Below, piece after piece: positions 1-64,000 of a DNA stretch of 64,000 nt. The position numbers and the translations under genes were made by a program. Each line of letters opens with the position of its first letter. The first letter of the stretch is position 1. Under the pieces are notes generated by a model that saw only the letters and a list, made by a program, of their open reading frames with translations, had not been told where the DNA came from and did no database searches. This stretch comes from Ruminococcus sp. YE71 (GTDB lineage: Bacteria > Bacillota > Clostridia > Oscillospirales > Ruminococcaceae): assembly GCF_900119155.1 (NCBI RefSeq), contig NZ_FPIR01000012.1:62001-126000 (forward strand), written 5' to 3'.

Positions 1-67
1 CCGAGCGTTCGTGTTCTTCCTTCGTCACTTCCGAGCAGGCTCTTTCAAATCTTTCGGTGTCTATCAT
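1..67 (-). CDS. 5' end of an unidentified protein (partial)
   Basis: An ATG at 65-67 read on the minus strand opens a frame with no stop through the window edge. Only about 22 residues are visible, beginning MIDTERFERACSE and rich in charged residues. I cannot name a family from this. It lies directly downstream of the foldase gene on the same strand, separated by a terminator hairpin, and no room for a promoter is left between the hairpin and the start codon. The ribosome binding site is weak (GGGACAAAG). Confidence 0.45.
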   Translation of the reverse strand, partial: MIDTERFERACSEVTKEEHERS

Positions 68-80
68 TTTCTTTGTCCCA

Positions 81-112
81 TAAAAATACCCGAATAAGCG
101 GCTTATTCGGGT
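81..112 (-). terminator. intrinsic terminator after the foldase lipoprotein gene
   Basis: A 12-bp perfect inverted repeat (ACCCGAATAAGC at 88-99 and its complement at 101-112) is followed on the minus strand by a T-rich tract at 81-87. It sits 11 bases beyond the stop codon of the minus-strand foldase gene. Confidence 0.85.
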
Positions 113-122
113 ACTTGTGTTA

Positions 123-1367
123 TCAGGTTATGCTGTTGATGTCCAGCTTGTTGTAGTAGTCGGAGTACTTGACGTCCATCTTCTCCATGGTGTCGATGTA
201 CAGCTTCTCGATGTTGGGGGTATCGTACTCGATTATCATCGAGTCGATGTTCTCCTCAACGTAATCCATGTCGATGGGCATTCTCTTGATGATGAACCAG
301 CCGTAGCTCGAATTCTCAACAAGCGAGCTTACCTCGCCCTCTTTAAGTGCGAAGGACGCGTCGAGGAATTCCTGAACGAAGCTGGTGTTGTGGTTCATGT
401 AGTAGCCCTGAGTGTTGGACTCCATACCCGGATCCCAGCCGTATTCGCTGAGCATCTTCTCAAAGTCCTCACCCTTCTGGATCTTTGCGAGAACATCGTC
501 TGCGAGCTTCTTGGTCTGCTCCTTGACCTTGTTCTTCTCATCCTCGCTGAGCGCCTCGTAAGCGGAGGACTTAGCCTGATACTTGCCGTTGAGGTCGTAG
601 GTGTCGAACGCCGAAGAAACGCTTTCGTCGGTTATCTCTGCCTTGCAGCAGTAGGGGATGAGTATGGAACGTACACAGGCGTACTGTTCGGGGTCCTGAA
701 CGATGGTCCTGAACTCTTCCTTGCCTGTAGCGAACTTGCCTTCGTTGGTGAACAGCTGATCCTCTGCCTTGACATAAAGAGACGCAAGCGCGATCCTGTT
801 GCGGAACACCTCGTCGGTCATGTAAGCGGAAGCCAGCGCCTCTGCGAATTTCTCATCGCTGCCTGCGTTGGACTTGTAGGAGTTGTAGGATTCCTCGTTG
901 GCGGCGTTGTCCTCGTCAGTGAGGGTGATGCCGTTATCCGCGCAGACCTTGTATGTAACGTAGTCCTGCTTGATGTTGTTTATCACGCGCTCCATCAGGG
1001 TCTTGAAGCCGTCCTCGGTAGCGGCGAGGCTTTCGAGGGAAGTGCCGTATGTCTGGCTCAGCTGCTGAACAGCGGTGAAGTAATAGTATCTGAATTCGTC
1101 GAAGCTGACATCTCTGCCGTCAACGGTCAGCATCACGAGGTCGGTGGTATCGACCTTCTCGCCGTCGATGGTGAGGGAAGCCGTGGGAACGTTCTGGGCG
1201 TCGGCAGTGCTCTCGGCAGCAGACTCAGCCTTGCTTTCGGACGAGGTCGTCGCGCCGCTTCCCGAAGATGTGGACGAGGAGTCCTTGCTGTCGCTCTTGG
1301 AGCAGCCGCAGAAAGCCGAAGCAGTGATTACGAGCGCCGCAAAGAGCGCAGTGAACTTCTTTATCAT
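123..1367 (-). CDS. parvulin-type peptidyl-prolyl isomerase lipoprotein (SurA/PrsA-like foldase)
   Basis: This 414-residue secreted foldase is expected to help exported proteins fold at the outer face of the membrane. It begins with a hydrophobic signal segment ending at Cys22 (the sequence before it, AFCG, is an atypical lipobox), followed by a Ser/Ala/Glu-rich linker to about residue 60. A SurA_N-like helical region follows. A parvulin (rotamase) domain spans roughly residues 230-365; its second half, with GYYMNHNTSFV, LKEGEVSSLV and YGWFIIKRM, is typical of PpiC-type domains. The start is ATG at 1367 with GGAT upstream. A TATAAT (1408-1413, minus) upstream has no clear -35. The gene is divergent from the cyclophilin lipoprotein gene. 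The assignment to the family is firm; its clients are unknown. Confidence 0.88.
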   Translation of the reverse strand: MIKKFTALFAALVITASAFCGCSKSDSKDSSSTSSGSGATTSSESKAESAAESTADAQNVPTASLTIDGEKVDTTDLVMLTVDGRDVSFDEFRYYYFTAVQQLSQTYGTSLESLAATEDGFKTLMERVINNIKQDYVTYKVCADNGITLTDEDNAANEESYNSYKSNAGSDEKFAEALASAYMTDEVFRNRIALASLYVKAEDQLFTNEGKFATGKEEFRTIVQDPEQYACVRSILIPYCCKAEITDESVSSAFDTYDLNGKYQAKSSAYEALSEDEKNKVKEQTKKLADDVLAKIQKGEDFEKMLSEYGWDPGMESNTQGYYMNHNTSFVQEFLDASFALKEGEVSSLVENSSYGWFIIKRMPIDMDYVEENIDSMIIEYDTPNIEKLYIDTMEKMDVKYSDYYNKLDINSIT

Positions 1368-1491
1368 ATCCTGAATATCCTTTCGGTTTTAAATAATCAT
1401 AGTACTCATTATATTTTATTAATGTGTTTATTTAATGACGATAATCTGAATTTTTTAATCCTGCGGCGTATCTGCGTTATTTCCGCGGTGC

Positions 1492-1520
1492 TTGACAATT
1501 CTTTTGGTGTGTGATATAAT
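1492..1520 (+). promoter_or_regulatory. sigma-A promoter of the cyclophilin lipoprotein gene
   Basis: A consensus -35 TTGACA (1492-1497) and -10 TATAAT (1515-1520) are separated by exactly 17 bp, with a TGA extension before the -10. The start codon follows 46 bases later behind GAAAGGTG. Confidence 0.93.
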
Positions 1521-1565
1521 AAGTCTTACCGAAAAATTATTATTTTTTTTGAAAGGTGAAAAAGT

Positions 1566-2279
1566 ATGAAACTGTTAAGACGTATAACATTACTCACGAC
1601 AGCTGCGGCTGTGATCTGCGCTGTTATGTCGGGCTGTGCCGACAAGAATCAGAAGGCTCATTCTGCCGACGAGGATAACTCGGGTTCAAGCTCGAAGTTC
1701 GAGTTCAGCAGCGAGGGCGGCGAAGATGAGAGCGGAGTCATCACTCAGGTAGACGGCGAGGTTCAGAGCGTGAAGTGTCAGTTCGACATCACCATCGACG
1801 GCGAGTCGGTGGGCAGCTTCGTGATAACCACCCACCCCGAGTATGCCCCGATAACCTGTCAGAATTTCCAGAAGCTCGTCGAGTCGGGATTCTATGACGG
1901 TCTGACCTTCCACCGCGTCATCGACGGCTTCATGGCGCAGGGCGGCGACCCCGAGGGCACAGGTATGGGCGGTTCTGACCGCAACATCAAGGGCGAATTT
2001 GCTGCAAACGGCGTCGAGAACGGTCTCAGCCACACCCGCGGCGTTGTGTCTATGGCAAGAGGCGGCTACGACATGGACAGTGCGTCCAGCCAGTTCTTCA
2101 TCTGCTATGACGACTGTTCGGGTTCTCTCGACGGTATGTACGCGGCATTCGGTGAGGTCACCGAGGGCATGGAGGTAGTTGACAAGTTCCTCGATGTAGA
2201 GCGCGTTACGGGTTCTGACGGCTATCCGTCTTCGCCCACAAAGCCTATCGTGATAACTAAGGCTACTGTCATTGATTGA
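1566..2279 (+). CDS. cyclophilin-type peptidyl-prolyl cis-trans isomerase lipoprotein
   Basis: A 237-residue lipoprotein. The signal peptide ends in the lipobox MSGC (Cys24), then a Ser/Glu-rich linker leads to a complete cyclophilin domain from about residue 75. Hallmarks are FHRVIDGFMAQGGDP (catalytic Arg in FHRV), the glycine loop GTGMGG, and SQFFICYDD. The enzyme would catalyse prolyl isomerisation of proteins outside the membrane. It has its own perfect promoter and terminator, so it is probably monocistronic. It faces a parvulin lipoprotein across a 198-bp divergent intergenic region, so two unrelated foldase families are encoded back to back. Confidence 0.93.
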   Translation: MKLLRRITLLTTAAAVICAVMSGCADKNQKAHSADEDNSGSSSKFEFSSEGGEDESGVITQVDGEVQSVKCQFDITIDGESVGSFVITTHPEYAPITCQNFQKLVESGFYDGLTFHRVIDGFMAQGGDPEGTGMGGSDRNIKGEFAANGVENGLSHTRGVVSMARGGYDMDSASSQFFICYDDCSGSLDGMYAAFGEVTEGMEVVDKFLDVERVTGSDGYPSSPTKPIVITKATVID

Positions 2280-2289
2280 TAACAACAAC

Positions 2290-2319
2290 GGGAGCGGTAT
2301 GTGCCGCTCTCGATTTTTT
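2290..2319 (+). terminator. intrinsic terminator after the cyclophilin gene
   Basis: The stem GAGCGG/CCGCTC (2292-2297 and 2304-2309) is followed by a run of six T at 2314-2319. It lies between the cyclophilin stop codon and the birA ribosome binding site. Confidence 0.85.
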
Positions 2320-2334
2320 AGGGGAAGTGAATTT

Positions 2335-3114
2335 ATGCCGAAAGAGTTTGACGCGGAGCGGATACGTACACTCGCTGCCGAGATGGGCTGTGGCTACGAT
2401 ATCGATGTCATCTGCGAGACCGACTCGACCAACAATGTGCTCAAAAAGCTCGCGGCGGAGACCGACAGGGACGGGTATCTGCTCATAGCACGCCGCCAGA
2501 CCGCAGGCAGGGGAAGGCTCGGCAGGAGCTTTTTCTCGCCCGACAGCGGCGTGTATATGTCAGTGCTGATACGTCCGAAAACGCCCCCCGAGCAGTCGCT
2601 TTTCTTCACGACGGCGGCTGCGGTGGCGGTCTGCCGCGCTGTCGAAAAGACTACCGACCTGACCGCGAAGATAAAGTGGGTAAACGACGTTTATGTGGGT
2701 GACCGCAAGGTCTGCGGCATCCTCTGCGAGAGCGCCATCGAACACGGGCTGACGGAATGGACGGTGGCAGGCATCGGCGTGAACCTTGCGCATCCGAAGG
2801 GCGGTTTCCCGCCAGAGATCGCCGACAGGGCAGGTGCACTATACGACGGCGAAGCCCCCGAAGGCTTCGAGGAGCGCTTCGCGGCGGCACTGGCGGCGGA
2901 GCTTTTTAAGCTCTATTCCGACGGAAATTTCACCGATGTCAGCGAGTACCGCGAACGCTCGATGCTTATCGGAAGGGAGCTGACCGCCGTGACCGCTCAG
3001 GGTGAATATCCCTGCCGCGCAGTCGGTATCGACGACTCGGCGGCGCTGCTCATCGAGCTTCCCGACGGCAGCCGCGGAAGGCTCTGTTCGGGCGAGGTCA
3101 GCATACGGCTCTGA
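2335..3114 (+). CDS. birA: biotin--[biotin carboxyl-carrier protein] ligase, without DNA-binding domain
   Basis: A 259-residue ligase that forms biotinyl-AMP and transfers biotin to carboxylase carrier domains in the cytoplasm. The biotin/ATP-binding loop TAGRGRLGR is at about residues 56-64, and KWVNDVYV at 114-121 precedes a second conserved Lys and GIL. A short C-terminal SH3-like domain follows. The N-terminal helix-turn-helix of bifunctional BirA repressors is missing, so it should not act as the biotin repressor. The start is placed at ATG 2335 because GGGGAAGTG precedes it; an earlier in-frame ATG at 2272 would overlap the upstream gene and run through its terminator. A possible substrate system is the decarboxylase whose oadG/oadB-like subunits lie near 50.3-52.1 kb. 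Confidence 0.92.
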   Translation: MPKEFDAERIRTLAAEMGCGYDIDVICETDSTNNVLKKLAAETDRDGYLLIARRQTAGRGRLGRSFFSPDSGVYMSVLIRPKTPPEQSLFFTTAAAVAVCRAVEKTTDLTAKIKWVNDVYVGDRKVCGILCESAIEHGLTEWTVAGIGVNLAHPKGGFPPEIADRAGALYDGEAPEGFEERFAAALAAELFKLYSDGNFTDVSEYRERSMLIGRELTAVTAQGEYPCRAVGIDDSAALLIELPDGSRGRLCSGEVSIRL

Positions 3115-3171
3115 CCCGAACAGACGTTCGGAATTGTATGTTAATTCTTTCTGAATTAATGGCGCAGGGTG

Positions 3172-3200
3172 TTGAAATCAGAGGGGTTGTATGGTATAAT
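3172..3200 (+). promoter_or_regulatory. promoter of recJ
   Basis: -35 TTGAAA (3172-3177), 17-bp spacer, -10 TATAAT (3195-3200). It is 49 bases from the recJ start. A 6-bp hairpin at 3116-3131 between birA and this promoter could be a weak birA terminator. Confidence 0.85.
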
Positions 3201-3248
3201 CTTCTATATATACATTTTTGAAAATGAGTTAGGAACGGATAAGAAATA

Positions 3249-5285
3249 ATGAAAAAATGGATAGTAAACAAGCCCGATGAAGCCCTCGTCAGAGACTTCG
3301 CAAAACGGTGCGACCTCAGCCCGCTGGCACTCAGACTGCTGACGGCGAGGGGGTTCTGCGATTTTCAGCAGGTCGCGGATTTTTTCAGCACCGACGGTCT
3401 TGAAGACCCTTTCATCATCGCGGATATGAAAAAGGCTGCCGACACCGTCAACGAGTACATAGATTCCTACAGGAAGATATGCATCTACGGCGACTACGAC
3501 TGCGACGGCATTACTTCGACGGCTATACTTTACAGCTATCTGCTCAGCATGGGCGCGAACGTTACCTGCTTTATCAACGAACGTGCCGACGGCTACGGTA
3601 TGTGCATCGACAATATCCGCAAGCTGCACGATGACGGCGTTGAACTCATCGTGACGGTGGATAACGGCATCTCCTGCGTTGAGGAAGCGGAGGAGATATA
3701 CGCTCTCGGCATGAAGCTGGTTATCACCGACCACCATCAGCCGCCCGAGACACTGCCGAGGTGCGAAGCCTGCGTAGACCCCCACCGTCAGGACTGTCCG
3801 TCCACCTACAAAGACCTTGCGGGCGTTGGAGTCGCGCTGAAACTCTGCGCAGCCCTCGACGGCGGCGATTATGAAGCGATAATCGAACAGTATTCGGATA
3901 TATGCGCCATCGGAACGGTCGCTGACCTGGTGCCGCTGACGGGCGAGAACAGGGTCCTTGTGCGCAAGGGTCTTTTGTATCTTGCGAATACCGAGAACCA
4001 CGCGCTATCCGAGCTCATCGAACGCTCGGGGACAAAGCGCGACAAGATAAATTCGGGGATGCTCGGCTTTCAGATAGGGCCGAGGATAAACGCGGCGGGA
4101 CGTTTCGCGTCGCCGATGATAGCCCTGAACGCTCTGCTGTCGGAGGACCCCGACGAATCGGCAGAGCTCGTTGAACAGCTGGTGAGCCTGAACGAACAGC
4201 GCAGGCAGACCGAAGCCGAGATATACGCCGAGATATGCAGCACCATCGACTCGCAGCCCGAACTGCTCGACAGCAGGGTGCTGATAATAACGGGAAAGAA
4301 CTGGCATCACGGCGTTATCGGTATCGTGTCGTCGAGGGTGCTGGAGCGCTACGGAAAGCCGAACGTCATCCTGTCCGTGGACGACGAGGGCAACGCAAGG
4401 GGCAGCGCGAGAAGCCTCAAGGGCTTCAATATCCACAGCTGCTTCACCTACGCGCACGCGGTGCTGGAAAAGTACGGCGGCCACGAATGCGCAGGCGGTC
4501 TCTCGCTCAAGGAAGAGGATATTCCCGAGTTCAGACGGCTGGTGGCGGAGTACGCTTCGCAGGTGAAGCAGATGCCATGTGCGCTGACCGAGTGCGATAT
4601 GGTGCTGGGCAGGGAGGATATGAACATCGAAGCCATACGCTCCCTTGACGCGTTGCAGCCCTTCGGCGTCGGCAATCCCGCGCCCGTGTTCCTGCTGCCC
4701 GACTGCACCGTGAACGCGGTCTATCCGCTGTCGGGAGGAAAGCACACGAAGCTCATGATAACCTATCAGGGCGTCAGGGCGGAAGCGCTGATATTCTCGA
4801 AGCCCCCCGACGAGCTTTTCTGCTCGCAGGGTGCGCACGTCGATATCGCGGCGAGCGTGGAGGTCAACGAGTTCGGCGGCAGGGAAACGCTGTCGGTCAA
4901 GGTCAAGGACATCATTCCACACGGGATGGACACAAACAGATACATCGCTGCAAAGGACTGCTGCGAACAGCTCATGAGCGGGGCAAAGTTTCCTCAGAAC
5001 TTGCTCCGGAGGATGATACCGCAGAGAAACGATATGGCAGTTGTGTACAAGCAGCTGACGGGTCTCGGCGAGATGAATATAGACGACCTCTTTATGAGGA
5101 TGAATTCTCCGCAGATAAATTACTGTAAGCTGAAACTGACGGTGAACGTATTCTGCGAAGCGGGACTGGCGGAGTTCTCTCCGTCGTCGGGAAAGATAAA
5201 ACTGCTGCCTGTCAAGGGAAAGGCAGACTTGCAGCAGACGAGGACGATGAGGTATCTCGGAAGCCTTCTCGAAGAGAACGGCTGA
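3249..5285 (+). CDS. recJ: single-stranded-DNA-specific 5'-3' exonuclease RecJ
   Basis: A 678-residue DHH-superfamily nuclease that resects single-stranded 5' ends in recombination and base-excision repair. Motif I reads DYDCDG (residues 82-87), a second Asp lies in VTVDNG, and the DHH motif itself is at 161-163 in ITDHH. A DHHA1 nucleic-acid-binding domain follows (GGHECAGGLSL), and then an OB-like region and a C-terminal extension of about 100 residues. The length is somewhat above the roughly 570 residues of proteobacterial RecJ, as is common in Firmicutes. It has its own promoter. Translation likely starts at ATG 3249 behind AGGA. Confidence 0.93.
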   Translation: MKKWIVNKPDEALVRDFAKRCDLSPLALRLLTARGFCDFQQVADFFSTDGLEDPFIIADMKKAADTVNEYIDSYRKICIYGDYDCDGITSTAILYSYLLSMGANVTCFINERADGYGMCIDNIRKLHDDGVELIVTVDNGISCVEEAEEIYALGMKLVITDHHQPPETLPRCEACVDPHRQDCPSTYKDLAGVGVALKLCAALDGGDYEAIIEQYSDICAIGTVADLVPLTGENRVLVRKGLLYLANTENHALSELIERSGTKRDKINSGMLGFQIGPRINAAGRFASPMIALNALLSEDPDESAELVEQLVSLNEQRRQTEAEIYAEICSTIDSQPELLDSRVLIITGKNWHHGVIGIVSSRVLERYGKPNVILSVDDEGNARGSARSLKGFNIHSCFTYAHAVLEKYGGHECAGGLSLKEEDIPEFRRLVAEYASQVKQMPCALTECDMVLGREDMNIEAIRSLDALQPFGVGNPAPVFLLPDCTVNAVYPLSGGKHTKLMITYQGVRAEALIFSKPPDELFCSQGAHVDIAASVEVNEFGGRETLSVKVKDIIPHGMDTNRYIAAKDCCEQLMSGAKFPQNLLRRMIPQRNDMAVVYKQLTGLGEMNIDDLFMRMNSPQINYCKLKLTVNVFCEAGLAEFSPSSGKIKLLPVKGKADLQQTRTMRYLGSLLEENG

Positions 5286-5404
5286 TGAGTTATGAATAAA
5301 GGCATATAAGAAGTAGGATAGGAAAAGTACGGTCAACAGCTCTGACGGGGGAGCGCGCGCCTCATGCGGCTTTCGTCGGGCTTTGAAAAGGAGGGTTTGT
5401 TTTT

Positions 5405-7702
5405 ATGGAGGAAAAGGGTAAGGAAAAAAACGTTTCGGCTGAAAAGACGGTCACACCGCCGCTTGTGCCGCAGACTATCCCAGAAAAGGATGTCGAGAAC
5501 GACTATCTTGCGGGCACGGACGAGATAATCACGTTCGACGCTCTGCTGAGAAAGATACTCGACAGCGAAAAGCAGTACGATCTCGATAAGATCGTCAAGG
5601 CATATGAGCTTGCCGAACACTATCATCACGATCAGAAGCGTGAGAGCGGCGAGCCGTATATCACTCATCCCCTTTCGGTAGCGTATATCCTGCTGGAGCT
5701 CGGCATGGATACCGATACCGTCTGTGCCGCCCTGCTGCACGATGTGGTCGAGGATACCGACTGCACCCTCGACGAGCTGAAAAAACAGTTCGGCAGCGAT
5801 GTGGCTATGCTCGTGAACGGCGTTACAAAGCTGGGAAAGGTCGAGATCTTTACCAAGGAAGAGCAGAAGGCGGAGAACATCCGCAAGATACTCATCTCCA
5901 TGAGCGAGGACATCAGAGTCATCATCATCAAGCTCTCCGACCGTCTCCATAATATGCGCACCCTCAAATACTGCCGCGAGGAAAAGCGCCGCACAATCGC
6001 GCACGAGACGATGAACATCTACGCGCCGATAGCCCGAAGGCTCGGTATCAGCTCCATCAAGGACGAGATGGAGGATCTGGCGTTCTTCTACCTCGACCCC
6101 TACGCTTACATGGAGATCGAGGAGCAGATGAAGCTCCGCCGCGCCGACCGCGAACTTCTGGTGGAGACCATAAAGACCAAGATACACGACCGCCTAGAAC
6201 GTGAGAACTTCACACCCATGCCGCAGATCGACGGAAGAGTCAAGTCCACCTACGGCATCTACAAAAAGACCTACAAGGAGGGCAAGGACATCGATCAGGT
6301 CTATGATCGCTACGCTGTCCGCATCATCGTGAACACGATCCCCGAGTGCTACAACGTCCTCGGTATCATCCACGATATGTTCCGCCCGATACCCAACCGC
6401 TTCAAGGACTATATCTCCACGCCGAAGCCGAACCTCTACCAGTCGCTGCACACCACAGTCATCGGACGCGAGGGCGTGCCCTTCGAGGTTCAGATCAGGA
6501 CGTGGGAGATGCACCGCATGGCTGAATACGGCATCGCGGCGCACTGGAAGTACAAGGAAGGCATAAAGACCAACTCCAAGGACGACAACCGCATCGCATG
6601 GGTCAGACAGATCATCGAGTCGCAGCAGGAGTCCAACGACGTCGAGGAGATCGTCAGGGCGATCAAGAACGACCTCGCTCCCGAGGATGTCTTCGCATTC
6701 ACCCCGAAGGGCGACATGATAACCCTTCCCGTCGGCGCGACGGTCATCGACTTCGCATATGCTATCCACACGCAGGTGGGACACAAGATGTGCGGAGCAA
6801 GGGCTGACAAGAAGATGGTCAGCTACGACTACCAGATCAAGACGGGCGAGATCATCGAGATCATCACCACGAATGTTGAGGGCCACGGCCCTTCGAGAAG
6901 CTGGCTGAACATCGCAAAGACCAACGAAGCCAAGTCCAAGATACGCTCCTGGTTCAAGAAGGAACGCCGCGAGGAGAACATCTTCGAGGGCAAGAACGCT
7001 CTTGAACGCGAGTTCAGAAAGCACGGCATCAGAGTTTCCGAGGAGGAGCTGGACGACTTCCTCAAGCTCGATATGAAGCGCCACAACTGCGACAATCTTG
7101 AGGACTTCTTCGCGGCGATAGGCTACGGCGGAGTCCAGCTGTCGAAGGTGATGCAGCGCCTTAAACTCGAATACGTAAAGCGCTGCGAGGAAAAGCCCGA
7201 GGTCACTCAGGAAGACATCAAGCCGAAGATGGTGAAGAGCAAGTCGGGCGTTATCGTGGACGGTATCGACGACTGCGTCGTGAAGTTTGCTCAGTGCTGC
7301 AATCCGCTGCCGGGGGACGAGATAATCGGTTTCATCACCCGCGGTCACGGCGTCTCGGTACACAAGACCGACTGTACCAACTACCTCAGCCAGTCGGCTG
7401 ACCCCGAACAGGCGAAGAGGTGGATACCCGTCCGCTGGGTGGAGATGAAGTCGGAATCCACCTACTTCAAGACCACTCTCGACATCATCGCGGTGGACAG
7501 GATAGGTCTGCTGGCTGACGTTTCGTCGGCACTTGCGATGATAAACATATACATCTACGAATCGAGCTCCCGCGAGCTGAAAAACGGCAACGCCATCCTG
7601 TCTATCACCATTAGCGTAGCAGGCATGGAACAGCTGAACAACGTCATCAACAAGCTCAAGAAGATAACTAACGTTATCTCGGTAGAGAGAAGCGGAAAAT
7701 AA
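5405..7702 (+). CDS. relA: bifunctional (p)ppGpp synthetase/hydrolase (RelA/SpoT family)
   Basis: A 765-residue long RSH protein controlling the stringent-response alarmone. An N-terminal extension of about 40 residues precedes the HD hydrolase domain, with conserved THP (residues 87-89) and the HDVVEDTD motif at 112-119. Then come the synthetase domain (KSTYGIYKK, RIIVN), a TGS domain (EDVFAFTPKGDMITLP), the helical and conserved-Cys region (CCNPLPGDEI) and a C-terminal ACT domain (DRIGLLADVSSAL). Both catalytic centres look intact, so it should both make and degrade (p)ppGpp. A strong AGGAGGG lies upstream. The 119-bp gap to recJ shows no obvious promoter. The apt gene that I recall as a frequent neighbour between recJ and relA in Firmicutes is not present. 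Confidence 0.95.
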   Translation: MEEKGKEKNVSAEKTVTPPLVPQTIPEKDVENDYLAGTDEIITFDALLRKILDSEKQYDLDKIVKAYELAEHYHHDQKRESGEPYITHPLSVAYILLELGMDTDTVCAALLHDVVEDTDCTLDELKKQFGSDVAMLVNGVTKLGKVEIFTKEEQKAENIRKILISMSEDIRVIIIKLSDRLHNMRTLKYCREEKRRTIAHETMNIYAPIARRLGISSIKDEMEDLAFFYLDPYAYMEIEEQMKLRRADRELLVETIKTKIHDRLERENFTPMPQIDGRVKSTYGIYKKTYKEGKDIDQVYDRYAVRIIVNTIPECYNVLGIIHDMFRPIPNRFKDYISTPKPNLYQSLHTTVIGREGVPFEVQIRTWEMHRMAEYGIAAHWKYKEGIKTNSKDDNRIAWVRQIIESQQESNDVEEIVRAIKNDLAPEDVFAFTPKGDMITLPVGATVIDFAYAIHTQVGHKMCGARADKKMVSYDYQIKTGEIIEIITTNVEGHGPSRSWLNIAKTNEAKSKIRSWFKKERREENIFEGKNALEREFRKHGIRVSEEELDDFLKLDMKRHNCDNLEDFFAAIGYGGVQLSKVMQRLKLEYVKRCEEKPEVTQEDIKPKMVKSKSGVIVDGIDDCVVKFAQCCNPLPGDEIIGFITRGHGVSVHKTDCTNYLSQSADPEQAKRWIPVRWVEMKSESTYFKTTLDIIAVDRIGLLADVSSALAMINIYIYESSSRELKNGNAILSITISVAGMEQLNNVINKLKKITNVISVERSGK

Positions 7703-7710
7703 AGATCGCA

Positions 7711-7742
7711 CAGGACTGTCTCTGACGGGCAGTCCTGTTTTT
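7711..7742 (+). terminator. intrinsic terminator after relA
   Basis: The 8-bp perfect stem CAGGACTG/CAGTCCTG (7711-7718 and 7730-7737) is followed by five T. Confidence 0.9.
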
Positions 7743-7786
7743 GGAATGGACGTTTGAACACGACCGATACCAAAGGAGGAATTTAC

Positions 7787-8419
7787 ATGGAACTTATAAA
7801 GCTCGACCCGCTCAGCGTCTGCGATACGAACAGCTACATAGTCGCTGCCGAATCGGGCAGCTGCGTGCTCATCGACGCGCCTGCCGATGCGGACTATATC
7901 TATAACGAGATCACAAAGCGCCATCTTGTGCTGAAAAAGATACTGCTCACTCACGGACATTTCGACCATGTGGGAGCGGTGGCTGACCTCGTTGACAAGA
8001 CGGGCTGCGAGGTCTATATTCACGAAGCCGACTACGCAAAGCTCGCACTGGGCGACGAGATGCTGGGCGAGTATTTCAGGGTGCGCGGATGTCGCACTTA
8101 CGGTATGGCGGAGACTGTGGCTGACGGCGACATCATCAAGCTCGATGAGCTGGAGTTCGATGTCGTGCATACTCCGGGGCACACCAGCGGTTCGGTATGC
8201 TACATCATTGGGGACGTGATGTTCTCGGGAGATACCCTCTTCTGCCGCAGCGTAGGCAGGACGGATCTGCCCGACGGCGACCCGAAAAAGCTCATGCAGT
8301 CGCTGAAAGTAATATGGGATCTGGGCGGCAATCTCAGGATACTCCCGGGTCACATGGACGAGACTTCCCTTGACGCCGAGCGCGTCTGCAATATCTATCT
8401 GAAACAGGCAGGTCGCTGA
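7787..8419 (+). CDS. metallo-beta-lactamase-fold hydrolase (glyoxalase II-like)
   Basis: A 210-residue cytoplasmic metallohydrolase. The zinc motif THGHFDH is at residues 55-61, a further ligand His lies in TPGHTSGS (about 132), and the bridging Asp is in FSGDTLF (about 149). The overall pattern, including GRTDLPDGD, is that of the YcbL/glyoxalase-II-like group often found between relA and hemZ in Clostridia. The substrate is not predictable; a hydroxyacyl-thioester hydrolase role is possible. The ATG at 7787 was chosen over an upstream in-frame ATG at 7754 because AAAGGAGGA sits 6 bases before it. Confidence 0.88.
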   Translation: MELIKLDPLSVCDTNSYIVAAESGSCVLIDAPADADYIYNEITKRHLVLKKILLTHGHFDHVGAVADLVDKTGCEVYIHEADYAKLALGDEMLGEYFRVRGCRTYGMAETVADGDIIKLDELEFDVVHTPGHTSGSVCYIIGDVMFSGDTLFCRSVGRTDLPDGDPKKLMQSLKVIWDLGGNLRILPGHMDETSLDAERVCNIYLKQAGR

Positions 8420-8420
8420 T

Positions 8421-9929
8421 ATGCAGCTGATATACATCGGTAATCGGTTCAAGTACCAGACGGAAGCTGTGATGAAGCTGTTCCTGCCCGCGCAGAAGTT
8501 CAGCTTTGTGTACATGACGCCCGAAGAACAGAAAAACGGTCTGACGATACCAGCCGAGGACGAGATGGCGGAGTTCTGCCTGTCTTCCGACGGTGACGGC
8601 ATAACGGTCAGCGTCAATGTGAGATATGACGGCAGGACAGAGCGTGAGAGCGTGACGCTGCCCCTCGGTTCGGACGACGAGGTCTGCGAGTTCGTCATGA
8701 GCAAGCTGCTCTATCTCTGCATGAGCAGGCTGACGGGCATCACATCCGAGTGGGGGATCCTCACTGGGGTGCGGCCCGTCAAGCAGGTTCACCGCGCCAT
8801 GAAGTCGGGGCTCGACAGGGAAGGCGCCATAAAGCTGTTGAAGGAGAAGTTCCTCGTGAGCGACAGCAAGTGCGCCATCGCCTGCGACACCGCCGAGGTG
8901 CAGAAACCCATCCTCTCGCGCCTTGAAAAGAGCGGCGGCAAGACCTTCGGGCTGTATGTCTCGATACCCTTCTGCCCGACGAGGTGCAGCTACTGTTCGT
9001 TCATTTCACAGTCGGCGCAGGGTCAGTCGGTCAAGCGGCTGATACCTCCATACATCGAGAATCTCTGCGACGAGATACGCCGCACGGGGGAGATAACCGC
9101 GTCCCTCGGGATGCTGCCTGATACCGTCTACTTCGGCGGCGGCACTCCCACCACCCTTTCGGCAGAACAGCTGGCGAGGATAATGCGTACGGTCGCCGAG
9201 AGCTTCGATCTGTCCCTCGTTACCGAGTACACCATCGAGGCGGGCAGACCTGACACTGTGACGGCGGAAAAACTCGCGGCGATAAAGGAAAACGGCTGCA
9301 CGCGCATCTCGGTTAATCCGCAGACGCTCAACGACGACGTTCTGCGAGCCATCGGAAGAAGCCACACCGCACAGCAGTTCTTCGACAGCTTCGAGCTTGC
9401 AAGAAAGTCGGGATTCACCTCGATAAACACCGACATAATCGCGGGTCTGCCCACCGATACTCCCGAGAGCTTCAGAGCCACCATCGACGGGCTCATCCGC
9501 CTGTCGCCCGAGAGCATCACGGTACACACGCTGTCCATCAAGCGCTCCTCGAACCTCAACAGCTCGGACGAGAAGCAGACCTTCATGAAGAGCCCTGCTT
9601 CCTTCATGGTAGACCACGCCACCGAGCGGCTTTACGAATCGGGCTACAAGCCCTACTATATGTACCGTCAGAAGAACATGATAGACAACCTCGAAAACAT
9701 CGGCTGGGTGAAGCCGGGGCACGAGAGCCTGTACAACATCTACATCATGGAAGAGGTGCAGACGATAATCGCGGTGGGCGCGGCGGCTTCGACAAAGCTG
9801 GTCGATACCGCAGGCGGACGCATGGAGCGCATCTTCAATTTCAAGTACCCCGTGGATTACAACAGCCGTTTCGGGACGGTCATAAAACGCAAGGAAGAGA
9901 TAAAGGATTTCTATGCTCAGAAAAAATGA
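8421..9929 (+). CDS. hemZ: oxygen-independent coproporphyrinogen III dehydrogenase-like radical SAM enzyme HemZ
   Basis: A 502-residue radical SAM protein of the HemN/HemZ group. The [4Fe-4S]-binding CxxxCxxC is at Cys185, Cys189 and Cys192 (FCPTRCSYC), preceded by a roughly 170-residue N-terminal domain typical of HemZ. GGGTPTTL is the conserved glycine motif and EAGRPDT the SAM-binding stretch. It would oxidise coproporphyrinogen III during anaerobic haem synthesis, though HemZ-family members in organisms without a full haem pathway may do something else; no other haem genes are in this window. Translation starts one base after the upstream stop and the gene overlaps rlmD by 17 bases. Confidence 0.88.
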   Translation: MQLIYIGNRFKYQTEAVMKLFLPAQKFSFVYMTPEEQKNGLTIPAEDEMAEFCLSSDGDGITVSVNVRYDGRTERESVTLPLGSDDEVCEFVMSKLLYLCMSRLTGITSEWGILTGVRPVKQVHRAMKSGLDREGAIKLLKEKFLVSDSKCAIACDTAEVQKPILSRLEKSGGKTFGLYVSIPFCPTRCSYCSFISQSAQGQSVKRLIPPYIENLCDEIRRTGEITASLGMLPDTVYFGGGTPTTLSAEQLARIMRTVAESFDLSLVTEYTIEAGRPDTVTAEKLAAIKENGCTRISVNPQTLNDDVLRAIGRSHTAQQFFDSFELARKSGFTSINTDIIAGLPTDTPESFRATIDGLIRLSPESITVHTLSIKRSSNLNSSDEKQTFMKSPASFMVDHATERLYESGYKPYYMYRQKNMIDNLENIGWVKPGHESLYNIYIMEEVQTIIAVGAAASTKLVDTAGGRMERIFNFKYPVDYNSRFGTVIKRKEEIKDFYAQKK

Positions 9930-11271
9930 TATCATACCCCTCACGATAGATTCGGTCACGAGCGAGGGAAACGGCGTCGGCAGACACGAGGGCATGGCGG
10001 TGTTCGTGCCCGACACCTGCACGGGCGACAGGATAGACTGCCGCATAGTCAAGACAGCGAAAAGCTACTGCTACGGCAAGGTCGAACGCCTGACCGAGCC
10101 GTCGGGATACCGCTGCGACAGCGGATGCGCGGTATACGGAAAATGCGGCGGATGCTGTCTGCGTCACATGACCTACGAGCGCGAGCTGACCGAAAAGCAG
10201 CGCTTCGTCGCGGACGCCTTCACGCGGATAGGAAAGCTGACCCCCGAATTCCTGCCCATCATCGGTTCGGAGCGCACCGAGCGCTACCGCAACAAGGCAC
10301 AGCTGCCCGTTTCGCAGGACGCGGACGGAAGACTGTTCATCGGTTTTTTCGCGCGGCGTTCTCACCGCGTGATCGAGCAGACCGACTGCGCTCTGCTGCC
10401 CGAGGTCTTTATCGAAATAGCGGAAGGTCTGCTGAGTTTCTGCACCGAACAGGGCGTTTCGGCTTATGACGAGCTGACGGGCGAGGGCTGTCTGCGGCAC
10501 ATTTTCCTGCGCAGGGGCGTTCACAGCGGCGAGATAATGGCGGCGGCGGTCGTGACCTCTGCCGACTGCGAGGAGCTTTTCAGACGGGCGGCATTCCTGC
10601 TGACCGAGCGTTTTCCGCAGATAAAGTCGTTTCAGCTCAACATCAACCCCGACCGCACAAATGTGATACTCGGCGAGCGTTCGCTGCTGCTGACGGGCAG
10701 GGAAGTCATCTACGACGAGATGTGCGGCTGCAAGGTCAGCATCTCACTCCACTCCTTCTACCAGATAAACACCGTGCAGGCGGAACGCGCCTACAGGCTC
10801 GCGGCGGAGCTTGCCGATCTCGGCGCAGACGACACCCTGCTCGACCTCTACTGCGGCGCGGGCACGATAGGGCTTTCGATGGCAAGCCGTGTGAAGAAGC
10901 TCATCGGCGTGGAGATAGTTCCTCAGGCGATAGACAACGCGCGGGAGAACGCCCGTCTCAACGGCGCTGACAACACCGAGTTCATCTGTTCCGACGCAGG
11001 CAGGGCGGCGAAGCTGCTCTACGACCGCGGCGAGCGTCCCGATGTGATAATCGCAGACCCTGCCCGAAAAGGCTGTACCCCCGACACCCTCGCGGTGATG
11101 GCGGACATGAAGCCGACGCGCATTGTTATGATATCCTGCAATCCGTCCACAGCCGCCCGCGACTGCGCCGAGCTGGAGCGTCTCGGCTACAGGACAGTGA
11201 GCGTTCGGGCGGTGGATTTCTTCCCGAGGACACAGCACGTCGAGTGCGTAGCCCTTCTCGAAAGAAAATGA
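9913..11271 (+). CDS. rlmD: 23S rRNA (uracil-C5)-methyltransferase RlmD/RumA family
   Basis: A 452-residue SAM-dependent RNA m5U methyltransferase. An N-terminal TRAM domain (about residues 1-62) is followed by an iron-sulfur cysteine cluster (Cys68, Cys72, Cys78 and Cys81/82 in CAVYGKCGGCC). The SAM-binding motif is LYCGAGTIGLS and the catalytic Cys lies in ISCNPST near the C terminus. The start codon lies inside the end of hemZ, with AAAGGA upstream, indicating translational coupling. Firmicute relatives may modify either or both of 23S positions 747 and 1939, so the exact target is open. Confidence 0.88.
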   Translation: MLRKNDIIPLTIDSVTSEGNGVGRHEGMAVFVPDTCTGDRIDCRIVKTAKSYCYGKVERLTEPSGYRCDSGCAVYGKCGGCCLRHMTYERELTEKQRFVADAFTRIGKLTPEFLPIIGSERTERYRNKAQLPVSQDADGRLFIGFFARRSHRVIEQTDCALLPEVFIEIAEGLLSFCTEQGVSAYDELTGEGCLRHIFLRRGVHSGEIMAAAVVTSADCEELFRRAAFLLTERFPQIKSFQLNINPDRTNVILGERSLLLTGREVIYDEMCGCKVSISLHSFYQINTVQAERAYRLAAELADLGADDTLLDLYCGAGTIGLSMASRVKKLIGVEIVPQAIDNARENARLNGADNTEFICSDAGRAAKLLYDRGERPDVIIADPARKGCTPDTLAVMADMKPTRIVMISCNPSTAARDCAELERLGYRTVSVRAVDFFPRTQHVECVALLERK

Positions 11272-11280
11272 CCGACAAAA

Positions 11281-11315
11281 AAAGAACCCCTTTGCAGACT
11301 GCAAAGGGGTTCTTT
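11281..11315. terminator. bidirectional terminator between rlmD and the GH31 gene
   Basis: A perfect 16-bp inverted repeat (11281-11296 and 11300-11315) has A-rich sequence on the left and T-rich sequence on the right, so it can terminate the convergent transcripts from both sides. Confidence 0.92.
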
Positions 11316-11333
11316 GTTGTATACCTGTGTTTA

Positions 11334-13688
11334 TCAGAGCTCGATAACTGCGGAAGTGCCCGAAGTGATCTTTACCGACTTGTCGGTGTTGGAAACTCTG
11401 ACGGTGAAGCTCTTGCCTGTCTCGGTGAAGGACAGCTCGATCTTCGAGCCCTTGCGAGCCGCGGTGATCTCGAATACCTTGTTTGCTTCGATGTCGTAGA
11501 CGCTTGCGGATGCCGACTTGCCGTCCTCAAGCTCGTAGATGACGATCTCGGAATTGTCCAGATAATCGTACTCTATGTCCTTCTTGAAGTCGCCGTAGAC
11601 GATCATGCTGTTTGGCTTAGCAAGTGCGGGCATTTCAAGGTAGTTGCACTTGTGGTTGTACCACTTGCCGCCTTCGAGCACCTTGCCTGTGATGATGTCA
11701 GTCCATCTGCCCTCGGGAACGTAATAGAGCGCCATGCTCTCGTCGTTGAGGATAGGAGCCGCGAGAATGTTGTCGCCGAACATATACTGACGGTCGAGGG
11801 TCAGGCAGGTCGGGTCGTTCGCGTAGTCGATGACCATCGCTCTCATGACAGGCACGCCTGTCTCGTGAGTCTTGATAGCCTGCGCCCAGATGTAAGGCAT
11901 CAGTCTGCCCTTTAAGTTCGCGAAGAATTTCAGGGTGTTGCTGCATGAATCGGGAGCCTTGCTGTCGTCGTCGAACAGCCACGGCACTCTGTAGCTCTGG
12001 TTGCCGTGCAGACGGCTGTGGGAGCTGAACATACCGAACGCAGCCCATCTCTTGTAGATGTCAGCGGTGGCAGTAGCCTCAAAGCCAGCCATATCGTGGG
12101 AAGTGTAGCCGAAGCCCGAGATGCACAGCGACAGACAGCCGCGTACTACCTCAGCCATCGAGTTGTAGTTGCCCGAGCAGTCGCCGCCCCAGTGAACGGG
12201 GAACTTCTGACCGCCTGCGGTCGCCGAGCGTGCGAACAGGCAGGCCTTGTTCTCGCCGTAGTAATCCTTCAGAACGTTGAACACGCACTCGTTGTAGAGG
12301 TAGGTGTAGAAGTTGTGCATCTTGATGGGGTCGCTGCCGTCGAAGTAGACGATATCCTTAGTCGGTATCCTCTCGCCGAAGTCGGTCTTGAAGGTGTCAA
12401 CGCCCATCTCGCAGAGAGCGCGGAGCTTTCCTGCGTACCACTTGCAGGCTTCGGGGTTGGTGAAGTCAACGATCGCCATACCGGGCTGCCACTCGTCGCA
12501 CTGGAACACGCTTCCGTCGGGACGCTTGATGAAGTAGCCGCCTGCCATGCCCTCGTCAAACAGCTTGCTGCGCTGACCGATGTAGGGGTTGATCCACACG
12601 CAGGTGTGCAGACCCTTTTCTTCGTGCAGACGCTTGAGCATTGCGGGGGGATCGGGGAACTGGGTGGTGTCCCACTCAAAGTTGCACCACTCGAACTCCT
12701 TCATCCAGAAGCAGTCGAAGTGGAACACCTGAAGCGGGATGTCACGCTCGACCATGCCGTCGATGAAGCTGTTGATGGTGTCCTCGTCGTAAGAGGTGGT
12801 GAACGAAGTTGTCAGCCACAGACCGAAGGAGAATGCGGGGGGAAGGCTCGGCTTTCCTGTGAGGGTGGTGTAGCCTTCGAGCGCCTGAGCGACAGTCTCG
12901 CCGCCGAACACGAAGTATTCAAGGTTCTCGCCCGGAACGGTGATGGACATCTTGGAAACGGTGTCCGAGCATACCTCGTAGCTCACCTTGTCGGTGCTGT
13001 TTACGAACATGCCGTAGCCCCTCGAAGATACATAGAAGGGTATGGACTTGTAGCTCTGGTCGGAGCAGGTGCCGCCGTCGGCGTTCCAGATCTCGACGTT
13101 CTGACCGTTCTTGGTGAAGGTGGTGAACTTCTCGCCGAAGCCGTAGAAGTACTCGCCGACGGTAGTGTCGAGCTGTTCGCGGATGTAGGTGCGGTGAGCG
13201 TCGGCAGGGTAGCTCCAGAAGCTGTCGTCAGCCTGAGTGTGCAGTCTTGCCTCGGCCTTGAACGCGCTCTCCATGATAACGCCCGTCGAACGCCAGCCGC
13301 CGCTGGTCAGCTTTTTGTCCTTATAGAAGTAGGTGAAGCTCCAGTTCTCACGGGAGAGAACGAGCTTGGTGTCGCCCGAGATGAGCACAGCCTGCTTGTC
13401 GTCTATCTCGACAGTCGGCTTGAAGCTGCCCTCGTTCAGAACGAAGTGCGGGCCGTGGTCAGCGTAGCCCTTGTGGTGGGTGATGCTCACCTTTATGCAG
13501 TTCTCCTGAGTGGAAGTGTATCTGATCTCAAGGTTCGCGCCGCCGAGGGTCATCGCACGGTTGTAGATGACCGAAGGGGTAGCCACAACGAGGAAACCGT
13601 TCTCGATGGGGTGTACCTCGTAAGCCTGATTGGCGTAGTTGACCTCGTAGCCGCGCTGGTTGAGCCAGAATCCGTCAGCAAATTTCAT
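11334..13688 (-). CDS. yicI: GH31 alpha-xylosidase (YicI type)
   Basis: A 784-residue intracellular glycoside hydrolase (no signal peptide) that releases xylose from the non-reducing end of xyloglucan oligosaccharides such as isoprimeverose. The catalytic nucleophile is Asp436 in FKTDFGER and the acid/base is Asp503 in HWGGDC. The substrate-binding stretch FHFDCFWMKEFEWC (residues 323-336) closely matches E. coli YicI and distinguishes it from alpha-glucosidases. AGGAGGT precedes the ATG. The gene stands alone on the minus strand between a bidirectional terminator and a regulatory region. In a rumen- or gut-type organism it fits hemicellulose use. Confidence 0.93.
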   Translation of the reverse strand: MKFADGFWLNQRGYEVNYANQAYEVHPIENGFLVVATPSVIYNRAMTLGGANLEIRYTSTQENCIKVSITHHKGYADHGPHFVLNEGSFKPTVEIDDKQAVLISGDTKLVLSRENWSFTYFYKDKKLTSGGWRSTGVIMESAFKAEARLHTQADDSFWSYPADAHRTYIREQLDTTVGEYFYGFGEKFTTFTKNGQNVEIWNADGGTCSDQSYKSIPFYVSSRGYGMFVNSTDKVSYEVCSDTVSKMSITVPGENLEYFVFGGETVAQALEGYTTLTGKPSLPPAFSFGLWLTTSFTTSYDEDTINSFIDGMVERDIPLQVFHFDCFWMKEFEWCNFEWDTTQFPDPPAMLKRLHEEKGLHTCVWINPYIGQRSKLFDEGMAGGYFIKRPDGSVFQCDEWQPGMAIVDFTNPEACKWYAGKLRALCEMGVDTFKTDFGERIPTKDIVYFDGSDPIKMHNFYTYLYNECVFNVLKDYYGENKACLFARSATAGGQKFPVHWGGDCSGNYNSMAEVVRGCLSLCISGFGYTSHDMAGFEATATADIYKRWAAFGMFSSHSRLHGNQSYRVPWLFDDDSKAPDSCSNTLKFFANLKGRLMPYIWAQAIKTHETGVPVMRAMVIDYANDPTCLTLDRQYMFGDNILAAPILNDESMALYYVPEGRWTDIITGKVLEGGKWYNHKCNYLEMPALAKPNSMIVYGDFKKDIEYDYLDNSEIVIYELEDGKSASASVYDIEANKVFEITAARKGSKIELSFTETGKSFTVRVSNTDKSVKITSGTSAVIEL

Positions 13689-13770
13689 AAGCCATTGACC
13701 TCCTGTATGTTAAGATATTAAAATTTTAGCGGAAGATACTTACCGCACATGAAAGAGCGCGGTTATACCT

Positions 13771-13799
13771 ATTATATTTATTTTAACCCAACACGCCAA
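13771..13799 (-). promoter_or_regulatory. candidate promoter of the GH31 gene
   Basis: On the minus strand TTGGCG (13794-13799), a 17-bp spacer and TATAAT (13771-13776). An overlapping alternative is TTGCAT, 17 bp, TAAAAT a few bases upstream. Both -35 boxes are imperfect. Confidence 0.5.
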
Positions 13800-13903
13800 A
13801 AAATGCAATATTAAAATAGTAATTTTCTGCATGATATTGATTTTTTGACGAAAAAACAAGTAAACTTTTTGTTAATGTGTCAAATACGTATATGAAAATT
13901 TTA

Positions 13904-13919
13904 ACTGAAACGTTTGAGT
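13904..13919. promoter_or_regulatory. operator-like palindrome
   Basis: The 16-base site ACTGAAACGTTTGAGT is symmetric at 14 of 16 positions around CG. AAACGTTT cores are typical of LacI-family sugar repressor operators. It lies about 105 bases upstream of the candidate GH31 -35 box. No repressor gene is nearby, so this is inference. Confidence 0.3.
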
Positions 13920-14049
13920 TGTCATCCGACGGAGAGATATTCCTCGGTAAATTACGCACAGGGGCATACGGGGCGCCCGTGCTGTCCGCTGTCCCGACCG
14001 CTTCCGCCGCCGCATTTCGCAGAATGATAACGTTGTCATCTTTTTAAGG

Positions 14050-14078
14050 TTGACAAATTCATAGTGCGGTGGTATAAT
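14050..14078 (+). promoter_or_regulatory. promoter of the ECF transporter gene
   Basis: Consensus TTGACA (14050-14055), 17-bp spacer, consensus TATAAT (14073-14078). Confidence 0.93.
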
Positions 14079-14117
14079 TAAGGCAACACCGCGCAACCAT
14101 TGTGCGGTATTGCCTTA
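14079..14117 (+). promoter_or_regulatory. long hairpin at the start of the ECF mRNA
   Basis: Two arms of 18 bases (TAAGGCAACACCGCGCAA side and its partner ending TTGCCTTA) pair almost fully, with one mismatch and one G-U pair around a 3-base loop. It begins immediately after the -10 box, so it covers the first transcribed bases. It is not followed by a T tract, so it is not a normal terminator on the plus strand. It could stabilise the mRNA or be an operator overlapping the transcription start. Confidence 0.6.
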
Positions 14118-14154
14118 AAGAAATACATTTGAGGAAAGGAAAGTGTATGAAAAA

Positions 14155-14700
14155 ATGAATACCAACACAAGCAAAAATCTCAGGCTGCGGCTTCTGGTCG
14201 TAAGCGGATTTCTCGCGGCTTTCGTGACCGTTTCCACAATGGTCATCCGCATTCCCACCCCGACCAAGGGCTACATCAACCTCGGCGACTGTTTCGTGAA
14301 CATCTCGGCATGGCTGCTGGGACCCGTTTACGGTGCGGCTGCTGCGGGAATCGGTTCGGCGCTTGCCGACATCATCTCGGGCTACACGGTCTACGCAGGC
14401 GCGACTCTTATCATAAAGGCGCTGATGGCTGTGGCATCGGCGGTACTCTATACGAAGATAAGCCGAAAGCTGAACAGCTTCCCGTCGAGGATAATCGCTG
14501 CCGTCGCCGCCGAGATTATCATGGTCGCAGGCTACGCTTTGTTCGAGGGTATCCTGTACGGTTCGGCGGCTGCCGCGCTGACAGGCGTGCCTTCAAACAT
14601 CGTGCAGGGCATAGGCGGAGTCATCACCTCGGTAGTCCTGTTTGAAGCGGTCGTGAGCCGCGTCCCCGCCGTGAAGCGATTCACAGGCATAAACAAATAA
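14155..14700 (+). CDS. ECF transporter S component (substrate unknown)
   Basis: A small integral membrane protein of about 181 residues with five to six hydrophobic segments. It has the ECF S-component look: Ala-rich first helix, then PTPTKGYINLGDCFVNISAW and GPVYGAAAAGIGSALADI, in which a soluble vitamin or precursor is bound before the shared EcfT/EcfA module drives uptake. That module is not in the window. The start is uncertain: ATG 14155 has a distant Shine-Dalgarno, an in-frame GTG at 14143 is too close to it, and the best-placed ATG (14147) opens a three-residue ORF that overlaps ATG 14155. One extra A in the A6 tract would fuse the two frames. Promoter and terminator show a monocistronic unit. 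Confidence 0.8.
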   Translation: MNTNTSKNLRLRLLVVSGFLAAFVTVSTMVIRIPTPTKGYINLGDCFVNISAWLLGPVYGAAAAGIGSALADIISGYTVYAGATLIIKALMAVASAVLYTKISRKLNSFPSRIIAAVAAEIIMVAGYALFEGILYGSAAAALTGVPSNIVQGIGGVITSVVLFEAVVSRVPAVKRFTGINK

Positions 14701-14703
14701 TCA

Positions 14704-14740
14704 AAAGACCGAAGTTTCAACTGAGACTTCGGTCTTTTTT
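14704..14740 (+). terminator. intrinsic terminator after the ECF gene
   Basis: A 12-bp perfect stem AAAGACCGAAGT/ACTTCGGTCTTT (14704-14715 and 14726-14737) ends in a run of T. Confidence 0.92.
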
Positions 14741-14756
14741 CTTCTTACAGGGAGTT

Positions 14757-15154
14757 AGTGCGGGTTTTACTGGGGGAAACCCGCCTTAGCTTCGCACGGC
14801 TAGAAGAAAGGTTCTCCCCTTGCCGTGCGAAGCTAAGGCGGCCCCCATTCCAAAGACTTTTAATATGTCGTCTGATGGATGAGGTCGGGAAGATAGGCTC
14901 TCTCCGCTTCAAAGGACGTGTTATGTAGGCAGGGGCTTGCATCCTCCGCTTTTTGAGCGATAACACCAAATAAAGCGTAGACCACCATTGAACGTCTTTT
15001 TGGCAAGGGACGCACGATCGAAGAGAAGAACGTCACTCTTCCCGTTCAGCACAAAGCAAAGAAGTAACGCCAAAAGCCAAAAAGTAATAAAAGTTTTAGG
15101 AAAGGGGTTTGGGGGATAACCCTTTTTCAAAAGGGTTTCCCCCAAGAAACACCC
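14757..15154. mobile_element. family-1 inverted-repeat element, copy 1 (MITE-like)
   Basis: A non-coding element of about 400 bp that fills the gap between the ECF terminator and addB. The left end has AGTGC then GGGGGAAACC and, further in, CCAAAGACTTTTAATATG. The right end has AAAAGTTTTAGGAAAGGGG, then a GGGTTTGGGGG-type hairpin with arms around CCCTTTTTCAAAAGGG. The middle shares AACGTCTTTTTGGCAAG and GAAGAGAAGAAC with the copy at 48.5 kb (which is inverted). The left terminal hairpin is interrupted by a separate perfect 20-bp inverted repeat (14781-14800 and 14822-14841). No ORF of its own, hence a non-autonomous element. Confidence 0.7.
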
Positions 15155-15166
15155 AAGGGGCTTGGA

Positions 15167-18100
15167 TTACTGTTTTTTGAGCTTTTCCCCGACGCGTTTG
15201 TTGAGGAGTTCGTCGAGTTTGTCTCCGTCACGGAGCCAGGCTGTTCTGGGTTCGAGGGGGTCGGCGCTTCGGCAGACCGCTCTGTAGTCGCAGTAGGTGC
15301 AGGGCAGCTGACCCTTTTCGGGGTCGCCGTCGTTGTCTGTGAAGGTGCGTATCGGGTCGGCTTTGATGTCGCCGTTTTTGAGGTGAGTCGCCATTTCCGC
15401 CGCCTTTTCCAGCGCGAACTCTTCCATCGCGATGAGCTTTTCCACGGGGACTGGCTGAACGGAAGTCTTGGTCGGGTTGCCGTCCTTCGCGCTCAGCTTG
15501 AAGATGGTGTAAACGCCGCCGCTGTCCGTGTTCATGGCTTTGAGCACCTCGCCGCCCACCATGATGCCGTCGGGCTTGTAGGTCTTGGCGCGGGTCTCGC
15601 GAAGCAGCTCGTTAAGGCTCTCGGGGGAGTCCTTGATGGGGTCGGTCTTGTCGGGGGTGAGTGACGGTGCGACGCTTTTGACGTGGGAGTACATGATGCC
15701 CGCGGGCAGCTTTTCGCCCCTGCCGATGTCCGAGCAGCCCGTCGTGACCGCCAGCAGGTAGATCAGCATTTGCAGGTCGAGCCCGTGATACACCTCCGAA
15801 AGCTTGAACTTCTGCGCTCCCGTCTTGTAGTCGATTATCCTTATCCACGCCGCTTCCTCGGTCTGGAACAGGTCAACGCGGTCGATGCAGCCCACCAGCT
15901 TCATGATAGTGTCCTCGTCAACGGGCAGGCTTATCATCGGCTCGCCGCTGCCGTCGGCAAGGCTGAACTCGAATGCCGCAGGCAGGAATCCCGAGCTTTT
16001 CAGCTCCTCGCGGAAGTTCACCGCCATGTTCTTTATCGAGCGTTTTATCGCCGCCACCGAGAGCCCGAAGCCCTTCGTCTTGCCGAAATCGCCGCCCATC
16101 TCCTCGTCGATGAACCTGTCGGTGCATTCGCTTATGATGGCGAGCAGTTCATCGTCGGTGCGGGTGATGAAGTCGGTGTCGTAGACTCGCCTGCCGTTTT
16201 CCTCGCGGCTCATGACTATCTCAAGGCACTTGTGGGCGATGCTGCCGATGTAGCGCTTGTCCACGTCCACCTTTTCGGGCAGCGACATCCTCAGTCCGTA
16301 CTTGCAGAAGTAGGAGAAGGGGCACTTGTAGTAGGTGTTTATCTTCGTAGCCGAGAGCCGCAGATCCTTGTCGGGACAGAAAAGCTCTGCCGCGGTCTTT
16401 TTGCCGAGCTTGTCGTCGGGGGCTTTCGCGGCTTCCTCGACGGCTGCAAGCCTGTCGCGGTAGATGGGGTCTTTCATCAGCGCTTCCCGTATCGAAGCCG
16501 ACTCCGCGGTCTTGTCGCGGCAGTGTTCGAGGTATGTGCTGAAAGCGGTCTTGTAGGAGGTGCAGAAGAACATCAACGGCAGGTCGCAGATGCGCAGCGT
16601 TTCGAGCTCCTCAAAAATGTCCTTCAGCGTGTGGGTCAGAGAGGAAGGAAGTGCTGCGTCGCCCTTGCGGTCGAAGTCGCTGTAGGTCACGAACAGCCGT
16701 TCGCTCGGCAGCGTCACCGCCGAGTAGAGCCCGAGACGTATCTTGTCTATCTGCACATTCGGCGACATTTCGAGGGTGATGCCCTGCTTTTCGAGGATGC
16801 CGAGGTCTTTCTCACCCAGCAGACCCTCGGATTTGACTTCGGGAGGGAACACGCCCTCATTCGCGTGCATGATGAACAGCACCTTCACGTCCGACATGAC
16901 CGAATGGTCAGCCGACCCGACGCGCAGACAGTTCGTCACCTGCGGAGGATTCGCGAGCTTTATCGAGTCGAGCATGAGTGTGATGAGCTCGGTGAACTCG
17001 GTGAGGGTCATCTTCTGCCCCGACATATCGCGGTAGATGCTTTTTATCGCCTCGGTCATGCCCGTCCACACCTGCTTGAAGGTGCGCACCGTTTCAAGGT
17101 CGGTGCTGCTGCCCTCGGGCACCCTTTGCAGGCGCGAGTATATCTGCTTCGACATCTCAAGCTCGTCCAGCAGCTCATAAAGCGCCTTGCATATCCCGTC
17201 GGCAGTGGTGTTCTTCACCGCCTTTCGGAACTTTTCCAGTGGCGCGATAACGCGCTCTCTCGTCTCGTCGATACGCTTTTTGAAGTAGCCGCCGTCACCG
17301 CGCTCGAATGAGTTTTTCCACATATCCCCCTCGATGCCCCAGGTAATGCAGTATTCCTCAATGTCGAGGGCGTCGTAGTAGAGGAACATGGACAGCGGCG
17401 ATTTTATCAGCCGAAGCACCTTCTCGGTGCGGTAAGTCCTGCCCGAACAGGCGTCGAGGATGCTCATGAGGTAGCGCCCGGGTATCGACCGAAGAGCGGT
17501 CTTCGGCATATCCACAAAGCAGGGTATATCGTACTTCGAGCAGGCTGAGGAAAGTATCCTCGCGTCCTCTTCCAGGGAGCCGCAGAACACTGCGATGTCG
17601 CTGTAGTCCAGCCCGAGCTTTTCGTCCCTGACCAGCTCTGTTATCTTCGCACAGATGTAGTCGCACTCCTCGTAGATGTCCGAAGCCGCCGCCACGGTGA
17701 CGAGACCTTCATGTGCGGCTTTCGGCGTGCCGTACCCGAAATAGCCGCAGTTGATGTGTCTGAGGGGTTCGGTCTGTGCCACGTCGCCGACGGGCGTGAG
17801 GGTGACATCGCGGTTGCATTCCTGAGAGATGCGGCGGATGTTTTCGATGGTGCGCATCGTGTCGCGGAAGGGGTCGGCGGAGTCCTTCACCTCGTCGTAC
17901 AGGAGCGAGAATGTCACCGAAGCCGCGTTGCGGATGATGCTCCGCACAAGCTCCAGCTCGTCCCGCGAAAAGCTCGCGAAGGCGTAGAAAAACACCTGCT
18001 TGCCGCCGAAGAGATTGTTTTCGCGCACAAGTTCCGCCGCATAAGCCGTCTCGGACACCGAGTCCCTCAGTTCCATCTCCGCAAGCTCCTGCCTGTAGGC

Positions 18101-18580
18101 TTCGAGCACCGCCGCCGAATCACGCAGCCGCAGCGACGCCGAGCCGCCCGTTTCCGCAGCCGCCCTCAGTGCCGCCGCGTCCGCGCCCGAGCGTGTTAGC
18201 TGCTCCGACAGCTTTATGCAGTCGCTTACGAACTTCGGCCTCATCAGCGACCGCGCAAAAACGCTCATCCCGCTGCTGTCGGCTCTCAGCTTCGACTGCG
18301 CACGGTACATGGCGATGAGCTTCGAGTTGCTGTTTGCGGGCGCAAGTCCGCTGCTGCCGTACTCTCTGCCTATCTTCTCGCCGAGAGCAGTGATGCCTGC
18401 GGTCTCGATGCTGTTGAAGCTCTTCGCTCCGAGCAGGTCGTACAGCTGCCTGTCTGCCTCGAATGAGAACTGGTCGGGCACGATGACGATGACGTCCCCG
18501 CCGCCGACAGCTTCACGTATCCTATCGAAAAGCAACTCATCGCGCCTGCTGTGAGCGCGTCCTGTGATTATCTCGGGCAT
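15167..18580 (-). CDS. addB: AddAB helicase-nuclease, nuclease subunit AddB
   Basis: A 1137-residue AddB-type protein. With AddA it would process double-strand breaks up to a recombination hotspot. The C-terminal nuclease domain shows IIDYKTGAQ and the downstream GLDLQMLIYL helix of the RecB nuclease family. Cysteines for the AddB iron-sulfur staple are visible: one in KCPFSYF, and a C-x2-C-x5-C triplet in CTYCDYRAVC near the end. The N terminus (ITGRAHSRRDE) lacks a proper Walker A GK[ST], so this subunit is unlikely to hydrolyse ATP at that site. No addA lies next to it. AGGAGGAAAT-type RBS sits before ATG 18580. A family-1 element in the same orientation lies on each side. Confidence 0.9.
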   Translation of the reverse strand: MPEIITGRAHSRRDELLFDRIREAVGGGDVIVIVPDQFSFEADRQLYDLLGAKSFNSIETAGITALGEKIGREYGSSGLAPANSNSKLIAMYRAQSKLRADSSGMSVFARSLMRPKFVSDCIKLSEQLTRSGADAAALRAAAETGGSASLRLRDSAAVLEAYRQELAEMELRDSVSETAYAAELVRENNLFGGKQVFFYAFASFSRDELELVRSIIRNAASVTFSLLYDEVKDSADPFRDTMRTIENIRRISQECNRDVTLTPVGDVAQTEPLRHINCGYFGYGTPKAAHEGLVTVAAASDIYEECDYICAKITELVRDEKLGLDYSDIAVFCGSLEEDARILSSACSKYDIPCFVDMPKTALRSIPGRYLMSILDACSGRTYRTEKVLRLIKSPLSMFLYYDALDIEEYCITWGIEGDMWKNSFERGDGGYFKKRIDETRERVIAPLEKFRKAVKNTTADGICKALYELLDELEMSKQIYSRLQRVPEGSSTDLETVRTFKQVWTGMTEAIKSIYRDMSGQKMTLTEFTELITLMLDSIKLANPPQVTNCLRVGSADHSVMSDVKVLFIMHANEGVFPPEVKSEGLLGEKDLGILEKQGITLEMSPNVQIDKIRLGLYSAVTLPSERLFVTYSDFDRKGDAALPSSLTHTLKDIFEELETLRICDLPLMFFCTSYKTAFSTYLEHCRDKTAESASIREALMKDPIYRDRLAAVEEAAKAPDDKLGKKTAAELFCPDKDLRLSATKINTYYKCPFSYFCKYGLRMSLPEKVDVDKRYIGSIAHKCLEIVMSREENGRRVYDTDFITRTDDELLAIISECTDRFIDEEMGGDFGKTKGFGLSVAAIKRSIKNMAVNFREELKSSGFLPAAFEFSLADGSGEPMISLPVDEDTIMKLVGCIDRVDLFQTEEAAWIRIIDYKTGAQKFKLSEVYHGLDLQMLIYLLAVTTGCSDIGRGEKLPAGIMYSHVKSVAPSLTPDKTDPIKDSPESLNELLRETRAKTYKPDGIMVGGEVLKAMNTDSGGVYTIFKLSAKDGNPTKTSVQPVPVEKLIAMEEFALEKAAEMATHLKNGDIKADPIRTFTDNDGDPEKGQLPCTYCDYRAVCRSADPLEPRTAWLRDGDKLDELLNKRVGEKLKKQ

Positions 18581-18591
18581 GGTATTTCCTC

Positions 18592-18620
18592 CAAAAACAT
18601 CGCCGCCACAAGTGACGGCG
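18592..18620 (-). terminator. terminator-like hairpin in the addB leader
   Basis: On the minus strand a 9-bp stem CGCCGTCAC/GTGGCGGCG (one wobble) with a 2-base loop is followed by ATGTTTTT and then directly by the addB ribosome binding site. It may attenuate addB transcription or end read-through from upstream. Confidence 0.5.
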
Positions 18621-18661
18621 CAAAAGTCGTATTATCGCTGAGTGGGTGGTTAACGCTTGGT

Positions 18662-18903
18662 GTGTGCAGGACTTACCGGGGGAAACCTTTCTGAAGAAAG
18701 GTTCTCCCCCGGACCCCCTTCCAAAGACTTTTAATATTTTTTTGGCAAGGGGTATCGTTCTTCCAAAAAAAGTACAAATTTGGAAGTTCGCAGTTCTTTT
18801 CTAAAAAAGTATACCCCTTGCCAAAAAACATCAGAAGTTTTAGGAAAGGGGTTTGGGGAAGAACCCTTTTTCAAAAGGGTTTTCCCCAATAATTTCTGCA
18901 CTC
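18662..18903. mobile_element. family-1 inverted-repeat element, copy 2 (242 bp, MITE-like)
   Basis: The most compact copy. Terminal inverted repeats are GTGTGCAG (18662-18669) and CTGCACTC (18896-18903). Inside are a left hairpin (GGGGGAAACC...GGTTCTCCCCC), the pair TTGGCAAGGGGTAT/ATACCCCTTGCCAA, a small TTCCAAA/TTTGGAA core, and a right hairpin around CCCTTTTTCAAAAGGG. Almost the whole element is self-complementary. It contains no ORF. Same orientation as copy 1 on the other side of addB. Confidence 0.75.
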
Positions 18904-18938
18904 ATTAAGCGGTAAACCACCCGCTCGGCGGTATACGG

Positions 18939-19550
18939 TTATTCTAACGGTTCAAAGTCTGATGCGGGGTGTTTGCAGAGCGGGCAGATGAAATCTTCGG
19001 GCAGGGTGTCGCCCTCATAGATGTAGCCGCATATCTTGCAGACGAAGCCTTTTTTCTTTGCTGCCTGGGGTTTCGGCTTGACGTTCGCGTGGTAGTATGC
19101 GTAGGTCATCGACGGTTTATTGTTAAGCACGGACGCATCTGTCAGCTCGCAGATGTACAGACCGTGGCTGCCCATATCGATATAGTCTGTCACTTTGAGC
19201 GAGATGAACGCATTGATGAACTTTGTGAGTAATGCTGCGCCGTTGCCCGTGTGGAAGACCTGTTCGCCCTCAAACTTGTTCACGTCTCTGCCGCTCTGGA
19301 AGCCGAACTGTTTGAACAGGTCAAACGGCGCGTCCTCTGTGAGGCAGTTGACGTTCATGAAGCCTGTCTTTTTAACGATATCGTGTGTGTAATTCGCCTT
19401 GTTTATCGCGACTGCGAGCCTGTCTGGGGACGACGCCACCTGCGAAACGGTGTTGCATATCATGCCGTTGTCGCGGCTGCCGTCGTTTGAGGTGATGACG
19501 TAAAGTCCGTAGCCTAACTTGAACAAAGCGGTGGGGTCATACTGTGACAT
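18939..19550 (-). CDS. hrb: high-molecular-weight rubredoxin (flavin reductase plus rubredoxin domain)
   Basis: A 203-residue fusion: an FMN-binding flavin-reductase-like domain (about 1-150, SQVASSPDRLAVAINKANYT) joined to a C-terminal rubredoxin with the iron ligands CKIC and CPLC (about residues 167-197). In Moorella thermoacetica the equivalent protein Hrb passes electrons from NAD(P)H to the flavodiiron protein FprA, reducing oxygen or nitric oxide. Here it lies 72 bases downstream of an FprA gene on the same strand, which supports the same pairing. AGGAGGG precedes the ATG. Confidence 0.9.
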   Translation of the reverse strand: MSQYDPTALFKLGYGLYVITSNDGSRDNGMICNTVSQVASSPDRLAVAINKANYTHDIVKKTGFMNVNCLTEDAPFDLFKQFGFQSGRDVNKFEGEQVFHTGNGAALLTKFINAFISLKVTDYIDMGSHGLYICELTDASVLNNKPSMTYAYYHANVKPKPQAAKKKGFVCKICGYIYEGDTLPEDFICPLCKHPASDFEPLE

Positions 19551-19622
19551 AATCCTGCCCTCCTTTTCGGGGGATAAATCGATGTTCGCACCATCGGACG
19601 GAAGCTGCTGACAGCGTTCCTT

Positions 19623-20777
19623 CTAATTGGTCAGCTCCTCCGCCAGTGCTTCTATCTGCGCTTCGGAAGCCGCGTCGAGCGCGGAATTCACGGTGACGGT
19701 AGTCTCGGTGAAGGTGATGTTCTTGCTCTTCTCGAACTTCGCCTTGATAATCTTTGCCGCCATAGGCGCCCATGTGCCGTTCTCGATGATGCCGATGGTG
19801 CGGTTCTGATAGCCGCGCTCGGTCAGGTCGTTGATGAACTCGCGCATGAACGGGAAAATATCTGCGTTGTAGGTGGTGGTAGCGAGTACCAGCTTGCCGT
19901 ATCTGAAAGCGTCCTCGACCGACTCAGCCATATCCTCTCTTGCGAGGTCGGCGATAGCGACCTTCGGGCAGCCCTTTTCTTCGAGCTTTTCTTTCAGCAG
20001 TTCGGCAGCCTTCTTGGTGTTGCCGTAAACGGAAGTGTAGGCGATGAACAGACCCTCGCTCTCAACTCCGTAGCCCGACCAGGTGTTGTACAGATTCAGA
20101 TAATAGTCCAGATTTTCAGACAGTACAGGACCGTGCAGAGGGCAGATGGTCTGAATGTCGAGAGCCGCCGCCTTCTTGAGCAGAGCCTGTACCTGAGCGC
20201 CGTACTTGCCAACGATGCCGAAGTAGTAGCGTCTTGCCTCGCAAGCCCAGTCCTCCTCAACGTCCAGAGCGCCGAACTTTCCGAAGGCGTCTGCCGAGAA
20301 GAACACCTTTGCGGTGCTGTCGTAGGTCATCATGACCTCGGGCCAGTGTACCATGGGCGCGAACACGAATTTAAGCTCGTGACTGCCGAGCGAAAGAGTC
20401 TCGCCGTCCTTAACGACCACCTGTCTGTCTGCAAAATCGGTGCCGAAGAATCTCTTCATCATCGTGAAGGTCTTTGCGTTGCCGACGATCTTTGCGTCGG
20501 GGAATTCCTCGGCGAATCTGCCGATGTTCGCGCTGTGGTCGGGCTCCATATGCTGAACGATGAGAAAATCGGGTGCGGAACCGCCGAGCACCGCCTTGAT
20601 GTTCGCGATCCATTCGTCACCGAAGTTCCTGTCCACCGAGTCCATGACCGCGGTCTTTTCGTCCTTTATCACATATGAATTGTATGCCATGCCGTTGGGA
20701 ACGTCGTACAGACCCTCGAAAAGGTCGAGCTGGTGGTCGTTCACGCCGACATAAAAAATATCGTCTCTTATTACCAT
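19623..20777 (-). CDS. fprA: A-type flavoprotein FprA (flavodiiron oxygen/NO reductase)
   Basis: A 384-residue flavodiiron protein. The N-terminal metallo-beta-lactamase-like domain carries the diiron ligands His76, Glu78, Asp80 and His81 (QHMEPDHS), with further ligands expected in MVHWPEV, FSADAFG and CPLHGPV. The C-terminal flavodoxin domain begins at about residue 250 (IAYTSVYGNTKKAAE) and binds FMN. It reduces O2 to water, or NO to N2O, protecting an anaerobe. ATG 20777 was chosen, eight codons inside the longest frame, because GGAGGT lies just before it. It is probably co-transcribed with hrb, its likely electron donor. Confidence 0.94.
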   Translation of the reverse strand: MVIRDDIFYVGVNDHQLDLFEGLYDVPNGMAYNSYVIKDEKTAVMDSVDRNFGDEWIANIKAVLGGSAPDFLIVQHMEPDHSANIGRFAEEFPDAKIVGNAKTFTMMKRFFGTDFADRQVVVKDGETLSLGSHELKFVFAPMVHWPEVMMTYDSTAKVFFSADAFGKFGALDVEEDWACEARRYYFGIVGKYGAQVQALLKKAAALDIQTICPLHGPVLSENLDYYLNLYNTWSGYGVESEGLFIAYTSVYGNTKKAAELLKEKLEEKGCPKVAIADLAREDMAESVEDAFRYGKLVLATTTYNADIFPFMREFINDLTERGYQNRTIGIIENGTWAPMAAKIIKAKFEKSKNITFTETTVTVNSALDAASEAQIEALAEELTN

Positions 20778-20814
20778 GATCTTATACCTCCAATTATACA
20801 AATTCGATAATAAT

Positions 20815-20843
20815 ATTATAACACAAACTTAGTCATTTTGCAA
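20815..20843 (-). promoter_or_regulatory. promoter of fprA-hrb
   Basis: On the minus strand TTGCAA (20838-20843), 17-bp spacer, TATAAT (20815-20820). The -10 is embedded in an AT palindrome (ATAATATTAT) that loosely resembles a PerR box. Confidence 0.82.
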
Positions 20844-21002
20844 TAGGTGCGGCTTAATATAGATACTTTTCACCATATATCCTAACCGTGATTTGTGAAT
20901 ATTCGACAACACAACAGAGCCGTGTGTTTCATTAATTGCCCCAAAATATCTCTGCCGAAAAGCAAAATAGTTATAAAAGATGTTAATTTTCATGGATAAC
21001 TC

Positions 21003-21031
21003 TTGTAATTTCACTGATGATGATATATAAT
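21003..21031 (+). promoter_or_regulatory. promoter of murD
   Basis: TTGTAA (21003-21008), 17-bp spacer, TATAAT (21026-21031), 72 bases upstream of the murD start. Confidence 0.82.
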
Positions 21032-21102
21032 AGAAAAGAGTATCATTAAAATGGGAAAGTTATGTAAACAATACGAACAATGAACACAAAAGGAGAGTAA
21101 TC

Positions 21103-22494
21103 ATGACAAAGGCACAGAGATTTTTCAATTCCATCAAGGATAAGCGCGTGGGCTTCATCGGAACGGGCGTTTCCCACACCGCGCTCATAAGAGTTTTTCT
21201 CACAAAAGGCATCAAAGTAGTCATCATGGATAAGAAGGACGAGGATCATTTTCCCGAGGATCTGTATTACGAATTCTCTGCCAAGGGCGTTGAGTTCGCA
21301 CTCGGCGAGAATTACCTCGACGAGGTGTTCAACTGCGACATCGTGTTCCGCACCCCGGGTATGTACTTCAACAATGCCGTGCTGACAAAGGCACGCGAGG
21401 CAGGCGTTGTCGTTACTTCCGAGATGGAAGTGTTCTTCGACCTCTGCCCCTGCAAGATATATGCGGTGACGGGTTCCGACGGCAAGACCACCTCCACCAC
21501 CCTCATCAGCGAGTTCCTCAAGGCTGAGGGCAGACGCGTTCACCTCGGCGGCAACATCGGCAAGGCACTCCTGCCTATCGTCGAGACCATGAGCGAATCT
21601 GACGTTGCGGTAGTCGAGCTTTCCAGCTTCCAGCTGATCTCGATGCGCAAGTCCCCCGACGTTGCGGTCATTACCAATATCTCCCCCAACCACCTCGACG
21701 TTCACGGCACTATGGAAGAGTACATCGACTCCAAGTGCAACCTCATCCGTCACCAGAACGCTTTCTCCAAGACGGTGCTGAACGCCGACAACGAGGAGAC
21801 CATGAAGCTCGCTCCGCTGGTGCGCGGCACTCTCGTGAAGTTCTCACTCTCGGGCAACACACAGCGCGGCGCGTTCCTGCGTGAGGACGGTATGCTCTGC
21901 TATACCGACAAGGGCGTTGTGACAGAGATAGTCCACAAGGACGACATCCGCATCCCGGGCATCCACAACGTTGACAACTACCTGACCGCTATCTCGGCGG
22001 TATGGGGCGAGGTCTCCATCGAGAGCATCGTGAACACCGCGATCAACTTCGGCGGCGTTGAGCACCGCATCGAGTTCGTGAGAGAGCTTGACGGCGTGAA
22101 GTGGTTCAACGACTCCATCGCCACCAGCCCCACAAGAGTCATGGCAGGTCTCAACTCCTTCGATCAGAAGATCATCGTCATCGCGGGCGGATACGACAAG
22201 AAGATCCCCTACGAGCCGATGGCTGACCTTGTGAACGAAAAGGTAAAGCTTCTGATACTGCTCGGAGCTACAGGTCCGAAGATAGAAGCCGCAGTCAAGG
22301 GTTCATCCCTCTATCCCGACAGCGGACTCAAGATAATCAACGTCAAGACCCTTGAGGAAGCGGTATATCAGGCTTACCGCTTCGCGACTGCGGGCGACAT
22401 AGTTTCGCTCTCTCCTGCGAGTGCGAGCTTTGATCTTTACAATAACTTCGAGGAGCGCGGCAAGCACTTCAAGCGTCTTGTCAGCGAGCTTTGA
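21103..22494 (+). CDS. murD: UDP-N-acetylmuramoyl-L-alanine--D-glutamate ligase
   Basis: A 463-residue Mur ligase that adds D-Glu to UDP-MurNAc-L-Ala in the cytoplasm. The ATP-binding loop is GSDGKTT (residues 124-130), with Asp where many homologues have Asn. The Mur signature continues with VELSSFQL and ISPNHLDVHGTMEEY. FNDSIATSPT and GGYDKKIPY mark the C-terminal domain. AAAGGAGAG precedes the ATG. It stands at the head of a co-directional run (two M42 peptidases, GNAT, LRR, methionine-gamma-lyase-like) with short gaps or overlaps after it. Confidence 0.94.
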   Translation: MTKAQRFFNSIKDKRVGFIGTGVSHTALIRVFLTKGIKVVIMDKKDEDHFPEDLYYEFSAKGVEFALGENYLDEVFNCDIVFRTPGMYFNNAVLTKAREAGVVVTSEMEVFFDLCPCKIYAVTGSDGKTTSTTLISEFLKAEGRRVHLGGNIGKALLPIVETMSESDVAVVELSSFQLISMRKSPDVAVITNISPNHLDVHGTMEEYIDSKCNLIRHQNAFSKTVLNADNEETMKLAPLVRGTLVKFSLSGNTQRGAFLREDGMLCYTDKGVVTEIVHKDDIRIPGIHNVDNYLTAISAVWGEVSIESIVNTAINFGGVEHRIEFVRELDGVKWFNDSIATSPTRVMAGLNSFDQKIIVIAGGYDKKIPYEPMADLVNEKVKLLILLGATGPKIEAAVKGSSLYPDSGLKIINVKTLEEAVYQAYRFATAGDIVSLSPASASFDLYNNFEERGKHFKRLVSEL

Positions 22495-22521
22495 TAGGAT
22501 AAAGGACGGTCACATATAAAA

Positions 22522-23547
22522 ATGGAAGAAAAAATGACATGGGCTGAGGTGCTTTACGAGCTGACAACAGCTGACGGAGTTTCGGGCGAGGAAAAGAATA
22601 TCGCCTGCACCTGCGCGGCTTTGCTTGAAGCCTACGGCAAGCCCTCGATAGATATAAACGGCAACGTGCTTTGTGAGATAGGCGAACATGACAGCAGCAA
22701 AAAGACTGTTCTGCTCAACGCGCATATCGACGAGATAGGCATGATAGTTTCATACATCACCGACGACGGTTTCCTGAAGGTCTCAAAGTGCGGCGGCATC
22801 GACGACAGAGTCCTGCCTGCTTCACAAGTGACGATATACGGCAGGGAAAAACTGTACGGCGTGGTGACAAGCGTTCCGCCCCATCTCCAGAGTGAGCACG
22901 ACAAGGTCGCACCTGTCGATGAACTTTACATCGACACTGGTCTTTCGGGCGAGAGGGCGAAGGAGCTCATCTCCCTCGGCGACAGGGTGCTTATCGAGAA
23001 CGAGCCTGCCGAAATGGGCGAACTCGTGACCTCGAAGGCTCTTGACGACCGCATCTGCGTGCTTGCGGTGCTGATGGCACTCGATAAGCTCGCGGAAAAG
23101 CAGTCGGCTTACAATATCAAGGTGCTGTTCTCCGTGGGCGAGGAAGTCGGCGGAAACGGCGCAAAGACAGGCACATTCACTTCCGACGCAGATCTTGCGC
23201 TGGTGCTGGACGTCAGCTTCGGCAAGGTTCACGGCGAGAGCGAGGAAGAGGTCGGCGAGATAGGCAAGGGCGCGATGATAGGTATCGCTCCCACCCTTTC
23301 GAGAAGGCTCTCCGACTGCCTTACCGACACCGCCGAAGCCGAGGGTCTGCCCTATCAGATAGAAGTGATGGGCGGCAGAACAGGCACGGACGCGGATTCC
23401 ATAACCATATCGAAGGGCGGCATACCTTCCTGCACCGTGTCGATACCGATAAAATTCATGCACACCCCCGTCGAGGCTGTGAAGCTCTCGGACGTTGAGG
23501 ATACAGCCGCGCTGGTGGCGGCATTCTGTGAAAGGGGGGCTTTCTGA
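22522..23547 (+). CDS. M42 family metallo-aminopeptidase, first copy
   Basis: A 341-residue cytoplasmic peptidase of the glutamyl-aminopeptidase/tetrahedral aminopeptidase/cellulase-M group. Zinc-binding residues are visible in LNAHIDEIG (His68, Asp70), KALDDR, SVGEEVGG (catalytic Glu pair) and LVLDVS, with the last His in KFMHTP. These enzymes form large dodecamers that trim peptides from the N terminus. The stop codon overlaps the start of a second M42 gene (TGATG), so the two are translationally coupled and could form a mixed assembly. Confidence 0.9.
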   Translation: MEEKMTWAEVLYELTTADGVSGEEKNIACTCAALLEAYGKPSIDINGNVLCEIGEHDSSKKTVLLNAHIDEIGMIVSYITDDGFLKVSKCGGIDDRVLPASQVTIYGREKLYGVVTSVPPHLQSEHDKVAPVDELYIDTGLSGERAKELISLGDRVLIENEPAEMGELVTSKALDDRICVLAVLMALDKLAEKQSAYNIKVLFSVGEEVGGNGAKTGTFTSDADLALVLDVSFGKVHGESEEEVGEIGKGAMIGIAPTLSRRLSDCLTDTAEAEGLPYQIEVMGGRTGTDADSITISKGGIPSCTVSIPIKFMHTPVEAVKLSDVEDTAALVAAFCERGAF

Positions 23548-24572
23548 TGGAGCTTATCAAAAGGCTCGAAGAGCTGTGCGTGCTGGACGGCATCTCGGGA
23601 GACGAGGGAAAAGTCCGCGACTATATCATTGAGGCTATTAAGGGCAAGTGCGAGTACAGCGTTGACCCTCTCGGAAGCATCATCGCATTCAAAAAGGGCA
23701 GACAGACCCCGAAGCACAAGCTGCTTTTCTCGGCGCATATGGATGAGGTAGGTCTGATAGTGACCCACATCTGCTCGGACGGCTCACTGAAATTTGCCGA
23801 AGTGGGCGGAGTTGACCCCCGTGTGCTCTTCGGAAAGCGCGTCTACGTGGGAGAGAAGAAGACGCTGGGCGTTATCGCGGGCATCGCGGTACACAACCTC
23901 ACCAAGGAACAGCGCAGCAAGGCTGCCGACCACAGCGACCTCTGCATCGACATCGGCGTGACATCACGCGAGGAAGCGATGAAGCTGGTGAGACCCGGCG
24001 ACAGCGTCGTGTTCGATTCGTCGTTCCTGCGCTTCGGCGAGGGACGCGTGAAGTCCAAAGCCATCGACGACAGGGCAGGCTGTGCCATGATGATCGAGAT
24101 GATAAACTCCGACCTTGAGTACGATACCTGTTTCACCTTCGTGGTGCAGGAAGAGGTCGGACTGCGCGGTGCGACTGCCGCGGCTTACACCGTTGCCCCC
24201 GACTTTGCGATAGTGCTCGAATCCACTACCGCCGCAGACATACCATCCTCATCTGGAGAGAAGCGGGTCTGCGAGGTCGGAAAGGGTCCCGTTGTCTCCT
24301 ACATGGACAGACACACCATCTATGACAGAGAGCTTTACCGTCTCGCGTTCGAGACTGCCGATTCTCTCGGCATACCCTGCCAGACCAAGACTGTGGTCGC
24401 AGGCGGCAACGACGCGGGCGCGATACATAAGTCGCGCGGCGGAGTCCGCACGTCGGCAGTTTCTCTGCCTTGCAGATACTTACATTCGCCCTCCTGCGTT
24501 ATCGCGGAAGAGGACATGACTAACGCATACAAGCTGGTCACAGAGCTGGCGGAACGGATACAAAAGCTATGA
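23547..24572 (+). CDS. M42 family metallo-aminopeptidase, second copy
   Basis: A 341-residue paralogue of the preceding gene, of identical length. Metal ligands lie in SAHMDEVG (His64, Asp66), KAIDDRAG, VQEEVGLRG, IVLEST and RYLHSP. The two copies differ clearly in sequence, suggesting different substrate preference. The start overlaps the upstream stop and the end overlaps the next gene by ATGA, so three genes in a row are coupled. Confidence 0.9.
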   Translation: MELIKRLEELCVLDGISGDEGKVRDYIIEAIKGKCEYSVDPLGSIIAFKKGRQTPKHKLLFSAHMDEVGLIVTHICSDGSLKFAEVGGVDPRVLFGKRVYVGEKKTLGVIAGIAVHNLTKEQRSKAADHSDLCIDIGVTSREEAMKLVRPGDSVVFDSSFLRFGEGRVKSKAIDDRAGCAMMIEMINSDLEYDTCFTFVVQEEVGLRGATAAAYTVAPDFAIVLESTTAADIPSSSGEKRVCEVGKGPVVSYMDRHTIYDRELYRLAFETADSLGIPCQTKTVVAGGNDAGAIHKSRGGVRTSAVSLPCRYLHSPSCVIAEEDMTNAYKLVTELAERIQKL

Positions 24573-25369
24573 TATATCAGTTAACGGAAGCCGACAGCTC
24601 GCTTTTCGACAGGCTCAAAGCCACCCACTACGGGCGGCGCATAAAATCGCATTTTCTGGCATACGGTATAAATTATGATTTCTCGCGCATATTCGTGATA
24701 AGCAGGGATGATGAGCCTGTTGGTCTGCTGTCGGTGTTCAATGCTTCGACCGTCATCTGCGATATGATGGAAGTCACATTCACCGATGCGGAGCTCGAAG
24801 ATATCTCCATCTTCATCCACATGACAAAGCCCTGCTCGGTGGAGATAGACCCCGTCTATTCCGAAAGGCTCAGACCTTTGCTGGCAGACCTCTACTCGCC
24901 CGATGACCGCACACAGTTCGCATTCTGCTCGAAAGGAACTCTGCCCGATCTTGACATCGACGAGTGCCCGAGCCTTGACGCGGTGTTCGACATCCTGCGC
25001 GTGTCCTTCCCGACGCTTGCGCAGGCTTACGACCTGTGGATAACCGACACGTCCCACAGGGTGCGCCACGGTCTTTCCCAGTCGTTCCTGATGAAAGAGG
25101 AGACGGGAACGGGCTGTTCGACAGCGACGATACAGTATATAATCGACCGCAAGGCGCTCATCGGTCACGTCGCGACCCTGCCCGAATACAGAGGACGCTT
25201 CTACGCCCGCCGCCTGCTTTACTGGATAGGCGAGCGCCTGACGAACGACGGTTTTGAGGTGCGCCTGTTCGCGCGTCCGCACCGTGTCAGCTACTACGAG
25301 GAGATAGGCTTCAAGGCGATAGCCCACGACCGCGTGTTCGAGCTGAAAGAGGAATACAGAGAACATTAA
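24569..25369 (+). CDS. GNAT-family N-acetyltransferase
   Basis: A 266-residue protein with a poorly conserved N-terminal half and a recognisable GNAT core at the C terminus. IGHVATLPEYRGRFYARRLLYWI is the acetyl-CoA-binding region with the R/Q-x-x-G-x-G/A-type loop in degenerate form (YRGRFYA), and YYEEIGFKAI is the usual terminal motif. The acceptor is unknown. It overlaps the upstream M42 gene by four bases, so a role linked to amino acids or peptides is possible but unproven. Confidence 0.75.
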   Translation: MIYQLTEADSSLFDRLKATHYGRRIKSHFLAYGINYDFSRIFVISRDDEPVGLLSVFNASTVICDMMEVTFTDAELEDISIFIHMTKPCSVEIDPVYSERLRPLLADLYSPDDRTQFAFCSKGTLPDLDIDECPSLDAVFDILRVSFPTLAQAYDLWITDTSHRVRHGLSQSFLMKEETGTGCSTATIQYIIDRKALIGHVATLPEYRGRFYARRLLYWIGERLTNDGFEVRLFARPHRVSYYEEIGFKAIAHDRVFELKEEYREH

Positions 25370-25387
25370 AAAGACGGAGATGACCTG

Positions 25388-26584
25388 ATGGGATTACTTG
25401 AGACCCTGCTGATAAAGCTCGGAATGACGGCAGGTGATATGCTTATCGAACGGGAGAATGAAAAGCGCCGGCAGACGGCAGTGAGACCTCAGACCGTTCC
25501 CTATCCCGAGCCTGTGAAAAAAGAAAAGCGGGAGGAAAAGCCTGCCGAGATCGCCGACGGTCAGTACAAGGACAGGAACGACCTTGAGGAATTCGTCGTT
25601 CCCGAGGGTATCACAAGGATCGGCAGGAGAGCGTTCAAGGATTGCAAATGTCTCACAAAGATCACTTTGCCGTCCTCGCTGAAAGAGATCGATATGGATG
25701 CGTTCAGGGGCTGTGCTTCGCTTCGCGAGGTCATCGTCCCCGAGGGCGTGACGAAGATGGGCGACGGAGTTTTCTACGACTGTTCTGCACTTGAAAAAGC
25801 CGTTTTGCCAAAGAGCATGAACGGCTCGCAGATAGGCTGCGGATTGTTTGCCGACTGCACCGCACTCGAAGACGTTACTCTGCCCGACAGACTGACAGGC
25901 GAGTTTTTCAATGTGTTCAAGAAGTGCGAGCTGCTGACCTCGATGGAGATCCCCGAGGGCGTGACGAAGATCGGTTCATTCGCGTTTGAGGGCTGCACCG
26001 CGCTGAGATCTGTCAAGATACCCGAAACGGTGAAGATGATCGAACACAGGGCGTTCCCGAACTGCACCTCGCTGAAAGAGATATACATACCCGACAGCGT
26101 GCGCATCATCGACGCTTTCGACACCTTCCGCAAATGCATCGCTCTCGAAAAGATACGGCTTCCTATCGGCGTGAGCTTCCGGAAGAAGTTTGACGAAGGC
26201 GAGGGTCCGGGCAGCTGTTTCTGGGACTGCGATTCGCTAAGAACGGTCGTCTTCGGAGACCGCAGCTTCAGTCTGAAAGGCACACTTGACTATGACACAC
26301 TGAACGTCATGTACGCAGCCCTCGGAGCTGAGCGGAACGAAAAGGCAGTTGAGTATGTGAAGGAGAATCTGCGTGACGTGCTCGGTTCGCTCGTTATGAA
26401 AGAGGATGCCGACACCGCACGCGCCCTGCTCGATTCGATGTCTCAGCCCGACGTTCCCGAAGAGGACATCATCGAAGCTGTTGACAGCGCGGGCATGATG
26501 GGCGTGACAGGCGTTTTCGATGTGCTTTGCGCATACGCTGCCCGACGAGGGATACATATCGACCTCGGAGAAGATCTAAATTAA
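25388..26584 (+). CDS. leucine-rich-repeat protein (BspA/LRR_5 type), apparently cytoplasmic
   Basis: A 398-residue protein with eight or nine repeats of about 22-23 residues, each of the form I-x-IPEGVTxIGxxAFxxCxxL, between about residues 62 and 290. The N-terminal 60 residues are charged (ERENEKRRQ, KKEKREEKP) and there is no signal peptide, cell-wall anchor or dockerin, unlike most BspA-type proteins, which are surface-exposed. The C-terminal 110 residues are helical and acidic with no family I recognise. It lies between the GNAT gene and a PLP enzyme with short spacings. Function unknown; binding of a protein partner is the usual role of such repeats. Confidence 0.8.
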   Translation: MGLLETLLIKLGMTAGDMLIERENEKRRQTAVRPQTVPYPEPVKKEKREEKPAEIADGQYKDRNDLEEFVVPEGITRIGRRAFKDCKCLTKITLPSSLKEIDMDAFRGCASLREVIVPEGVTKMGDGVFYDCSALEKAVLPKSMNGSQIGCGLFADCTALEDVTLPDRLTGEFFNVFKKCELLTSMEIPEGVTKIGSFAFEGCTALRSVKIPETVKMIEHRAFPNCTSLKEIYIPDSVRIIDAFDTFRKCIALEKIRLPIGVSFRKKFDEGEGPGSCFWDCDSLRTVVFGDRSFSLKGTLDYDTLNVMYAALGAERNEKAVEYVKENLRDVLGSLVMKEDADTARALLDSMSQPDVPEEDIIEAVDSAGMMGVTGVFDVLCAYAARRGIHIDLGEDLN

Positions 26585-26599
26585 TTACGGAGTAATAGA

Positions 26600-27868
26600 A
26601 TGACAGATATTTTTGATTTTGACCCCCGACTGCTCGAACTTGCGCAGCAGGCGGAGAAAAAGGCGGCGGCGAGCTTTGCAGAGCTTGCCGAGAACGCCGA
26701 ATATAACAGCGCAAAGGTGCTCAAAGCCTTCATCGACAACCGCGTAAGCGAGAGCTGCATGAAGGGTACGACGGGCTACGGTTACGGCGACATCGGACGC
26801 GAGACCCTCGACGCGGTCTACGCGCAGGCTCTCGGTGGCGAGGACGCGGTGGTGAGACACACCTTCGTTAACGGCACTCACGCGCTGTCTACCGCGCTTT
26901 TCGGCGTGCTTCGTCCGGGTGACGAGATGCTTTCGCTGACGGGAAGCCCCTACGACACGATGGAAGAAGTCATCGGCATCCGCGGCGAGAAGGGAAGAGG
27001 TTCGCTGACCGATTTCGGCGTGAAGTACTCTCAGGTGGAGCTGAAAGCCGACGGTACCCCCGACCTTGACGGCATCAGAGCGAACGCGGCAGGCAAGAAA
27101 GTCGGCTACATACAGCGTTCGAGAGGTTACTCGCTGCGTCCGTCGTTCAGGGTGGATGTTATCGGTGAGGTGATAAAGGCGGCTCGCGAAGCGAACCCCG
27201 ACATCATCATTATCGTGGATAACTGCTACGGCGAGTTCGTGGAGAAGCGCGAACCGCTGGCAGTCGGCGCAGACCTCATCGTGGGTTCACTGATAAAGAA
27301 CCCGGGCGGCGGCATCGCGTCAACGGGCGGCTATATCTGCGGCAGAAAAGACCTTGTGGAGCTTTGCGCTGACAGACTCGCCTGCATCGGTGCGGGAAAG
27401 GAAGTCGGCTGTACGCTGACACAGAGCAGAGAGATGTTCATGGGATTTTTCCTCGCTCCGACGGTTGTTGAAGCGGCGCTGAAAACAAGCGTTTTCGCCT
27501 GTGCGCTGTTCGAGAGCCTCGGTTTCAGAACTTTCCCGAGCAGTACAGAAAAACGTACAGATATAATCGCATCTATCTGTCTTGAGAACGAGGAGCGTCT
27601 GACGGCGTTTTGTCAGGGGATCCAGAAGGGTTCACCCGTGGATTCTTTCGTATCGCCCGAAGCGTGGGATATGCCCGGATATGAGAGCCGAGTTATCATG
27701 GCGGCTGGAGCGTTCACGATGGGCGCGTCGATAGAGCTTTCGGCGGATGCACCGATACGTGAGCCGTTTGCGGCATGGCTGCAAGGCGGCATAACATACC
27801 CGTCGGGCAAGATAGGAATATTGACTGCGGCACAGGAGCTTATCAATAAAGGCCTGGCAAAGCTGTAA
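26600..27868 (+). CDS. methionine gamma-lyase family protein (YnbB/aluminium-resistance family)
   Basis: A 422-residue PLP-dependent enzyme of the family often labelled aluminium resistance protein or methionine gamma-lyase-like. Markers are KGTTGYGYGDIGR, the substrate/cofactor segment FVNGTHALSTALFG, the PLP-phosphate region IIIVDNCYGEF, and the Schiff-base Lys in GSLIKNPGGG. The Cys/Met-metabolism enzyme fold is clear, but the real substrate of this subgroup is not known to me. It ends the murD-to-PLP-enzyme run. The next 459 bases contain the structured element described below. Confidence 0.88.
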   Translation: MTDIFDFDPRLLELAQQAEKKAAASFAELAENAEYNSAKVLKAFIDNRVSESCMKGTTGYGYGDIGRETLDAVYAQALGGEDAVVRHTFVNGTHALSTALFGVLRPGDEMLSLTGSPYDTMEEVIGIRGEKGRGSLTDFGVKYSQVELKADGTPDLDGIRANAAGKKVGYIQRSRGYSLRPSFRVDVIGEVIKAAREANPDIIIIVDNCYGEFVEKREPLAVGADLIVGSLIKNPGGGIASTGGYICGRKDLVELCADRLACIGAGKEVGCTLTQSREMFMGFFLAPTVVEAALKTSVFACALFESLGFRTFPSSTEKRTDIIASICLENEERLTAFCQGIQKGSPVDSFVSPEAWDMPGYESRVIMAAGAFTMGASIELSADAPIREPFAAWLQGGITYPSGKIGILTAAQELINKGLAKL

Positions 27869-27899
27869 AAAAGAAATAGGAAAGACTGCAAGTCCGCAC

Positions 27900-28225
27900 A
27901 AATGAAGCGGAAAACGCCAGAGACTCAGGCGGTCCAGCTGCCGAAGCTGGTCAGAGTCCAGAGGCGGAAGCCTTTGGCGTGGTTTGGAGCAGAGCTCCAA
28001 TTTTCGCCGAAGGCGAAACGAAACGAGTGTCATCCACAAACCACCCGTAAACGAACACTCGAACCCCCAAAAGCCATATGATCGGCAAATCCAAATCATA
28101 CCGTCCAAAAAAGCACGGCATGAGAGCCCCGAACGATACCGCAGTAACAAACGATTTGCCGATCATATTTTGGCGAGAGAGCGCAAGCGATTCGAGCCAA
28201 AGACCAGATCAGGCGCAAGCCTGAT
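27900..28225 (+). ncRNA. candidate structured RNA, copy A
   Basis: A dense set of helices with no plausible ORF. The 3' domain has a 16-bp perfect helix (28076-28091 with 28153-28168) enclosing 61 nt that includes CCGTCC, then a 6-bp helix TTTGGC/GCCAAA (28169-28174 with 28196-28201) capped by a GCAA loop, then a 7-bp helix ATCAGGC/GCCTGAT capped by GCAA. A second copy at 58.6-58.9 kb keeps the same helices, loop lengths and GNRA loops with compensatory changes. The 5' domain (27900-28061) holds further hairpins: CCAGCT/AGCTGG, AGAGGC-GGAA-GCCTTT, GGAGC/GCTCC, TTTCGCC/GGCGAAA and CGAGTGT/ACACTCG. GNRA loops form only on the plus strand, which suggests that strand is transcribed. It could be a noncoding RNA or a MITE; I do not recognise the family. 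Confidence 0.55.
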
Positions 28226-28327
28226 AAAAACCCGACCAAACACAAAAACCAAAAACCAGACCCACCAAACACCCAAGAAACAACACCCCCTATCAAGGAT
28301 AATAACCAACAGAAAGGAATGATACAA

Positions 28328-29287
28328 ATGGCGGAGATCTTTACCGTAACTATAGCAGAGCTTGTCAAGGAACTGAACCTTGAGCTCGTTTATTCCCCGA
28401 AGCCCGCAGAGGAGATATACGTGTCGGACAACGACTGCAACCGTCCCGGATTACAGCTGATGGGCTTCTATGAGTACTTCAACGCAGAACGTATACAGAT
28501 ATGCGGAAACATGGAGTTCGCATACCTTGCGAGCGTTGATGAGGAGACCCGTTACAAGAAGATCGAGACCCTTTTCGCGACACGCATACCTATGTTCATC
28601 GTCGCACGCGGTCACGAACTTTACCCCGAAATGGTCGATCTCGCAAAGAAATACGAGATACCTATCGGCAGGACAAAGGAATCGACCACGACCTTCATGG
28701 CTTCGCTGATAAGCCTGCTGAACGTCCGCCTTGCACCGAGGATAACCCGCCACGGCGTTCTCATCGAGATCTACGGCGAAGGCGTTCTGATCGTCGGCGA
28801 GAGCGGCGTAGGTAAGTCCGAGACCGCTATCGAGCTCGTCAAGAGAGGTCACCGTCTGGTAGCTGACGACGCTGTTGAGATAAGACGCGTCTCGAGCATT
28901 AGTCTTGTGGGCTCGTCCCCCGACAATATCCGCCATTTCCTTGAGATACGCGGTATCGGTATCATCAACGTCCGCAGACTGTTCGGTATGGGTGCCGTTA
29001 AGGTCACCGAAAAGATCGACATGGTAGTCGAGCTCGAACCCTGGGATTCCAACAAGGTCTACGACCGTATGGGCGTTGACAACGAGTTCACACAGATACT
29101 CGGCGTGAGCGTTCCGTCGCTGACCATCCCGATAAAGCCCGGACGTAACCTTGCAGTTATCCTCGAAGTTGCCGCTATGAACAACCGTCAGAAGAAGATG
29201 GGCTACAACGCCGCTCAGGAACTTCTCGATAACCTCGGTCTTCAGGTGGATACCAAGGATAAGGTCAAGAACTGGGACTATATGTAA
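28328..29287 (+). CDS. hprK: HPr(Ser) kinase/phosphorylase
   Basis: A 319-residue bifunctional enzyme that phosphorylates or dephosphorylates Ser46 of HPr (and Crh) in response to glycolytic state, the central switch of Gram-positive carbon catabolite repression. The Walker A is GESGVGKS (residues 157-164), the catalytic His is in TRHG (about 142), and the HprK signature LEIRGIGIINV follows. ATG 28328 is preferred: AAAGGA lies 9 bases upstream, whereas the earlier ATG 28319 touches it. It begins the hprK-PHP-murB-rapZ-whiA cluster. Confidence 0.94.
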   Translation: MAEIFTVTIAELVKELNLELVYSPKPAEEIYVSDNDCNRPGLQLMGFYEYFNAERIQICGNMEFAYLASVDEETRYKKIETLFATRIPMFIVARGHELYPEMVDLAKKYEIPIGRTKESTTTFMASLISLLNVRLAPRITRHGVLIEIYGEGVLIVGESGVGKSETAIELVKRGHRLVADDAVEIRRVSSISLVGSSPDNIRHFLEIRGIGIINVRRLFGMGAVKVTEKIDMVVELEPWDSNKVYDRMGVDNEFTQILGVSVPSLTIPIKPGRNLAVILEVAAMNNRQKKMGYNAAQELLDNLGLQVDTKDKVKNWDYM

Positions 29288-29296
29288 GGTGATACT

Positions 29297-30019
29297 ATGC
29301 TGATAGAAGCAGATCTTCACACACATACCTGCGCGTCTACCCATGCGTACTCCACCATTAAGGAGAACTGCCGCTATGCCTCGCGCTACGGTCTGAAGGC
29401 CATCGCTATGACCGATCACATGATCGGCACGCAGGACGCTCCCCACATATGGCATTTCGAGAACATGAAGTGCCTGCCGAGAGCGATAAGCGGCGTGTAT
29501 GTGCTCAAAGGCGTTGAACTGAACATCACTGGCAGCGGCGGCGGTGTCGATATGGATGAAACGCTGCTGAAAAAGATGGAGTGGTGCGTGGCTTCGCTTC
29601 ACCATTCGGTGGTGGGCGAGATGGATGCCGATGCAGTCACTTCCGCGTATCTGCACGCCGCCGAAAATCCGTACATCGACGTAATAGGACATCCGATCAA
29701 CCCTGCTTACCCATTCGATATGGAGAAGTGTCTGAAAGCCTTCAAGGAGCACGATAAGCTCGTTGAGGTCAACGAGAATATGCTTGTGTACAGATCGGGC
29801 GCGGCAAAGGTGTGCGCAGAGATGCTTCGGATATGCAAAAAGTACGAGATCCCCGTGGTGGTGGATACCGACGCACATTACTGTGAGCTTGTGGGCATGG
29901 TGCCCCGATCGGAAAAGCTCATCGAAGAGCTCGGTTTCCCCATCGGGCTCGTGGAGAACACGAGCTGGGACAAAATACACGAGAGGGTTCGCGCTAAGCA
30001 CCCCGATCTATACATTTGA
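29297..30019 (+). CDS. PHP-domain phosphatase (YcdX-like)
   Basis: A 240-residue metal-dependent phosphoesterase. The PHP metal-binding motifs are present: DLHTHT at the start, MTDHM, the His in SLHHSVVG, IGHP, and VDTDAHY near the end. The family contains trinuclear-zinc phosphatases such as YcdX. The substrate is unknown. It lies 10 bases after hprK and a few bases before murB. Confidence 0.85.
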   Translation: MLIEADLHTHTCASTHAYSTIKENCRYASRYGLKAIAMTDHMIGTQDAPHIWHFENMKCLPRAISGVYVLKGVELNITGSGGGVDMDETLLKKMEWCVASLHHSVVGEMDADAVTSAYLHAAENPYIDVIGHPINPAYPFDMEKCLKAFKEHDKLVEVNENMLVYRSGAAKVCAEMLRICKKYEIPVVVDTDAHYCELVGMVPRSEKLIEELGFPIGLVENTSWDKIHERVRAKHPDLYI

Positions 30020-30039
30020 AAGGAACAGGTAGCATACAA

Positions 30040-30954
30040 ATGCATTTTAACGAATTATCGGAGTTTGCCGAGGGTCTTGGATGTACCGTCATGCGTGACG
30101 AACCGCTCAGCAAACATACGACATTCCGTATCGGAGGTCCGTGCAGGCTGATGATCGTTCCCGACAGTGCCGAGGCCCTTGCGTCTCTCAGACGCTTCAC
30201 GGGTGAAAAAGGCATCAGGACGCTCATCATCGGCAAGGGCTCGAATATGCTCTGCGCCGACGAGGGCTTCGACGGCGCGGTGATACTGCTCGACAAGACC
30301 TTCGGAAAGATAGAGCTTATCTCGGATGACACTATCCGCGCCGAAGCAGGCGCACAGCTCATTTCCGTCTGCACAAAGGCGCTGGAGCACAGCCTTACGG
30401 GTCTTGAATTCGCTTACGGCATCCCGGGAACGGTGGGCGGCGGCATATTCATGAACGCAGGCGCTTACGGCGGCGAGATGAGAAACGTTATCGAGAGCGT
30501 TACTGCCGTTGACAGAAACGGTGAGTTCCATACCTACTCTGCTGATGAACTTGCCTTTACCTACCGCAGCTCACGCTTCGCAAAGTCGGATGAGGTCATC
30601 GTCAGCGGAGATTTCAAACTCAGTCACGGCGACAAGGATGAGATCAGCGCCGAGATGGAACGCCTCATGGGTTGCAGAAGGAGCAAACAGCCTCTCGATT
30701 TCCCGAACGCAGGTTCTACCTTCAAGCGTCCCGAGGAGGATGTTTACGTAGGGAAACTCATTCAGGACAACGGACTTCGCGGCAAGACGATAGGCGGCGC
30801 ACAGGTGTCCGAAAAACACTGCGGCTTCGTGGTGAACAAGGGCGGCGCGACCTGTGATGACGTGACGAGCCTTATAAAGATGATACAGGATACCATCAAG
30901 GAAAGAACGGGTTATTCGCTTGAGTGCGAGGTAAGGATAATCCCGTATAAGTAA
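30040..30954 (+). CDS. murB: UDP-N-acetylenolpyruvoylglucosamine reductase
   Basis: A 304-residue FAD enzyme that reduces the enolpyruvyl ether to make UDP-MurNAc in peptidoglycan synthesis. FAD-binding motifs GKGSNMLC and YGIPGTVGGGIFMNAGAYGGEM-like stretch (about residues 126-147) are visible, along with the catalytic-region SSRF and NAGSTFKRPE. This is the short type II arrangement. ATG 30040 follows AAAGGAACAGG; the in-frame TTG at 30016 overlaps the preceding gene and is less likely. It sits in the hprK-rapZ cluster typical of Clostridia. Confidence 0.94.
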   Translation: MHFNELSEFAEGLGCTVMRDEPLSKHTTFRIGGPCRLMIVPDSAEALASLRRFTGEKGIRTLIIGKGSNMLCADEGFDGAVILLDKTFGKIELISDDTIRAEAGAQLISVCTKALEHSLTGLEFAYGIPGTVGGGIFMNAGAYGGEMRNVIESVTAVDRNGEFHTYSADELAFTYRSSRFAKSDEVIVSGDFKLSHGDKDEISAEMERLMGCRRSKQPLDFPNAGSTFKRPEEDVYVGKLIQDNGLRGKTIGGAQVSEKHCGFVVNKGGATCDDVTSLIKMIQDTIKERTGYSLECEVRIIPYK

Positions 30955-30973
30955 AAAGGAGAGGTGAACGTAA

Positions 30974-31831
30974 ATGCAGTTCGTTATCGTAACGGGAATG
31001 TCAGGTTCGGGCAAGTCGATGGCTGTCGATGTGCTTGAGGATCTTGGATATTATTGCATAGACAATATCCCCCCCGAGCTGATACCGAAGTTCATCGAGC
31101 TTTGCAGGACGGCTAATAAGATAGAAAAGGCAGCGTTCGTTGTAGATGTCCGCGGAGGAGACTTCTTCTACGCGTTTCAGGATGCGGTGCATACACTGCG
31201 CACGAGCGAGCTCAACCTGAAGATACTCTTCCTTGAATCCGACGACGCGATAATCGCAAGACGCTACAAGGAGACGCGCAGAAAGCACCCCCTTATCGAG
31301 ACCGCGGGCGGCGACCTCAAACGCGCTGTAATGCTCGAAAGGGAACTGCTGACTTCCGCAAAGGCGATGAGCGATTACTATATCGATACCTCGAACTACT
31401 CGACTGCCGAGTTCCGCAAGAGGATGCACTCGATATTCGAGGGCGAGGACAGCGAACATATGGTCATCGACGTCCGCTCCTTCGGGTTCAAGTACGGCGT
31501 GTTCGGCGAGGGCGACCTTGTTTTCGACGTGAGATGCCTGCCGAACCCCTTCTACATTCCCGAGCTGAAACACAAGACGGGTCTTGACGAGGACGTTTCG
31601 GGCTACGTGATGAAATTCGACGAGTCCAAAGAAGTGTACAAAAAGATGGCAGACCTCATCGACTTCATGATACCACTCTACGAGAAAGAGGGCAAGAGCC
31701 AGCTGGTCATCGGCTTCGGATGCACGGGCGGAAAGCACCGCAGTGTTACATTCGCAGAGGCTGTGGGCAAGCATCTCCAGAGCGAGGGTCATAAGGTCAG
31801 GGTCAGCCACAGGGATATAGAAAAGCATTGA
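30974..31831 (+). CDS. rapZ: RNase adapter / nucleotide-binding protein RapZ (YvcJ)
   Basis: A 285-residue P-loop protein with Walker A GMSGSGKS at residues 8-15. The Walker-B-like VVDVRGGDFF and the C-terminal signature GFGCTGGKHRSV are characteristic. In E. coli RapZ guides RNase E to GlmZ and senses glucosamine-6-phosphate; in Firmicutes YvcJ is a nucleotide-hydrolysing protein linked to competence. It lies between murB and whiA. The yvcK/glmR gene normally found between rapZ and whiA is absent here. Confidence 0.93.
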   Translation: MQFVIVTGMSGSGKSMAVDVLEDLGYYCIDNIPPELIPKFIELCRTANKIEKAAFVVDVRGGDFFYAFQDAVHTLRTSELNLKILFLESDDAIIARRYKETRRKHPLIETAGGDLKRAVMLERELLTSAKAMSDYYIDTSNYSTAEFRKRMHSIFEGEDSEHMVIDVRSFGFKYGVFGEGDLVFDVRCLPNPFYIPELKHKTGLDEDVSGYVMKFDESKEVYKKMADLIDFMIPLYEKEGKSQLVIGFGCTGGKHRSVTFAEAVGKHLQSEGHKVRVSHRDIEKH

Positions 31832-31847
31832 TAAGGATAGATAGCTG

Positions 31848-32777
31848 ATGTCGGAAACTATGGAGCTTTCCTTTTCGCAGAGGGTTAAAGAGGAGATCAT
31901 ATCAAGGATCAATTCGTCCGCTAAGGCAGATGCCTGCCTTTACGGACTTCTTCTGTGTACGAATATACTGAACGAGGACGAGATAACGCTTCTGACCGAG
32001 ACGGTCTCGGTGTCCGAGATGTTCTCGGTGAATGTCAGCCGCATCTGCGGCGAGGGCAACCTCACGGTCGTGCCCACAGAACGCGGCGGCGGCACGGTGA
32101 TGTACAGCATAACCGTCAATTCCGCGGATGCACGCAGTAAACTGCTCGGCTATTTCAGGATAGGCGAGGGCAGACAGCGGCTCGACCCGAAGTACCCGAA
32201 GAACAGCCTGCTGCCCTTCATGATAGCGGGGATGTACCTTGCCAGCGGCTCGATAAGCGACCCGAATAAGGGCTACCATATGGAAATGGCGCTCCCCGAT
32301 CTGGAGCTGTGCAACTTCCTCGGTCTGACCCTTCTCGAAAAGTACGATATGCTGGCAAAGCACGTCGAGCGAAAGAATCATCAGGTGCTGTACTTCAAGG
32401 AGTCGGACAACATTATAGATATGCTGGCTCTGATGGGGGCGACTTCGGCATCGTTTGAGCTGACGAACGTCAAGATATACAAGGATATGCGCAACAATAT
32501 CAACCGCGGCGTCAACTGCGTGAACGCAAATATCGAGAAGTCGATTCGCGCCGCCGAAAAGCAGATAGAGGACATCGAACTTATCGACGCGGAGATGGGG
32601 CTGGACACTCTGCCCGACAACCTGCGCGAGATAGCGATGCTGCGCTATGAGAACCCCGATTTCAACCTTGCCGACCTCGGCGCGGCACTGACTCCGCCGA
32701 TCTCGCGCTCGGGTGCGAATCACCGTTTACAGAAAATAGCTAAGATAGCTGACGATATAAGGAGGACTAAGTTATGA
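31848..32777 (+). CDS. whiA: DNA-binding protein WhiA
   Basis: A 309-residue regulator combining a degenerate LAGLIDADG homing-endonuclease fold (about residues 95-215) with a C-terminal helix-turn-helix. The latter reads LREIAMLRYENPDFNLADLGAALTPPISRSGANHRL in segments, the best-conserved part of the family. In Firmicutes it affects cell division and chromosome segregation; in actinomycetes it controls sporulation. It is 16 bases after rapZ and overlaps the next gene by ATGA. Confidence 0.93.
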   Translation: MSETMELSFSQRVKEEIISRINSSAKADACLYGLLLCTNILNEDEITLLTETVSVSEMFSVNVSRICGEGNLTVVPTERGGGTVMYSITVNSADARSKLLGYFRIGEGRQRLDPKYPKNSLLPFMIAGMYLASGSISDPNKGYHMEMALPDLELCNFLGLTLLEKYDMLAKHVERKNHQVLYFKESDNIIDMLALMGATSASFELTNVKIYKDMRNNINRGVNCVNANIEKSIRAAEKQIEDIELIDAEMGLDTLPDNLREIAMLRYENPDFNLADLGAALTPPISRSGANHRLQKIAKIADDIRRTKL

Positions 32778-33553
32778 AAAAAGCCATCGCGATTTTTGCG
32801 GCAGCACTGATGCTCACAGCCTGCGGAAACAAGCAGGAGGACAAGAACAGCAGCGGATCTGCCGCTGAGAAGACTGCGAGCGCGGCTGAGAGCGTTTCTT
32901 CTGAGGAGAATGCTCCCTCGGGCGCCGAAGCTTCTTCGTCAGGCACCGAGGAAAAGCTCGACTGCTCGGTACTACTCACCATCGACGGCAAGGAGATACC
33001 TTTTGCCGACGGTAAGGATGCTGTCGCAGAGGTGCTGGGGGACGAGTTCTCCGTGCGTGAATTCGAGACCTACAAGCTGCCAGAGGGTGTTAACGAGGAA
33101 GACCTCGTGCTTGTCGATGAGCATGAGGATATGGTCGATGACCGAAATATCATGGCAGTCAACTACCTGCTCCGCAACGCGGACAAGCATGATGTGACGC
33201 TTCTCGGACAGAAGGGCATCGGCATCACCCGCGACCAGCTCGTGAACTCCTTCCCCGACAGCGTTGTCAGCTATATGGACAGCGCAGATATGATCTGCTT
33301 CGTCAACGGCGAGCCCTTTACCTACGAGCACACCGACGACATCCCCAGCGAGCATCCGAGGAGCGAGGAGCTTTACTCGATGATCGAGAGCGGTGAGGCT
33401 GGACGCGTTGTCTGCCTGTACGTGCTGAGATACGGCGACGTTTCCTGGAACGAGATCATCGTGACCACTCTGGAAAAAGCGCCCGATGATCCTGCTGCAA
33501 AGTCGTCCGAAAAAACATCGGAAGAGAAGTCCGAGGATTCTTCCGAGAGCTGA
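32774..33553 (+). CDS. lipoprotein of unknown function
   Basis: A 259-residue protein with signal peptide and lipobox LTAC (Cys at about 16). A Ser/Glu/Ala-rich linker (to about residue 55) precedes a globular domain with LLTIDGKEIPFADG and a Ser/Lys/Glu-rich acidic tail. No family is recognised. The start overlaps the whiA stop codon (ATGA), so it is translated from the same message. The tripartite layout (lipobox, disordered spacer, small domain) matches the two foldase lipoproteins at the start of the window, but no isomerase motif is present. Confidence 0.8.
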   Translation: MKKAIAIFAAALMLTACGNKQEDKNSSGSAAEKTASAAESVSSEENAPSGAEASSSGTEEKLDCSVLLTIDGKEIPFADGKDAVAEVLGDEFSVREFETYKLPEGVNEEDLVLVDEHEDMVDDRNIMAVNYLLRNADKHDVTLLGQKGIGITRDQLVNSFPDSVVSYMDSADMICFVNGEPFTYEHTDDIPSEHPRSEELYSMIESGEAGRVVCLYVLRYGDVSWNEIIVTTLEKAPDDPAAKSSEKTSEEKSEDSSES

Positions 33554-33569
33554 AACGAGGTGAACGACC

Positions 33570-36500
33570 GTGACCGAATTCGTACATCTGCACGTTCATA
33601 CCGAATACTCGCTGCTTGACGGCTGCTGCCGTGTGAGCGAGCTTGCGAAGCGTGCGGCAGAGCTTGGACAGACTGCCTGTGCGATCACCGATCACGGCAA
33701 CCTTTTCGGTGCTGTCGCCTTCTACGACAGCTGCAAAAAGGCAGGGATAAAGCCGATAATCGGCTGCGAGATGTACGTTTCGCCCTCTTCGCGCTTCGAC
33801 CGCACGGGGGAGAAGCCCTGCCACCTGATACTGCTGTGCAAGAACGAAGAGGGCTTCCGCAACCTGTCGAAGCTCTCTACGCTCAGCTATTCCGAGGGCT
33901 TTTACCGAAAGCCGAGGATAGACTTTAAGCTCCTTGAGGAATATCACGAGGGGCTTATCTGTCTTTCGGGGTGCCTTTCGGGAGAGGTGTCGAGGAAGCT
34001 GACCGACGGCGACACGGAGGGTGCGAAAGAGACCGCTCTCAGATACCGTCGGCTGTTTGGTGAGGACTACTTCATCGAGATACAGAGCCACGATTCCGAT
34101 GCACAGCGCAGCGTTTTCCCGAAGCTGATACGGCTCTCGCGGGAGACGGGGATACCCCTCTGCGCCACCAACGACGTCCACTACCTTGAATCGACCGACG
34201 GCAGCGCACAGGAGATACTCATGTGCATCAACACGGGCACTACCCTCGGCGACACGGGACGCCTGAAGCGTGATAGCGATGACTACTACCTGCGTTCGGG
34301 TGACGAGATGGCGGAGCTGTTTTCCCTCTGTCCCGAAGCTGTCGAAAACACCGTGCGTATCGCAGAGTGCTGTTCTTTCGACTTTGAGTTCGGCGTGACG
34401 AAGCTGCCTTTCTTCAAGCTGCCGAACGAGGCCGACCACACCGCCTTCCTCTGCTCGATGGCTGAAAAAGGCCTCGAAAAACGCTACGGCTCCCGACCCG
34501 AGGAAGCCTGCAAACGCCTTGAATACGAGCTGTCGGTCATCAAGCGCATGGGGTTCGTGGATTACTTTCTCATTGTGTGGGAGCTGGTGCGCTACGCAAA
34601 GACCCACGACATCCCCGTAGGCTGCGGACGCGGCTCGGGCGCGGGGAGCCTTGTCGCATACTGCATCGGCATCACCGACATCGACCCCATGAGGTACGGG
34701 CTCATCTTCGAGCGATTCCTCAACCCCGAGCGCGTCTCGATGCCCGATTTTGACATCGACTTCTGCACCGAGAAGCGGCACCTGATGATAAAGCACATCA
34801 TCGCACTCTACGGCGCAGACCACGTTGCGCAGATAACCTCCTTCGGAACGCTCGGCGCGAAGCAGGCTGTCCGCGACTGCGCGAGGGTGATGGGTCTGCC
34901 CTACAAAACGGGCGACACCGCCGCGAAAAGCATCCCGAGGGGGATGACCCTTGCCGACGCGCTGAAGCACTCTAAGGAGCTTGCGGCGCTCTACAGCGGC
35001 TCGGCGGAGTACCGCGGACTTATCGCAAACTCCCTGCGTATCGAGAGCCTGCCCCGAAACACCATGACCCACGCGGCGGGAGTGGTCATCACCAAAGACC
35101 CCGTTTCCGACTGCGTGCCCCTCTACATGAAGGACGAGCAGGTCACCACCCAGTTTGAAGCCCCGAACCTCGAACGACTGGGACTGCTGAAAATGGATAT
35201 ACTCGGCGTGAGCAATCTGACGGTCATGGACAAGTGCGTCAAGTCGGCAGGAGGCATCGACCTGCGGAAGATACTCGACAACGACAGACAGGTGTACGAG
35301 CTGTTCGCGAAGGGCACGACGCAGGGCATCTTCCAGTTCGAGAGCGAGGGCATCACCAACGTGGTCATGCAGATACGCCCCGAGAACATCGAGGAGCTGA
35401 TGGCGGTCATGTCGCTATACCGCCCGGGCCCGATGGAGTCGATACCGCTCTACATCCGCAACCGCCGCGACCCCTCTGCCGTGACCTACAAGCACCCCCT
35501 GCTGGCGGATATACTCGCCGAGACCTTCGGGTGCATCGTCTATCAGGAGCAGGTCATGCAGATATTCCGCACACTGGCAGGCTACTCCCTCGGGCGCGCC
35601 GACAAGGTCCGCCGCTCAATGGCGAAGAAGAAGCACGAGGAGCTGATGAAGGAACGTAAGGCGTTCATCTACGGCGACAGCGAGGTCTGCGGAGCGATAG
35701 CGAACGGCGTCCCCGAACAGACCGCAATCTCTGTTTTCGAGGAGATGCAAAGCTTTGCGTCCTATGCGTTCAACAAGTCTCATGCGGCGGCATATTCGAC
35801 CATCGCCTATCAGAACGCTTATCTCAAGACACATTACTACAGGCACTATATGGCGGCTCTCATGACCGTTACCCGTTACGATAAGCCCCATAAGCTGCCC
35901 GAATATATCGCCGAGGTGCGCAGGAGCGGAGTTGAGCTTCTGCCCCTCGACATCAACAGGAGCTCGGTGGATTTCACCGCCGAGGAGAACGGCATACGCA
36001 TCTCGCTGATGATAGTTAAGGGTCTCGGCGAGGGTTTTGCCGAAAGGCTCGTCGCCGAACGTGCAGAGAACGGCAGCTACAAGTCGCTTGCCGACCTCTG
36101 CTCGCGGATGTCGGTGGTAGGTATGTCCGCGAAGATGCTGGAGTCGCTGATAAAAAGCGGCGCTCTCGACTGCTTCGGGCACACGCGCCATTCGATGCTG
36201 CTCATCTACGACGTGATGCTCGGCGAGTCGCAGTACAACGCACGCAACATCGTGGCAGGTCAGCTGGATTTCTTTTCGATGGAGAGCGGCGAGGACAAAG
36301 CCGCACAGCAGGTACCCTACGCCGAGGAATTTCCGCCCGAACAGCTGCTGGCGTTCGAGCATGAGGTGACGGGTATGTACCTGTCGGGGCATCCGCTGGA
36401 CGGGTATATGCCCTTTGCGGACGCCTGCGGTGCGCTCACGGCGGCGCAGATATCCTCGGCGGACGAGACCGAGGGGCTGAAAAACGACACTGCTGCCGAG

Positions 36501-37004
36501 CTGATGGCGCAGGTGGATTCGGCGAAGCCATATCTTACGAAGAACGGCAGCGAGATGTGCTTCCTGACCGTCTCGGACAAGACGGGCGTATGTGAGGTCA
36601 TCGTGTTCGCCGACCTGTACGACGCGGTCCGTGGTCTGCTGAAACAGGGGACAGCCGTGCATATCATCGGCAGAGTCTCGGCTAAGGACGGCGACTCACC
36701 GAAGCTCATCGCCGAAGTCATCGAGTCGGGGGACAGGTTCCTGTTTTCCTGCGGCGGCAGGGGGCTGTGCGTCCGCACCGAGTCATATGAGACCGAGACG
36801 ATAGCGCGGATAAAACGCATCGCACTGAGATACCGCTCCGAGAACGGTTCGGGATTCACGGTGTTCCTTGCGGACAAACGCGCATCCCTGACCCTTAAAG
36901 AAGCGCCGCGGGTAAGACTGTCGGCAGAGCTTATCAAGGAACTGCAAAAAACGGTGGGCGCACGCAGCGTCATGTTTATGAAACGAAAGGAGTACAGACC
37001 CTGA
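33570..37004 (+). CDS. dnaE: DNA polymerase III subunit alpha (DnaE)
   Basis: A 1144-residue C-family replicative polymerase. An N-terminal PHP domain (HLHVHTEYSLLDG) is followed by palm, thumb and fingers with the catalytic aspartates in MPDFDIDF (about residue 390-396). The helix-hairpin-helix region and the OB-fold domain near the C terminus (FLTVSDKTGVCEVIVFADLY) complete the DnaE layout. There is no internal exonuclease insertion, so it is not PolC. In Gram-positive bacteria with PolC, DnaE extends primers on the lagging strand. The start is GTG 33570 behind GAGGTGA. A tiny ORF overlaps its stop codon. Confidence 0.94.
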   Translation: MTEFVHLHVHTEYSLLDGCCRVSELAKRAAELGQTACAITDHGNLFGAVAFYDSCKKAGIKPIIGCEMYVSPSSRFDRTGEKPCHLILLCKNEEGFRNLSKLSTLSYSEGFYRKPRIDFKLLEEYHEGLICLSGCLSGEVSRKLTDGDTEGAKETALRYRRLFGEDYFIEIQSHDSDAQRSVFPKLIRLSRETGIPLCATNDVHYLESTDGSAQEILMCINTGTTLGDTGRLKRDSDDYYLRSGDEMAELFSLCPEAVENTVRIAECCSFDFEFGVTKLPFFKLPNEADHTAFLCSMAEKGLEKRYGSRPEEACKRLEYELSVIKRMGFVDYFLIVWELVRYAKTHDIPVGCGRGSGAGSLVAYCIGITDIDPMRYGLIFERFLNPERVSMPDFDIDFCTEKRHLMIKHIIALYGADHVAQITSFGTLGAKQAVRDCARVMGLPYKTGDTAAKSIPRGMTLADALKHSKELAALYSGSAEYRGLIANSLRIESLPRNTMTHAAGVVITKDPVSDCVPLYMKDEQVTTQFEAPNLERLGLLKMDILGVSNLTVMDKCVKSAGGIDLRKILDNDRQVYELFAKGTTQGIFQFESEGITNVVMQIRPENIEELMAVMSLYRPGPMESIPLYIRNRRDPSAVTYKHPLLADILAETFGCIVYQEQVMQIFRTLAGYSLGRADKVRRSMAKKKHEELMKERKAFIYGDSEVCGAIANGVPEQTAISVFEEMQSFASYAFNKSHAAAYSTIAYQNAYLKTHYYRHYMAALMTVTRYDKPHKLPEYIAEVRRSGVELLPLDINRSSVDFTAEENGIRISLMIVKGLGEGFAERLVAERAENGSYKSLADLCSRMSVVGMSAKMLESLIKSGALDCFGHTRHSMLLIYDVMLGESQYNARNIVAGQLDFFSMESGEDKAAQQVPYAEEFPPEQLLAFEHEVTGMYLSGHPLDGYMPFADACGALTAAQISSADETEGLKNDTAAELMAQVDSAKPYLTKNGSEMCFLTVSDKTGVCEVIVFADLYDAVRGLLKQGTAVHIIGRVSAKDGDSPKLIAEVIESGDRFLFSCGGRGLCVRTESYETETIARIKRIALRYRSENGSGFTVFLADKRASLTLKEAPRVRLSAELIKELQKTVGARSVMFMKRKEYRP

Positions 37005-37171
37005 TGGAAGCGAAGGATTATATCGTAGCAAGGATAGACGGCGATTACGCCGTTCTTAAGGATACTGACAGCGGTGAGGAGCTGTTCATAGCACGCGCAC
37101 TTCTTCCCGAGGAAGCGGACGAGGGCGTGAAGCTCCACTGGGAAAACCTTATGTATACCGTTGTCGAATGA
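37004..37171 (+). CDS. 55-residue small protein, possibly DUF3006-like
   Basis: An ORF that starts inside the dnaE stop codon (TGATG) and encodes an acidic 55-residue protein with the pattern YIVARIDGDYAVLKD then LLPEEADEGVKLHW. Short proteins with such an R-I-D/E-G-D-Y/W-A-V-L segment form a small beta-barrel family (DUF3006 as I recall it), but the match is from memory. GAAAGGAGT lies about 20 bases upstream and translational coupling with dnaE is likely. Confidence 0.65.
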   Translation: MEAKDYIVARIDGDYAVLKDTDSGEELFIARALLPEEADEGVKLHWENLMYTVVE

Positions 37172-37206
37172 AATTCTTGTGAAAAGTATGGAATACACGG
37201 AAAATG

Positions 37207-37217
37207 TGTGATATAAT
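37207..37217 (+). promoter_or_regulatory. extended -10 promoter of the M16 peptidase genes
   Basis: TGTGATATAAT is a consensus -10 (37212-37217) with the TGn extension. The -35 region is poor (TGGAAT at the right distance). The same TGTGATATAAT string occurs in the promoters at 1.5 and 57.2 kb. Confidence 0.7.
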
Positions 37218-37260
37218 ATATCAGTAAGTGATTCGGATACAGAACGGAGTAAATGTATAT

Positions 37261-38568
37261 ATGTCATTTGAACTGAAAGAGGAAAGACCCGTTAAAGGGC
37301 TTTCGATAACCACGACTGCGGACAGCAAGTTCAATACCGAGACCATTATCGTCAGGTTCATCCTGCCTATCGAGCAGGAGACCACTCAGAAGCGCTGGAC
37401 GGTCATCTCGATGCTGACAGATGCCTGCGCCGCATACCCCGACAAGACGCTGCTCTCGCGCAGGCTCGCGGAGCTTTACGGAGCGTCGCTGTTCTCCTTC
37501 TCCTACAAGCTGGGGAACTATCAGGTGTCGGGCATCACCATGAGCAGCATCGGCGACAGGTACACCCTCAACGGCGAGGGCATAACCGCCGAGTGCGCGG
37601 AGCTCATGCTGGACTGCATCTTCAAGCCGCATATGAAGGACGGCGTGTTCGATGAACTGCTGTTTGAGAATTCACGTCAGGAGCTGGTGAACAAGATACG
37701 CAGCGCAGCCGACAACAGGCACACCTACGCCCTCAGACGTGCGGGGGAGATCGCCTTCAGGGGCGAGAGCTCGGCGGTGCAGCTGCTGGGCGAGGAGGAT
37801 ACCGCTCTTGCCATGACCGCTGAGGATGTATCGGAGGTCTACCGCGATATGCTCGCAAAGGGCTTTATCACCGTAAGCTTCTGCGGAGGCGGCACGAATA
37901 CCGAGGCACAGCGGATAGTCTCCGAAAGGCTCACGGAATTTGCAGGGAGCAGGGACTATGACGGCGAGGATATAAGAGGGCTGACATCCCTGTCCCCCCT
38001 CAAGCCCGAGCCCGAGTACGTCACCGAGCAGATAGACCAGAAGCAGTCGAAGCTGGTACTGGTATGCAAATCCGCCAGCGAGGACGAGTTCGCGGTTAAG
38101 CTCGCGGTGCTGATATACGGCGGCACACCTTTCTCGAAGCTGTTCATGAACGTCCGCGAGAAGATGTCCCTCTGCTACTACTGCCAGTCCAGTATGATAG
38201 AGGGCAAGGGCACCATGGTCATAGACAGCGGCGTTGCCCCCGGCGACGAGGAGAAAGCCCGTGCAGAGATACTTCGCCAGCTGACGCTGATGCAGCAGGG
38301 CGAGATAGACGAGGAAGAGTTAGAGGATACAAAGCGTTACTATATAGGTACGCTTCGTTCGATAAATGATTTCAGCGACGACCAGAATTCCTGGTTCTTC
38401 ACACGGTTCGGCAGGGGCGACCTGCTGACGCCGCAGGAGGCGGAGGAAAAGGTCAGAGCCGTTACGATGGAGCGGGTCATCGAAGCGATACGTTCATTTG
38501 CGCTTGACACAGTTTACACGCTCGAACCTACAGACAAGGACGCAGAGGGAGGCGATGAGGATGAGTAA
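37261..38568 (+). CDS. ymfF: M16-family peptidase-like protein, YmfF type (inactive subunit)
   Basis: A 435-residue protein with the two-domain M16 fold but no HxxEH zinc site; the equivalent N-terminal segment reads RLAELYGASLFSFSYK, a pattern seen in non-catalytic M16 partners. The C-terminal domain has FMNVREKMSLCYYC. It is paired with the active YmfH-type gene downstream, an arrangement known from B. subtilis ymfF/ymfH (AlbE/AlbF-like). Together they could form a heterodimeric peptidase. ATG 37261 is preferred, with CGGAG upstream; an in-frame ATG at 37228 lies too near the promoter. Confidence 0.82.
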   Translation: MSFELKEERPVKGLSITTTADSKFNTETIIVRFILPIEQETTQKRWTVISMLTDACAAYPDKTLLSRRLAELYGASLFSFSYKLGNYQVSGITMSSIGDRYTLNGEGITAECAELMLDCIFKPHMKDGVFDELLFENSRQELVNKIRSAADNRHTYALRRAGEIAFRGESSAVQLLGEEDTALAMTAEDVSEVYRDMLAKGFITVSFCGGGTNTEAQRIVSERLTEFAGSRDYDGEDIRGLTSLSPLKPEPEYVTEQIDQKQSKLVLVCKSASEDEFAVKLAVLIYGGTPFSKLFMNVREKMSLCYYCQSSMIEGKGTMVIDSGVAPGDEEKARAEILRQLTLMQQGEIDEEELEDTKRYYIGTLRSINDFSDDQNSWFFTRFGRGDLLTPQEAEEKVRAVTMERVIEAIRSFALDTVYTLEPTDKDAEGGDEDE

Positions 38569-39838
38569 GACCACGATAGAGATCATCACCGACCCCCGCA
38601 CAGGTGACAGCTACAAGCTCGTTCACCACAAGTCGGGGCTCGACCTGCTGCTGGCGCCGATGGAGGGATTCGTGACCACGGCTGCCATGTTCGGCACCAA
38701 CTATGGCTCGATAATCAACTGCTTCAAGACTACCGACGATGAGGATTTCGTGACCGTCCCCGACGGCATCGCACACTACCTCGAACACAAGCTGTTCGAG
38801 AACGAGGACAGCGACGTTTTCGAGCTTTACGCCGAGACGGGCGCGGACGGCAACGCCATGACAGGTTTTGAGAACACCATCTATCTGTTCACCTGCACCG
38901 AGAACTACCTCAAATCGCTGAAGATACTGCTGGAATTCGTGCAGAAGCCCTATTTCACGCAGGAGAACGTCGATAAGGAACAGGGCATAATCGCGCAGGA
39001 GATACGCATGACCCTCGACCTGCCGAAAAGACGCTGCTTCTTCAACCTGCTCAACGCCATGTATCACGAGCATCCCGTAAAGGTGGACATCGCAGGCAGC
39101 GAGGAATCCATAAAGAAGATAACCCCCGAGCTGCTGTACAAATGCTACAGCGCCTTCTACGACCTGCACAATATGGCTCTCGCAGTGGCGGGAAACCTTG
39201 ACGTTGACGAGGTCATCGCCCTCTGCGACGAGTGCCTTAAACCCTGCGAGGACAAGCACACCGAGGTGAAGATGCCCGACGAACCGCTGACCGTTGCCGA
39301 GCCGCTGGTCGAGGAGAACTTCGGCGTGGGCGTGCCGATATTCAGCATCGGCTTCAAGTGTGAGGCCTGCGAGCTCAGCGATATTATCGTAAAGGAGACC
39401 GAGGCGGAGCTGATGCTCTCGCTGCTGACAGGCAGGATGTCGCCGCTGGCTAAGCGCCTGCGCGATGAAAAGCTGGTGGTGGGACCGCTCGCCCATGAGG
39501 TGTTCGACGGAAGAGGTTTCTTCTCGCTCATAATCTCGGGCGAGTCGGATGACCCCGACCGCGTATGCTCCCTCATCTGCGAGGAGATAGAGCGCGTAAA
39601 GCGCGACGGCTTCTGCGAAGAGGATTTCGCACTGCTCAAAAAGGTCGAGTTCGGAGCAGGCGTCCGCAGCATGAACAGCCCCGAATCCTACGCCGAGAAT
39701 ATGCTTGCGTTCTACTTCGTGGGCGACAACGCCTTCGCACAGGAACGCGCCCTCGGACAGATAACACTTGACGACGTGAACAGGGCAGCGAAGGAACTGT
39801 TCGGTGAGAACAGGATGACACTCTCAGTCATCAGATAG
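38561..39838 (+). CDS. ymfH: M16-family zinc peptidase, YmfH type (active subunit)
   Basis: A 425-residue M16 metallopeptidase with an intact inverted zinc motif HYLEH (in GIAHYLEHKLFENED) and the downstream Glu in QEIRM. The second domain carries PLAKRLRDEKLVVG. The start overlaps the upstream partner by eight bases; ATG 38561 has GGGAGG ten bases before it, and ATG 38555 is the alternative. Likely substrate is a small peptide or pro-peptide, unknown here. Confidence 0.88.
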   Translation: MSKTTIEIITDPRTGDSYKLVHHKSGLDLLLAPMEGFVTTAAMFGTNYGSIINCFKTTDDEDFVTVPDGIAHYLEHKLFENEDSDVFELYAETGADGNAMTGFENTIYLFTCTENYLKSLKILLEFVQKPYFTQENVDKEQGIIAQEIRMTLDLPKRRCFFNLLNAMYHEHPVKVDIAGSEESIKKITPELLYKCYSAFYDLHNMALAVAGNLDVDEVIALCDECLKPCEDKHTEVKMPDEPLTVAEPLVEENFGVGVPIFSIGFKCEACELSDIIVKETEAELMLSLLTGRMSPLAKRLRDEKLVVGPLAHEVFDGRGFFSLIISGESDDPDRVCSLICEEIERVKRDGFCEEDFALLKKVEFGAGVRSMNSPESYAENMLAFYFVGDNAFAQERALGQITLDDVNRAAKELFGENRMTLSVIR

Positions 39839-39868
39839 GACCCTTTTAGGAAAGGAAATGAATGTAAA

Positions 39869-41233
39869 ATGCATCAGACAGCAATCTACTTCGTCGAGCA
39901 GGTCAGCGAAGAACTGCAAAAAAAGATAGAAGAGAACCCCGAAAAGGTGTTCTTCCCGAACTTCGGCAGCGGAAACAATATCTTCCGTGAGGGCATCACA
40001 GTCAAGCGCGAGCTGCTGACGATACCGGGCACGAATTTCACGATATACTGGTACGGTTTTCTCATCGCAGTGGGAATACTGCTGGCGATGTTCTACGGTT
40101 TCAGAAGGATGAAGTCGGTGGGCATCGACCCCGACAGAGCTACCGACGCGGTGCTGACGGGCTTCGTGGGCGCGATACTCGGCGCGAGAGCCTACTATAT
40201 CGCGTTCAATGACGACATCGGCTGGAGCGAGTTCTTCCGCTACCGCGACGGCGGCCTTGCCATCTACGGCGGACTCATCGGCGCGATACTCGTGGGCGGC
40301 ATCGTGACGAAGCTGCGCGGTCTGAAGCTGGCGACCATGCTGGACGTAGCCGCTCCCTGCTTCCTCATAGGACAGGGCATCGGACGCTGGGGCAACTTCT
40401 TCAATCAGGAAGCCTTCGGCTCGAACACCACTCTCCCCTGGGGAATGATGAGCAAGACGACTTCCGACTACATCGCCCTGCACTTCGACGATCTCGGTCA
40501 GAAGGTATACTCATATGTGCCCGTTCACCCCTGCTTTCTGTACGAATCGCTGTGGTGCGGCATCTGCCTGCTTTTCCTGCACCTGTATTTCAAGCACCGC
40601 AAGTTCGACGGCGAGATATTCCTCATGTATGCAGGTCTTTACGGTCTCGGCCGCTTCTTCATCGAGAGCACCCGCACAGACTCGCTCTACATCGCGAACA
40701 TAAAGGTATCGCAGCTGGTGGCAGGCACCTGTGTGCTGGCGTCCATCGTGCTGATAATCATATTCCGCAGCTCTGTAAAGCGCTCGAACTACAAGTTCTT
40801 CTATCAGACCGAGCTGTCCAAGCGTCAGCTTGCGGCAGTAGAGGCTTACGAGGCCAACGAGAAGGAACGCAGCGAGCTGAAAAAGAAGATAGCCGAAGCA
40901 AAGAAAAAGGGCGAGAGCTTCGCCGAGCTTGAGAAGGAATTCGACAGAAAATTCGGCAAGACCGCCAAGGAAGAGGCGAAGAAGAAGGCTGCCGAGCTGC
41001 ACGCCGAGAAGAAGGAACTCAAGGCGAAGATCAAAGCTGCCAAGGCCGCGAAGAACGAGACCGAACTGAAAAAGCTCAGGAGCGAGTACGCGGAGAAGTT
41101 CGGCGGGATTTTCGCGGAGAGCGCGTCGTCCTCCGAGCCCGAGGATGACGGATATACTTCAATCCTCGCAGACGATGACGAGGAGGAGAGCAGGGAAGCG
41201 GACAACGCTCCCGAGAGCACCGATAAGGAATAA
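39869..41233 (+). CDS. lgt: prolipoprotein diacylglyceryl transferase with a long charged C-terminal tail
   Basis: Lgt transfers diacylglycerol from phosphatidylglycerol to the lipobox cysteine, the first step in maturing the lipoproteins encoded in this window. The membrane core (about residues 50-305) shows YWYGFLIA, the essential HGL-like region YGGLIGAI, and the signature GQGIGRWGNFFNQE (168-181). Lgt is normally 250-300 residues; this one has 454. The extra 150 residues are a Lys/Glu/Ala-rich probable coiled coil (about 312-412) containing two related segments ending in KFG, then a strongly acidic disordered end. AAAGGA lies upstream of ATG 39869. Confidence 0.92.
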   Translation: MHQTAIYFVEQVSEELQKKIEENPEKVFFPNFGSGNNIFREGITVKRELLTIPGTNFTIYWYGFLIAVGILLAMFYGFRRMKSVGIDPDRATDAVLTGFVGAILGARAYYIAFNDDIGWSEFFRYRDGGLAIYGGLIGAILVGGIVTKLRGLKLATMLDVAAPCFLIGQGIGRWGNFFNQEAFGSNTTLPWGMMSKTTSDYIALHFDDLGQKVYSYVPVHPCFLYESLWCGICLLFLHLYFKHRKFDGEIFLMYAGLYGLGRFFIESTRTDSLYIANIKVSQLVAGTCVLASIVLIIIFRSSVKRSNYKFFYQTELSKRQLAAVEAYEANEKERSELKKKIAEAKKKGESFAELEKEFDRKFGKTAKEEAKKKAAELHAEKKELKAKIKAAKAAKNETELKKLRSEYAEKFGGIFAESASSSEPEDDGYTSILADDDEEESREADNAPESTDKE

Positions 41234-41259
41234 TTTTTTACCGAAAGGACGGATTCAAT

Positions 41260-42117
41260 ATGAGCAAGATAATCGACGGAAAACAGGTCTCGGCAGACGT
41301 TAAGGCGAGAATAGCCGAGGAAGCTGCCGCACTCAAAGCCGACAAGGGCATCGAGGTAGGCCTCGCGGTGGTCATCGTGGGCGACGACCCTGCTTCAAAG
41401 GTGTATGTCCGCAACAAGAAGCTCGCCTGTGAAGCTGTGGGCTTCAAGTCGTATGAGTACGCACTGCCCGCCGAGACTACCGAGGAACAGCTCCTTGAGT
41501 TGGTGGACGCCCTCAACAACGACCCGAAGGTGAACGGCATCCTCGTTCAGCTCCCTCTCCCGAAGCACCTGAACGACAAGGTGATAATCGACAACATCAA
41601 GGCTGAAAAGGACGTTGACGCGTTCCATCCCGTGAACGTGGGCAAGATAATGATAGGCGACTACAGCTTCCTGCCCTGCACCCCCGCAGGCGTTATGGAG
41701 CTAATCCACTCGACGGGCGTCGAGGTATCGGGCAAGCAGTGCGTAGTCATCGGACGCAGCAACATCGTCGGCAAGCCGATGGCGATGCTCCTTCTTCACG
41801 AGAGCGGCACCGTTACCGTATGCCACTCCAGGACCAAGAACCTGAAAGAGGTCTGCGCACAGGCCGACATTCTTGTGGCGGCAGTCGGCAGACCCAAGAT
41901 GATAACCGCCGACTATATAAAGGAAGGTGCGGTAGTCATTGACGTGGGCATGGACAGGGACGAGAACGGCAAGCTCTGCGGCGACGTTGACTTCGAGGAC
42001 TGCAAGGACAAGGCAGGCTGGATAACTCCCGTTCCCGGCGGAGTAGGACCTATGACCATCGCGATGCTGATGCAGAACACCCTGACCGCAGCGAAGCAGC
42101 AGAACGGTCTTATCTGA
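41260..42117 (+). CDS. folD: bifunctional methylenetetrahydrofolate dehydrogenase/cyclohydrolase
   Basis: A 285-residue enzyme interconverting 5,10-methylene-, methenyl- and 10-formyl-tetrahydrofolate in one-carbon metabolism. The catalytic Lys is in VYVRNKKLAC. QLPLPKHL is the substrate-binding loop, GRSNIVGKPMA the NADP-binding loop and TPVPGGVGPMT the C-terminal signature. AAAGGA precedes the ATG. It follows lgt closely and is followed by the rpsO promoter. Confidence 0.95.
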   Translation: MSKIIDGKQVSADVKARIAEEAAALKADKGIEVGLAVVIVGDDPASKVYVRNKKLACEAVGFKSYEYALPAETTEEQLLELVDALNNDPKVNGILVQLPLPKHLNDKVIIDNIKAEKDVDAFHPVNVGKIMIGDYSFLPCTPAGVMELIHSTGVEVSGKQCVVIGRSNIVGKPMAMLLLHESGTVTVCHSRTKNLKEVCAQADILVAAVGRPKMITADYIKEGAVVIDVGMDRDENGKLCGDVDFEDCKDKAGWITPVPGGVGPMTIAMLMQNTLTAAKQQNGLI

Positions 42118-42148
42118 TACGGGAAATGTAAAAGTTTTGTGAACGCTA

Positions 42149-42177
42149 TTTACAAACACACCGAAATAGTGTATAAT
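42149..42177 (+). promoter_or_regulatory. promoter of rpsO-pnp
   Basis: TTTACA (42149-42154), 17-bp spacer, TATAAT (42172-42177). Confidence 0.88.
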
Positions 42178-42319
42178 TATATCTGTTGTGAAAATACGTT
42201 CACGGCAAAATATCCGCAAAGGCAGTTTACGGGTAAAGCTCCGCACGGAGAATCATACCTGCCGTTTACTTCCTTGCAGGAAATCATGGGGCAGACCCCC
42301 GAGAAAGAGGTATTTCAAA
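42178..42319 (+). promoter_or_regulatory. rpsO 5' leader, candidate S15 autoregulatory RNA
   Basis: A 142-base leader with several short helices: GGCAG/CTGCC across 42231-42272, CTCC/GGAG, TTCCT-TGC-AGGAA and GGGG-CAGA-CCCC just before the ribosome binding site. S15 represses its own mRNA through structurally varied leaders in many bacteria; this one may be such a site. No known class is recognised by eye. Confidence 0.4.
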
Positions 42320-42586
42320 ATGCTTAGAAAAGACGAAAAGACAGCTGTTATCGAAGCTAACAGAACTCACGAGACCGACACAGGTTCCCCCGAGGTACAG
42401 ATCGCTATCCTTACCAAGCGCATCAACGATCTTACCGAGCACCTGAAGGTACACAAGAAGGATCACCACTCGAGAAGAGGTCTTCTCAAGATGGTAGGTA
42501 AGAGAAGAAACCTTCTCAACTACCTCAAGAGCAAGGACATCGAGAGATACAGAGCTACTATCGACAAGCTGGGTATCCGTAAGTAA
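42320..42586 (+). CDS. rpsO: 30S ribosomal protein S15
   Basis: An 88-residue protein of normal S15 length. [15 protein letters not shown] and [18 protein letters not shown] are the conserved 16S-binding helices, ending [12 protein letters not shown]. It binds the central domain of 16S rRNA early in 30S assembly. The start is ATG 42320 with AGAGG upstream; longer frames run into the leader. Codon use is strongly biased as in highly expressed genes. Confidence 0.97.
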
Positions 42587-42602
42587 TTCGATAAAAACAG
42601 GC

Positions 42603-42648
42603 AGGCAGAGCGGTATTTTTTTACCGCCTCTGCCTTTGCGTGTTTTTT
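42603..42648 (+). terminator. terminator between rpsO and pnp
   Basis: A stem AGGCAGAG-CGGTA / TACCG-CCTCTGCCT with one bulged C and a T-rich loop is followed by TTGCGTGTTTTTT. It probably ends most rpsO transcripts, with partial read-through into pnp. Confidence 0.8.
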
Positions 42649-42658
42649 AAGGTCATTT

Positions 42659-42750
42659 GAAACGGCGGCGGTGAACGCCCTTAGCGATAAACAGAGTGCA
42701 AGAATATGAATGTTTTTGCGCTGTGTTTATTGCTAAATGTTCACCGTTTC
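42659..42750 (+). promoter_or_regulatory. long double-stranded leader hairpin of pnp
   Basis: Two arms pair over about 35 bp: CGGTGAAC (42669-42676) with GTTCACCG (42739-42746), then TTAGC/GCTAA, ATAAACA/TGTTTAT and GCAA/TTGC, with a small internal loop and a few wobbles. In E. coli a comparable pnp leader duplex is cut by RNase III and then destroyed by PNPase, giving autocontrol. The gene position and shape fit the same role here. Confidence 0.7.
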
Positions 42751-42782
42751 CACATCGTAAATCGAAAGGAATGGTTGCTAAG

Positions 42783-44897
42783 ATGTTTGAAAACTACAGA
42801 AAATTTGAAACTACATATGCAGGTCGCCCCTTCGTTGTAGAAACAGGCAAGACCTGCGGACTTGCGAACGGCTCCTGCTGGGTACGCTACGGCGAGACCG
42901 TCGTTATGGCGAACGTTACCGCTTCGGCTAAGCCCCGTGACGGTATCGACTTCTTCCCCCTCTCCGTTGACTTCGAGGAGAAGCTCTACTCTGTAGGCAA
43001 GATCCCCGGCAGCTTCACCAAGCGTGAGGGCAAGCCAACCGACAAGGCTATCCTTGCTTCCAGAATGGTTGACCGCCCCATCAGACCTCTGTTCCCCAAG
43101 GACATGAGAAATGATGTTTCGGTAGTCATGACCGTAATGGCTGTTGACCCCGACTGCTCGCCCGAGATCGCAGGTATGTGCGCTGCCTCCATCGCTATCT
43201 CCATTTCGGATATCCCGTGGAACGGCCCTATCGCAGGTATCAGCGTTGGTCTCGTTGACGGCGAGATCGTCCTCAACCCGACCCTTGAGCAGAGAGCTAA
43301 CAACCGCCTGAACCTGACCGTTGCAGGCTCGATGGAGAAGGTCGTTATGATCGAGGCAGGCGCTGACGAGATCCCCGACGATCAGATGCTTGAGGCTATC
43401 ATTGCAGGTCACACCGAGATCAAGAAGATGATCGCTTTCATCAACGATATCAAGGCTCAGATCGGCAAGCCGAAGTTCGAGTTCCAGTCCATGGAGATCG
43501 ACCACGATCTGCTCGACGCTGTTGACGCTATGGTCGGCGAGCAGGTAAAGGCTGCTCTCGATACCGACGACAAGACCGTTCGTGACGCAAGACTCAAGCC
43601 CATCTACGACGCTGTTCACGAGAAGTACGACGAGCAGTATCCCGATCAGGCTGCTATGCTCGACGAAGTTCTCTACAAGCTCCAGAAGAAGATCGTCCGC
43701 AACTGGCTCTACGAGGGCAAGCGTGTTGACGGCAGAGGAATCGACGAGATCAGACCGCTTGCTTCCGAGGTTGGTCTGCTGCCGAGAGTTCACGGTTCGG
43801 GTCTGTTCACCAGAGGTCAGACTCAGGTGCTCACCATCTGCACACTCGGTCCCGTAAGCGACTGCCAGAAACTCGACGGCATCGACGAGGAGACCTCCAA
43901 GAGATACATCCACCACTACAACTTCCCCAGCTACTCGGTAGGCGAGACCAAGCCTTTCAGAGGCCCCGGAAGACGTGAGATCGGTCACGGCGCACTGGCT
44001 GAGAAGGCTCTCGTGCCCGTTATCCCCTCTGTTGAAGAATTCCCCTACGCTATCAGAATGGTTTCCGAGGTCCTTTCCTCCAACGGTTCGACCTCTCAGG
44101 GCTCTATCTGCGGTTCGACTCTCGCTCTGATGGACGCAGGCGTTCCGATAAAGGCTCCCGTTGCAGGTATCTCCTGCGGTCTTATCACCAAGGAGGACGG
44201 CAGCTGGATGACTATGGTAGACATTCAGGGTCTTGAGGACTTCTACGGCGATATGGACTTCAAGGTAGGCGGTACCAAGAACGGTATCACCGCTATCCAG
44301 GTAGATATTAAGGTAGACGGTCTGACCTACGATATCATCAAGGAAGCATTCGCTAAGACCCACAAGGCAAGAGATTACATCCTTGATGAGATCATGCTCA
44401 AGGCTATCCCCGAGCCCCGCGCTACCGTTAACAAGTGGGCTCCCAAGATGCTCACCACCAAGGTCCCTGTTGACAAGATCCGTGAGGTCATCGGTTCTGG
44501 CGGAAAGGTCATCCAGAAGATCTCCGCTGACTGCGACGTTAAGATCGACATCAACGAGGACGGCAACGTATTCGTTTCGGGTCTTGATCTTGACAAGGCT
44601 AACCGCGCTATCTCGATCATCAACACCATCGCAAACGACCCCGAGATCGGTGCTATCTACAAGGGCAAGGTAGTTTCCATCAAGAACTTCGGCGCATTCG
44701 TTGAGATCGCTCCCGGCAAGGACGGTCTCTGCCACATCTCGAAGCTCGACAATTCGAGAGTTGAGAAGGTCGAGGACGTTGTTTCCATCGGTGACGAGAT
44801 CCTCGTTAAGGTAATGGACATCGACAATCAGGGCAAGATCAGCCTTTCCAGAAAGGACGCTCTTGCTGACATCGCAGCTAAGAAGGCTAAGGGCTGA
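42783..44897 (+). CDS. pnp: polyribonucleotide nucleotidyltransferase (PNPase)
   Basis: A 704-residue phosphorolytic 3'-5' exoribonuclease, the core of RNA decay and a trimeric enzyme. Two RNase PH domains flank an alpha-helical linker; the second carries the catalytic region GSGLFTRGQTQVL, FPSYSVGETKPFRGPGRREIGHGALAEKAL-type signature and DAGVPIKAPVAGI. KH (VDKIREVIGSGGKVIQKI) and S1 (GAIYKGKVVSIKNFGAFVEI) domains end the protein. ATG 42783 is chosen because AAAGGA at 42765-42770 directly abuts the earlier ATG 42771. Codon use shows high expression. Confidence 0.96.
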   Translation: MFENYRKFETTYAGRPFVVETGKTCGLANGSCWVRYGETVVMANVTASAKPRDGIDFFPLSVDFEEKLYSVGKIPGSFTKREGKPTDKAILASRMVDRPIRPLFPKDMRNDVSVVMTVMAVDPDCSPEIAGMCAASIAISISDIPWNGPIAGISVGLVDGEIVLNPTLEQRANNRLNLTVAGSMEKVVMIEAGADEIPDDQMLEAIIAGHTEIKKMIAFINDIKAQIGKPKFEFQSMEIDHDLLDAVDAMVGEQVKAALDTDDKTVRDARLKPIYDAVHEKYDEQYPDQAAMLDEVLYKLQKKIVRNWLYEGKRVDGRGIDEIRPLASEVGLLPRVHGSGLFTRGQTQVLTICTLGPVSDCQKLDGIDEETSKRYIHHYNFPSYSVGETKPFRGPGRREIGHGALAEKALVPVIPSVEEFPYAIRMVSEVLSSNGSTSQGSICGSTLALMDAGVPIKAPVAGISCGLITKEDGSWMTMVDIQGLEDFYGDMDFKVGGTKNGITAIQVDIKVDGLTYDIIKEAFAKTHKARDYILDEIMLKAIPEPRATVNKWAPKMLTTKVPVDKIREVIGSGGKVIQKISADCDVKIDINEDGNVFVSGLDLDKANRAISIINTIANDPEIGAIYKGKVVSIKNFGAFVEIAPGKDGLCHISKLDNSRVEKVEDVVSIGDEILVKVMDIDNQGKISLSRKDALADIAAKKAKG

Positions 44898-44914
44898 TAG
44901 TCTGTGCGTAATAG

Positions 44915-44948
44915 GGGACGCTTTCGGTCACGGGAGCGTCCCGTTTTT
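44915..44948 (+). terminator. intrinsic terminator after pnp
   Basis: The 8-bp stem GGGACGCT/AGCGTCCC (44915-44922 and 44935-44942) precedes GTTTTT. Confidence 0.9.
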
Positions 44949-44978
44949 ATTTGGTACATTTGATCTTGGGAGATAGTC

Positions 44979-45179
44979 ATGCCGTTTTTATTGTTTGCTG
45001 CCGCAGTCATCGTGCTGGGCGTTTTCACCATAAAATTGAAGCGAAGGAACAGGGAGCGGTTTCGGAAGGCGTTCGACGAGCTTCTGAACAGTGCTGACAA
45101 CAGTGGCGCGGCGTCTGATACGGAACCTGTCACGTCTCGGGATGATCCGCAGTCTGTCAGAGGTGACAGCTGTAGGTGA
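44979..45179 (+). CDS. small single-pass membrane protein, unknown
   Basis: A 66-residue ORF with one N-terminal hydrophobic segment (about residues 2-18), a basic patch KLKRRNRERFRK on the inner side and a polar, Ser/Asp-rich tail. GGGAGAT precedes the ATG. No family recognised. It lies between the pnp terminator and another small membrane protein, so it may start a new transcript, although no promoter is evident. Confidence 0.5.
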   Translation: MPFLLFAAAVIVLGVFTIKLKRRNRERFRKAFDELLNSADNSGAASDTEPVTSRDDPQSVRGDSCR

Positions 45180-45240
45180 CGGATTCACAGCTGCAATTTC
45201 TTCCGCATAGAATGTAGTAAAACCCACAGGCGGTGATACT

Positions 45241-45573
45241 ATGTTTGAAGCGGTATTTCTGGCGGCACTCGTGCTGGCGGCGGTGGTGAGCGTTACGGTC
45301 CGCGTGCGGAAAGGTCTGAAACGCACCCGTGTGAACGCGCTGATACTCATTCCCGTTCAGCCCGACGATGACAGGCTTGAACTGAGGGTCCGCGCCTGCC
45401 GTCACGATGAGCTGTTCGCGGATGATATCGACGCGAAGAAGATACTTCTCGTCACGAATACGAGCTGTCCGAACGCATTCCTTGCCAAGGAACTCGCTCA
45501 GGAACTTTCACAGGTCGAGACGGTGCATATCTCGGCACTCAGAGACTACATGATCAGGAATTACTACACTTAG
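45241..45573 (+). CDS. 110-residue membrane-anchored protein, unknown
   Basis: The N-terminal 22 residues are hydrophobic (FLAALVLAAVVSVTV), followed by RVRKGLKR and a soluble part with ILIPVQPDDDRLELRVRAC and a segment KKILLVTNTSCPNAF. No family recognised. GGCGGTGAT precedes the ATG and the stop is only eight bases before recD2, so it is probably co-transcribed with it. Confidence 0.6.
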   Translation: MFEAVFLAALVLAAVVSVTVRVRKGLKRTRVNALILIPVQPDDDRLELRVRACRHDELFADDIDAKKILLVTNTSCPNAFLAKELAQELSQVETVHISALRDYMIRNYYT

Positions 45574-45580
45574 GAGCAGA

Positions 45581-47836
45581 ATGGAAAACAAAGAACTGAT
45601 AAAGATAGAGGGCGAAGTTGACGCCGTCATATACTCGAATGACAGTAACGGTTACTGCGTGATAATGCTCAAAAGCGAATCAGAGCTTGTGCCCGTGGTC
45701 GGCAATCTCGGAATGGTGGAGGAGGGCGAGGAACTCTCCTGCACGGGATTTTACACCGTCAACCAGAAGTACGGCGAGCAGTTCCAGTGCGAGATATGCG
45801 AGCGCCGCCTGCCGAGCTCCGCCGCCGCGATACAGAAATACCTTGCCAGCGGCACGATGAAGGGCGTAGGCAAGGCGACTGCGAAACTCATCGTCGATCG
45901 CTTCGGTGAGGATACCCTCACGATAATGGAGAACGAGCCCGAACGCCTCTGCGAGATAGAGGGCATCAGGATGGGAAGGGCGAAAAAGATAGCCGCGGAG
46001 TTCAAGAAAGCCTTCGCGGTCAGGTCGCTGATGATATTCCTCAGCGAGTTCCGCATCCCGATGGAGGCAGGCATCGCCGCCTACAGGAAGTGGGGCGGCA
46101 GGGCAGAGGAGCTGATACGCTCGAACCCGTATCTGCTGTGCGGCCACGGCATCGACGTCCCCTTCGAGAACGCCGACGCGGCGGCAAAGACCTTCGGGAT
46201 GGCGCCTGACTGTGACGAGCGCGTGTCAGCAGGGATAAAGTACGCCCTCTCCTTCAACGCCGACTCGGGGCACACCTGCCTGCCCCTCGACAGGCTGTCG
46301 CCGCTGACCTGCGGCTTCCTGAAAATAGACGCTTCGCTGTTCAACAGGGTGCTGACCGAGCTTCTCGACGACGAACAGCTGTTCTGCTACATAAAGGACG
46401 GCAGGAAATTCATCATGCTCCCCGATTATTTCGCGGCAGAGAACTACATCTCTCAGCGGCTGACCGTCATGAAGGAGTGCTCCTACGACAGCAGGATGGA
46501 CTTTACCGACGTCATCGAAAAGGCGGAGGAGCGAAACGGCATCAGCTACGAGGAAAAACAGCGTGAGGCGATAAATCTTGCACTGTCATACGGTTTTCTC
46601 GTCATCACGGGCGGCCCGGGCACGGGCAAGACCACGACTCTCAACGCGATAATCGACCTCTACGACAAGCTGAACATGAATGTCATGGTGGCTGCCCCCA
46701 CAGGCAGGGCGGCGAAGCGGCTCACCGACCTTACGGGCTGCGAAGCCAAGACCATCCACCGTCTGCTCGAAGTCAAGCCCACAGCCGACGGGGAACTGAA
46801 ATTCGCTCACGACGAGAAGAATATGCTCGACTGCGACGCGCTCATCATCGACGAGATGTCGATGGTGGACACGCGGCTTTTCGAGTCGGTGCTGAAAGGC
46901 ATCAAGCTCACCTGTAAGCTGGTGCTGGTGGGCGACTCCGACCAGCTGCCGAGTGTCGGCGCAGGCAACGTGCTCAAAGACATCATGGACAGCGGAGTTA
47001 TGCCCGTCGTCCGCCTGACGAGGATATTCCGACAGGCTCAGCAGAGCGCCATCGTCACCAACGCGCACAAGATAGTCAACGGCGAACATATCGACCTGAC
47101 CCGCAAGGACAGCGACTTTTTCTTCATGCGCAGGACGGATTTCGCGGACTTGCAGCAGCTTACGGCCGAGCTCTGCAAGAAGCGCCTGCCCGAAGCCTAC
47201 GGCTACTCGTCATTTGACGATATACAAATACTTTCCCCCACGAGGAAAGGCCCCGCAGGCACGAACGAGCTGAACAAGCTGCTCCAGAACGAGCTGAATC
47301 CTGCTGCGGCAGGCAAGAGCGAACTCACAAACGAGTTTTTCACCTACCGCACGGGGGACAAGGTCATGCAGACGAAGAACGACTACGACATCGTCTGGAA
47401 AAAGACGGTGGGCTCGAAGTCGGAGAGCGGCGCAGGCATTTTCAACGGCGATATCGGGCGGATAATCGCCTGCAACAAGATAAACAAGACGCTGAAAGTC
47501 GATTTCGAGGGGCGCATCGCCGACTACACATATGATATGCTCAAAAACCTCGAACTCGCCTACGCCGTGACCGTCCACAAGAGTCAGGGCAGCGAGTATG
47601 AGGCGGTCATCCTCACCCTTTTCAAGGGCTTCGACAAGCTCTACTACCGCAATCTGCTGTACACGGCGGTCACGAGAGCGAAAAAACTGCTCATAATCGT
47701 CGGCGACAACGAGCTTGTTGACCACATGATAGACAACAACAGGCGTATGCTCAGGTATACCTGCCTGAAAGAGATGCTCAGGGAGCTTGACAGCGGTGAA
47801 ACTAACGATGAAACGCTTTTCGGAACTGATACTTGA
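45581..47836 (+). CDS. recD2: ATP-dependent RecD2 DNA helicase
   Basis: A 751-residue superfamily 1B 5'-3' helicase of the RecD2 (RecD-like, without RecBC) type. The N-terminal OB and helix-hairpin-helix regions (about 1-150, GVGKATAKLIVDRFG) mark RecD2. Walker A is TGGPGTGKTT, Walker B DALIIDEMSMVD, motif III VLVGDSDQLPSVG and motif VI YAVTVHKSQGSEY. It is linked to replication-fork maintenance and mismatch repair in Firmicutes. It overlaps comFC by 29 bases. Confidence 0.94.
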   Translation: MENKELIKIEGEVDAVIYSNDSNGYCVIMLKSESELVPVVGNLGMVEEGEELSCTGFYTVNQKYGEQFQCEICERRLPSSAAAIQKYLASGTMKGVGKATAKLIVDRFGEDTLTIMENEPERLCEIEGIRMGRAKKIAAEFKKAFAVRSLMIFLSEFRIPMEAGIAAYRKWGGRAEELIRSNPYLLCGHGIDVPFENADAAAKTFGMAPDCDERVSAGIKYALSFNADSGHTCLPLDRLSPLTCGFLKIDASLFNRVLTELLDDEQLFCYIKDGRKFIMLPDYFAAENYISQRLTVMKECSYDSRMDFTDVIEKAEERNGISYEEKQREAINLALSYGFLVITGGPGTGKTTTLNAIIDLYDKLNMNVMVAAPTGRAAKRLTDLTGCEAKTIHRLLEVKPTADGELKFAHDEKNMLDCDALIIDEMSMVDTRLFESVLKGIKLTCKLVLVGDSDQLPSVGAGNVLKDIMDSGVMPVVRLTRIFRQAQQSAIVTNAHKIVNGEHIDLTRKDSDFFFMRRTDFADLQQLTAELCKKRLPEAYGYSSFDDIQILSPTRKGPAGTNELNKLLQNELNPAAAGKSELTNEFFTYRTGDKVMQTKNDYDIVWKKTVGSKSESGAGIFNGDIGRIIACNKINKTLKVDFEGRIADYTYDMLKNLELAYAVTVHKSQGSEYEAVILTLFKGFDKLYYRNLLYTAVTRAKKLLIIVGDNELVDHMIDNNRRMLRYTCLKEMLRELDSGETNDETLFGTDT

Positions 47837-48566
47837 CGTATTCTTCCCGAATCAGTGCGTCGCCTGCAACAAGGCGGTGCCGATGGATATGGTGTTCTGC
47901 GAGGAATGCGCGGCGAAGCTCGAATACCTGCCCGAGACACCGTGGCAGGCGATGTTCCCGCCCGAGATAAACGGCGCTCACCCGTCCTTCGACTATGCTA
48001 ACGCCCTGTTTTTCTACGACGGGACGGCGAGAGAGGCGGTGCTGAACTTCAAGGACAAAGCTGCCCTCAGTCTTGCGGCGTATTCTGCGGAACGGCTGGT
48101 GCTGAAACTCGAATCGGACGGCTTCGACAGGATAGACCTGGTGACTTCCGTGCCGATGCACCGCTCGAAACGCCTTGAACGCGGCTACGACCAGGCGCGC
48201 GTGTTCGCGGAAGCGATGGCGGAACAGCTGAATGTCCCCTACGACGGCACCCTGCTCGGTCGCCGTCGGAGCCGCATGGCTCAGCACGAACGCGGCATGA
48301 GTGAACGCTTCGCGTCGGCGGACAAGACCTACTTCCTCACCGACCCCGCCCGCACCCTCGAAGGAAAGCGCATCCTCATCTGCGACGACATCTTCACAAC
48401 AGGCGCTACCCTCGACAAATGCGCCTCCCTCCTCAAAAAGTCCGCCGCAGAAAAAGTAGGCGTCCTCACTATCTGCCTTACCGATTCCTTCGGCAGGGGG
48501 GAGAGTGCGGGACGTCTTGGGGGAGACCCTTTTGAAAAAGGGTCTTCCCCCAAACCCCCTCACTAA
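47808..48566 (+). CDS. comFC: ComF-family phosphoribosyltransferase-like protein with a mobile-element-encoded C terminus
   Basis: A 252-residue ComFC-type protein used in DNA uptake and possibly repair. An N-terminal zinc ribbon (CVAC and CEEC) precedes a PRTase fold with the PRPP loop ILICDDIFTTGATLD. ATG 47808 has GGTGA 8 bases upstream and lies inside the end of recD2. The last 21 residues, from ESAGRLGG to the stop codon, are encoded by the adjacent family-1 element (terminal repeat at 48502), so the native C terminus has been replaced. The conserved domain appears complete, so the protein may still work. Confidence 0.88.
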   Translation: MKRFSELILDVFFPNQCVACNKAVPMDMVFCEECAAKLEYLPETPWQAMFPPEINGAHPSFDYANALFFYDGTAREAVLNFKDKAALSLAAYSAERLVLKLESDGFDRIDLVTSVPMHRSKRLERGYDQARVFAEAMAEQLNVPYDGTLLGRRRSRMAQHERGMSERFASADKTYFLTDPARTLEGKRILICDDIFTTGATLDKCASLLKKSAAEKVGVLTICLTDSFGRGESAGRLGGDPFEKGSSPKPPH

Positions 48567-48840
48567 AACTTTTAATACTTTTTGGCTGTGGGTGGTTCTT
48601 TCGCAGGTAGTATTGGTCGGGAAGATAGTGGTTCTTCTCTTCAATTGCGCGTCACTTGCCAAAAAGACGTTAGGTAGAGTGTAACGCACCATTTGAGAGT
48701 ATTTGTCATTTGACATCTCTTGAAATGTCAAGGGACTATATTTCCGACCACAACAAACGAACGACATATTAAAAGTCTTTGGAAGGGGGTCTGGGGGAGA
48801 ACCTTTCTTCAGAAAGGTTTCCCCCAGAGAAAAGCACTCT
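48502..48840. mobile_element. family-1 inverted-repeat element, copy 3 (MITE-like, inverted)
   Basis: Terminal inverted repeats AGAGTGC (48502-48508) and GCACTCT (48834-48840) bound a 339-bp element. Next to each end is a strong hairpin (GGGGGAGACCC...GGGTCTTCCCCC on the left, GGAGAACC...GGTTTCCCCC on the right), and then ACTTTTAATA or its complement. The interior shares a run around CTTGCCAAAAAGACGTT with copy 1 in reverse orientation. No ORF. It sits in the 3' end of comFC. Confidence 0.75.
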
Positions 48841-48875
48841 TGAAGCTTAAAAAGTCGCCTGAGTGAATAAGAACG

Positions 48876-48902
48876 CCCCGTCAGTGCATACTACTGGCGG
48901 GG
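48876..48902 (+). promoter_or_regulatory. hairpin over the ribosome binding site of the small ORF pair
   Basis: CCCCGTCAGT (48876-48885) pairs with ACTGGCGGGG (48893-48902), one wobble, 7-base loop. The right arm contains the GGCGGGG that serves as Shine-Dalgarno for GTG 48910, so the stem would block initiation. With only TGATTTT after it, it could instead be a weak terminator. Confidence 0.5.
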
Positions 48903-48909
48903 TGATTTT

Positions 48910-49101
48910 GTGAGTGAGAAGGAAAATCTTGAGAGGATGCTGGCGGCTTCGGCGGAGCTGGAGTGTAGTTTGCGGCTGTGTGCGGGGCGGGCGGTGTCGC
49001 CGTATCTTCGGGACGAGCTGCAAAAGCTGACGGCGGCAGCGGCGGGGCATTCGGCGCTGATACGAAGTGTGATGGAAGGCGGTGACTCGGATGGACAATG
49101 A
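48910..49101 (+). CDS. 63-residue helical protein, unknown (first of a pair)
   Basis: Starts at GTG 48910 behind GGCGGGGTGA. The product is predicted all-helical with heptad-like leucines (NLERMLAASAELECSL, YLRDELQKLTAAAAGHS). No family recognised. The stop overlaps the next small ORF. Such paired short helical proteins may form a complex, but nothing in the sequence shows a function. A competing stop-free frame exists on the other strand. Confidence 0.5.
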   Translation: MSEKENLERMLAASAELECSLRLCAGRAVSPYLRDELQKLTAAAAGHSALIRSVMEGGDSDGQ

Positions 49102-49276
49102 CAGAGCGGCGGTCGAAGCCGTGCTCACGACCGCAAAGCGCACCGCGATGCAGACCTGCGAGAGTGTCGGGGGGCTGTTGTCGCACGAGCGTTTTGACGA
49201 ACTCGGGAGCGTGCTGGACGGTCAGCTTCGGATAGCGGCTCAGCTTGCGAAACTGAAAAACGAGCTGTTCGGGTGA
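49091..49276 (+). CDS. 61-residue helical protein, unknown (second of a pair)
   Basis: ATG 49091 lies within the end of the preceding ORF, with GGAAGGCGG upstream. The protein is rich in Ala, Leu and Arg (RAAVEAVLTTAKRTAM, LDGQLRIAAQLAKLKNELFG) and probably two helices. It ends one base before the convergent mscS stop codon, with no terminator between. Function unknown. Confidence 0.5.
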   Translation: MDNDRAAVEAVLTTAKRTAMQTCESVGGLLSHERFDELGSVLDGQLRIAAQLAKLKNELFG

Positions 49277-49277
49277 C

Positions 49278-50072
49278 TTATTTCTCGTGGACGTCCAGCT
49301 GGGGGAAGGGGATGGCGATACCGTTTTCGTCGAAAGCGACCTTGACATCGGCGAGCAGCCCGAACCGAAGCTCCCAGTAGTCCTCGGAGCGGACCCAGAC
49401 CCTCAGCAGCAGTTCGAGGGAGTCCTCGTTGTGGGCGTTGACGCGGATGTAGGGCTTGTCGGGCTTTTGAAGCGCGAGGGTCTGAGCCTCTACGGTCGCG
49501 AGGATGACCTCCTCCGCAAGGCGGAAATCGCAGTCGAGCGGTACCCTGAAACGCAGTTCAAGCCTGCGGAGCTCCTCTTGGGTGTAGTTCGTCACCGTCG
49601 CCGAGGAGACAGTCGAATTCGGGATGATGACCGCCTTGTTGTCGAGGGTCAGCAGTTTGGTGTAGAGGATCGAGATCTGGCTGACGGTGCCCTCTTTCTT
49701 CGCAATCTCGACGTAATCGCCGACCTTGAAGGGGCGGGAGAACATGACGATGAAGCCGCCTGCGACGTTTGTCAGGCTGTCACGAAGCGCCACGACGATG
49801 GCAAGTCCCGCGGTGCCGAGTGCGGTGATTATCGAGGACATGGGGACTTTCAGCTGGGCGAGTATCATGACCGCGAGGATGACGTTGAGCACCGCCTTGG
49901 TCAGCGAGAGCAGGAAAGTCCAGCCCGTTTCGTCGAGCTTCGAGTGGGAAAAAGCGGTCTTCAGCAGTTTCAGCAGCAGTTTTATCACCACGTAACCGAT
50001 GATGAGTATCATCAGCGCCGAAAGTATGTTCGGGATATAATCGGTGATCTTTTCGTTGAGCTTGTTGAGCAT
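49278..50072 (-). CDS. mscS: small-conductance mechanosensitive channel (MscS family)
   Basis: A 264-residue channel of near-minimal MscS length. Three transmembrane segments occupy about residues 12-100; the pore-lining third helix contains ALGTAGLAIVVALRDSLTNVAGG, with the Gly/Ala packing motif of MscS. The beta domain follows with SRPFKVGDYVEI and the cytoplasmic alpha-beta domain ends the protein. It releases osmolytes on hypo-osmotic shock. ATG 50072 was chosen because GGAGGT precedes it; a longer frame extends 34 codons upstream into the promoter region. Confidence 0.92.
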   Translation of the reverse strand: MLNKLNEKITDYIPNILSALMILIIGYVVIKLLLKLLKTAFSHSKLDETGWTFLLSLTKAVLNVILAVMILAQLKVPMSSIITALGTAGLAIVVALRDSLTNVAGGFIVMFSRPFKVGDYVEIAKKEGTVSQISILYTKLLTLDNKAVIIPNSTVSSATVTNYTQEELRRLELRFRVPLDCDFRLAEEVILATVEAQTLALQKPDKPYIRVNAHNEDSLELLLRVWVRSEDYWELRFGLLADVKVAFDENGIAIPFPQLDVHEK

Positions 50073-50111
50073 GGGGTACCTCCGTGGGTGTTTGACATAG
50101 TATGATACTAC

Positions 50112-50120
50112 ATTATAACA
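50112..50120 (-). promoter_or_regulatory. extended -10 promoter of mscS
   Basis: On the minus strand TGTTATAAT, a consensus -10 (50112-50117) with TGn extension, 40 bases before the start codon. No good -35 is visible. Confidence 0.55.
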
Positions 50121-50254
50121 GACTGATGGAGATAATCCTTTAACGCGGTGTAGACAAAGTGTGTACAATACCAATTAAACAAATATTCATCATATAGGAC
50201 ATGAAAATTCAAAATGATTTTGATAAATTAATAACAAAAACTCTGTCGAAAGAC

Positions 50255-50283
50255 TTGCATTTTATGATAGTTTGGTGTATAAT
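50255..50283 (+). promoter_or_regulatory. promoter of the oadG-oadB pair
   Basis: TTGCAT (50255-50260), 17-bp spacer, TATAAT (50278-50283). Confidence 0.82.
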
Positions 50284-50337
50284 AAATAGTGATTGGTTGT
50301 AAGAATATCCAAAAAAAGCAAGCAAAGGAGAATATGT

Positions 50338-50787
50338 ATGAACAACAGTTTCTGCATGAACGCTGCGTATTTCCTGAAGACCTCCGACAAAAATCTCGGC
50401 GGTGAGACCGTCGCATCGGTCGTATTCACGGGTATCGCAGTTGTCTTTGTGGCACTCATCCTGCTTATCGCACTCGTATGGTGCTACGGTAAGATCTTTG
50501 AGACGGTAAATGCCAAGGCTGCCGCAAAAGCCGAGGCAGAGCTCGCAAAGAAAGCCGAAGCAGCTCCCAAGACCGCTGAGGTCGCGGTAAAGGCTGCACC
50601 CGCACCCGTAGTCGAGGACGGTATCGAGGAAGAGATCGTGGCTGTCATCTCGGCAGCGATCGCCGCATACGGAGCACAGACAGGCAAAAAGCTCGCTGTA
50701 CGGAGCATAAAGGCTTCGGGCGGCGCACCTTCGGGCAGGAATGCGTGGAGTGCTGCCGGTCTCGCCGAAGCGACAAGACCGTTCTGA
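50338..50787 (+). CDS. OadG-like gamma subunit of a sodium-pumping decarboxylase
   Basis: A 149-residue protein with one membrane helix (about residues 25-50, VFTGIAVVFVALILLIALVW), an Ala/Lys/Pro-rich linker and a conserved C-terminal segment EEIVAVISAAIAAYGA then GRNAWSAAGLAEATRPF. This is the gamma-chain layout, the subunit that holds the complex together and binds zinc in the oxaloacetate enzyme. It is followed directly by the beta subunit. ATG 50338 has AAAGGAG upstream. The alpha carboxyltransferase and the biotin carrier are not in the operon. Confidence 0.85.
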   Translation: MNNSFCMNAAYFLKTSDKNLGGETVASVVFTGIAVVFVALILLIALVWCYGKIFETVNAKAAAKAEAELAKKAEAAPKTAEVAVKAAPAPVVEDGIEEEIVAVISAAIAAYGAQTGKKLAVRSIKASGGAPSGRNAWSAAGLAEATRPF

Positions 50788-50820
50788 AGAAAATTCAATT
50801 GAAAGGAATGTTTGACCGAT

Positions 50821-52080
50821 ATGGCTATAATTGAGAGCTTTTTGAACACACTTTACGATCTGTGTGTAAAATCGGGCTTCGCAGGCTTCTTAGTTGACGG
50901 CGGCTGGAAGAACATAATCATGATACTCATTTCGTTCGTGTTTATGTACCTCGCTATCGCAAGAGGCTTTGAACCGCTGCTGCTGCTGCCGATATCCTTC
51001 GGTATGCTGCTGACCAACCTTCCCGGCGCAGGGATGTATCACTCTGAATTCTGGGAGTACGCGACCAGAACAGAACTTGACCCCGTTACAGGCAACGAGC
51101 TCGTTAACGACCACTACTTAGACTTCGGATACATATTGCGGCACGGAGGACTGCTGGATATGCTCTACCTGGGCGTAAAGCTCCAGATCTATCCGCCGCT
51201 GATATTCCTCGGCATCGGCGCTATGACCGACTTCGGTCCGCTGATCGCTAACCCCAAGAGCTTCCTGCTCGGTGCGGCTGCACAGGGCGGTATCTTCTTC
51301 ACTTTCATCGGTGCAGCTCTGCTCGGCATGACCGCTGCGGAGTGCGCATCCATCGCTATCATCGGCGGTGCTGACGGTCCTACCGCTATCTTCGTTTCCT
51401 CGAAGCTGCTGTCCAAGACCGATAATATCGGCGTTGGTACCATCGCACTTGCGGCTTACACCTACATGGCACTCGTGCCGATCATCCAGCCTCCTATAAT
51501 GAGAGCGCTCACCACCAAGAAGGAGCGTGCGGTAGTTATGGGTCAGCTCAGAAAGGTATCCAAGACCGAGAAGATCCTCTTCCCAATCCTCGTTACCGTA
51601 GTTATCGCGCTGATGATACCCGACGCTGCTCCGCTGGTAGGTATGCTGATGTTCGGTAACCTGCTGAAGGAATCTGGCTGCTGCGACAGAATCGCAAAGA
51701 CCGCTCAGAACGAGCTCATGAACATAATCACAATCTTCCTCGGCACTTCGGTTGGTGCTACCACCAGAGCCGACAACATCATCACTCTTGCATTCGGCAA
51801 GGTAATCCTTCTCGGCGTTATCGCATTCTCGCTGGCTACTGCCTGCGGCGTGCTGCTCGGTAAGGTAATGTACCTCGCTTCGGGCAAGAAGATCAACCCG
51901 CTGATCGGTTCGGCAGGCGTTTCGGCTGTTCCGATGGCTGCCCGTGTTGCTCAGAAGGTCGGTCAGGAAGAGAACCCCACAAACTATCTGCTGATGCACG
52001 CTATGGGTCCGAACGTTGCAGGCGTTATCGGTTCCGCAGTTGCGGCAGGCGTACTGCTCAGCATCGTACAGATCGGTTAA
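50821..52080 (+). CDS. oadB: sodium ion-translocating decarboxylase, beta subunit
   Basis: A 419-residue polytopic membrane protein that decarboxylates carboxybiotin and exports Na+. Conserved elements are GADGPTAIFVS around the essential membrane Asp, FLGTSVGA and GSAGVSAVPMAARV near the C terminus. Family members serve oxaloacetate, methylmalonyl-CoA, glutaconyl-CoA or malonate decarboxylases, and the alpha subunit that would decide is elsewhere. ATG 50821 is taken as start, though TTG 50812 is nearer to AAAGGA. It is 33 bases after oadG and ends at a terminator. Confidence 0.92.
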   Translation: MAIIESFLNTLYDLCVKSGFAGFLVDGGWKNIIMILISFVFMYLAIARGFEPLLLLPISFGMLLTNLPGAGMYHSEFWEYATRTELDPVTGNELVNDHYLDFGYILRHGGLLDMLYLGVKLQIYPPLIFLGIGAMTDFGPLIANPKSFLLGAAAQGGIFFTFIGAALLGMTAAECASIAIIGGADGPTAIFVSSKLLSKTDNIGVGTIALAAYTYMALVPIIQPPIMRALTTKKERAVVMGQLRKVSKTEKILFPILVTVVIALMIPDAAPLVGMLMFGNLLKESGCCDRIAKTAQNELMNIITIFLGTSVGATTRADNIITLAFGKVILLGVIAFSLATACGVLLGKVMYLASGKKINPLIGSAGVSAVPMAARVAQKVGQEENPTNYLLMHAMGPNVAGVIGSAVAAGVLLSIVQIG

Positions 52081-52088
52081 TAATCACA

Positions 52089-52118
52089 ATGACGGGAACT
52101 TATGCTCCCGTCATTTTT
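52089..52118 (+). terminator. intrinsic terminator after oadB
   Basis: The stem ATGACGGGA/TCCCGTCAT (52089-52097 and 52106-52114) runs into five T. Confidence 0.9.
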
Positions 52119-52137
52119 GTCTGAGGAAGTGAGAACG

Positions 52138-52560
52138 ATGACCACGAATTTCAAGCCGAAAAAGGGTGCTCCCTACAGTCTGCACGACGCGAGGGTCAGC
52201 AGGATAGAGATCGTTGAGTCGGGGATACGGCTCAGCTTTGAGAACGGTCTTACCTCGGTGCTCGAACCGTATCCGCGGGTGAACGGCACCGTCACTTACG
52301 AACATCCCGACCCCGACTTCTGCGTTGTCTACATCCTCAGCCGAAACGGTGAGACGGGGAAGTTCGGCGGCGAGAAGATGATGCTCACCGATTTTATCGG
52401 GCGTTACTGGAAGTTCACCTTCGAGATAGTGGACGAGACTTTCGGGTATGATACAGTCAGTCTCGGCGGCTTTCTCGACCTGCCCGATACCGACGGCTTC
52501 CTTGAGATGAACATCTGCATCTGCCATTCGGGCAGCATAGTCTACGAGACCGACGAGTAA
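52138..52560 (+). CDS. conserved-looking 140-residue protein, unknown
   Basis: A cytoplasmic, beta-rich protein (LHDARVSRIEIVESGIRLSF, FIGRYWKFTFEIVDETFGY, EMNICICHSGSIVYE) without known motifs. The pattern of paired strands ending in a short C-terminal strand resembles small immunity-type or DUF proteins, but I cannot name one. ATG 52138 follows GAGGAAGTGAG. It lies 13 bases before yfbR, so they are probably co-transcribed. Confidence 0.65.
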   Translation: MTTNFKPKKGAPYSLHDARVSRIEIVESGIRLSFENGLTSVLEPYPRVNGTVTYEHPDPDFCVVYILSRNGETGKFGGEKMMLTDFIGRYWKFTFEIVDETFGYDTVSLGGFLDLPDTDGFLEMNICICHSGSIVYETDE

Positions 52561-52573
52561 AGGAGAGAATATC

Positions 52574-53158
52574 ATGTCCGCACAGTTTTTCGCATTCATT
52601 TCGCGCATGAAATATATCAACCGCTGGGCACTCATGCGCAGCACCATCACCGAGAACATCAGCGAGCACAGCCTTGAAACGGCGTTCATCGCCCACGCTC
52701 TCGCACTGATACGCAACAAGCGGTTCGGCGGCAGCGTTGACCCCGAGCGCTGCGCCCTGCTCGCCATGTATCACGACGTTTCCGAGATAATCACGGGCGA
52801 CCTGCCGACCCCCATCAAGTACTACAACAAAGAGATACGCTCCGTTTACGAGGAGATCGAGCAGAAGGCTGCCGACAGGCTTATCGCCTACCTGCCCGAA
52901 GACCTGCGCGACTGCTACAGACCGCTGTTCACCCCCGACGAGAGCGAGCGCGAACTCTGGCAGCTGGTCAAGGGTGCGGATAAGCTCTCCGCCCTGATAA
53001 AGTGCATCGAAGAACGCCGCATGGGCAACGATGACTTTGAAAAAGCCGAACAGGCGACCCTCGAAAATATCCATTCGCTGAACCTGCCCGAAGCCGAGGT
53101 CTTCCTCGAAGAGTTTATCCCTGCCTACACCCTCACCCTCGACGACCAGACAGGCTGA
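52574..53158 (+). CDS. yfbR: HD-domain 5'-deoxynucleotidase (YfbR type)
   Basis: A 194-residue phosphohydrolase acting on deoxyribonucleoside 5'-monophosphates. The metal ligands are His in SEHSLETAF, the HD pair in MYHDVSEIITGDLPTP, and Asp in VKGADKLSALIKC. WALMR near the start is the usual YfbR substrate-pocket Trp-Arg segment. GGAGAG precedes the ATG. It may balance dNTP pools. Confidence 0.9.
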   Translation: MSAQFFAFISRMKYINRWALMRSTITENISEHSLETAFIAHALALIRNKRFGGSVDPERCALLAMYHDVSEIITGDLPTPIKYYNKEIRSVYEEIEQKAADRLIAYLPEDLRDCYRPLFTPDESERELWQLVKGADKLSALIKCIEERRMGNDDFEKAEQATLENIHSLNLPEAEVFLEEFIPAYTLTLDDQTG

Positions 53159-53207
53159 GCACCCTTTGGAGAATATATTAACAAAGGTCTAATTTTCTTG
53201 CATTTGC

Positions 53208-53236
53208 TTGACTTAACTTCACTAATGTTGTATAAT
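53208..53236 (+). promoter_or_regulatory. promoter of rpe
   Basis: TTGACT (53208-53213), 17-bp spacer, TATAAT (53231-53236). Confidence 0.88.
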
Positions 53237-53262
53237 AAACATTGTGAAAAGGAGTGGTATCA

Positions 53263-53910
53263 ATGGATACGATAGTTTCGGCTTCGCTGCTTGCGGCAGA
53301 CTTCTGCTGCATCAGGGATGAGCTGCGCCGACTTGAAAAAGCGCATACCGACTGGCTGCATTTTGACGTGATGGACGGTGCGTTCGTCAATAATATCAGC
53401 TTTGGCGAGCCTGTGCTGCGCAGCATCCGCCGAGAGCTCACCATTCCAGTGGATATCCACCTTATGATAAACGACCCAATCCGCTATGTCGCCGATTACG
53501 CGGCTCTCGGTGCCGAGGTCATCACTATTCACTGCGAGGCCTGTGACGACCTTGATGCGGTGCTTGACAGGATACACGAGCTTGGCTGCAAGACTGGCGT
53601 GGCGGTACGTCCCGCGACTTCCGTTGATGAGCTTGCGCCCTACATGGACAAGATAGACATGATTCTTGTCATGACCGTTGAGCCCGGTTTTGGCGGACAG
53701 TCTTTCCGCGAGGATATGCTGCCGAAGATAGCCCGTGCGCGTGAGCTTGCGGACGGCTGCGGCAGGGAAGTCCGCGTCGAGGTGGATGGCGGCATCAATG
53801 CCGAGACTGCACCGCTGGTGAGAAAATACGGCGCTGACACCATCGTATCGGGTTCGTACCTTTTCAAAGCCGCCGACATGGCTTCGGCACTCGAAGCACT
53901 GGTCAGGTGA
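53263..53910 (+). CDS. rpe: ribulose-phosphate 3-epimerase
   Basis: A 215-residue TIM-barrel enzyme of the pentose phosphate pathway that interconverts ribulose- and xylulose-5-phosphate. Motifs: SASLLAADF, HFDVMDGAFVNNISFG (metal His and catalytic Asp), DIHLMI, VEPGFGGQSF and VEVDGGINAE. ATG 53263 has AAAGGAG 10 bases upstream. The 3' end overlaps the convergent MecA-like gene by 8 bases, without a terminator. The product of the GH31 xylosidase could feed this pathway. Confidence 0.95.
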   Translation: MDTIVSASLLAADFCCIRDELRRLEKAHTDWLHFDVMDGAFVNNISFGEPVLRSIRRELTIPVDIHLMINDPIRYVADYAALGAEVITIHCEACDDLDAVLDRIHELGCKTGVAVRPATSVDELAPYMDKIDMILVMTVEPGFGGQSFREDMLPKIARARELADGCGREVRVEVDGGINAETAPLVRKYGADTIVSGSYLFKAADMASALEALVR

Positions 53911-54373
53911 ACAATTGTTTCAGACGTTCAACAGGAGCATCGGAGAGCATTCTTCCGTGCTCCTTTATTTTTGCCGCGCGGATGCTGCTGTCGCACCGCT
54001 CCACGAATGCGAAGTTCTCGCCGAGTCTGTACAGCTCCCAGTCCCCCTGCAAACCGTTCGCGGTTCGGATGACCTCGTCGGCGGTTCGGCAGAGCAGGGG
54101 AGTACCCTTCGATTCGCGGGGGACTTTCAGCCCCTTCCCCGAAAGATACATCACCAGTCCGCCGCTCTCGCCCTCGAAGACCTCCGCCGTCAGCTTGTCG
54201 GCTGAACCCACCTCCGCCCCGAGCGATTCCAGCCGTGCCAGCACCGATGCCAGAAACAGCCGTGCCGTCAGACTATCGGGCGAAAAGCTCTCGTAGCTTA
54301 TATCCAGTTCGCGGCATTCGTCGGCGGTCAGGGTTATCTTCGCGCAGTCGCTGCCTATCATTGTTATCTCCAT
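53903..54373 (-). CDS. MecA-like adaptor protein (tentative)
   Basis: A 156-residue acidic protein. The N terminus (MEITMIGSDCAKITLTADECRE then LDISYESFSPDSLTARLFL) resembles the substrate-binding N-terminal domain of MecA/YpbH, the adaptor that delivers proteins to ClpCP. The C-terminal half (LGENFAFVERCDSSIRAAKIKEHGRM) could be a divergent MecA C domain. The resemblance is from memory and moderate. Its ribosome binding site AAGGGGGGA is part of the terminator of the upstream ABC-F gene. Confidence 0.5.
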   Translation of the reverse strand: MEITMIGSDCAKITLTADECRELDISYESFSPDSLTARLFLASVLARLESLGAEVGSADKLTAEVFEGESGGLVMYLSGKGLKVPRESKGTPLLCRTADEVIRTANGLQGDWELYRLGENFAFVERCDSSIRAAKIKEHGRMLSDAPVERLKQLFT

Positions 54374-54417
54374 AAAAAAATCCCCCCTTACTACATTATA
54401 ATGCGGTAAAGGGGGAT
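54374..54417 (-). terminator. terminator of the ABC-F gene that doubles as leader of the next gene
   Basis: On the minus strand ATCCCCCTTTAC pairs with GTAGTAAGGGGGGAT and is followed by seven T and then the ATG of the MecA-like gene. The right arm contains AAGGGGGGA, the only Shine-Dalgarno for that ATG. Confidence 0.75.
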
Positions 54418-54420
54418 GTG

Positions 54421-56355
54421 TTATTCAAGACTTGCCCATTCTTCCATTTTTGCTTCGATGTCGAGCCGCGACTGTTCGAGCTGTGCGCATTTCTCGGTCA
54501 TGAGCGCGAAATCGCCCGAGACTTCGGGAGAAGCTATCTCCTCCTCCAGTGTTTCGATGAACTCCTCCAGCTCGGCGATCTCGGTTTCGAGCTCCTTTAT
54601 GCGCTGTCTGCGTTTTGCGTCGTCGGCGCGCTGCTGTTTGGAGCGGTAGGCTTTCTGTTTGGACTGACGGTAGTCCTCTTCGGCTTTGAGCCGCTTGTTT
54701 TCGGCGAGCCTCTCCTGCTCGGCTCTCTCCTCGGCTTCGATGGTCTCGATGTAGGTCTCGAAACCGCCGTCAAAGCTGCGAACGCTGCCCTCGGTCAGCT
54801 CAACGATGCGCGAGGCAGTTTTTGAAAGCAGGTAGCGGTCGTGGGAAACGATGAGCATTGTGCCCGTGAAGTCTTTCAGCGCCTCTTCGAGGACTTCCTT
54901 GGTGGCGAGGTCGATGTGGTTGGTCGGCTCGTCGAGAATGAGGAAATTGCCCTTGTTCAGCGCCATTATCGCAAAGCAGAGCTTCGCCCTCTCGCCGCCC
55001 GACAGAACCGAGATAGGCTTGAAAACGTCCTCGCCGTGGAACAGCACCGACGCCAGCGCCTTGCGTATCTCCGCGTCGGTCATCTGCGGGAATCTGCGGG
55101 AGACAGCCTCGATGGCTGTGTCGTGGGGGTTCAGCGAAGCGTGTTCCTGGTCGAAGTAGCTGACCTTCACGTTGTTGCCCCAGACGATGTTGCCCGAGCG
55201 TTTCGGGATGATGCCCTGTATCATTTTCAGCACCGAGGTCTTTCCGATGCCGTTGCTGCCGATGAGTGCGACGTGCTCGCCGCGTCTTACGTGCAGGTCA
55301 AGGCTCTCGATGAGGGTCTTTTCGTTCTCGCCCTCGCCCACCACCAGCGGACAATCCACCACCTGCACTACGTCCTTGGTGGGCTCGATGGTGTATCCGA
55401 GGGATATCTTCGGCGGCTTTTCGAGTGCGAGGGGTTTGTCGGGAACGTCCATGCGTTCGAGCTGTTTCTCGCGGGATTTCGCCATTTTTGCGGTGGATGC
55501 GCGGACTTTGTTCCGTGCGATGTAGTCTTCGAGCTGGGCTATCTGCTGCTGCGCGGAGTTGTACTCTTTGAGCTGACGGGCTGTGAGCTGCTCTTTCAGC
55601 TGCGTGTAGGCGGTGTAGTTGCCCTTGAAGGACGTCAGCGAACCGTTCTCTATCTCAACGATGCGGCTGCACAGCTTGTCCAGGAAGTAGCGGTCGTGAG
55701 ATACGATGACGATCGCGCCGCGGTAGGTCTTCAGGTAGCTTTCGAGCCATATCAGCGTTTTGAAGTCCAGGTGGTTGGTGGGCTCGTCGAGGATCAGCAG
55801 TTCGGGCTGTTCGAGCAGCAGCTTTGCGAGGGCAAGGCGGGTCTTTTCGCCGCCCGAGAGGGAGGATATCTCCCTGTCGTAGGCGAGGTCCGAAAAGCCC
55901 ATGCCGTTGAGTATCTGCTTTATCTTGAACTCGGTGTTGTAGCCGTCGTGCAGCTCGAAATATGACGAAAGTCTGCTGTACTCGTCGGCAGCCATTTCAA
56001 GCTGGTCGCCCACGTAGCCTGTCATCAGAGCGGTCAGCTCGTCCATCCGCGCCTTGACTTTTTTGAGCTCGGCGAAAGCGTCGTTCATCTCCTCGATGAC
56101 CGTTGCCTGCGAATCGAGGCCGCTGTTCTGTTCGAGGAAACCGATCACGCAGTCCTTGACGGTGAGTGAGCCGTTTCCGTCGGGAGCCTTGTCGTACTCC
56201 TCCTCGCCGAGGATCATTTTGAGGAGAGTTGACTTTCCGCAGCCGTTCCTGCCGACGATGCCGACAGTCTCATTTTCGTTAAGTGTAAAGCAAATATCCT
56301 TTAATAGTGCTTCTCCGTTAAAATATTTATATATATGTTCGATATTTATCAGCAT
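54421..56355 (-). CDS. ABC-F family ATPase (translation factor type)
   Basis: A 644-residue soluble protein with two ABC cassettes and no membrane segments. The first Walker A is GRNGCGKST (about residues 35-43), signature SSLSGGEKTRLALAKLLL and LLILDEPTNHLD; the second has GSNGIGKTS, SVLSGGERAKLCFAI and FLILDEPTNHID. The two are joined by the P-site tRNA interaction linker region (about 235-310), and a C-terminal coiled coil of about 100 Lys/Glu/Arg residues ends the protein, as in Uup/YdiF-type factors. These act on the ribosome; some give antibiotic protection, which cannot be decided here. Confidence 0.93.
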   Translation of the reverse strand: MLINIEHIYKYFNGEALLKDICFTLNENETVGIVGRNGCGKSTLLKMILGEEEYDKAPDGNGSLTVKDCVIGFLEQNSGLDSQATVIEEMNDAFAELKKVKARMDELTALMTGYVGDQLEMAADEYSRLSSYFELHDGYNTEFKIKQILNGMGFSDLAYDREISSLSGGEKTRLALAKLLLEQPELLILDEPTNHLDFKTLIWLESYLKTYRGAIVIVSHDRYFLDKLCSRIVEIENGSLTSFKGNYTAYTQLKEQLTARQLKEYNSAQQQIAQLEDYIARNKVRASTAKMAKSREKQLERMDVPDKPLALEKPPKISLGYTIEPTKDVVQVVDCPLVVGEGENEKTLIESLDLHVRRGEHVALIGSNGIGKTSVLKMIQGIIPKRSGNIVWGNNVKVSYFDQEHASLNPHDTAIEAVSRRFPQMTDAEIRKALASVLFHGEDVFKPISVLSGGERAKLCFAIMALNKGNFLILDEPTNHIDLATKEVLEEALKDFTGTMLIVSHDRYLLSKTASRIVELTEGSVRSFDGGFETYIETIEAEERAEQERLAENKRLKAEEDYRQSKQKAYRSKQQRADDAKRRQRIKELETEIAELEEFIETLEEEIASPEVSGDFALMTEKCAQLEQSRLDIEAKMEEWASLE

Positions 56356-56411
56356 AGCGCTGTTGACCTCCGTTATGGCTGAAAAAGTATTGTTATTTGA
56401 TGAACGACATA

Positions 56412-56440
56412 ATTATACACCATAAATGTGAACTTTTCAA
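56412..56440 (-). promoter_or_regulatory. promoter of the ABC-F gene
   Basis: On the minus strand TTGAAA (56435-56440), 17-bp spacer, TATAAT (56412-56417). Confidence 0.85.
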
Positions 56441-56466
56441 CAGAGTGGGTTAAATCGTTTTATTAT

Positions 56467-56495
56467 TTGCAGTAGCACGTTAAATCAGATACAAT
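56467..56495 (+). promoter_or_regulatory. possible distal promoter of the EIIA-like gene
   Basis: TTGCAG (56467-56472), 17-bp spacer, TACAAT (56490-56495). It would leave a leader of about 170 bases. Confidence 0.45.
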
Positions 56496-56597
56496 ACATA
56501 ATTTGTTAATAAAGATGAAAAAGACTGTAATAATTCGGAAATATTTGGTGTAAATCACGAAAATGATGTTAAAAAAATGAAATATCACTGTTTACTA

Positions 56598-56626
56598 TTG
56601 CATTCCTCATAATAATTTGTTAAAAT
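56598..56626 (+). promoter_or_regulatory. proximal promoter of the EIIA-like gene
   Basis: TTGCAT (56598-56603), 17-bp spacer, TAAAAT (56621-56626) with TGT just before the -10. Confidence 0.65.
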
Positions 56627-56668
56627 ATAGATAGAGAAAAGTATATAATTAGCTCGTGAAGGGAGTGT

Positions 56669-57172
56669 ATGGCTGTGCGTTTCAGAAACAATTCCGATCA
56701 GAAAGATGCGTCGAATATCAAGTCTATCTCCTCCTGCTGCCTTGGTGAGGTGATACCTCTTGAGCGGCTTTCCAACGATGTTTTTTCGAGTATGATACTC
56801 GGTGACGGTTTCGGCGTGATACCGTCGGACAACAGTATAATGTCTCCCGTCTGCGGCGTTGTCAAGGATGTCTCCAAGAACAGCCGCGAAGTCACGATCA
56901 AGACGAATGACGGCTTCGTGCTGATAGTTTCGGTTGGCTCCGATCTGGCGAGCGTTGACCAGAAACTCGAAGTCGTATGCAAGGTCTGTCCGGGTGACAG
57001 GGTCGAACTGACTACCGAGATATGGAACATCGACATCGAAGGCTACAGGATGAGGAACATCCCCGTAATAGCTGCTGTGATCGTTACCAACAGCATAAAT
57101 ATCCCGTCATTCAATATCAGGTACGGAAAAATCAAACAGCACGGTCAGACCGTGATGACTGTAAGCATCTGA
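56669..57172 (+). CDS. EIIA-Glc-like protein lacking both catalytic histidines
   Basis: A 167-residue protein that aligns along its length with the glucose-type PTS IIA fold: LGDGFGVIPSDNSIMSPVCG corresponds to the GDGIAIKP...APVDG region and ends with TVMTVSI where the E. coli protein has its last strand. The residues matching His75 and His90 of E. coli EIIA-Glc are Arg73 and Ser88 (NSREV and LIVSVG), exactly 15 apart as in the enzyme. It cannot carry phosphate on histidine, so it is probably a regulatory or binding pseudo-enzyme. No PTS permease is adjacent. GAAGGGAG precedes the ATG. Confidence 0.8.
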   Translation: MAVRFRNNSDQKDASNIKSISSCCLGEVIPLERLSNDVFSSMILGDGFGVIPSDNSIMSPVCGVVKDVSKNSREVTIKTNDGFVLIVSVGSDLASVDQKLEVVCKVCPGDRVELTTEIWNIDIEGYRMRNIPVIAAVIVTNSINIPSFNIRYGKIKQHGQTVMTVSI

Positions 57173-57206
57173 GACCTCGATCCGATGATCGAGGTCTTTG
57201 TTTTTT
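57172..57206 (+). terminator. intrinsic terminator after the EIIA-like gene
   Basis: The 10-bp perfect stem AGACCTCGAT/ATCGAGGTCT (57172-57181 and 57188-57197) is followed by TTGTTTTTT. Confidence 0.92.
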
Positions 57207-57210
57207 GGGC

Positions 57211-57239
57211 TTGCAAACGGTTGCGGGATGTGATATAAT
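57211..57239 (+). promoter_or_regulatory. promoter of the GH3 gene
   Basis: TTGCAA (57211-57216), 17-bp spacer, TATAAT (57234-57239) with TGA before the -10 (GTGATATAAT). Confidence 0.88.
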
Positions 57240-57275
57240 AGATTCATCGACTGAGATCGACAGGAGGTAGTAAAA

Positions 57276-58595
57276 ATGAACAGACGATCGGGAAAACAGC
57301 TGATGTCCGTTCTGCTGGCAGTTTTCTGCGTGCTGGCAGTGGGGCTCGGTGTGATGGTGCTCATGTACATGGCGAAGGGAAAGTCATCAGGCATCGAAAA
57401 GAACGCGGCAGAAACGAGCGATGATACCGCAACACAGACTCAGACCGAAACTGCGGCTCAGCAGGAGCAGGTCTCGGAGACTGTTTCGCAGGAGGACGCA
57501 GTCCCTGCGGCGGCAGTTTCCGAAACGGGCGAGGACAGCAAGGCTGAACCTCAGCCCGAAAAGAAGGATGAGATCCGGACCCTCATCGACGGCATGAGCC
57601 TTCACGAGAAGGTGTGTCAGCTGTTCATCGTCACGCCCGAAAGTCTTACGGGCTACGATGTCGTGACGCAGGCGGGCGACGCCACCGAGGAAGCGCTCGA
57701 AAAGTACCCTGTGGGCGGAATCATCTACTTCGCGCAGAATATGGAGGACTACACTCAGCTGAAAGATATGATCTCGGCGACCAAGGAATTCGCCGCAAAA
57801 AGCTGTCCGACACCGCTGTTCGTCAGTGTTGACGAGGAGGGCGGCGACGTGGCAAGGTGCGCGGAGACGGTCGGCACCACGATCTTCCAGCCGATGTATA
57901 CCTACAAGGGCAGTACGACCCTCGCGCACGACAATGCCTGCACGATAGCCGAGGATATCTCGAAGCTGGGCTTCAATCTGGATTTCGCGCCTGTTGCGGA
58001 CACCTGGTCAAACCCCGAGAATACGGTCATCGGTCAGCGTGCGTACAGCGACGATTTTGAAGAAGCCGCCGAGCTCGTTGCGTCTGCGGTCAAGGGTTTC
58101 CACGACGGCGGTGTGCTCTGCACGCTGAAGCATTTCCCGGGTCACGGCAATACTGCCGAGGATTCGCACTACACTTCGGCGTATTCGGGCAGGACTGTGA
58201 TGCAGCTGGAGCAGAACGAGTATCTGCCCTTCGAGAGCGGCATCGAGGTGGGTGCTGACATGGTGATGGTGGGACATATCACCGTGCCGTCCATCGACGA
58301 AGAGCCTGCGTCGGTATCGAGTAAGATAATCACGGGCGAACTGAGGGAAAAGCTCGGTTTCAAGGGCGTCATCATCACCGATTCGCTTGCGATGGGAGCT
58401 GTTGCGGATAATTATGAGAGCGGCGAGCTTGCGGTGAAGGTATTGCAGGCAGGCGGAGATATCCTGCTGTGTCCTGCCGATCTTGATGAAGCGGTCAACG
58501 GCATCGAAGCCGCAGTAAGTAAAGGAACGATCGAAGAATCGCGCATAGACGAAAGCCTGTACCGCATCCTGACCCTGAAAAAGCATATAAAGTAA
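57276..58595 (+). CDS. GH3 beta-N-acetylhexosaminidase (NagZ-like), membrane-anchored
   Basis: A 439-residue enzyme with an N-terminal membrane anchor (about residues 9-31) and a Gln/Glu/Thr-rich spacer to about residue 90, so the catalytic domain lies outside the cell. The GH3 barrel shows SVDEEGGDVARC, the catalytic-dyad His/Asp loop KHFPGHGNTAEDSH, and the nucleophile Asp in ITDSLAMGAV. These are NagZ motifs, pointing to removal of GlcNAc from cell-wall muropeptides. Length without the anchor and spacer is normal for a single-domain NagZ. AGGAGGT precedes the ATG, with its own promoter. Confidence 0.92.
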   Translation: MNRRSGKQLMSVLLAVFCVLAVGLGVMVLMYMAKGKSSGIEKNAAETSDDTATQTQTETAAQQEQVSETVSQEDAVPAAAVSETGEDSKAEPQPEKKDEIRTLIDGMSLHEKVCQLFIVTPESLTGYDVVTQAGDATEEALEKYPVGGIIYFAQNMEDYTQLKDMISATKEFAAKSCPTPLFVSVDEEGGDVARCAETVGTTIFQPMYTYKGSTTLAHDNACTIAEDISKLGFNLDFAPVADTWSNPENTVIGQRAYSDDFEEAAELVASAVKGFHDGGVLCTLKHFPGHGNTAEDSHYTSAYSGRTVMQLEQNEYLPFESGIEVGADMVMVGHITVPSIDEEPASVSSKIITGELREKLGFKGVIITDSLAMGAVADNYESGELAVKVLQAGGDILLCPADLDEAVNGIEAAVSKGTIEESRIDESLYRILTLKKHIK

Positions 58596-58600
58596 AAGCC

Positions 58601-58895
58601 AAATGAAGCGTCCTCGCCAGAGACTAAAAAAAGTTTAGGAGAGAGTCTGGGGGAGACCCTTTTCAAAGGGTCCCCTCAGCCGCCGGAGGCACATAGGGAA
58701 TATCGCTTTGCCCCCCAAAAAGCGCACTATCTTCAAAATCAAACATAAAATCGGCAAATCCCAAGAAAACCGTCCCAAAAGGCGCCAAGTGAAAAAACAC
58801 CACAATCTATATAGAACAACCGATTTGCCGATTTTATTTTCGCGAGAGAGCGTAAGCGATTCGAGTGAAACCCCCAAATCGCTCGCAAGAGCGAT
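58601..58895 (+). ncRNA. candidate structured RNA, copy B
   Basis: Second copy of the element at 27.9-28.2 kb. It shares the 5' start AAATGAAGCG then CGCCAGAGACT. The 3' domain has a 16-bp helix (58745-58760 with 58822-58837) enclosing 61 nt, then a helix TTTCGC/GTGAAA around a GUAA loop, then ATCGCTC/GAGCGAT capped by GCAA. The middle differs from copy A: it contains a family-1 remnant and the hairpin CGCTTT/AAAGCG (about 58704-58726). The region is not coding. It lies between the GH3 stop and the convergent YoaK terminator. Confidence 0.55.
58625..58677. repeat. remnant of a family-1 element end
   Basis: AAAAAAAGTTTAGGAGAGAG followed by GTCTGGGGGAGACCCTTT, TC and AAAGGGTCCCC matches the right end (AGTTTTAGGAAAGGGG plus hairpin) of the full copies. 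Only this end is present. Confidence 0.6.
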
Positions 58896-58936
58896 AAAAA
58901 ACCACCTCACCAAAAACAACAGAATCACCAAACACC

Positions 58937-58978
58937 AAAAAGCCCCGTATGCATCGGAAAAACCGAAACATACGGGGC
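58937..58978 (-). terminator. terminator of the YoaK gene
   Basis: The 10-bp stem GCCCCGTATG/CATACGGGGC (58942-58951 and 58969-58978) encloses a small CGG/CCG stem and is followed on the minus strand by five T. Confidence 0.85.
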
Positions 58979-58992
58979 AAACTGTTGTCAGA

Positions 58993-59658
58993 TCAAGCTC
59001 TGTGCGGCTTGGCTTTTCCCGGGACTAAACCGGGTGCAAGCTCCAAAGCGCAGAGCATTAAACAGGGGATCATCCCGAGGAAAGCAGCTTTCCCCGAGAG
59101 CTGTGCGCAGGCTATCCACGAAAGAAAAGCGCCGAGATGGAACACTGCAAGTGTTCCGCCGAAGAATTTCGCCTTGTCGAGCGCCTTTTTGTCGTGTGAA
59201 GCGGCATATTCGGCGATGCCGCCGATGGTTTGGCGGTAGTTGTTGGTGGAGAATATCGGAGCACTTGCATATCCGCCGATATTTCCGTATACTACCCACA
59301 GAAAAGGCATCGTCACGAATGTCGGGTAAAGTCCCACACAGCGATCTATTTCAAGAGGCATGAAGCCGAGGACCGCAAAGCCTGCGATGCATATCGCACC
59401 GCATAACAGCCTTACGCCCGACCAGCCCTTTTTGCTAAGGTAAGAAGCCGCGAACACCGAACAGCCGTAGATGAGCATTCCGAGGAGTCGGAGCAGAAAC
59501 TCACGGGCGTTGTGTCCGAGCAGAGAGTTCAGCATATCCAGCAGATTCACCGTCTGGGATGAGCCGAGATTAAACCGTATGAGCACTGTGTACATCGCCG
59601 CATAACCGCCGATGAATGTGGCACAGCGGTGCAGAAGGCGCTCATAGCTCTTTGCCAT
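58993..59658 (-). CDS. YoaK-family (DUF1275) membrane protein
   Basis: A 221-residue protein with about six membrane helices. The N-terminal part HRCATFIGGYAAMYTVLIRF and SSQTVNLLDML match the DUF1275 pattern, in which the conserved TGN-type turn becomes SSQT. Function unknown; these proteins are suspected transporters or regulators. ATG 59658 was chosen because GGAGGA lies eight bases before it, although the GGAGGA overlaps an upstream in-frame ATG. It has its own consensus promoter and terminator. Confidence 0.8.
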   Translation of the reverse strand: MAKSYERLLHRCATFIGGYAAMYTVLIRFNLGSSQTVNLLDMLNSLLGHNAREFLLRLLGMLIYGCSVFAASYLSKKGWSGVRLLCGAICIAGFAVLGFMPLEIDRCVGLYPTFVTMPFLWVVYGNIGGYASAPIFSTNNYRQTIGGIAEYAASHDKKALDKAKFFGGTLAVFHLGAFLSWIACAQLSGKAAFLGMIPCLMLCALELAPGLVPGKAKPHRA

Positions 59659-59703
59659 TTGTGTATCCTCCATAAAAACAGGGTATCCGTTTTGTACAAT
59701 ATC

Positions 59704-59732
59704 ATTATAACAGACCCGACAGGATATGTCAA
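59704..59732 (-). promoter_or_regulatory. promoter of the YoaK gene
   Basis: On the minus strand consensus TTGACA (59727-59732), 17-bp spacer, consensus TATAAT (59704-59709) with TGT before it. Confidence 0.93.
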
Positions 59733-59795
59733 TAACAGTTTGTGACAAATAAAAAAGGAGTAAAAACAATATTTTATGCAGTTTCTCCACACGGT

Positions 59796-59824
59796 TTGAC
59801 AAAGCGGCGCGGACATGGTAAAAT
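59796..59824 (+). promoter_or_regulatory. promoter of the GNAT gene at 59.8 kb
   Basis: TTGACA (59796-59801), 17-bp spacer, TAAAAT (59819-59824), only 17 bases before the start codon. Confidence 0.82.
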
Positions 59825-59841
59825 AGTCTTGAGGTGATGAT

Positions 59842-60387
59842 ATGGTACTTGAAAGGATAACAGCCGATTCGTACGAACTGGACGAGCTTGAGCGCATAAA
59901 CAAAGCGTCGTTCCCCGAAAATGAGTACGTGAACATCCGATACCTGTTCGAGAACTGCGGCAGGGGAGTGCTCGCGGTCAGGGATGAGGGTCGGACGGTC
60001 GGGTTCATCGTTGTGTATGAAACCGGTGAATATACGTATATTTGCTTCTTTGCCATCGACCCCGATCTGCGCGGACGCGGGCTCGGCAGCAGTGCGCTCT
60101 CGGCACTCGCCGCGGAATGTTCGGGACGCTGCGTGGTGGCGGACATAGAAGCTCCCGACAGCGGATGCGAGAACAACGCTCAGCGGATCCGCCGTCGGGA
60201 GTTTTACACACGAAACGGTTTTTCGTCTACGGGCTGGTTCATGTACTACATGGACACAGAGTTCGAGGTCATGAGCGCGGGCGGCAGCTTCGACATGGAT
60301 GGCTTCCGTCAGCTGCTTGCCGAGATCACCGCCTTCGCGCCGTCATTTCAGCCGAGGATCTACCGCAAGCCGTCAGCCGAGAGCTGA
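59842..60387 (+). CDS. GNAT-family N-acetyltransferase
   Basis: A 181-residue acetyltransferase. The core is VGFIVVYETGEYTYICFFAI followed by the acetyl-CoA loop DLRGRGLGSSAL (motif R-G-x-G-x-G/S) and the C-terminal RREFYTRNGF. The substrate is unknown. GAGGTGATG precedes the ATG and the promoter is only 17 bases away. It overlaps the convergent radA gene by 15 bases with no terminator between. Confidence 0.85.
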   Translation: MVLERITADSYELDELERINKASFPENEYVNIRYLFENCGRGVLAVRDEGRTVGFIVVYETGEYTYICFFAIDPDLRGRGLGSSALSALAAECSGRCVVADIEAPDSGCENNAQRIRRREFYTRNGFSSTGWFMYYMDTEFEVMSAGGSFDMDGFRQLLAEITAFAPSFQPRIYRKPSAES

Positions 60388-61752
60388 ATCGAAGGCTTCA
60401 CGGATCGAGTTCACGCCGATGACTTCGATGCCGAGCTTTGCGGTGTTCAGCCCTTTGAGCGCCGAGCGCGGTATCACGCACTTCGTGAAGCCGAGCCTTG
60501 CCGCTTCGGCGATGCGCTGTTCGGTCCGCTGAACACTCCTCAGCTCCCCCGCAAGACCTATCTCGCCGAAGGTGATGACCCCCGTCGGCACTGCCTTGTC
60601 GGTCAGGCTCGAATAGAGCGCCAGCGCCACGGGCAGGTCGGCGGCAGGCTCGTCGATGTCGAGACCGCCAACCACGCTGAGATACACGTCCAGACCGCCG
60701 AAGTAGAACCCCAGCCGCTTTTCGAGGACGGCGATGAGTATCGCCATGCGGTTGTAGTCGAAGCCCGTCGCGGTGCGGCGCGGCACGTTGAAGGCGCTCT
60801 TGGTCACAAGGGTCTGCACTTCCGCGAGTATCGGGCGCGACCCCTCGATGATGCAGGCGACCGAGCACCCCGAAGCGTCGGTCGGACGCCCCGACAGAAG
60901 CATCTCCGAGGGGTTCGCCACCTGCCGCAGACCCTCGCCGCACATCTCAAACACGCCTATCTCGTTGGTCGAGCCGAATCTGTTCTTGATGCCGCGCAGG
61001 ATGCGGTAGGGCAGGTTCTTCTGACCCTCAAAGTACAGCACGCAGTCCACGATATGCTCCATGACCTTCGGGCCCGCTATCGCGCCGTCCTTGTTGACGT
61101 GGCCGACTATGACCATCGGTATCTCCAGCGACTTCGCGGTCTTCATCAGCAGGTTCGAGCATTCTCGCACCTGCGTAACCGAGCCGCTGGCGGAGCTTAG
61201 CGCCGAGATGTTCATGGTCTGTATCGAGTCGATGATGGCTATCTCGGGTTTTTCCTTCGCGATGGCGGAGCAGACCGCCTCGCAGTCGGTCTCGCTGACG
61301 AGGTAGAGATTGCCGCTGTCAACGCCGAGCCTCTGGGCGCGGAGCTTTATCTGGCGCACGCTCTCCTCGCCCGAAACGTAGAGGATGGTGTGGTCTTCGC
61401 CGAGGGTCTGGCATATCTGCAACAGCAGGGTCGATTTGCCGATGCCGGGCTCGCCGCCGAGAAGCACAAGGCTTCCTTTGACGATGCCGCCGCCCAGCAC
61501 GCGGTCAAGCTCGGTCATGCCTGTGCTCCAGCGTATCTCGTGCTGTGACACGTCGATGTCGTTTATTTCGAGTATGTTCTCGGAAATGTCCCTGACCGCC
61601 CCCGATGAAGCCGTCCTCGTCCCCGAGGGAACGGCGGCGGGCAGAGTTTCTTCGAGGGTGTTCCAGGCACCGCAGTCGGGGCACCTTCCGTTCCATTTGG
61701 TGGTTTCGTATCCGCACTCGGTGCAGATGTATATCGTCTTGGGTCTTGCCAT
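60373..61752 (-). CDS. radA: DNA repair protein RadA (Sms)
   Basis: A 459-residue DnaB-type branch-migration helicase for recombination and natural transformation. It begins with a zinc finger (CTEC and CPDC, residues 10-28), then Walker A GEPGIGKST, the RadA motif KNRFGSTNEIGVF, and a C-terminal Lon-protease-like domain (VGGLDIDEPAADLPVALAL). AAGGAG precedes the ATG. It lies downstream of the DHH phosphoesterase on the same strand, separated by a hairpin terminator. Confidence 0.95.
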   Translation of the reverse strand: MARPKTIYICTECGYETTKWNGRCPDCGAWNTLEETLPAAVPSGTRTASSGAVRDISENILEINDIDVSQHEIRWSTGMTELDRVLGGGIVKGSLVLLGGEPGIGKSTLLLQICQTLGEDHTILYVSGEESVRQIKLRAQRLGVDSGNLYLVSETDCEAVCSAIAKEKPEIAIIDSIQTMNISALSSASGSVTQVRECSNLLMKTAKSLEIPMVIVGHVNKDGAIAGPKVMEHIVDCVLYFEGQKNLPYRILRGIKNRFGSTNEIGVFEMCGEGLRQVANPSEMLLSGRPTDASGCSVACIIEGSRPILAEVQTLVTKSAFNVPRRTATGFDYNRMAILIAVLEKRLGFYFGGLDVYLSVVGGLDIDEPAADLPVALALYSSLTDKAVPTGVITFGEIGLAGELRSVQRTEQRIAEAARLGFTKCVIPRSALKGLNTAKLGIEVIGVNSIREAFDSALG

Positions 61753-61767
61753 GATTTCTCCTTAAAG

Positions 61768-61799
61768 AAAACGTATCTGTCGTCACACGGCAGATACGT
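61768..61799 (-). terminator. hairpin terminator between the DHH gene and radA
   Basis: ACGTATCTG (61771-61779) pairs with CAGATACGT (61791-61799); on the minus strand it is followed by TTTTCTTT and then the radA ribosome binding site. Confidence 0.7.
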
Positions 61800-61801
61800 T
61801 T

Positions 61802-62833
61802 TTACGTGATATTTTCCTTTTGGAACCCTGCGAGAGGGTCGGTGAGAGCGTCCTGCAAAGCGCGGCTGAAATACACCGCGTTGAGGAAGCGGTTGACTAT
61901 CTCCTCTTCCAGGTCGAAGTCCGCGTCCTTGACCGTATCGAACGAGAGAAATCCGCCTGCCATAGCCGCGTGACCGCCGCCCGTGCCCAGTCCTTCGAGG
62001 GCGTTTGAGGTGATGTTGCCTGCGTCAAGATAATCGAGCTCCGAGCGCACCGAGAATTTCAGTCCGTTGCCCTTGTAGCCGTAGGTTATCGCGAAATGCA
62101 CTTCCACCAGTTGTAGGATGAAGTCGCAGACCGTCGCGATAAGACCGTCGGAGACCTCGGAATCAATGAACGAGAACCCGACGCCGTCGTATATCTTTAT
62201 GGTCTGTATGGCTTTGACGTAGGTCTCAAGCTCGGAGAACTCCATCTGCTGGTTGGACAGCGTTTTCAGCGCGTCGTTGTTGCAAAGGTAGAACAGCCTG
62301 TAGAACATCTCGGCGTCGAATTCGGTGACTCCTCGGGTGAGGTTCTCGGTATCCATCTTCAGTCCGTACATAAGGCTCGTGGCGGTGGTCCTGTCAAGCT
62401 CGATGCCGTTCGAGAAGAAGTAATCCGCAACGATGGTCGCGCACGAACCGCAGATGCGTACATCCTTGAACAGGTAGTCGAAATGAGCGTTCGTGGGATG
62501 GTGGTCGATACAGGCGACTACCGTTCCGTTCGTCTCGGCGATGTTCGAGGTGTTCATCTGTGCATCGACGGTTATGATATAATCATCGGGCGTCATGTCG
62601 TTGATCTTCCGAAGATCGACCATACTGATGCCGAAAGCGATGACCATATTGGCAGTCGAAGCCTTCGCGACGCTGCCCTGATAGATTATTGTTGCTTTTA
62701 TTTTGTAATGTGACAGCAGTTTCTGGACTCCCAGTGCGCTCGCGAGTGCGTCGGGGTCGGGAAAATTATGCGTCTGAATGAAAACACGATGTCCTTCAAG
62801 TACATTCAAAAGACTCTGAAGTCTTTGTGTCAT
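61802..62833 (-). CDS. DHH/DHHA1 phosphoesterase (NrnA-like)
   Basis: A 343-residue member of the NrnA/GdpP-type DHH-DHHA1 family. Motif I is NFPDPDALASA, with further metal ligands in VDAQMN and IDHHPTN (about residue 110), and the DHHA1 signature is GTGGGHAAMAGGFL. Such proteins degrade nano-RNA, pAp or pApA/cyclic-di-AMP products. No GGDEF or transmembrane domain is present, so it is not GdpP. Function among the DHH variants is not settled by sequence alone. Confidence 0.85.
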   Translation of the reverse strand: MTQRLQSLLNVLEGHRVFIQTHNFPDPDALASALGVQKLLSHYKIKATIIYQGSVAKASTANMVIAFGISMVDLRKINDMTPDDYIITVDAQMNTSNIAETNGTVVACIDHHPTNAHFDYLFKDVRICGSCATIVADYFFSNGIELDRTTATSLMYGLKMDTENLTRGVTEFDAEMFYRLFYLCNNDALKTLSNQQMEFSELETYVKAIQTIKIYDGVGFSFIDSEVSDGLIATVCDFILQLVEVHFAITYGYKGNGLKFSVRSELDYLDAGNITSNALEGLGTGGGHAAMAGGFLSFDTVKDADFDLEEEIVNRFLNAVYFSRALQDALTDPLAGFQKENIT

Positions 62834-62902
62834 AATGATCGGTCCCCTTTTTCCGTGATTCCATAGCGTTTTAGTATTATATTTCAGCCCCTATATACAT
62901 TT

Positions 62903-62931
62903 ATTGTAACATATTTCGGGCATTCTTTCAA
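62903..62931 (-). promoter_or_regulatory. promoter of the DHH phosphoesterase gene
   Basis: On the minus strand TTGAAA (62926-62931), 17-bp spacer, TACAAT (62903-62908) with TGT before the -10. Confidence 0.7.
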
Positions 62932-63021
62932 TAGAAAAAGTACAGAAAAAACAATATTTGTAAATTATGCACAAATTAATGTAAAATATTTGACAAAAAG
63001 GATAGGCGTGAATACCTTCTG

Positions 63022-64000
63022 TCATTTTTTCTTCCGACGGAAGAGGTCGAGTATCCTGCGCAGTAATCCGCGTTTCTTCTCGGGGGGCTTTTCTTCCTGC
63101 GGCGTTTCGGGCTCGGGTACGATCTCGGGGGGCTGTTCGGGAAGTGTCGGCGGGGCAGGTTCGGGTTTTGCGGCCGACTCCTGCGCCTGCTGTGCGAAGA
63201 CCTTCTGACAGTCGGTGTGACCGCCGTGCAGACGTTCGTAGCTTCCGTCGGGAAGCATGACCCTTGCAGAGCAGTCGTCGTCGAGCTGTGTCCCGAAGTA
63301 TCCGATGAGCTGTGCTTTGAGGTCGGGGTCGTTTATCCTGACGGCGGCTTCGACACGTCTGGTGGTGTTTCGGGTCATGAGGTCAGCGGAGGAGATGTAC
63401 ACCGCCTGCCTTTCGCCCTTGCCGAAGATGTATATCCTCGAATGTTCGAGGTACCTGCCCACGATGGAAATGATGCGGATATTCTCGGTATAGCCCGTGA
63501 CCCCTGCTGTAAGACAGCAGACGCCGCGGACGATGAGGTCGGTCTTTACCCCTGCCTGTGAAGCCTCGATCAGCTTGTCTATGAGCAGTTTGTCGGTGAG
63601 ACCGTTCATCTTGAGCCCGATGTAAGCGTCCGCGCCGCTTCTCGCAAGGCGGATCTCGTCGTCGATCATGGCGGCGAGGGGCATCCTAAGTCTCTGGGGA
63701 GAGACCAGCAGAGCCGATGTCTCGGTCACTACCATGCCGTTTTCCAGCTCCGCGAAGACCCTGTCCGCGTCCCGAGCGATGACGGGGTCAGCGGTCATGA
63801 GGGTGAAGTCGGCGTATTGCAGGGCGGTGCGCTCGTTGTAGTTGCCTGTGCCTATCTGCGTGACGTACAGCGGCTCACCGTTCACCATCCGCGTGATAAG
63901 GCAGAGCTTTGAGTGGACTTTGATGAACGGCATCCCGTGGATGACTTTGCATCCTGCGGCTATGAGCTGTTTTGAGCAGTCGATATTGTGCTGTTCGTCG
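63022..64000 (-). CDS. ppk1: polyphosphate kinase 1, C-terminal part (5' end outside the window)
   Basis: The last 326 codons of a PPK1, which makes polyphosphate from ATP. The autophosphorylated His is in IKVHSKLCLITR, about 30 residues into the visible part, and YVTQIGTGNYNERTALQYADF is the family signature; the second PLD-type half follows (LIVRGVCCLTAGV, GKGERQAVYISSADLMTRN). After about residue 265 of the visible part there is an unusual extension: a Pro/Glu-rich linker, then an amphipathic basic end RGLLRRILDLFRRKKK. The frame is open to the window edge, so the gene continues beyond it. Confidence 0.92.
   Translation of the reverse strand, partial: DEQHNIDCSKQLIAAGCKVIHGMPFIKVHSKLCLITRMVNGEPLYVTQIGTGNYNERTALQYADFTLMTADPVIARDADRVFAELENGMVVTETSALLVSPQRLRMPLAAMIDDEIRLARSGADAYIGLKMNGLTDKLLIDKLIEASQAGVKTDLIVRGVCCLTAGVTGYTENIRIISIVGRYLEHSRIYIFGKGERQAVYISSADLMTRNTTRRVEAAVRINDPDLKAQLIGYFGTQLDDDCSARVMLPDGSYERLHGGHTDCQKVFAQQAQESAAKPEPAPPTLPEQPPEIVPEPETPQEEKPPEKKRGLLRRILDLFRRKKK

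Follow-up and report, generated by a model that had tools for sequence, protein, structure and literature searches.

A modular family of structured repeats on the sense strand behind genes in Ruminococcus

Two copies of a structured element in Ruminococcus sp. YE71

The window, i.e. the whole stretch of 64,000 nucleotides of Ruminococcus sp. YE71 that was analysed, contains two copies of a structured element that had been described in an earlier note on this DNA, and both were confirmed from the sequence at the positions given there. Each copy is in sense orientation relative to its upstream gene. The genes and the parts of the element are:

26600..27868, plus strand: gene upstream of copy 1, Met_gamma_lyase family; its stop codon lies about 30 nt 5' of the element
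27900..28059, plus strand: 5' domain of copy 1, left-boundary motif ACAAATGAAGCG...CGCCAGAG followed by GC-rich hairpins; both ends approximate; homologous 5' domains occur in other copies
28076..28091, plus strand: 16-bp helix of copy 1, 5' arm, containing the near-invariant ATCGGC
28092..28152, plus strand: spacer of copy 1, 61 nt, A+C-rich (composition measured over other copies)
28153..28168, plus strand: 16-bp helix of copy 1, 3' arm, containing GCCGAT
28169..28201, plus strand: hairpin 2 of copy 1, with lower stem, tandem G-A motif and GCAA loop
28208..28225, plus strand: hairpin 3 of copy 1, GCAA loop; one unit in a variable 3' hairpin series
28319..29287, plus strand: gene downstream of copy 1, HPr kinase (hprK), co-directional
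57276..58595, plus strand: gene upstream of copy 2, glycosyl hydrolase family 3
58600..58719, plus strand: 5' domain of copy 2, CAAATGAAGCGTCCTCGCCAGAGACT...; right end approximate
58745..58760, plus strand: 16-bp helix of copy 2, 5' arm
58761..58821, plus strand: spacer of copy 2, 61 nt
58822..58837, plus strand: 16-bp helix of copy 2, 3' arm
58838..58870, plus strand: hairpin 2 of copy 2, GUAA loop
58878..58895, plus strand: hairpin 3 of copy 2, GCAA loop
58993..59802, minus strand: convergent gene past copy 2, DUF1275

RNA folding placed the 16-bp helix around 61 nt in both copies, as the earlier note had proposed, and recovered the loops it had read, GCAA in copy 1 and GUAA in copy 2 for hairpin 2 and GCAA in both copies for hairpin 3. 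None of 200 dinucleotide-preserving shuffles was as stable as the native sequence, either for copy 1 (z -8.1) or for copy 2 (z -6.9). A direct count of the differences between the two copies gave six double changes, two in helix 1, one in helix 2 and three in helix 3, in agreement with the claim of at least six compensatory substitutions, and helix 2 carries an additional single change from G-C to G-U. The element proved to be longer than originally described, with a 5' domain rich in hairpins that begins at about 27900 in copy 1 and about 58600 in copy 2, and hairpin 2 contains a tandem G-A/A-G internal motif that had escaped notice. Neither window element contains a promoter-like site, and no terminator-like site was found on the plus strand inside either copy.

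A dispersed family with a covarying core

The two copies of the earlier note turned out to be members of a large set. A plain DNA search of the YE71 genome (G000, 4.07 Mb) returned 40 matches, and R1, a covariance model of the 128-position core built from 31 copies (alignment A3), returned 71. Four of the latter, all low-scoring, are shadows at real copies resulting from antisense readings of the palindromic helix, leaving about 67 true copies. The covariance-model search of related genomes that had been suggested gave matches in 9 of 13 genomes of the genus, at 150 or more, 144, 101, 71, 49, 25, 13, 9 and 9 places, with antisense shadows included in some of these counts, and no match in the other 4. 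A search of 148 genomes of the taxonomic family, under stricter filters, matched two, YE71 and G012, both of the same genus. The matches listed by a pattern scan of named genomes included contigs of Ruminococcus MAGs as well as numerous single matches in Proteobacteria and others. The proteobacterial matches (L165, L183, L217 and similar) have a near-constant spacing, often 106 or 116 bases, and perhaps represent a conserved gene rather than the Ruminococcus element.

Comparison with Rfam, for which the earlier note had named ROOL, GOLLD, HEARO, raiA and group II introns, gave no match at the gathering score in the window or in 19 loci with copies. The copy 1 5' domain scored 20.5 bits against Clostridiales-2 RNA (RF02937), whose gathering score is 58.6, and none of ten loci holding other copies matched that family at E<=0.05; the weak score is thus probably a chance match. 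We found no published description of the element in the titles and abstract openings of the open-access literature on Ruminococcus repeats and RNA, which is a weak test.

Regions were sampled from G010 (20), G012 (20), G009 (17), G001 (8), G005 (6), G007 (6) and G004 (3), with the G008 copies (101 R1 matches) left out. Motif-based counts started from the best 109 of 144 R1 matches, almost all of the remaining 35 (42 bits and below) being the palindromic helix read in antisense. Motif-anchored pairing took 156 of 160 copies, and 149 for hairpin 2. Gene sense, similarity, side hairpins, stop distance, upstream-gene clusters, terminators and composition were determined on 136 copies, a set that omits three of the 40 YE71 copies, namely L033, where the conserved block reads ATCGAC, and both window copies.

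Alignment A5 comprises 120 copies from eight genomes at 100 chosen loci; its fit to the model biases it towards the structure. In this alignment 17 of the 27 pairs showed double changes, amounting to 407 cells, and 96.1% of the cells were paired. On each of the five measures, none of 500 shuffles reached the observed value. With the partner shifted by 1-3 columns, double changes fell to 7 pairs and 64 cells at most. Simple motif-anchored pairing of 156 copies gave the same picture; in hairpin 2, six stem positions carried two to five standard pair types each while being paired in 93-97% of the copies. Within the ATCGGC/GCCGAT block, each of the six pairs is kept in at least 108 of 109 copies. 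The middle of hairpin 2 contains the tandem A-G/G-A motif in 45-48 of 149 copies and Watson-Crick pairs instead in 96-97. The core also carries conserved unpaired positions, and there are conserved bases in the spacer, whose length of exactly 61 nt, as reported for the two window copies, is not a constant of the family, full-length core matches ranging from 119 to 146 nt. Apical loops in 138 copies were GNA in 80, GNRA in 42 and GNYA in 7 (other or not found, 9), so that 42 of the 49 tetraloops of G..A type are GNRA.

Several asymmetries distinguish the two strands. Among distinct side hairpins, G..A loops outnumber their mirror form T..C by 29:2 downstream of the core and 25:8 upstream, the ratio in distant flanks being 7:10. 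Hairpins with at least six perfect pairs occur at 5.9-8.0 per kb around the core versus 0.9 in the flanks, i.e. they are 6-9 times denser. Of 149 copies, 112 have G-T and 7 have A-C at the pair beside the inner loop of hairpin 2; another pair is G-T in 30 copies of 7 genomes and A-C in 6. The A+C content of the folded strand is 70% in the core spacer, 65% before the core, 59% downstream and 50-52% in far flanks. A cruder count of GT versus AC over all side hairpins (17:10 for distinct hairpins, 22:20 in flanks) was not decisive, and in G000 alone it was reversed (2 GT versus 7 AC). A-C mismatches recur in G001, G005 and G007 (5, 6 and 12 cells over both helices), some of them perhaps due to a wrong register, and sit badly with RNA as the folded form. 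It is strongly supported that one strand, the messenger-sense strand, is the folded one. For the window copies this is the plus strand, as had been argued from the GNRA loops, and loop ends, G-U pairs and A+C-rich linkers agree. The proposed selection on structure is likewise strongly supported as selection on a folded single strand by the covariation, the loop bias and the fixed G-T pairs.

Sense orientation behind diverse genes

An upstream gene was called for 124 of the 136 copies (12 had none), with the element in sense orientation in 99 cases and antisense in 25. Between co-directional genes the ratio is 61:12 (binomial p 5e-9, copies treated as independent); 22 copies have a convergent and 7 a divergent setting. 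The bias is weak in G010 (7:5). Orientation by replication appears unlikely: contig C33 of the YE71 genome has 10 R1 matches on the plus and 9 on the minus strand, and among its 12 fetched copies 4 of 5 on the plus strand and 6 of 7 on the minus strand are sense, suggesting that genes rather than replication direction set the orientation. The upstream sense genes are diverse and mostly unrelated to each other, with 99 genes in 90 clusters. A called frame overlaps the core in 4 of 136 copies.

In 63 of the 71 sense copies with a recognised start (itself approximate) the element begins no more than 82 nt past the stop codon; these distances omit a further 34 copies in which no 5' motif was recognised. 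An intrinsic terminator lies between stop codon and element in 12 of the 71, at most 10 nt from the element in 9 of them. Scanning 95 sense copies (5 with a short flank were omitted), we found a terminator between gene and element in 14, which are hence not obviously co-transcribed, and 12 downstream matches, several being weak or inside a neighbouring copy. In 72 of the 95 no intrinsic terminator was recognised on either side, and together with the lack of a terminator-like site on the plus strand of both window copies this led us to discard the element as an intrinsic terminator.

Some copies lie among ATP synthase genes. G007 (L126) has one copy between atpB and atpE and a second between atpG and atpD, and G005 (L118) has one at atpB-atpE; atpB, atpE and atpF of L126 were assigned by Pfam, and two genes we take to be atpG and atpD from their translations. 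The atp genes form one operon, so these copies must be transcribed. Judged by position, i.e. by the atp copies and the 61:12 ratio, the elements appear to lie in sense orientation inside transcribed units.

Modules, mobility and mode of action

A full copy consists, in this order, of the left-boundary motif, a conserved stretch resembling AAGTTTAGGAGG, multiple hairpins, the core, and at least one short hairpin joined by ACCC-like linkers; the downstream hairpins form a series of perfect stems with varied arms. Seven places that match the 5' domain were read in search of an internal gene: L143 and L144 have diverged cores, and L141, L142 and L145-L147 have no core at E<=0.01, the core of L141 and L142 being absent between recognisable flanking modules. 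Dimers of copies joined 3'-3' were found in G000 and G010. Inverted ends, ACGTCCCG...CGGGACGT, are present in dimer L038 and in L147, a short inverted pair of left ends, and single copies are without terminal inverted repeats. No constant target-site duplication was seen by eye at the ends of five dimers, and no empty site of the whole element was found among the sampled loci.

Orthologous sites can hold different core types. At L120/L123 (G005/G007), where the coding flanks are similar, the 5' hairpins are nearly the same and the core and hairpin 2 are of different types, and at the atpB-atpE site of the same two genomes the hairpin before the core has two compensatory changes. G001 and G009 have two sites in common, behind genes that by eye we take to be purD and thrB, and each genome has its own sequence type there. 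Coordinate lists showed that, out of 15 genes followed by the element in G012, 11 have a clear counterpart in the YE71 genome (at least 56% identity) and 2 of these 11 carry the element there as well; in a genome of a few thousand genes with about 67 copies this exceeds the chance expectation, in a small sample. The G009 and G001 genes have 11 counterparts in the YE71 genome and 10 in G012, none of them with the element according to the same kind of lists.

Candidate mobilising enzymes were sought in the same genomes. A RAYT query had no match in the YE71 genome, in G001 or in G007, and PF01797 found only an IS200-like fragment in an 80-aa frame in YE71. Single RAYT-like Y1 genes are present in the element-bearing genomes G005, G009, G010 and G012 (L130 1288-1815, L139 1462-1998, L133 1312-1860 and L131 1492-1989), and G008 has a fragment. 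These genes adjoin GTAG-type palindromes (read by eye) and share, in three genomes, a neighbourhood that by eye we take to be purine-gene-like; with their palindromes they are probably a separate, ordinary REP/RAYT system. R1 found no core beside Y1/RAYT genes in 12 fetched loci (L129-L140) at E<=10. A 5'-domain-like stretch without core lies on the minus strand of L139 (583-667), about 0.8 kb from the G009 RAYT gene, and speaks against discounting a RAYT as mobiliser, a role that is not supported for YE71, where no RAYT was found despite roughly 67 copies. Reverse transcriptase (PF00078) was found in 1 of 13 genomes of the genus, G012, and not in G000, G009 or G010; a group II intron or other retro-element was dismissed on its absence from 12 of 13 genomes. 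The L126 spacer (901-1046) of G007 contains a REP-like palindrome, GGCGGGGGCAAGCCCCCGCCCTACA, that is absent at the same site of G005 (L118). It matches palindromes beside the RAYT gene of G005 (L130), which assigns it to the REPs of that other system.

Our best reading, to which we give a probability of about 0.6, is that the elements are non-coding repeats of modular build, interspersed in the genomes of a single genus as far as searched, non-autonomous and probably once mobile, and that they act as folded sense-strand mRNA. With 9 to at least 150 matches per positive genome they are too dispersed for an ordinary single-locus ncRNA gene. They are also too diverged, strand-specific and, mostly, oriented to the upstream gene for a plain MITE, for which near-identity of all copies had been expected; the most similar pair among those listed is 94.6% identical. 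New ncRNA family and MITE, the two options of the earlier note, thus each fit in part. The functional form would be a sense-strand RNA folded within mRNAs, in 3' untranslated regions and gaps between cistrons, transcribed together with the upstream gene. There the fold may act on the mRNA, most likely as a 3'-exonuclease barrier, a processing site or a cistron-separating structure; 3'-end protection, intercistronic processing and insulation are predicted by analogy with BOX, REP and ERIC, as far as these are described in the available excerpts (PMC3049150, PMC2229807). Copies could have spread through a trans-acting enzyme or through recombination exchanging modules from one site to another.

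Structured interspersed repeats are a known kind of element; what appears new is the architecture of the core, the bias to one strand and the exchange of modules. The available part of the report on REPINs/BIMEs with RAYT (PMC3116915) describes many intergenic copies, two inverted conserved blocks with a spacer, compensatory changes and inverted dimers, all of which recur here. Unlike REPINs as described there, the Ruminococcus core is asymmetric, with an extra tandem-GA hairpin on the 3' side only, its spacer holds conserved bases, no RAYT was found in the YE71 genome and the related RAYTs lie beside other GTAG palindromes. Pneumococcal BOX, according to the excerpt available (PMC3049150), resembles the element in being modular with a variable number of inner modules, in its predicted RNA fold, in its over-representation between convergent genes and in a proposed effect on co-transcribed genes; by description it is set apart by the strong sense bias, the core conserved across species and the single copies without terminal inverted repeats found here. 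For ERIC/IRU and Correia/NEMIS the accessible text (PMC2229807) mentions transcribed hairpins said to alter mRNA stability, in an orientation-dependent manner for ERIC, as well as terminal inverted repeats and TA ends, whereas the Ruminococcus element consists of several hairpins around a fixed core.

The same fold could serve mobility only, as single-stranded DNA that is a REPIN-like or other HUH/Y1 substrate for a transposase acting in trans, with co-orientation reflecting tolerated insertions. GNA triloops and GNNA loops are also very stable as DNA hairpins, and the predominance of GNA loops (80 of 138, with 7 GNYA) would suit stable DNA minihairpins. REPINs, too, show compensatory changes according to the available part of their description (PMC3116915), and the two near-invariant inverted blocks, the roughly constant spacer, the many copies and the 3'-3' dimers resemble them, so that, loop stability included, we consider this reading unlikely but well worth keeping in view. 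The single RAYT-like Y1 genes of four element-bearing genomes, the fragment in a fifth and the stretch in L139 would fit it, whereas it is opposed by the genomes in which no RAYT was found (YE71, G001, G007), by the other GTAG-type palindromes that adjoin the RAYT genes and the 12 fetched Y1/RAYT loci in which R1 found no core, by the GNRA share of the G..A tetraloops (42 of 49) and by a 61:12 sense bias that contig strand does not explain.

Compensatory changes may also be mutational in origin if template switching in imperfect palindromes perfects the arms and gene conversion spreads them. The entire stems of hairpin 2 that differ between L120 and L123 amid similar coding flanks, and a downstream series of perfect stems with varied arms beyond the easy yield of point mutation, are what such a process would produce; since it leaves unexplained the loop bias (29:2), the G-T pairs that recur at the same positions, the alternation of tandem G-A with Watson-Crick pairs (45-48 versus 96-97 of 149), the near-invariant ATCGGC/GCCGAT and the A+C-rich linkers, we regard it as doubtful. 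A self-standing ncRNA gene family or a riboswitch-like cis-regulator with a defined regulon would likewise fit a core that is large, structured and conserved, some of its unpaired positions included. This is very improbable in view of the 90 clusters formed by the 99 upstream genes, the lack of a promoter-like site in the two window copies, a 5' end that follows the upstream stop codon rather than preceding a regulated gene, and the negative Rfam result. Strong covariation in a repeat family alone does not prove a free-standing ncRNA gene.

If the elements are indeed modular repeats acting within mRNA, Ruminococcus-type gut bacteria repeat a single RNA architecture from a few to well over 100 times per genome, downstream of unrelated genes and, in certain genomes, within the operon for ATP synthase. 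The family would then be a natural replicated test of how 3' and intercistronic RNA structures affect mRNA, and would allow compensatory change, module exchange and mobility to be told apart. A further, rather speculative reading is a mobile element selected as mRNA, i.e. a sense RNA cassette that colonises the 3' sides of genes without a reverse transcriptase or RAYT in the YE71 genome and exchanges core modules between sites, so that positions can predate the sequence they now hold. If true, this would be a new way in which genome-wide mRNA 3' structures are built, spread and kept uniform.

Small repeats accompany the element in two genomes. In G012 (L049-L068) many copies have tandem AAATAAG/AGATAAG heptamers upstream of the left boundary, and the same heptamer tract occurs without a core near the RAYT gene of that genome (L131 352-385). 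In G010 (L088, L073) small perfect palindromes with varied arms lie inside the arms and loops of a 5'-domain hairpin, forming nested hairpins.
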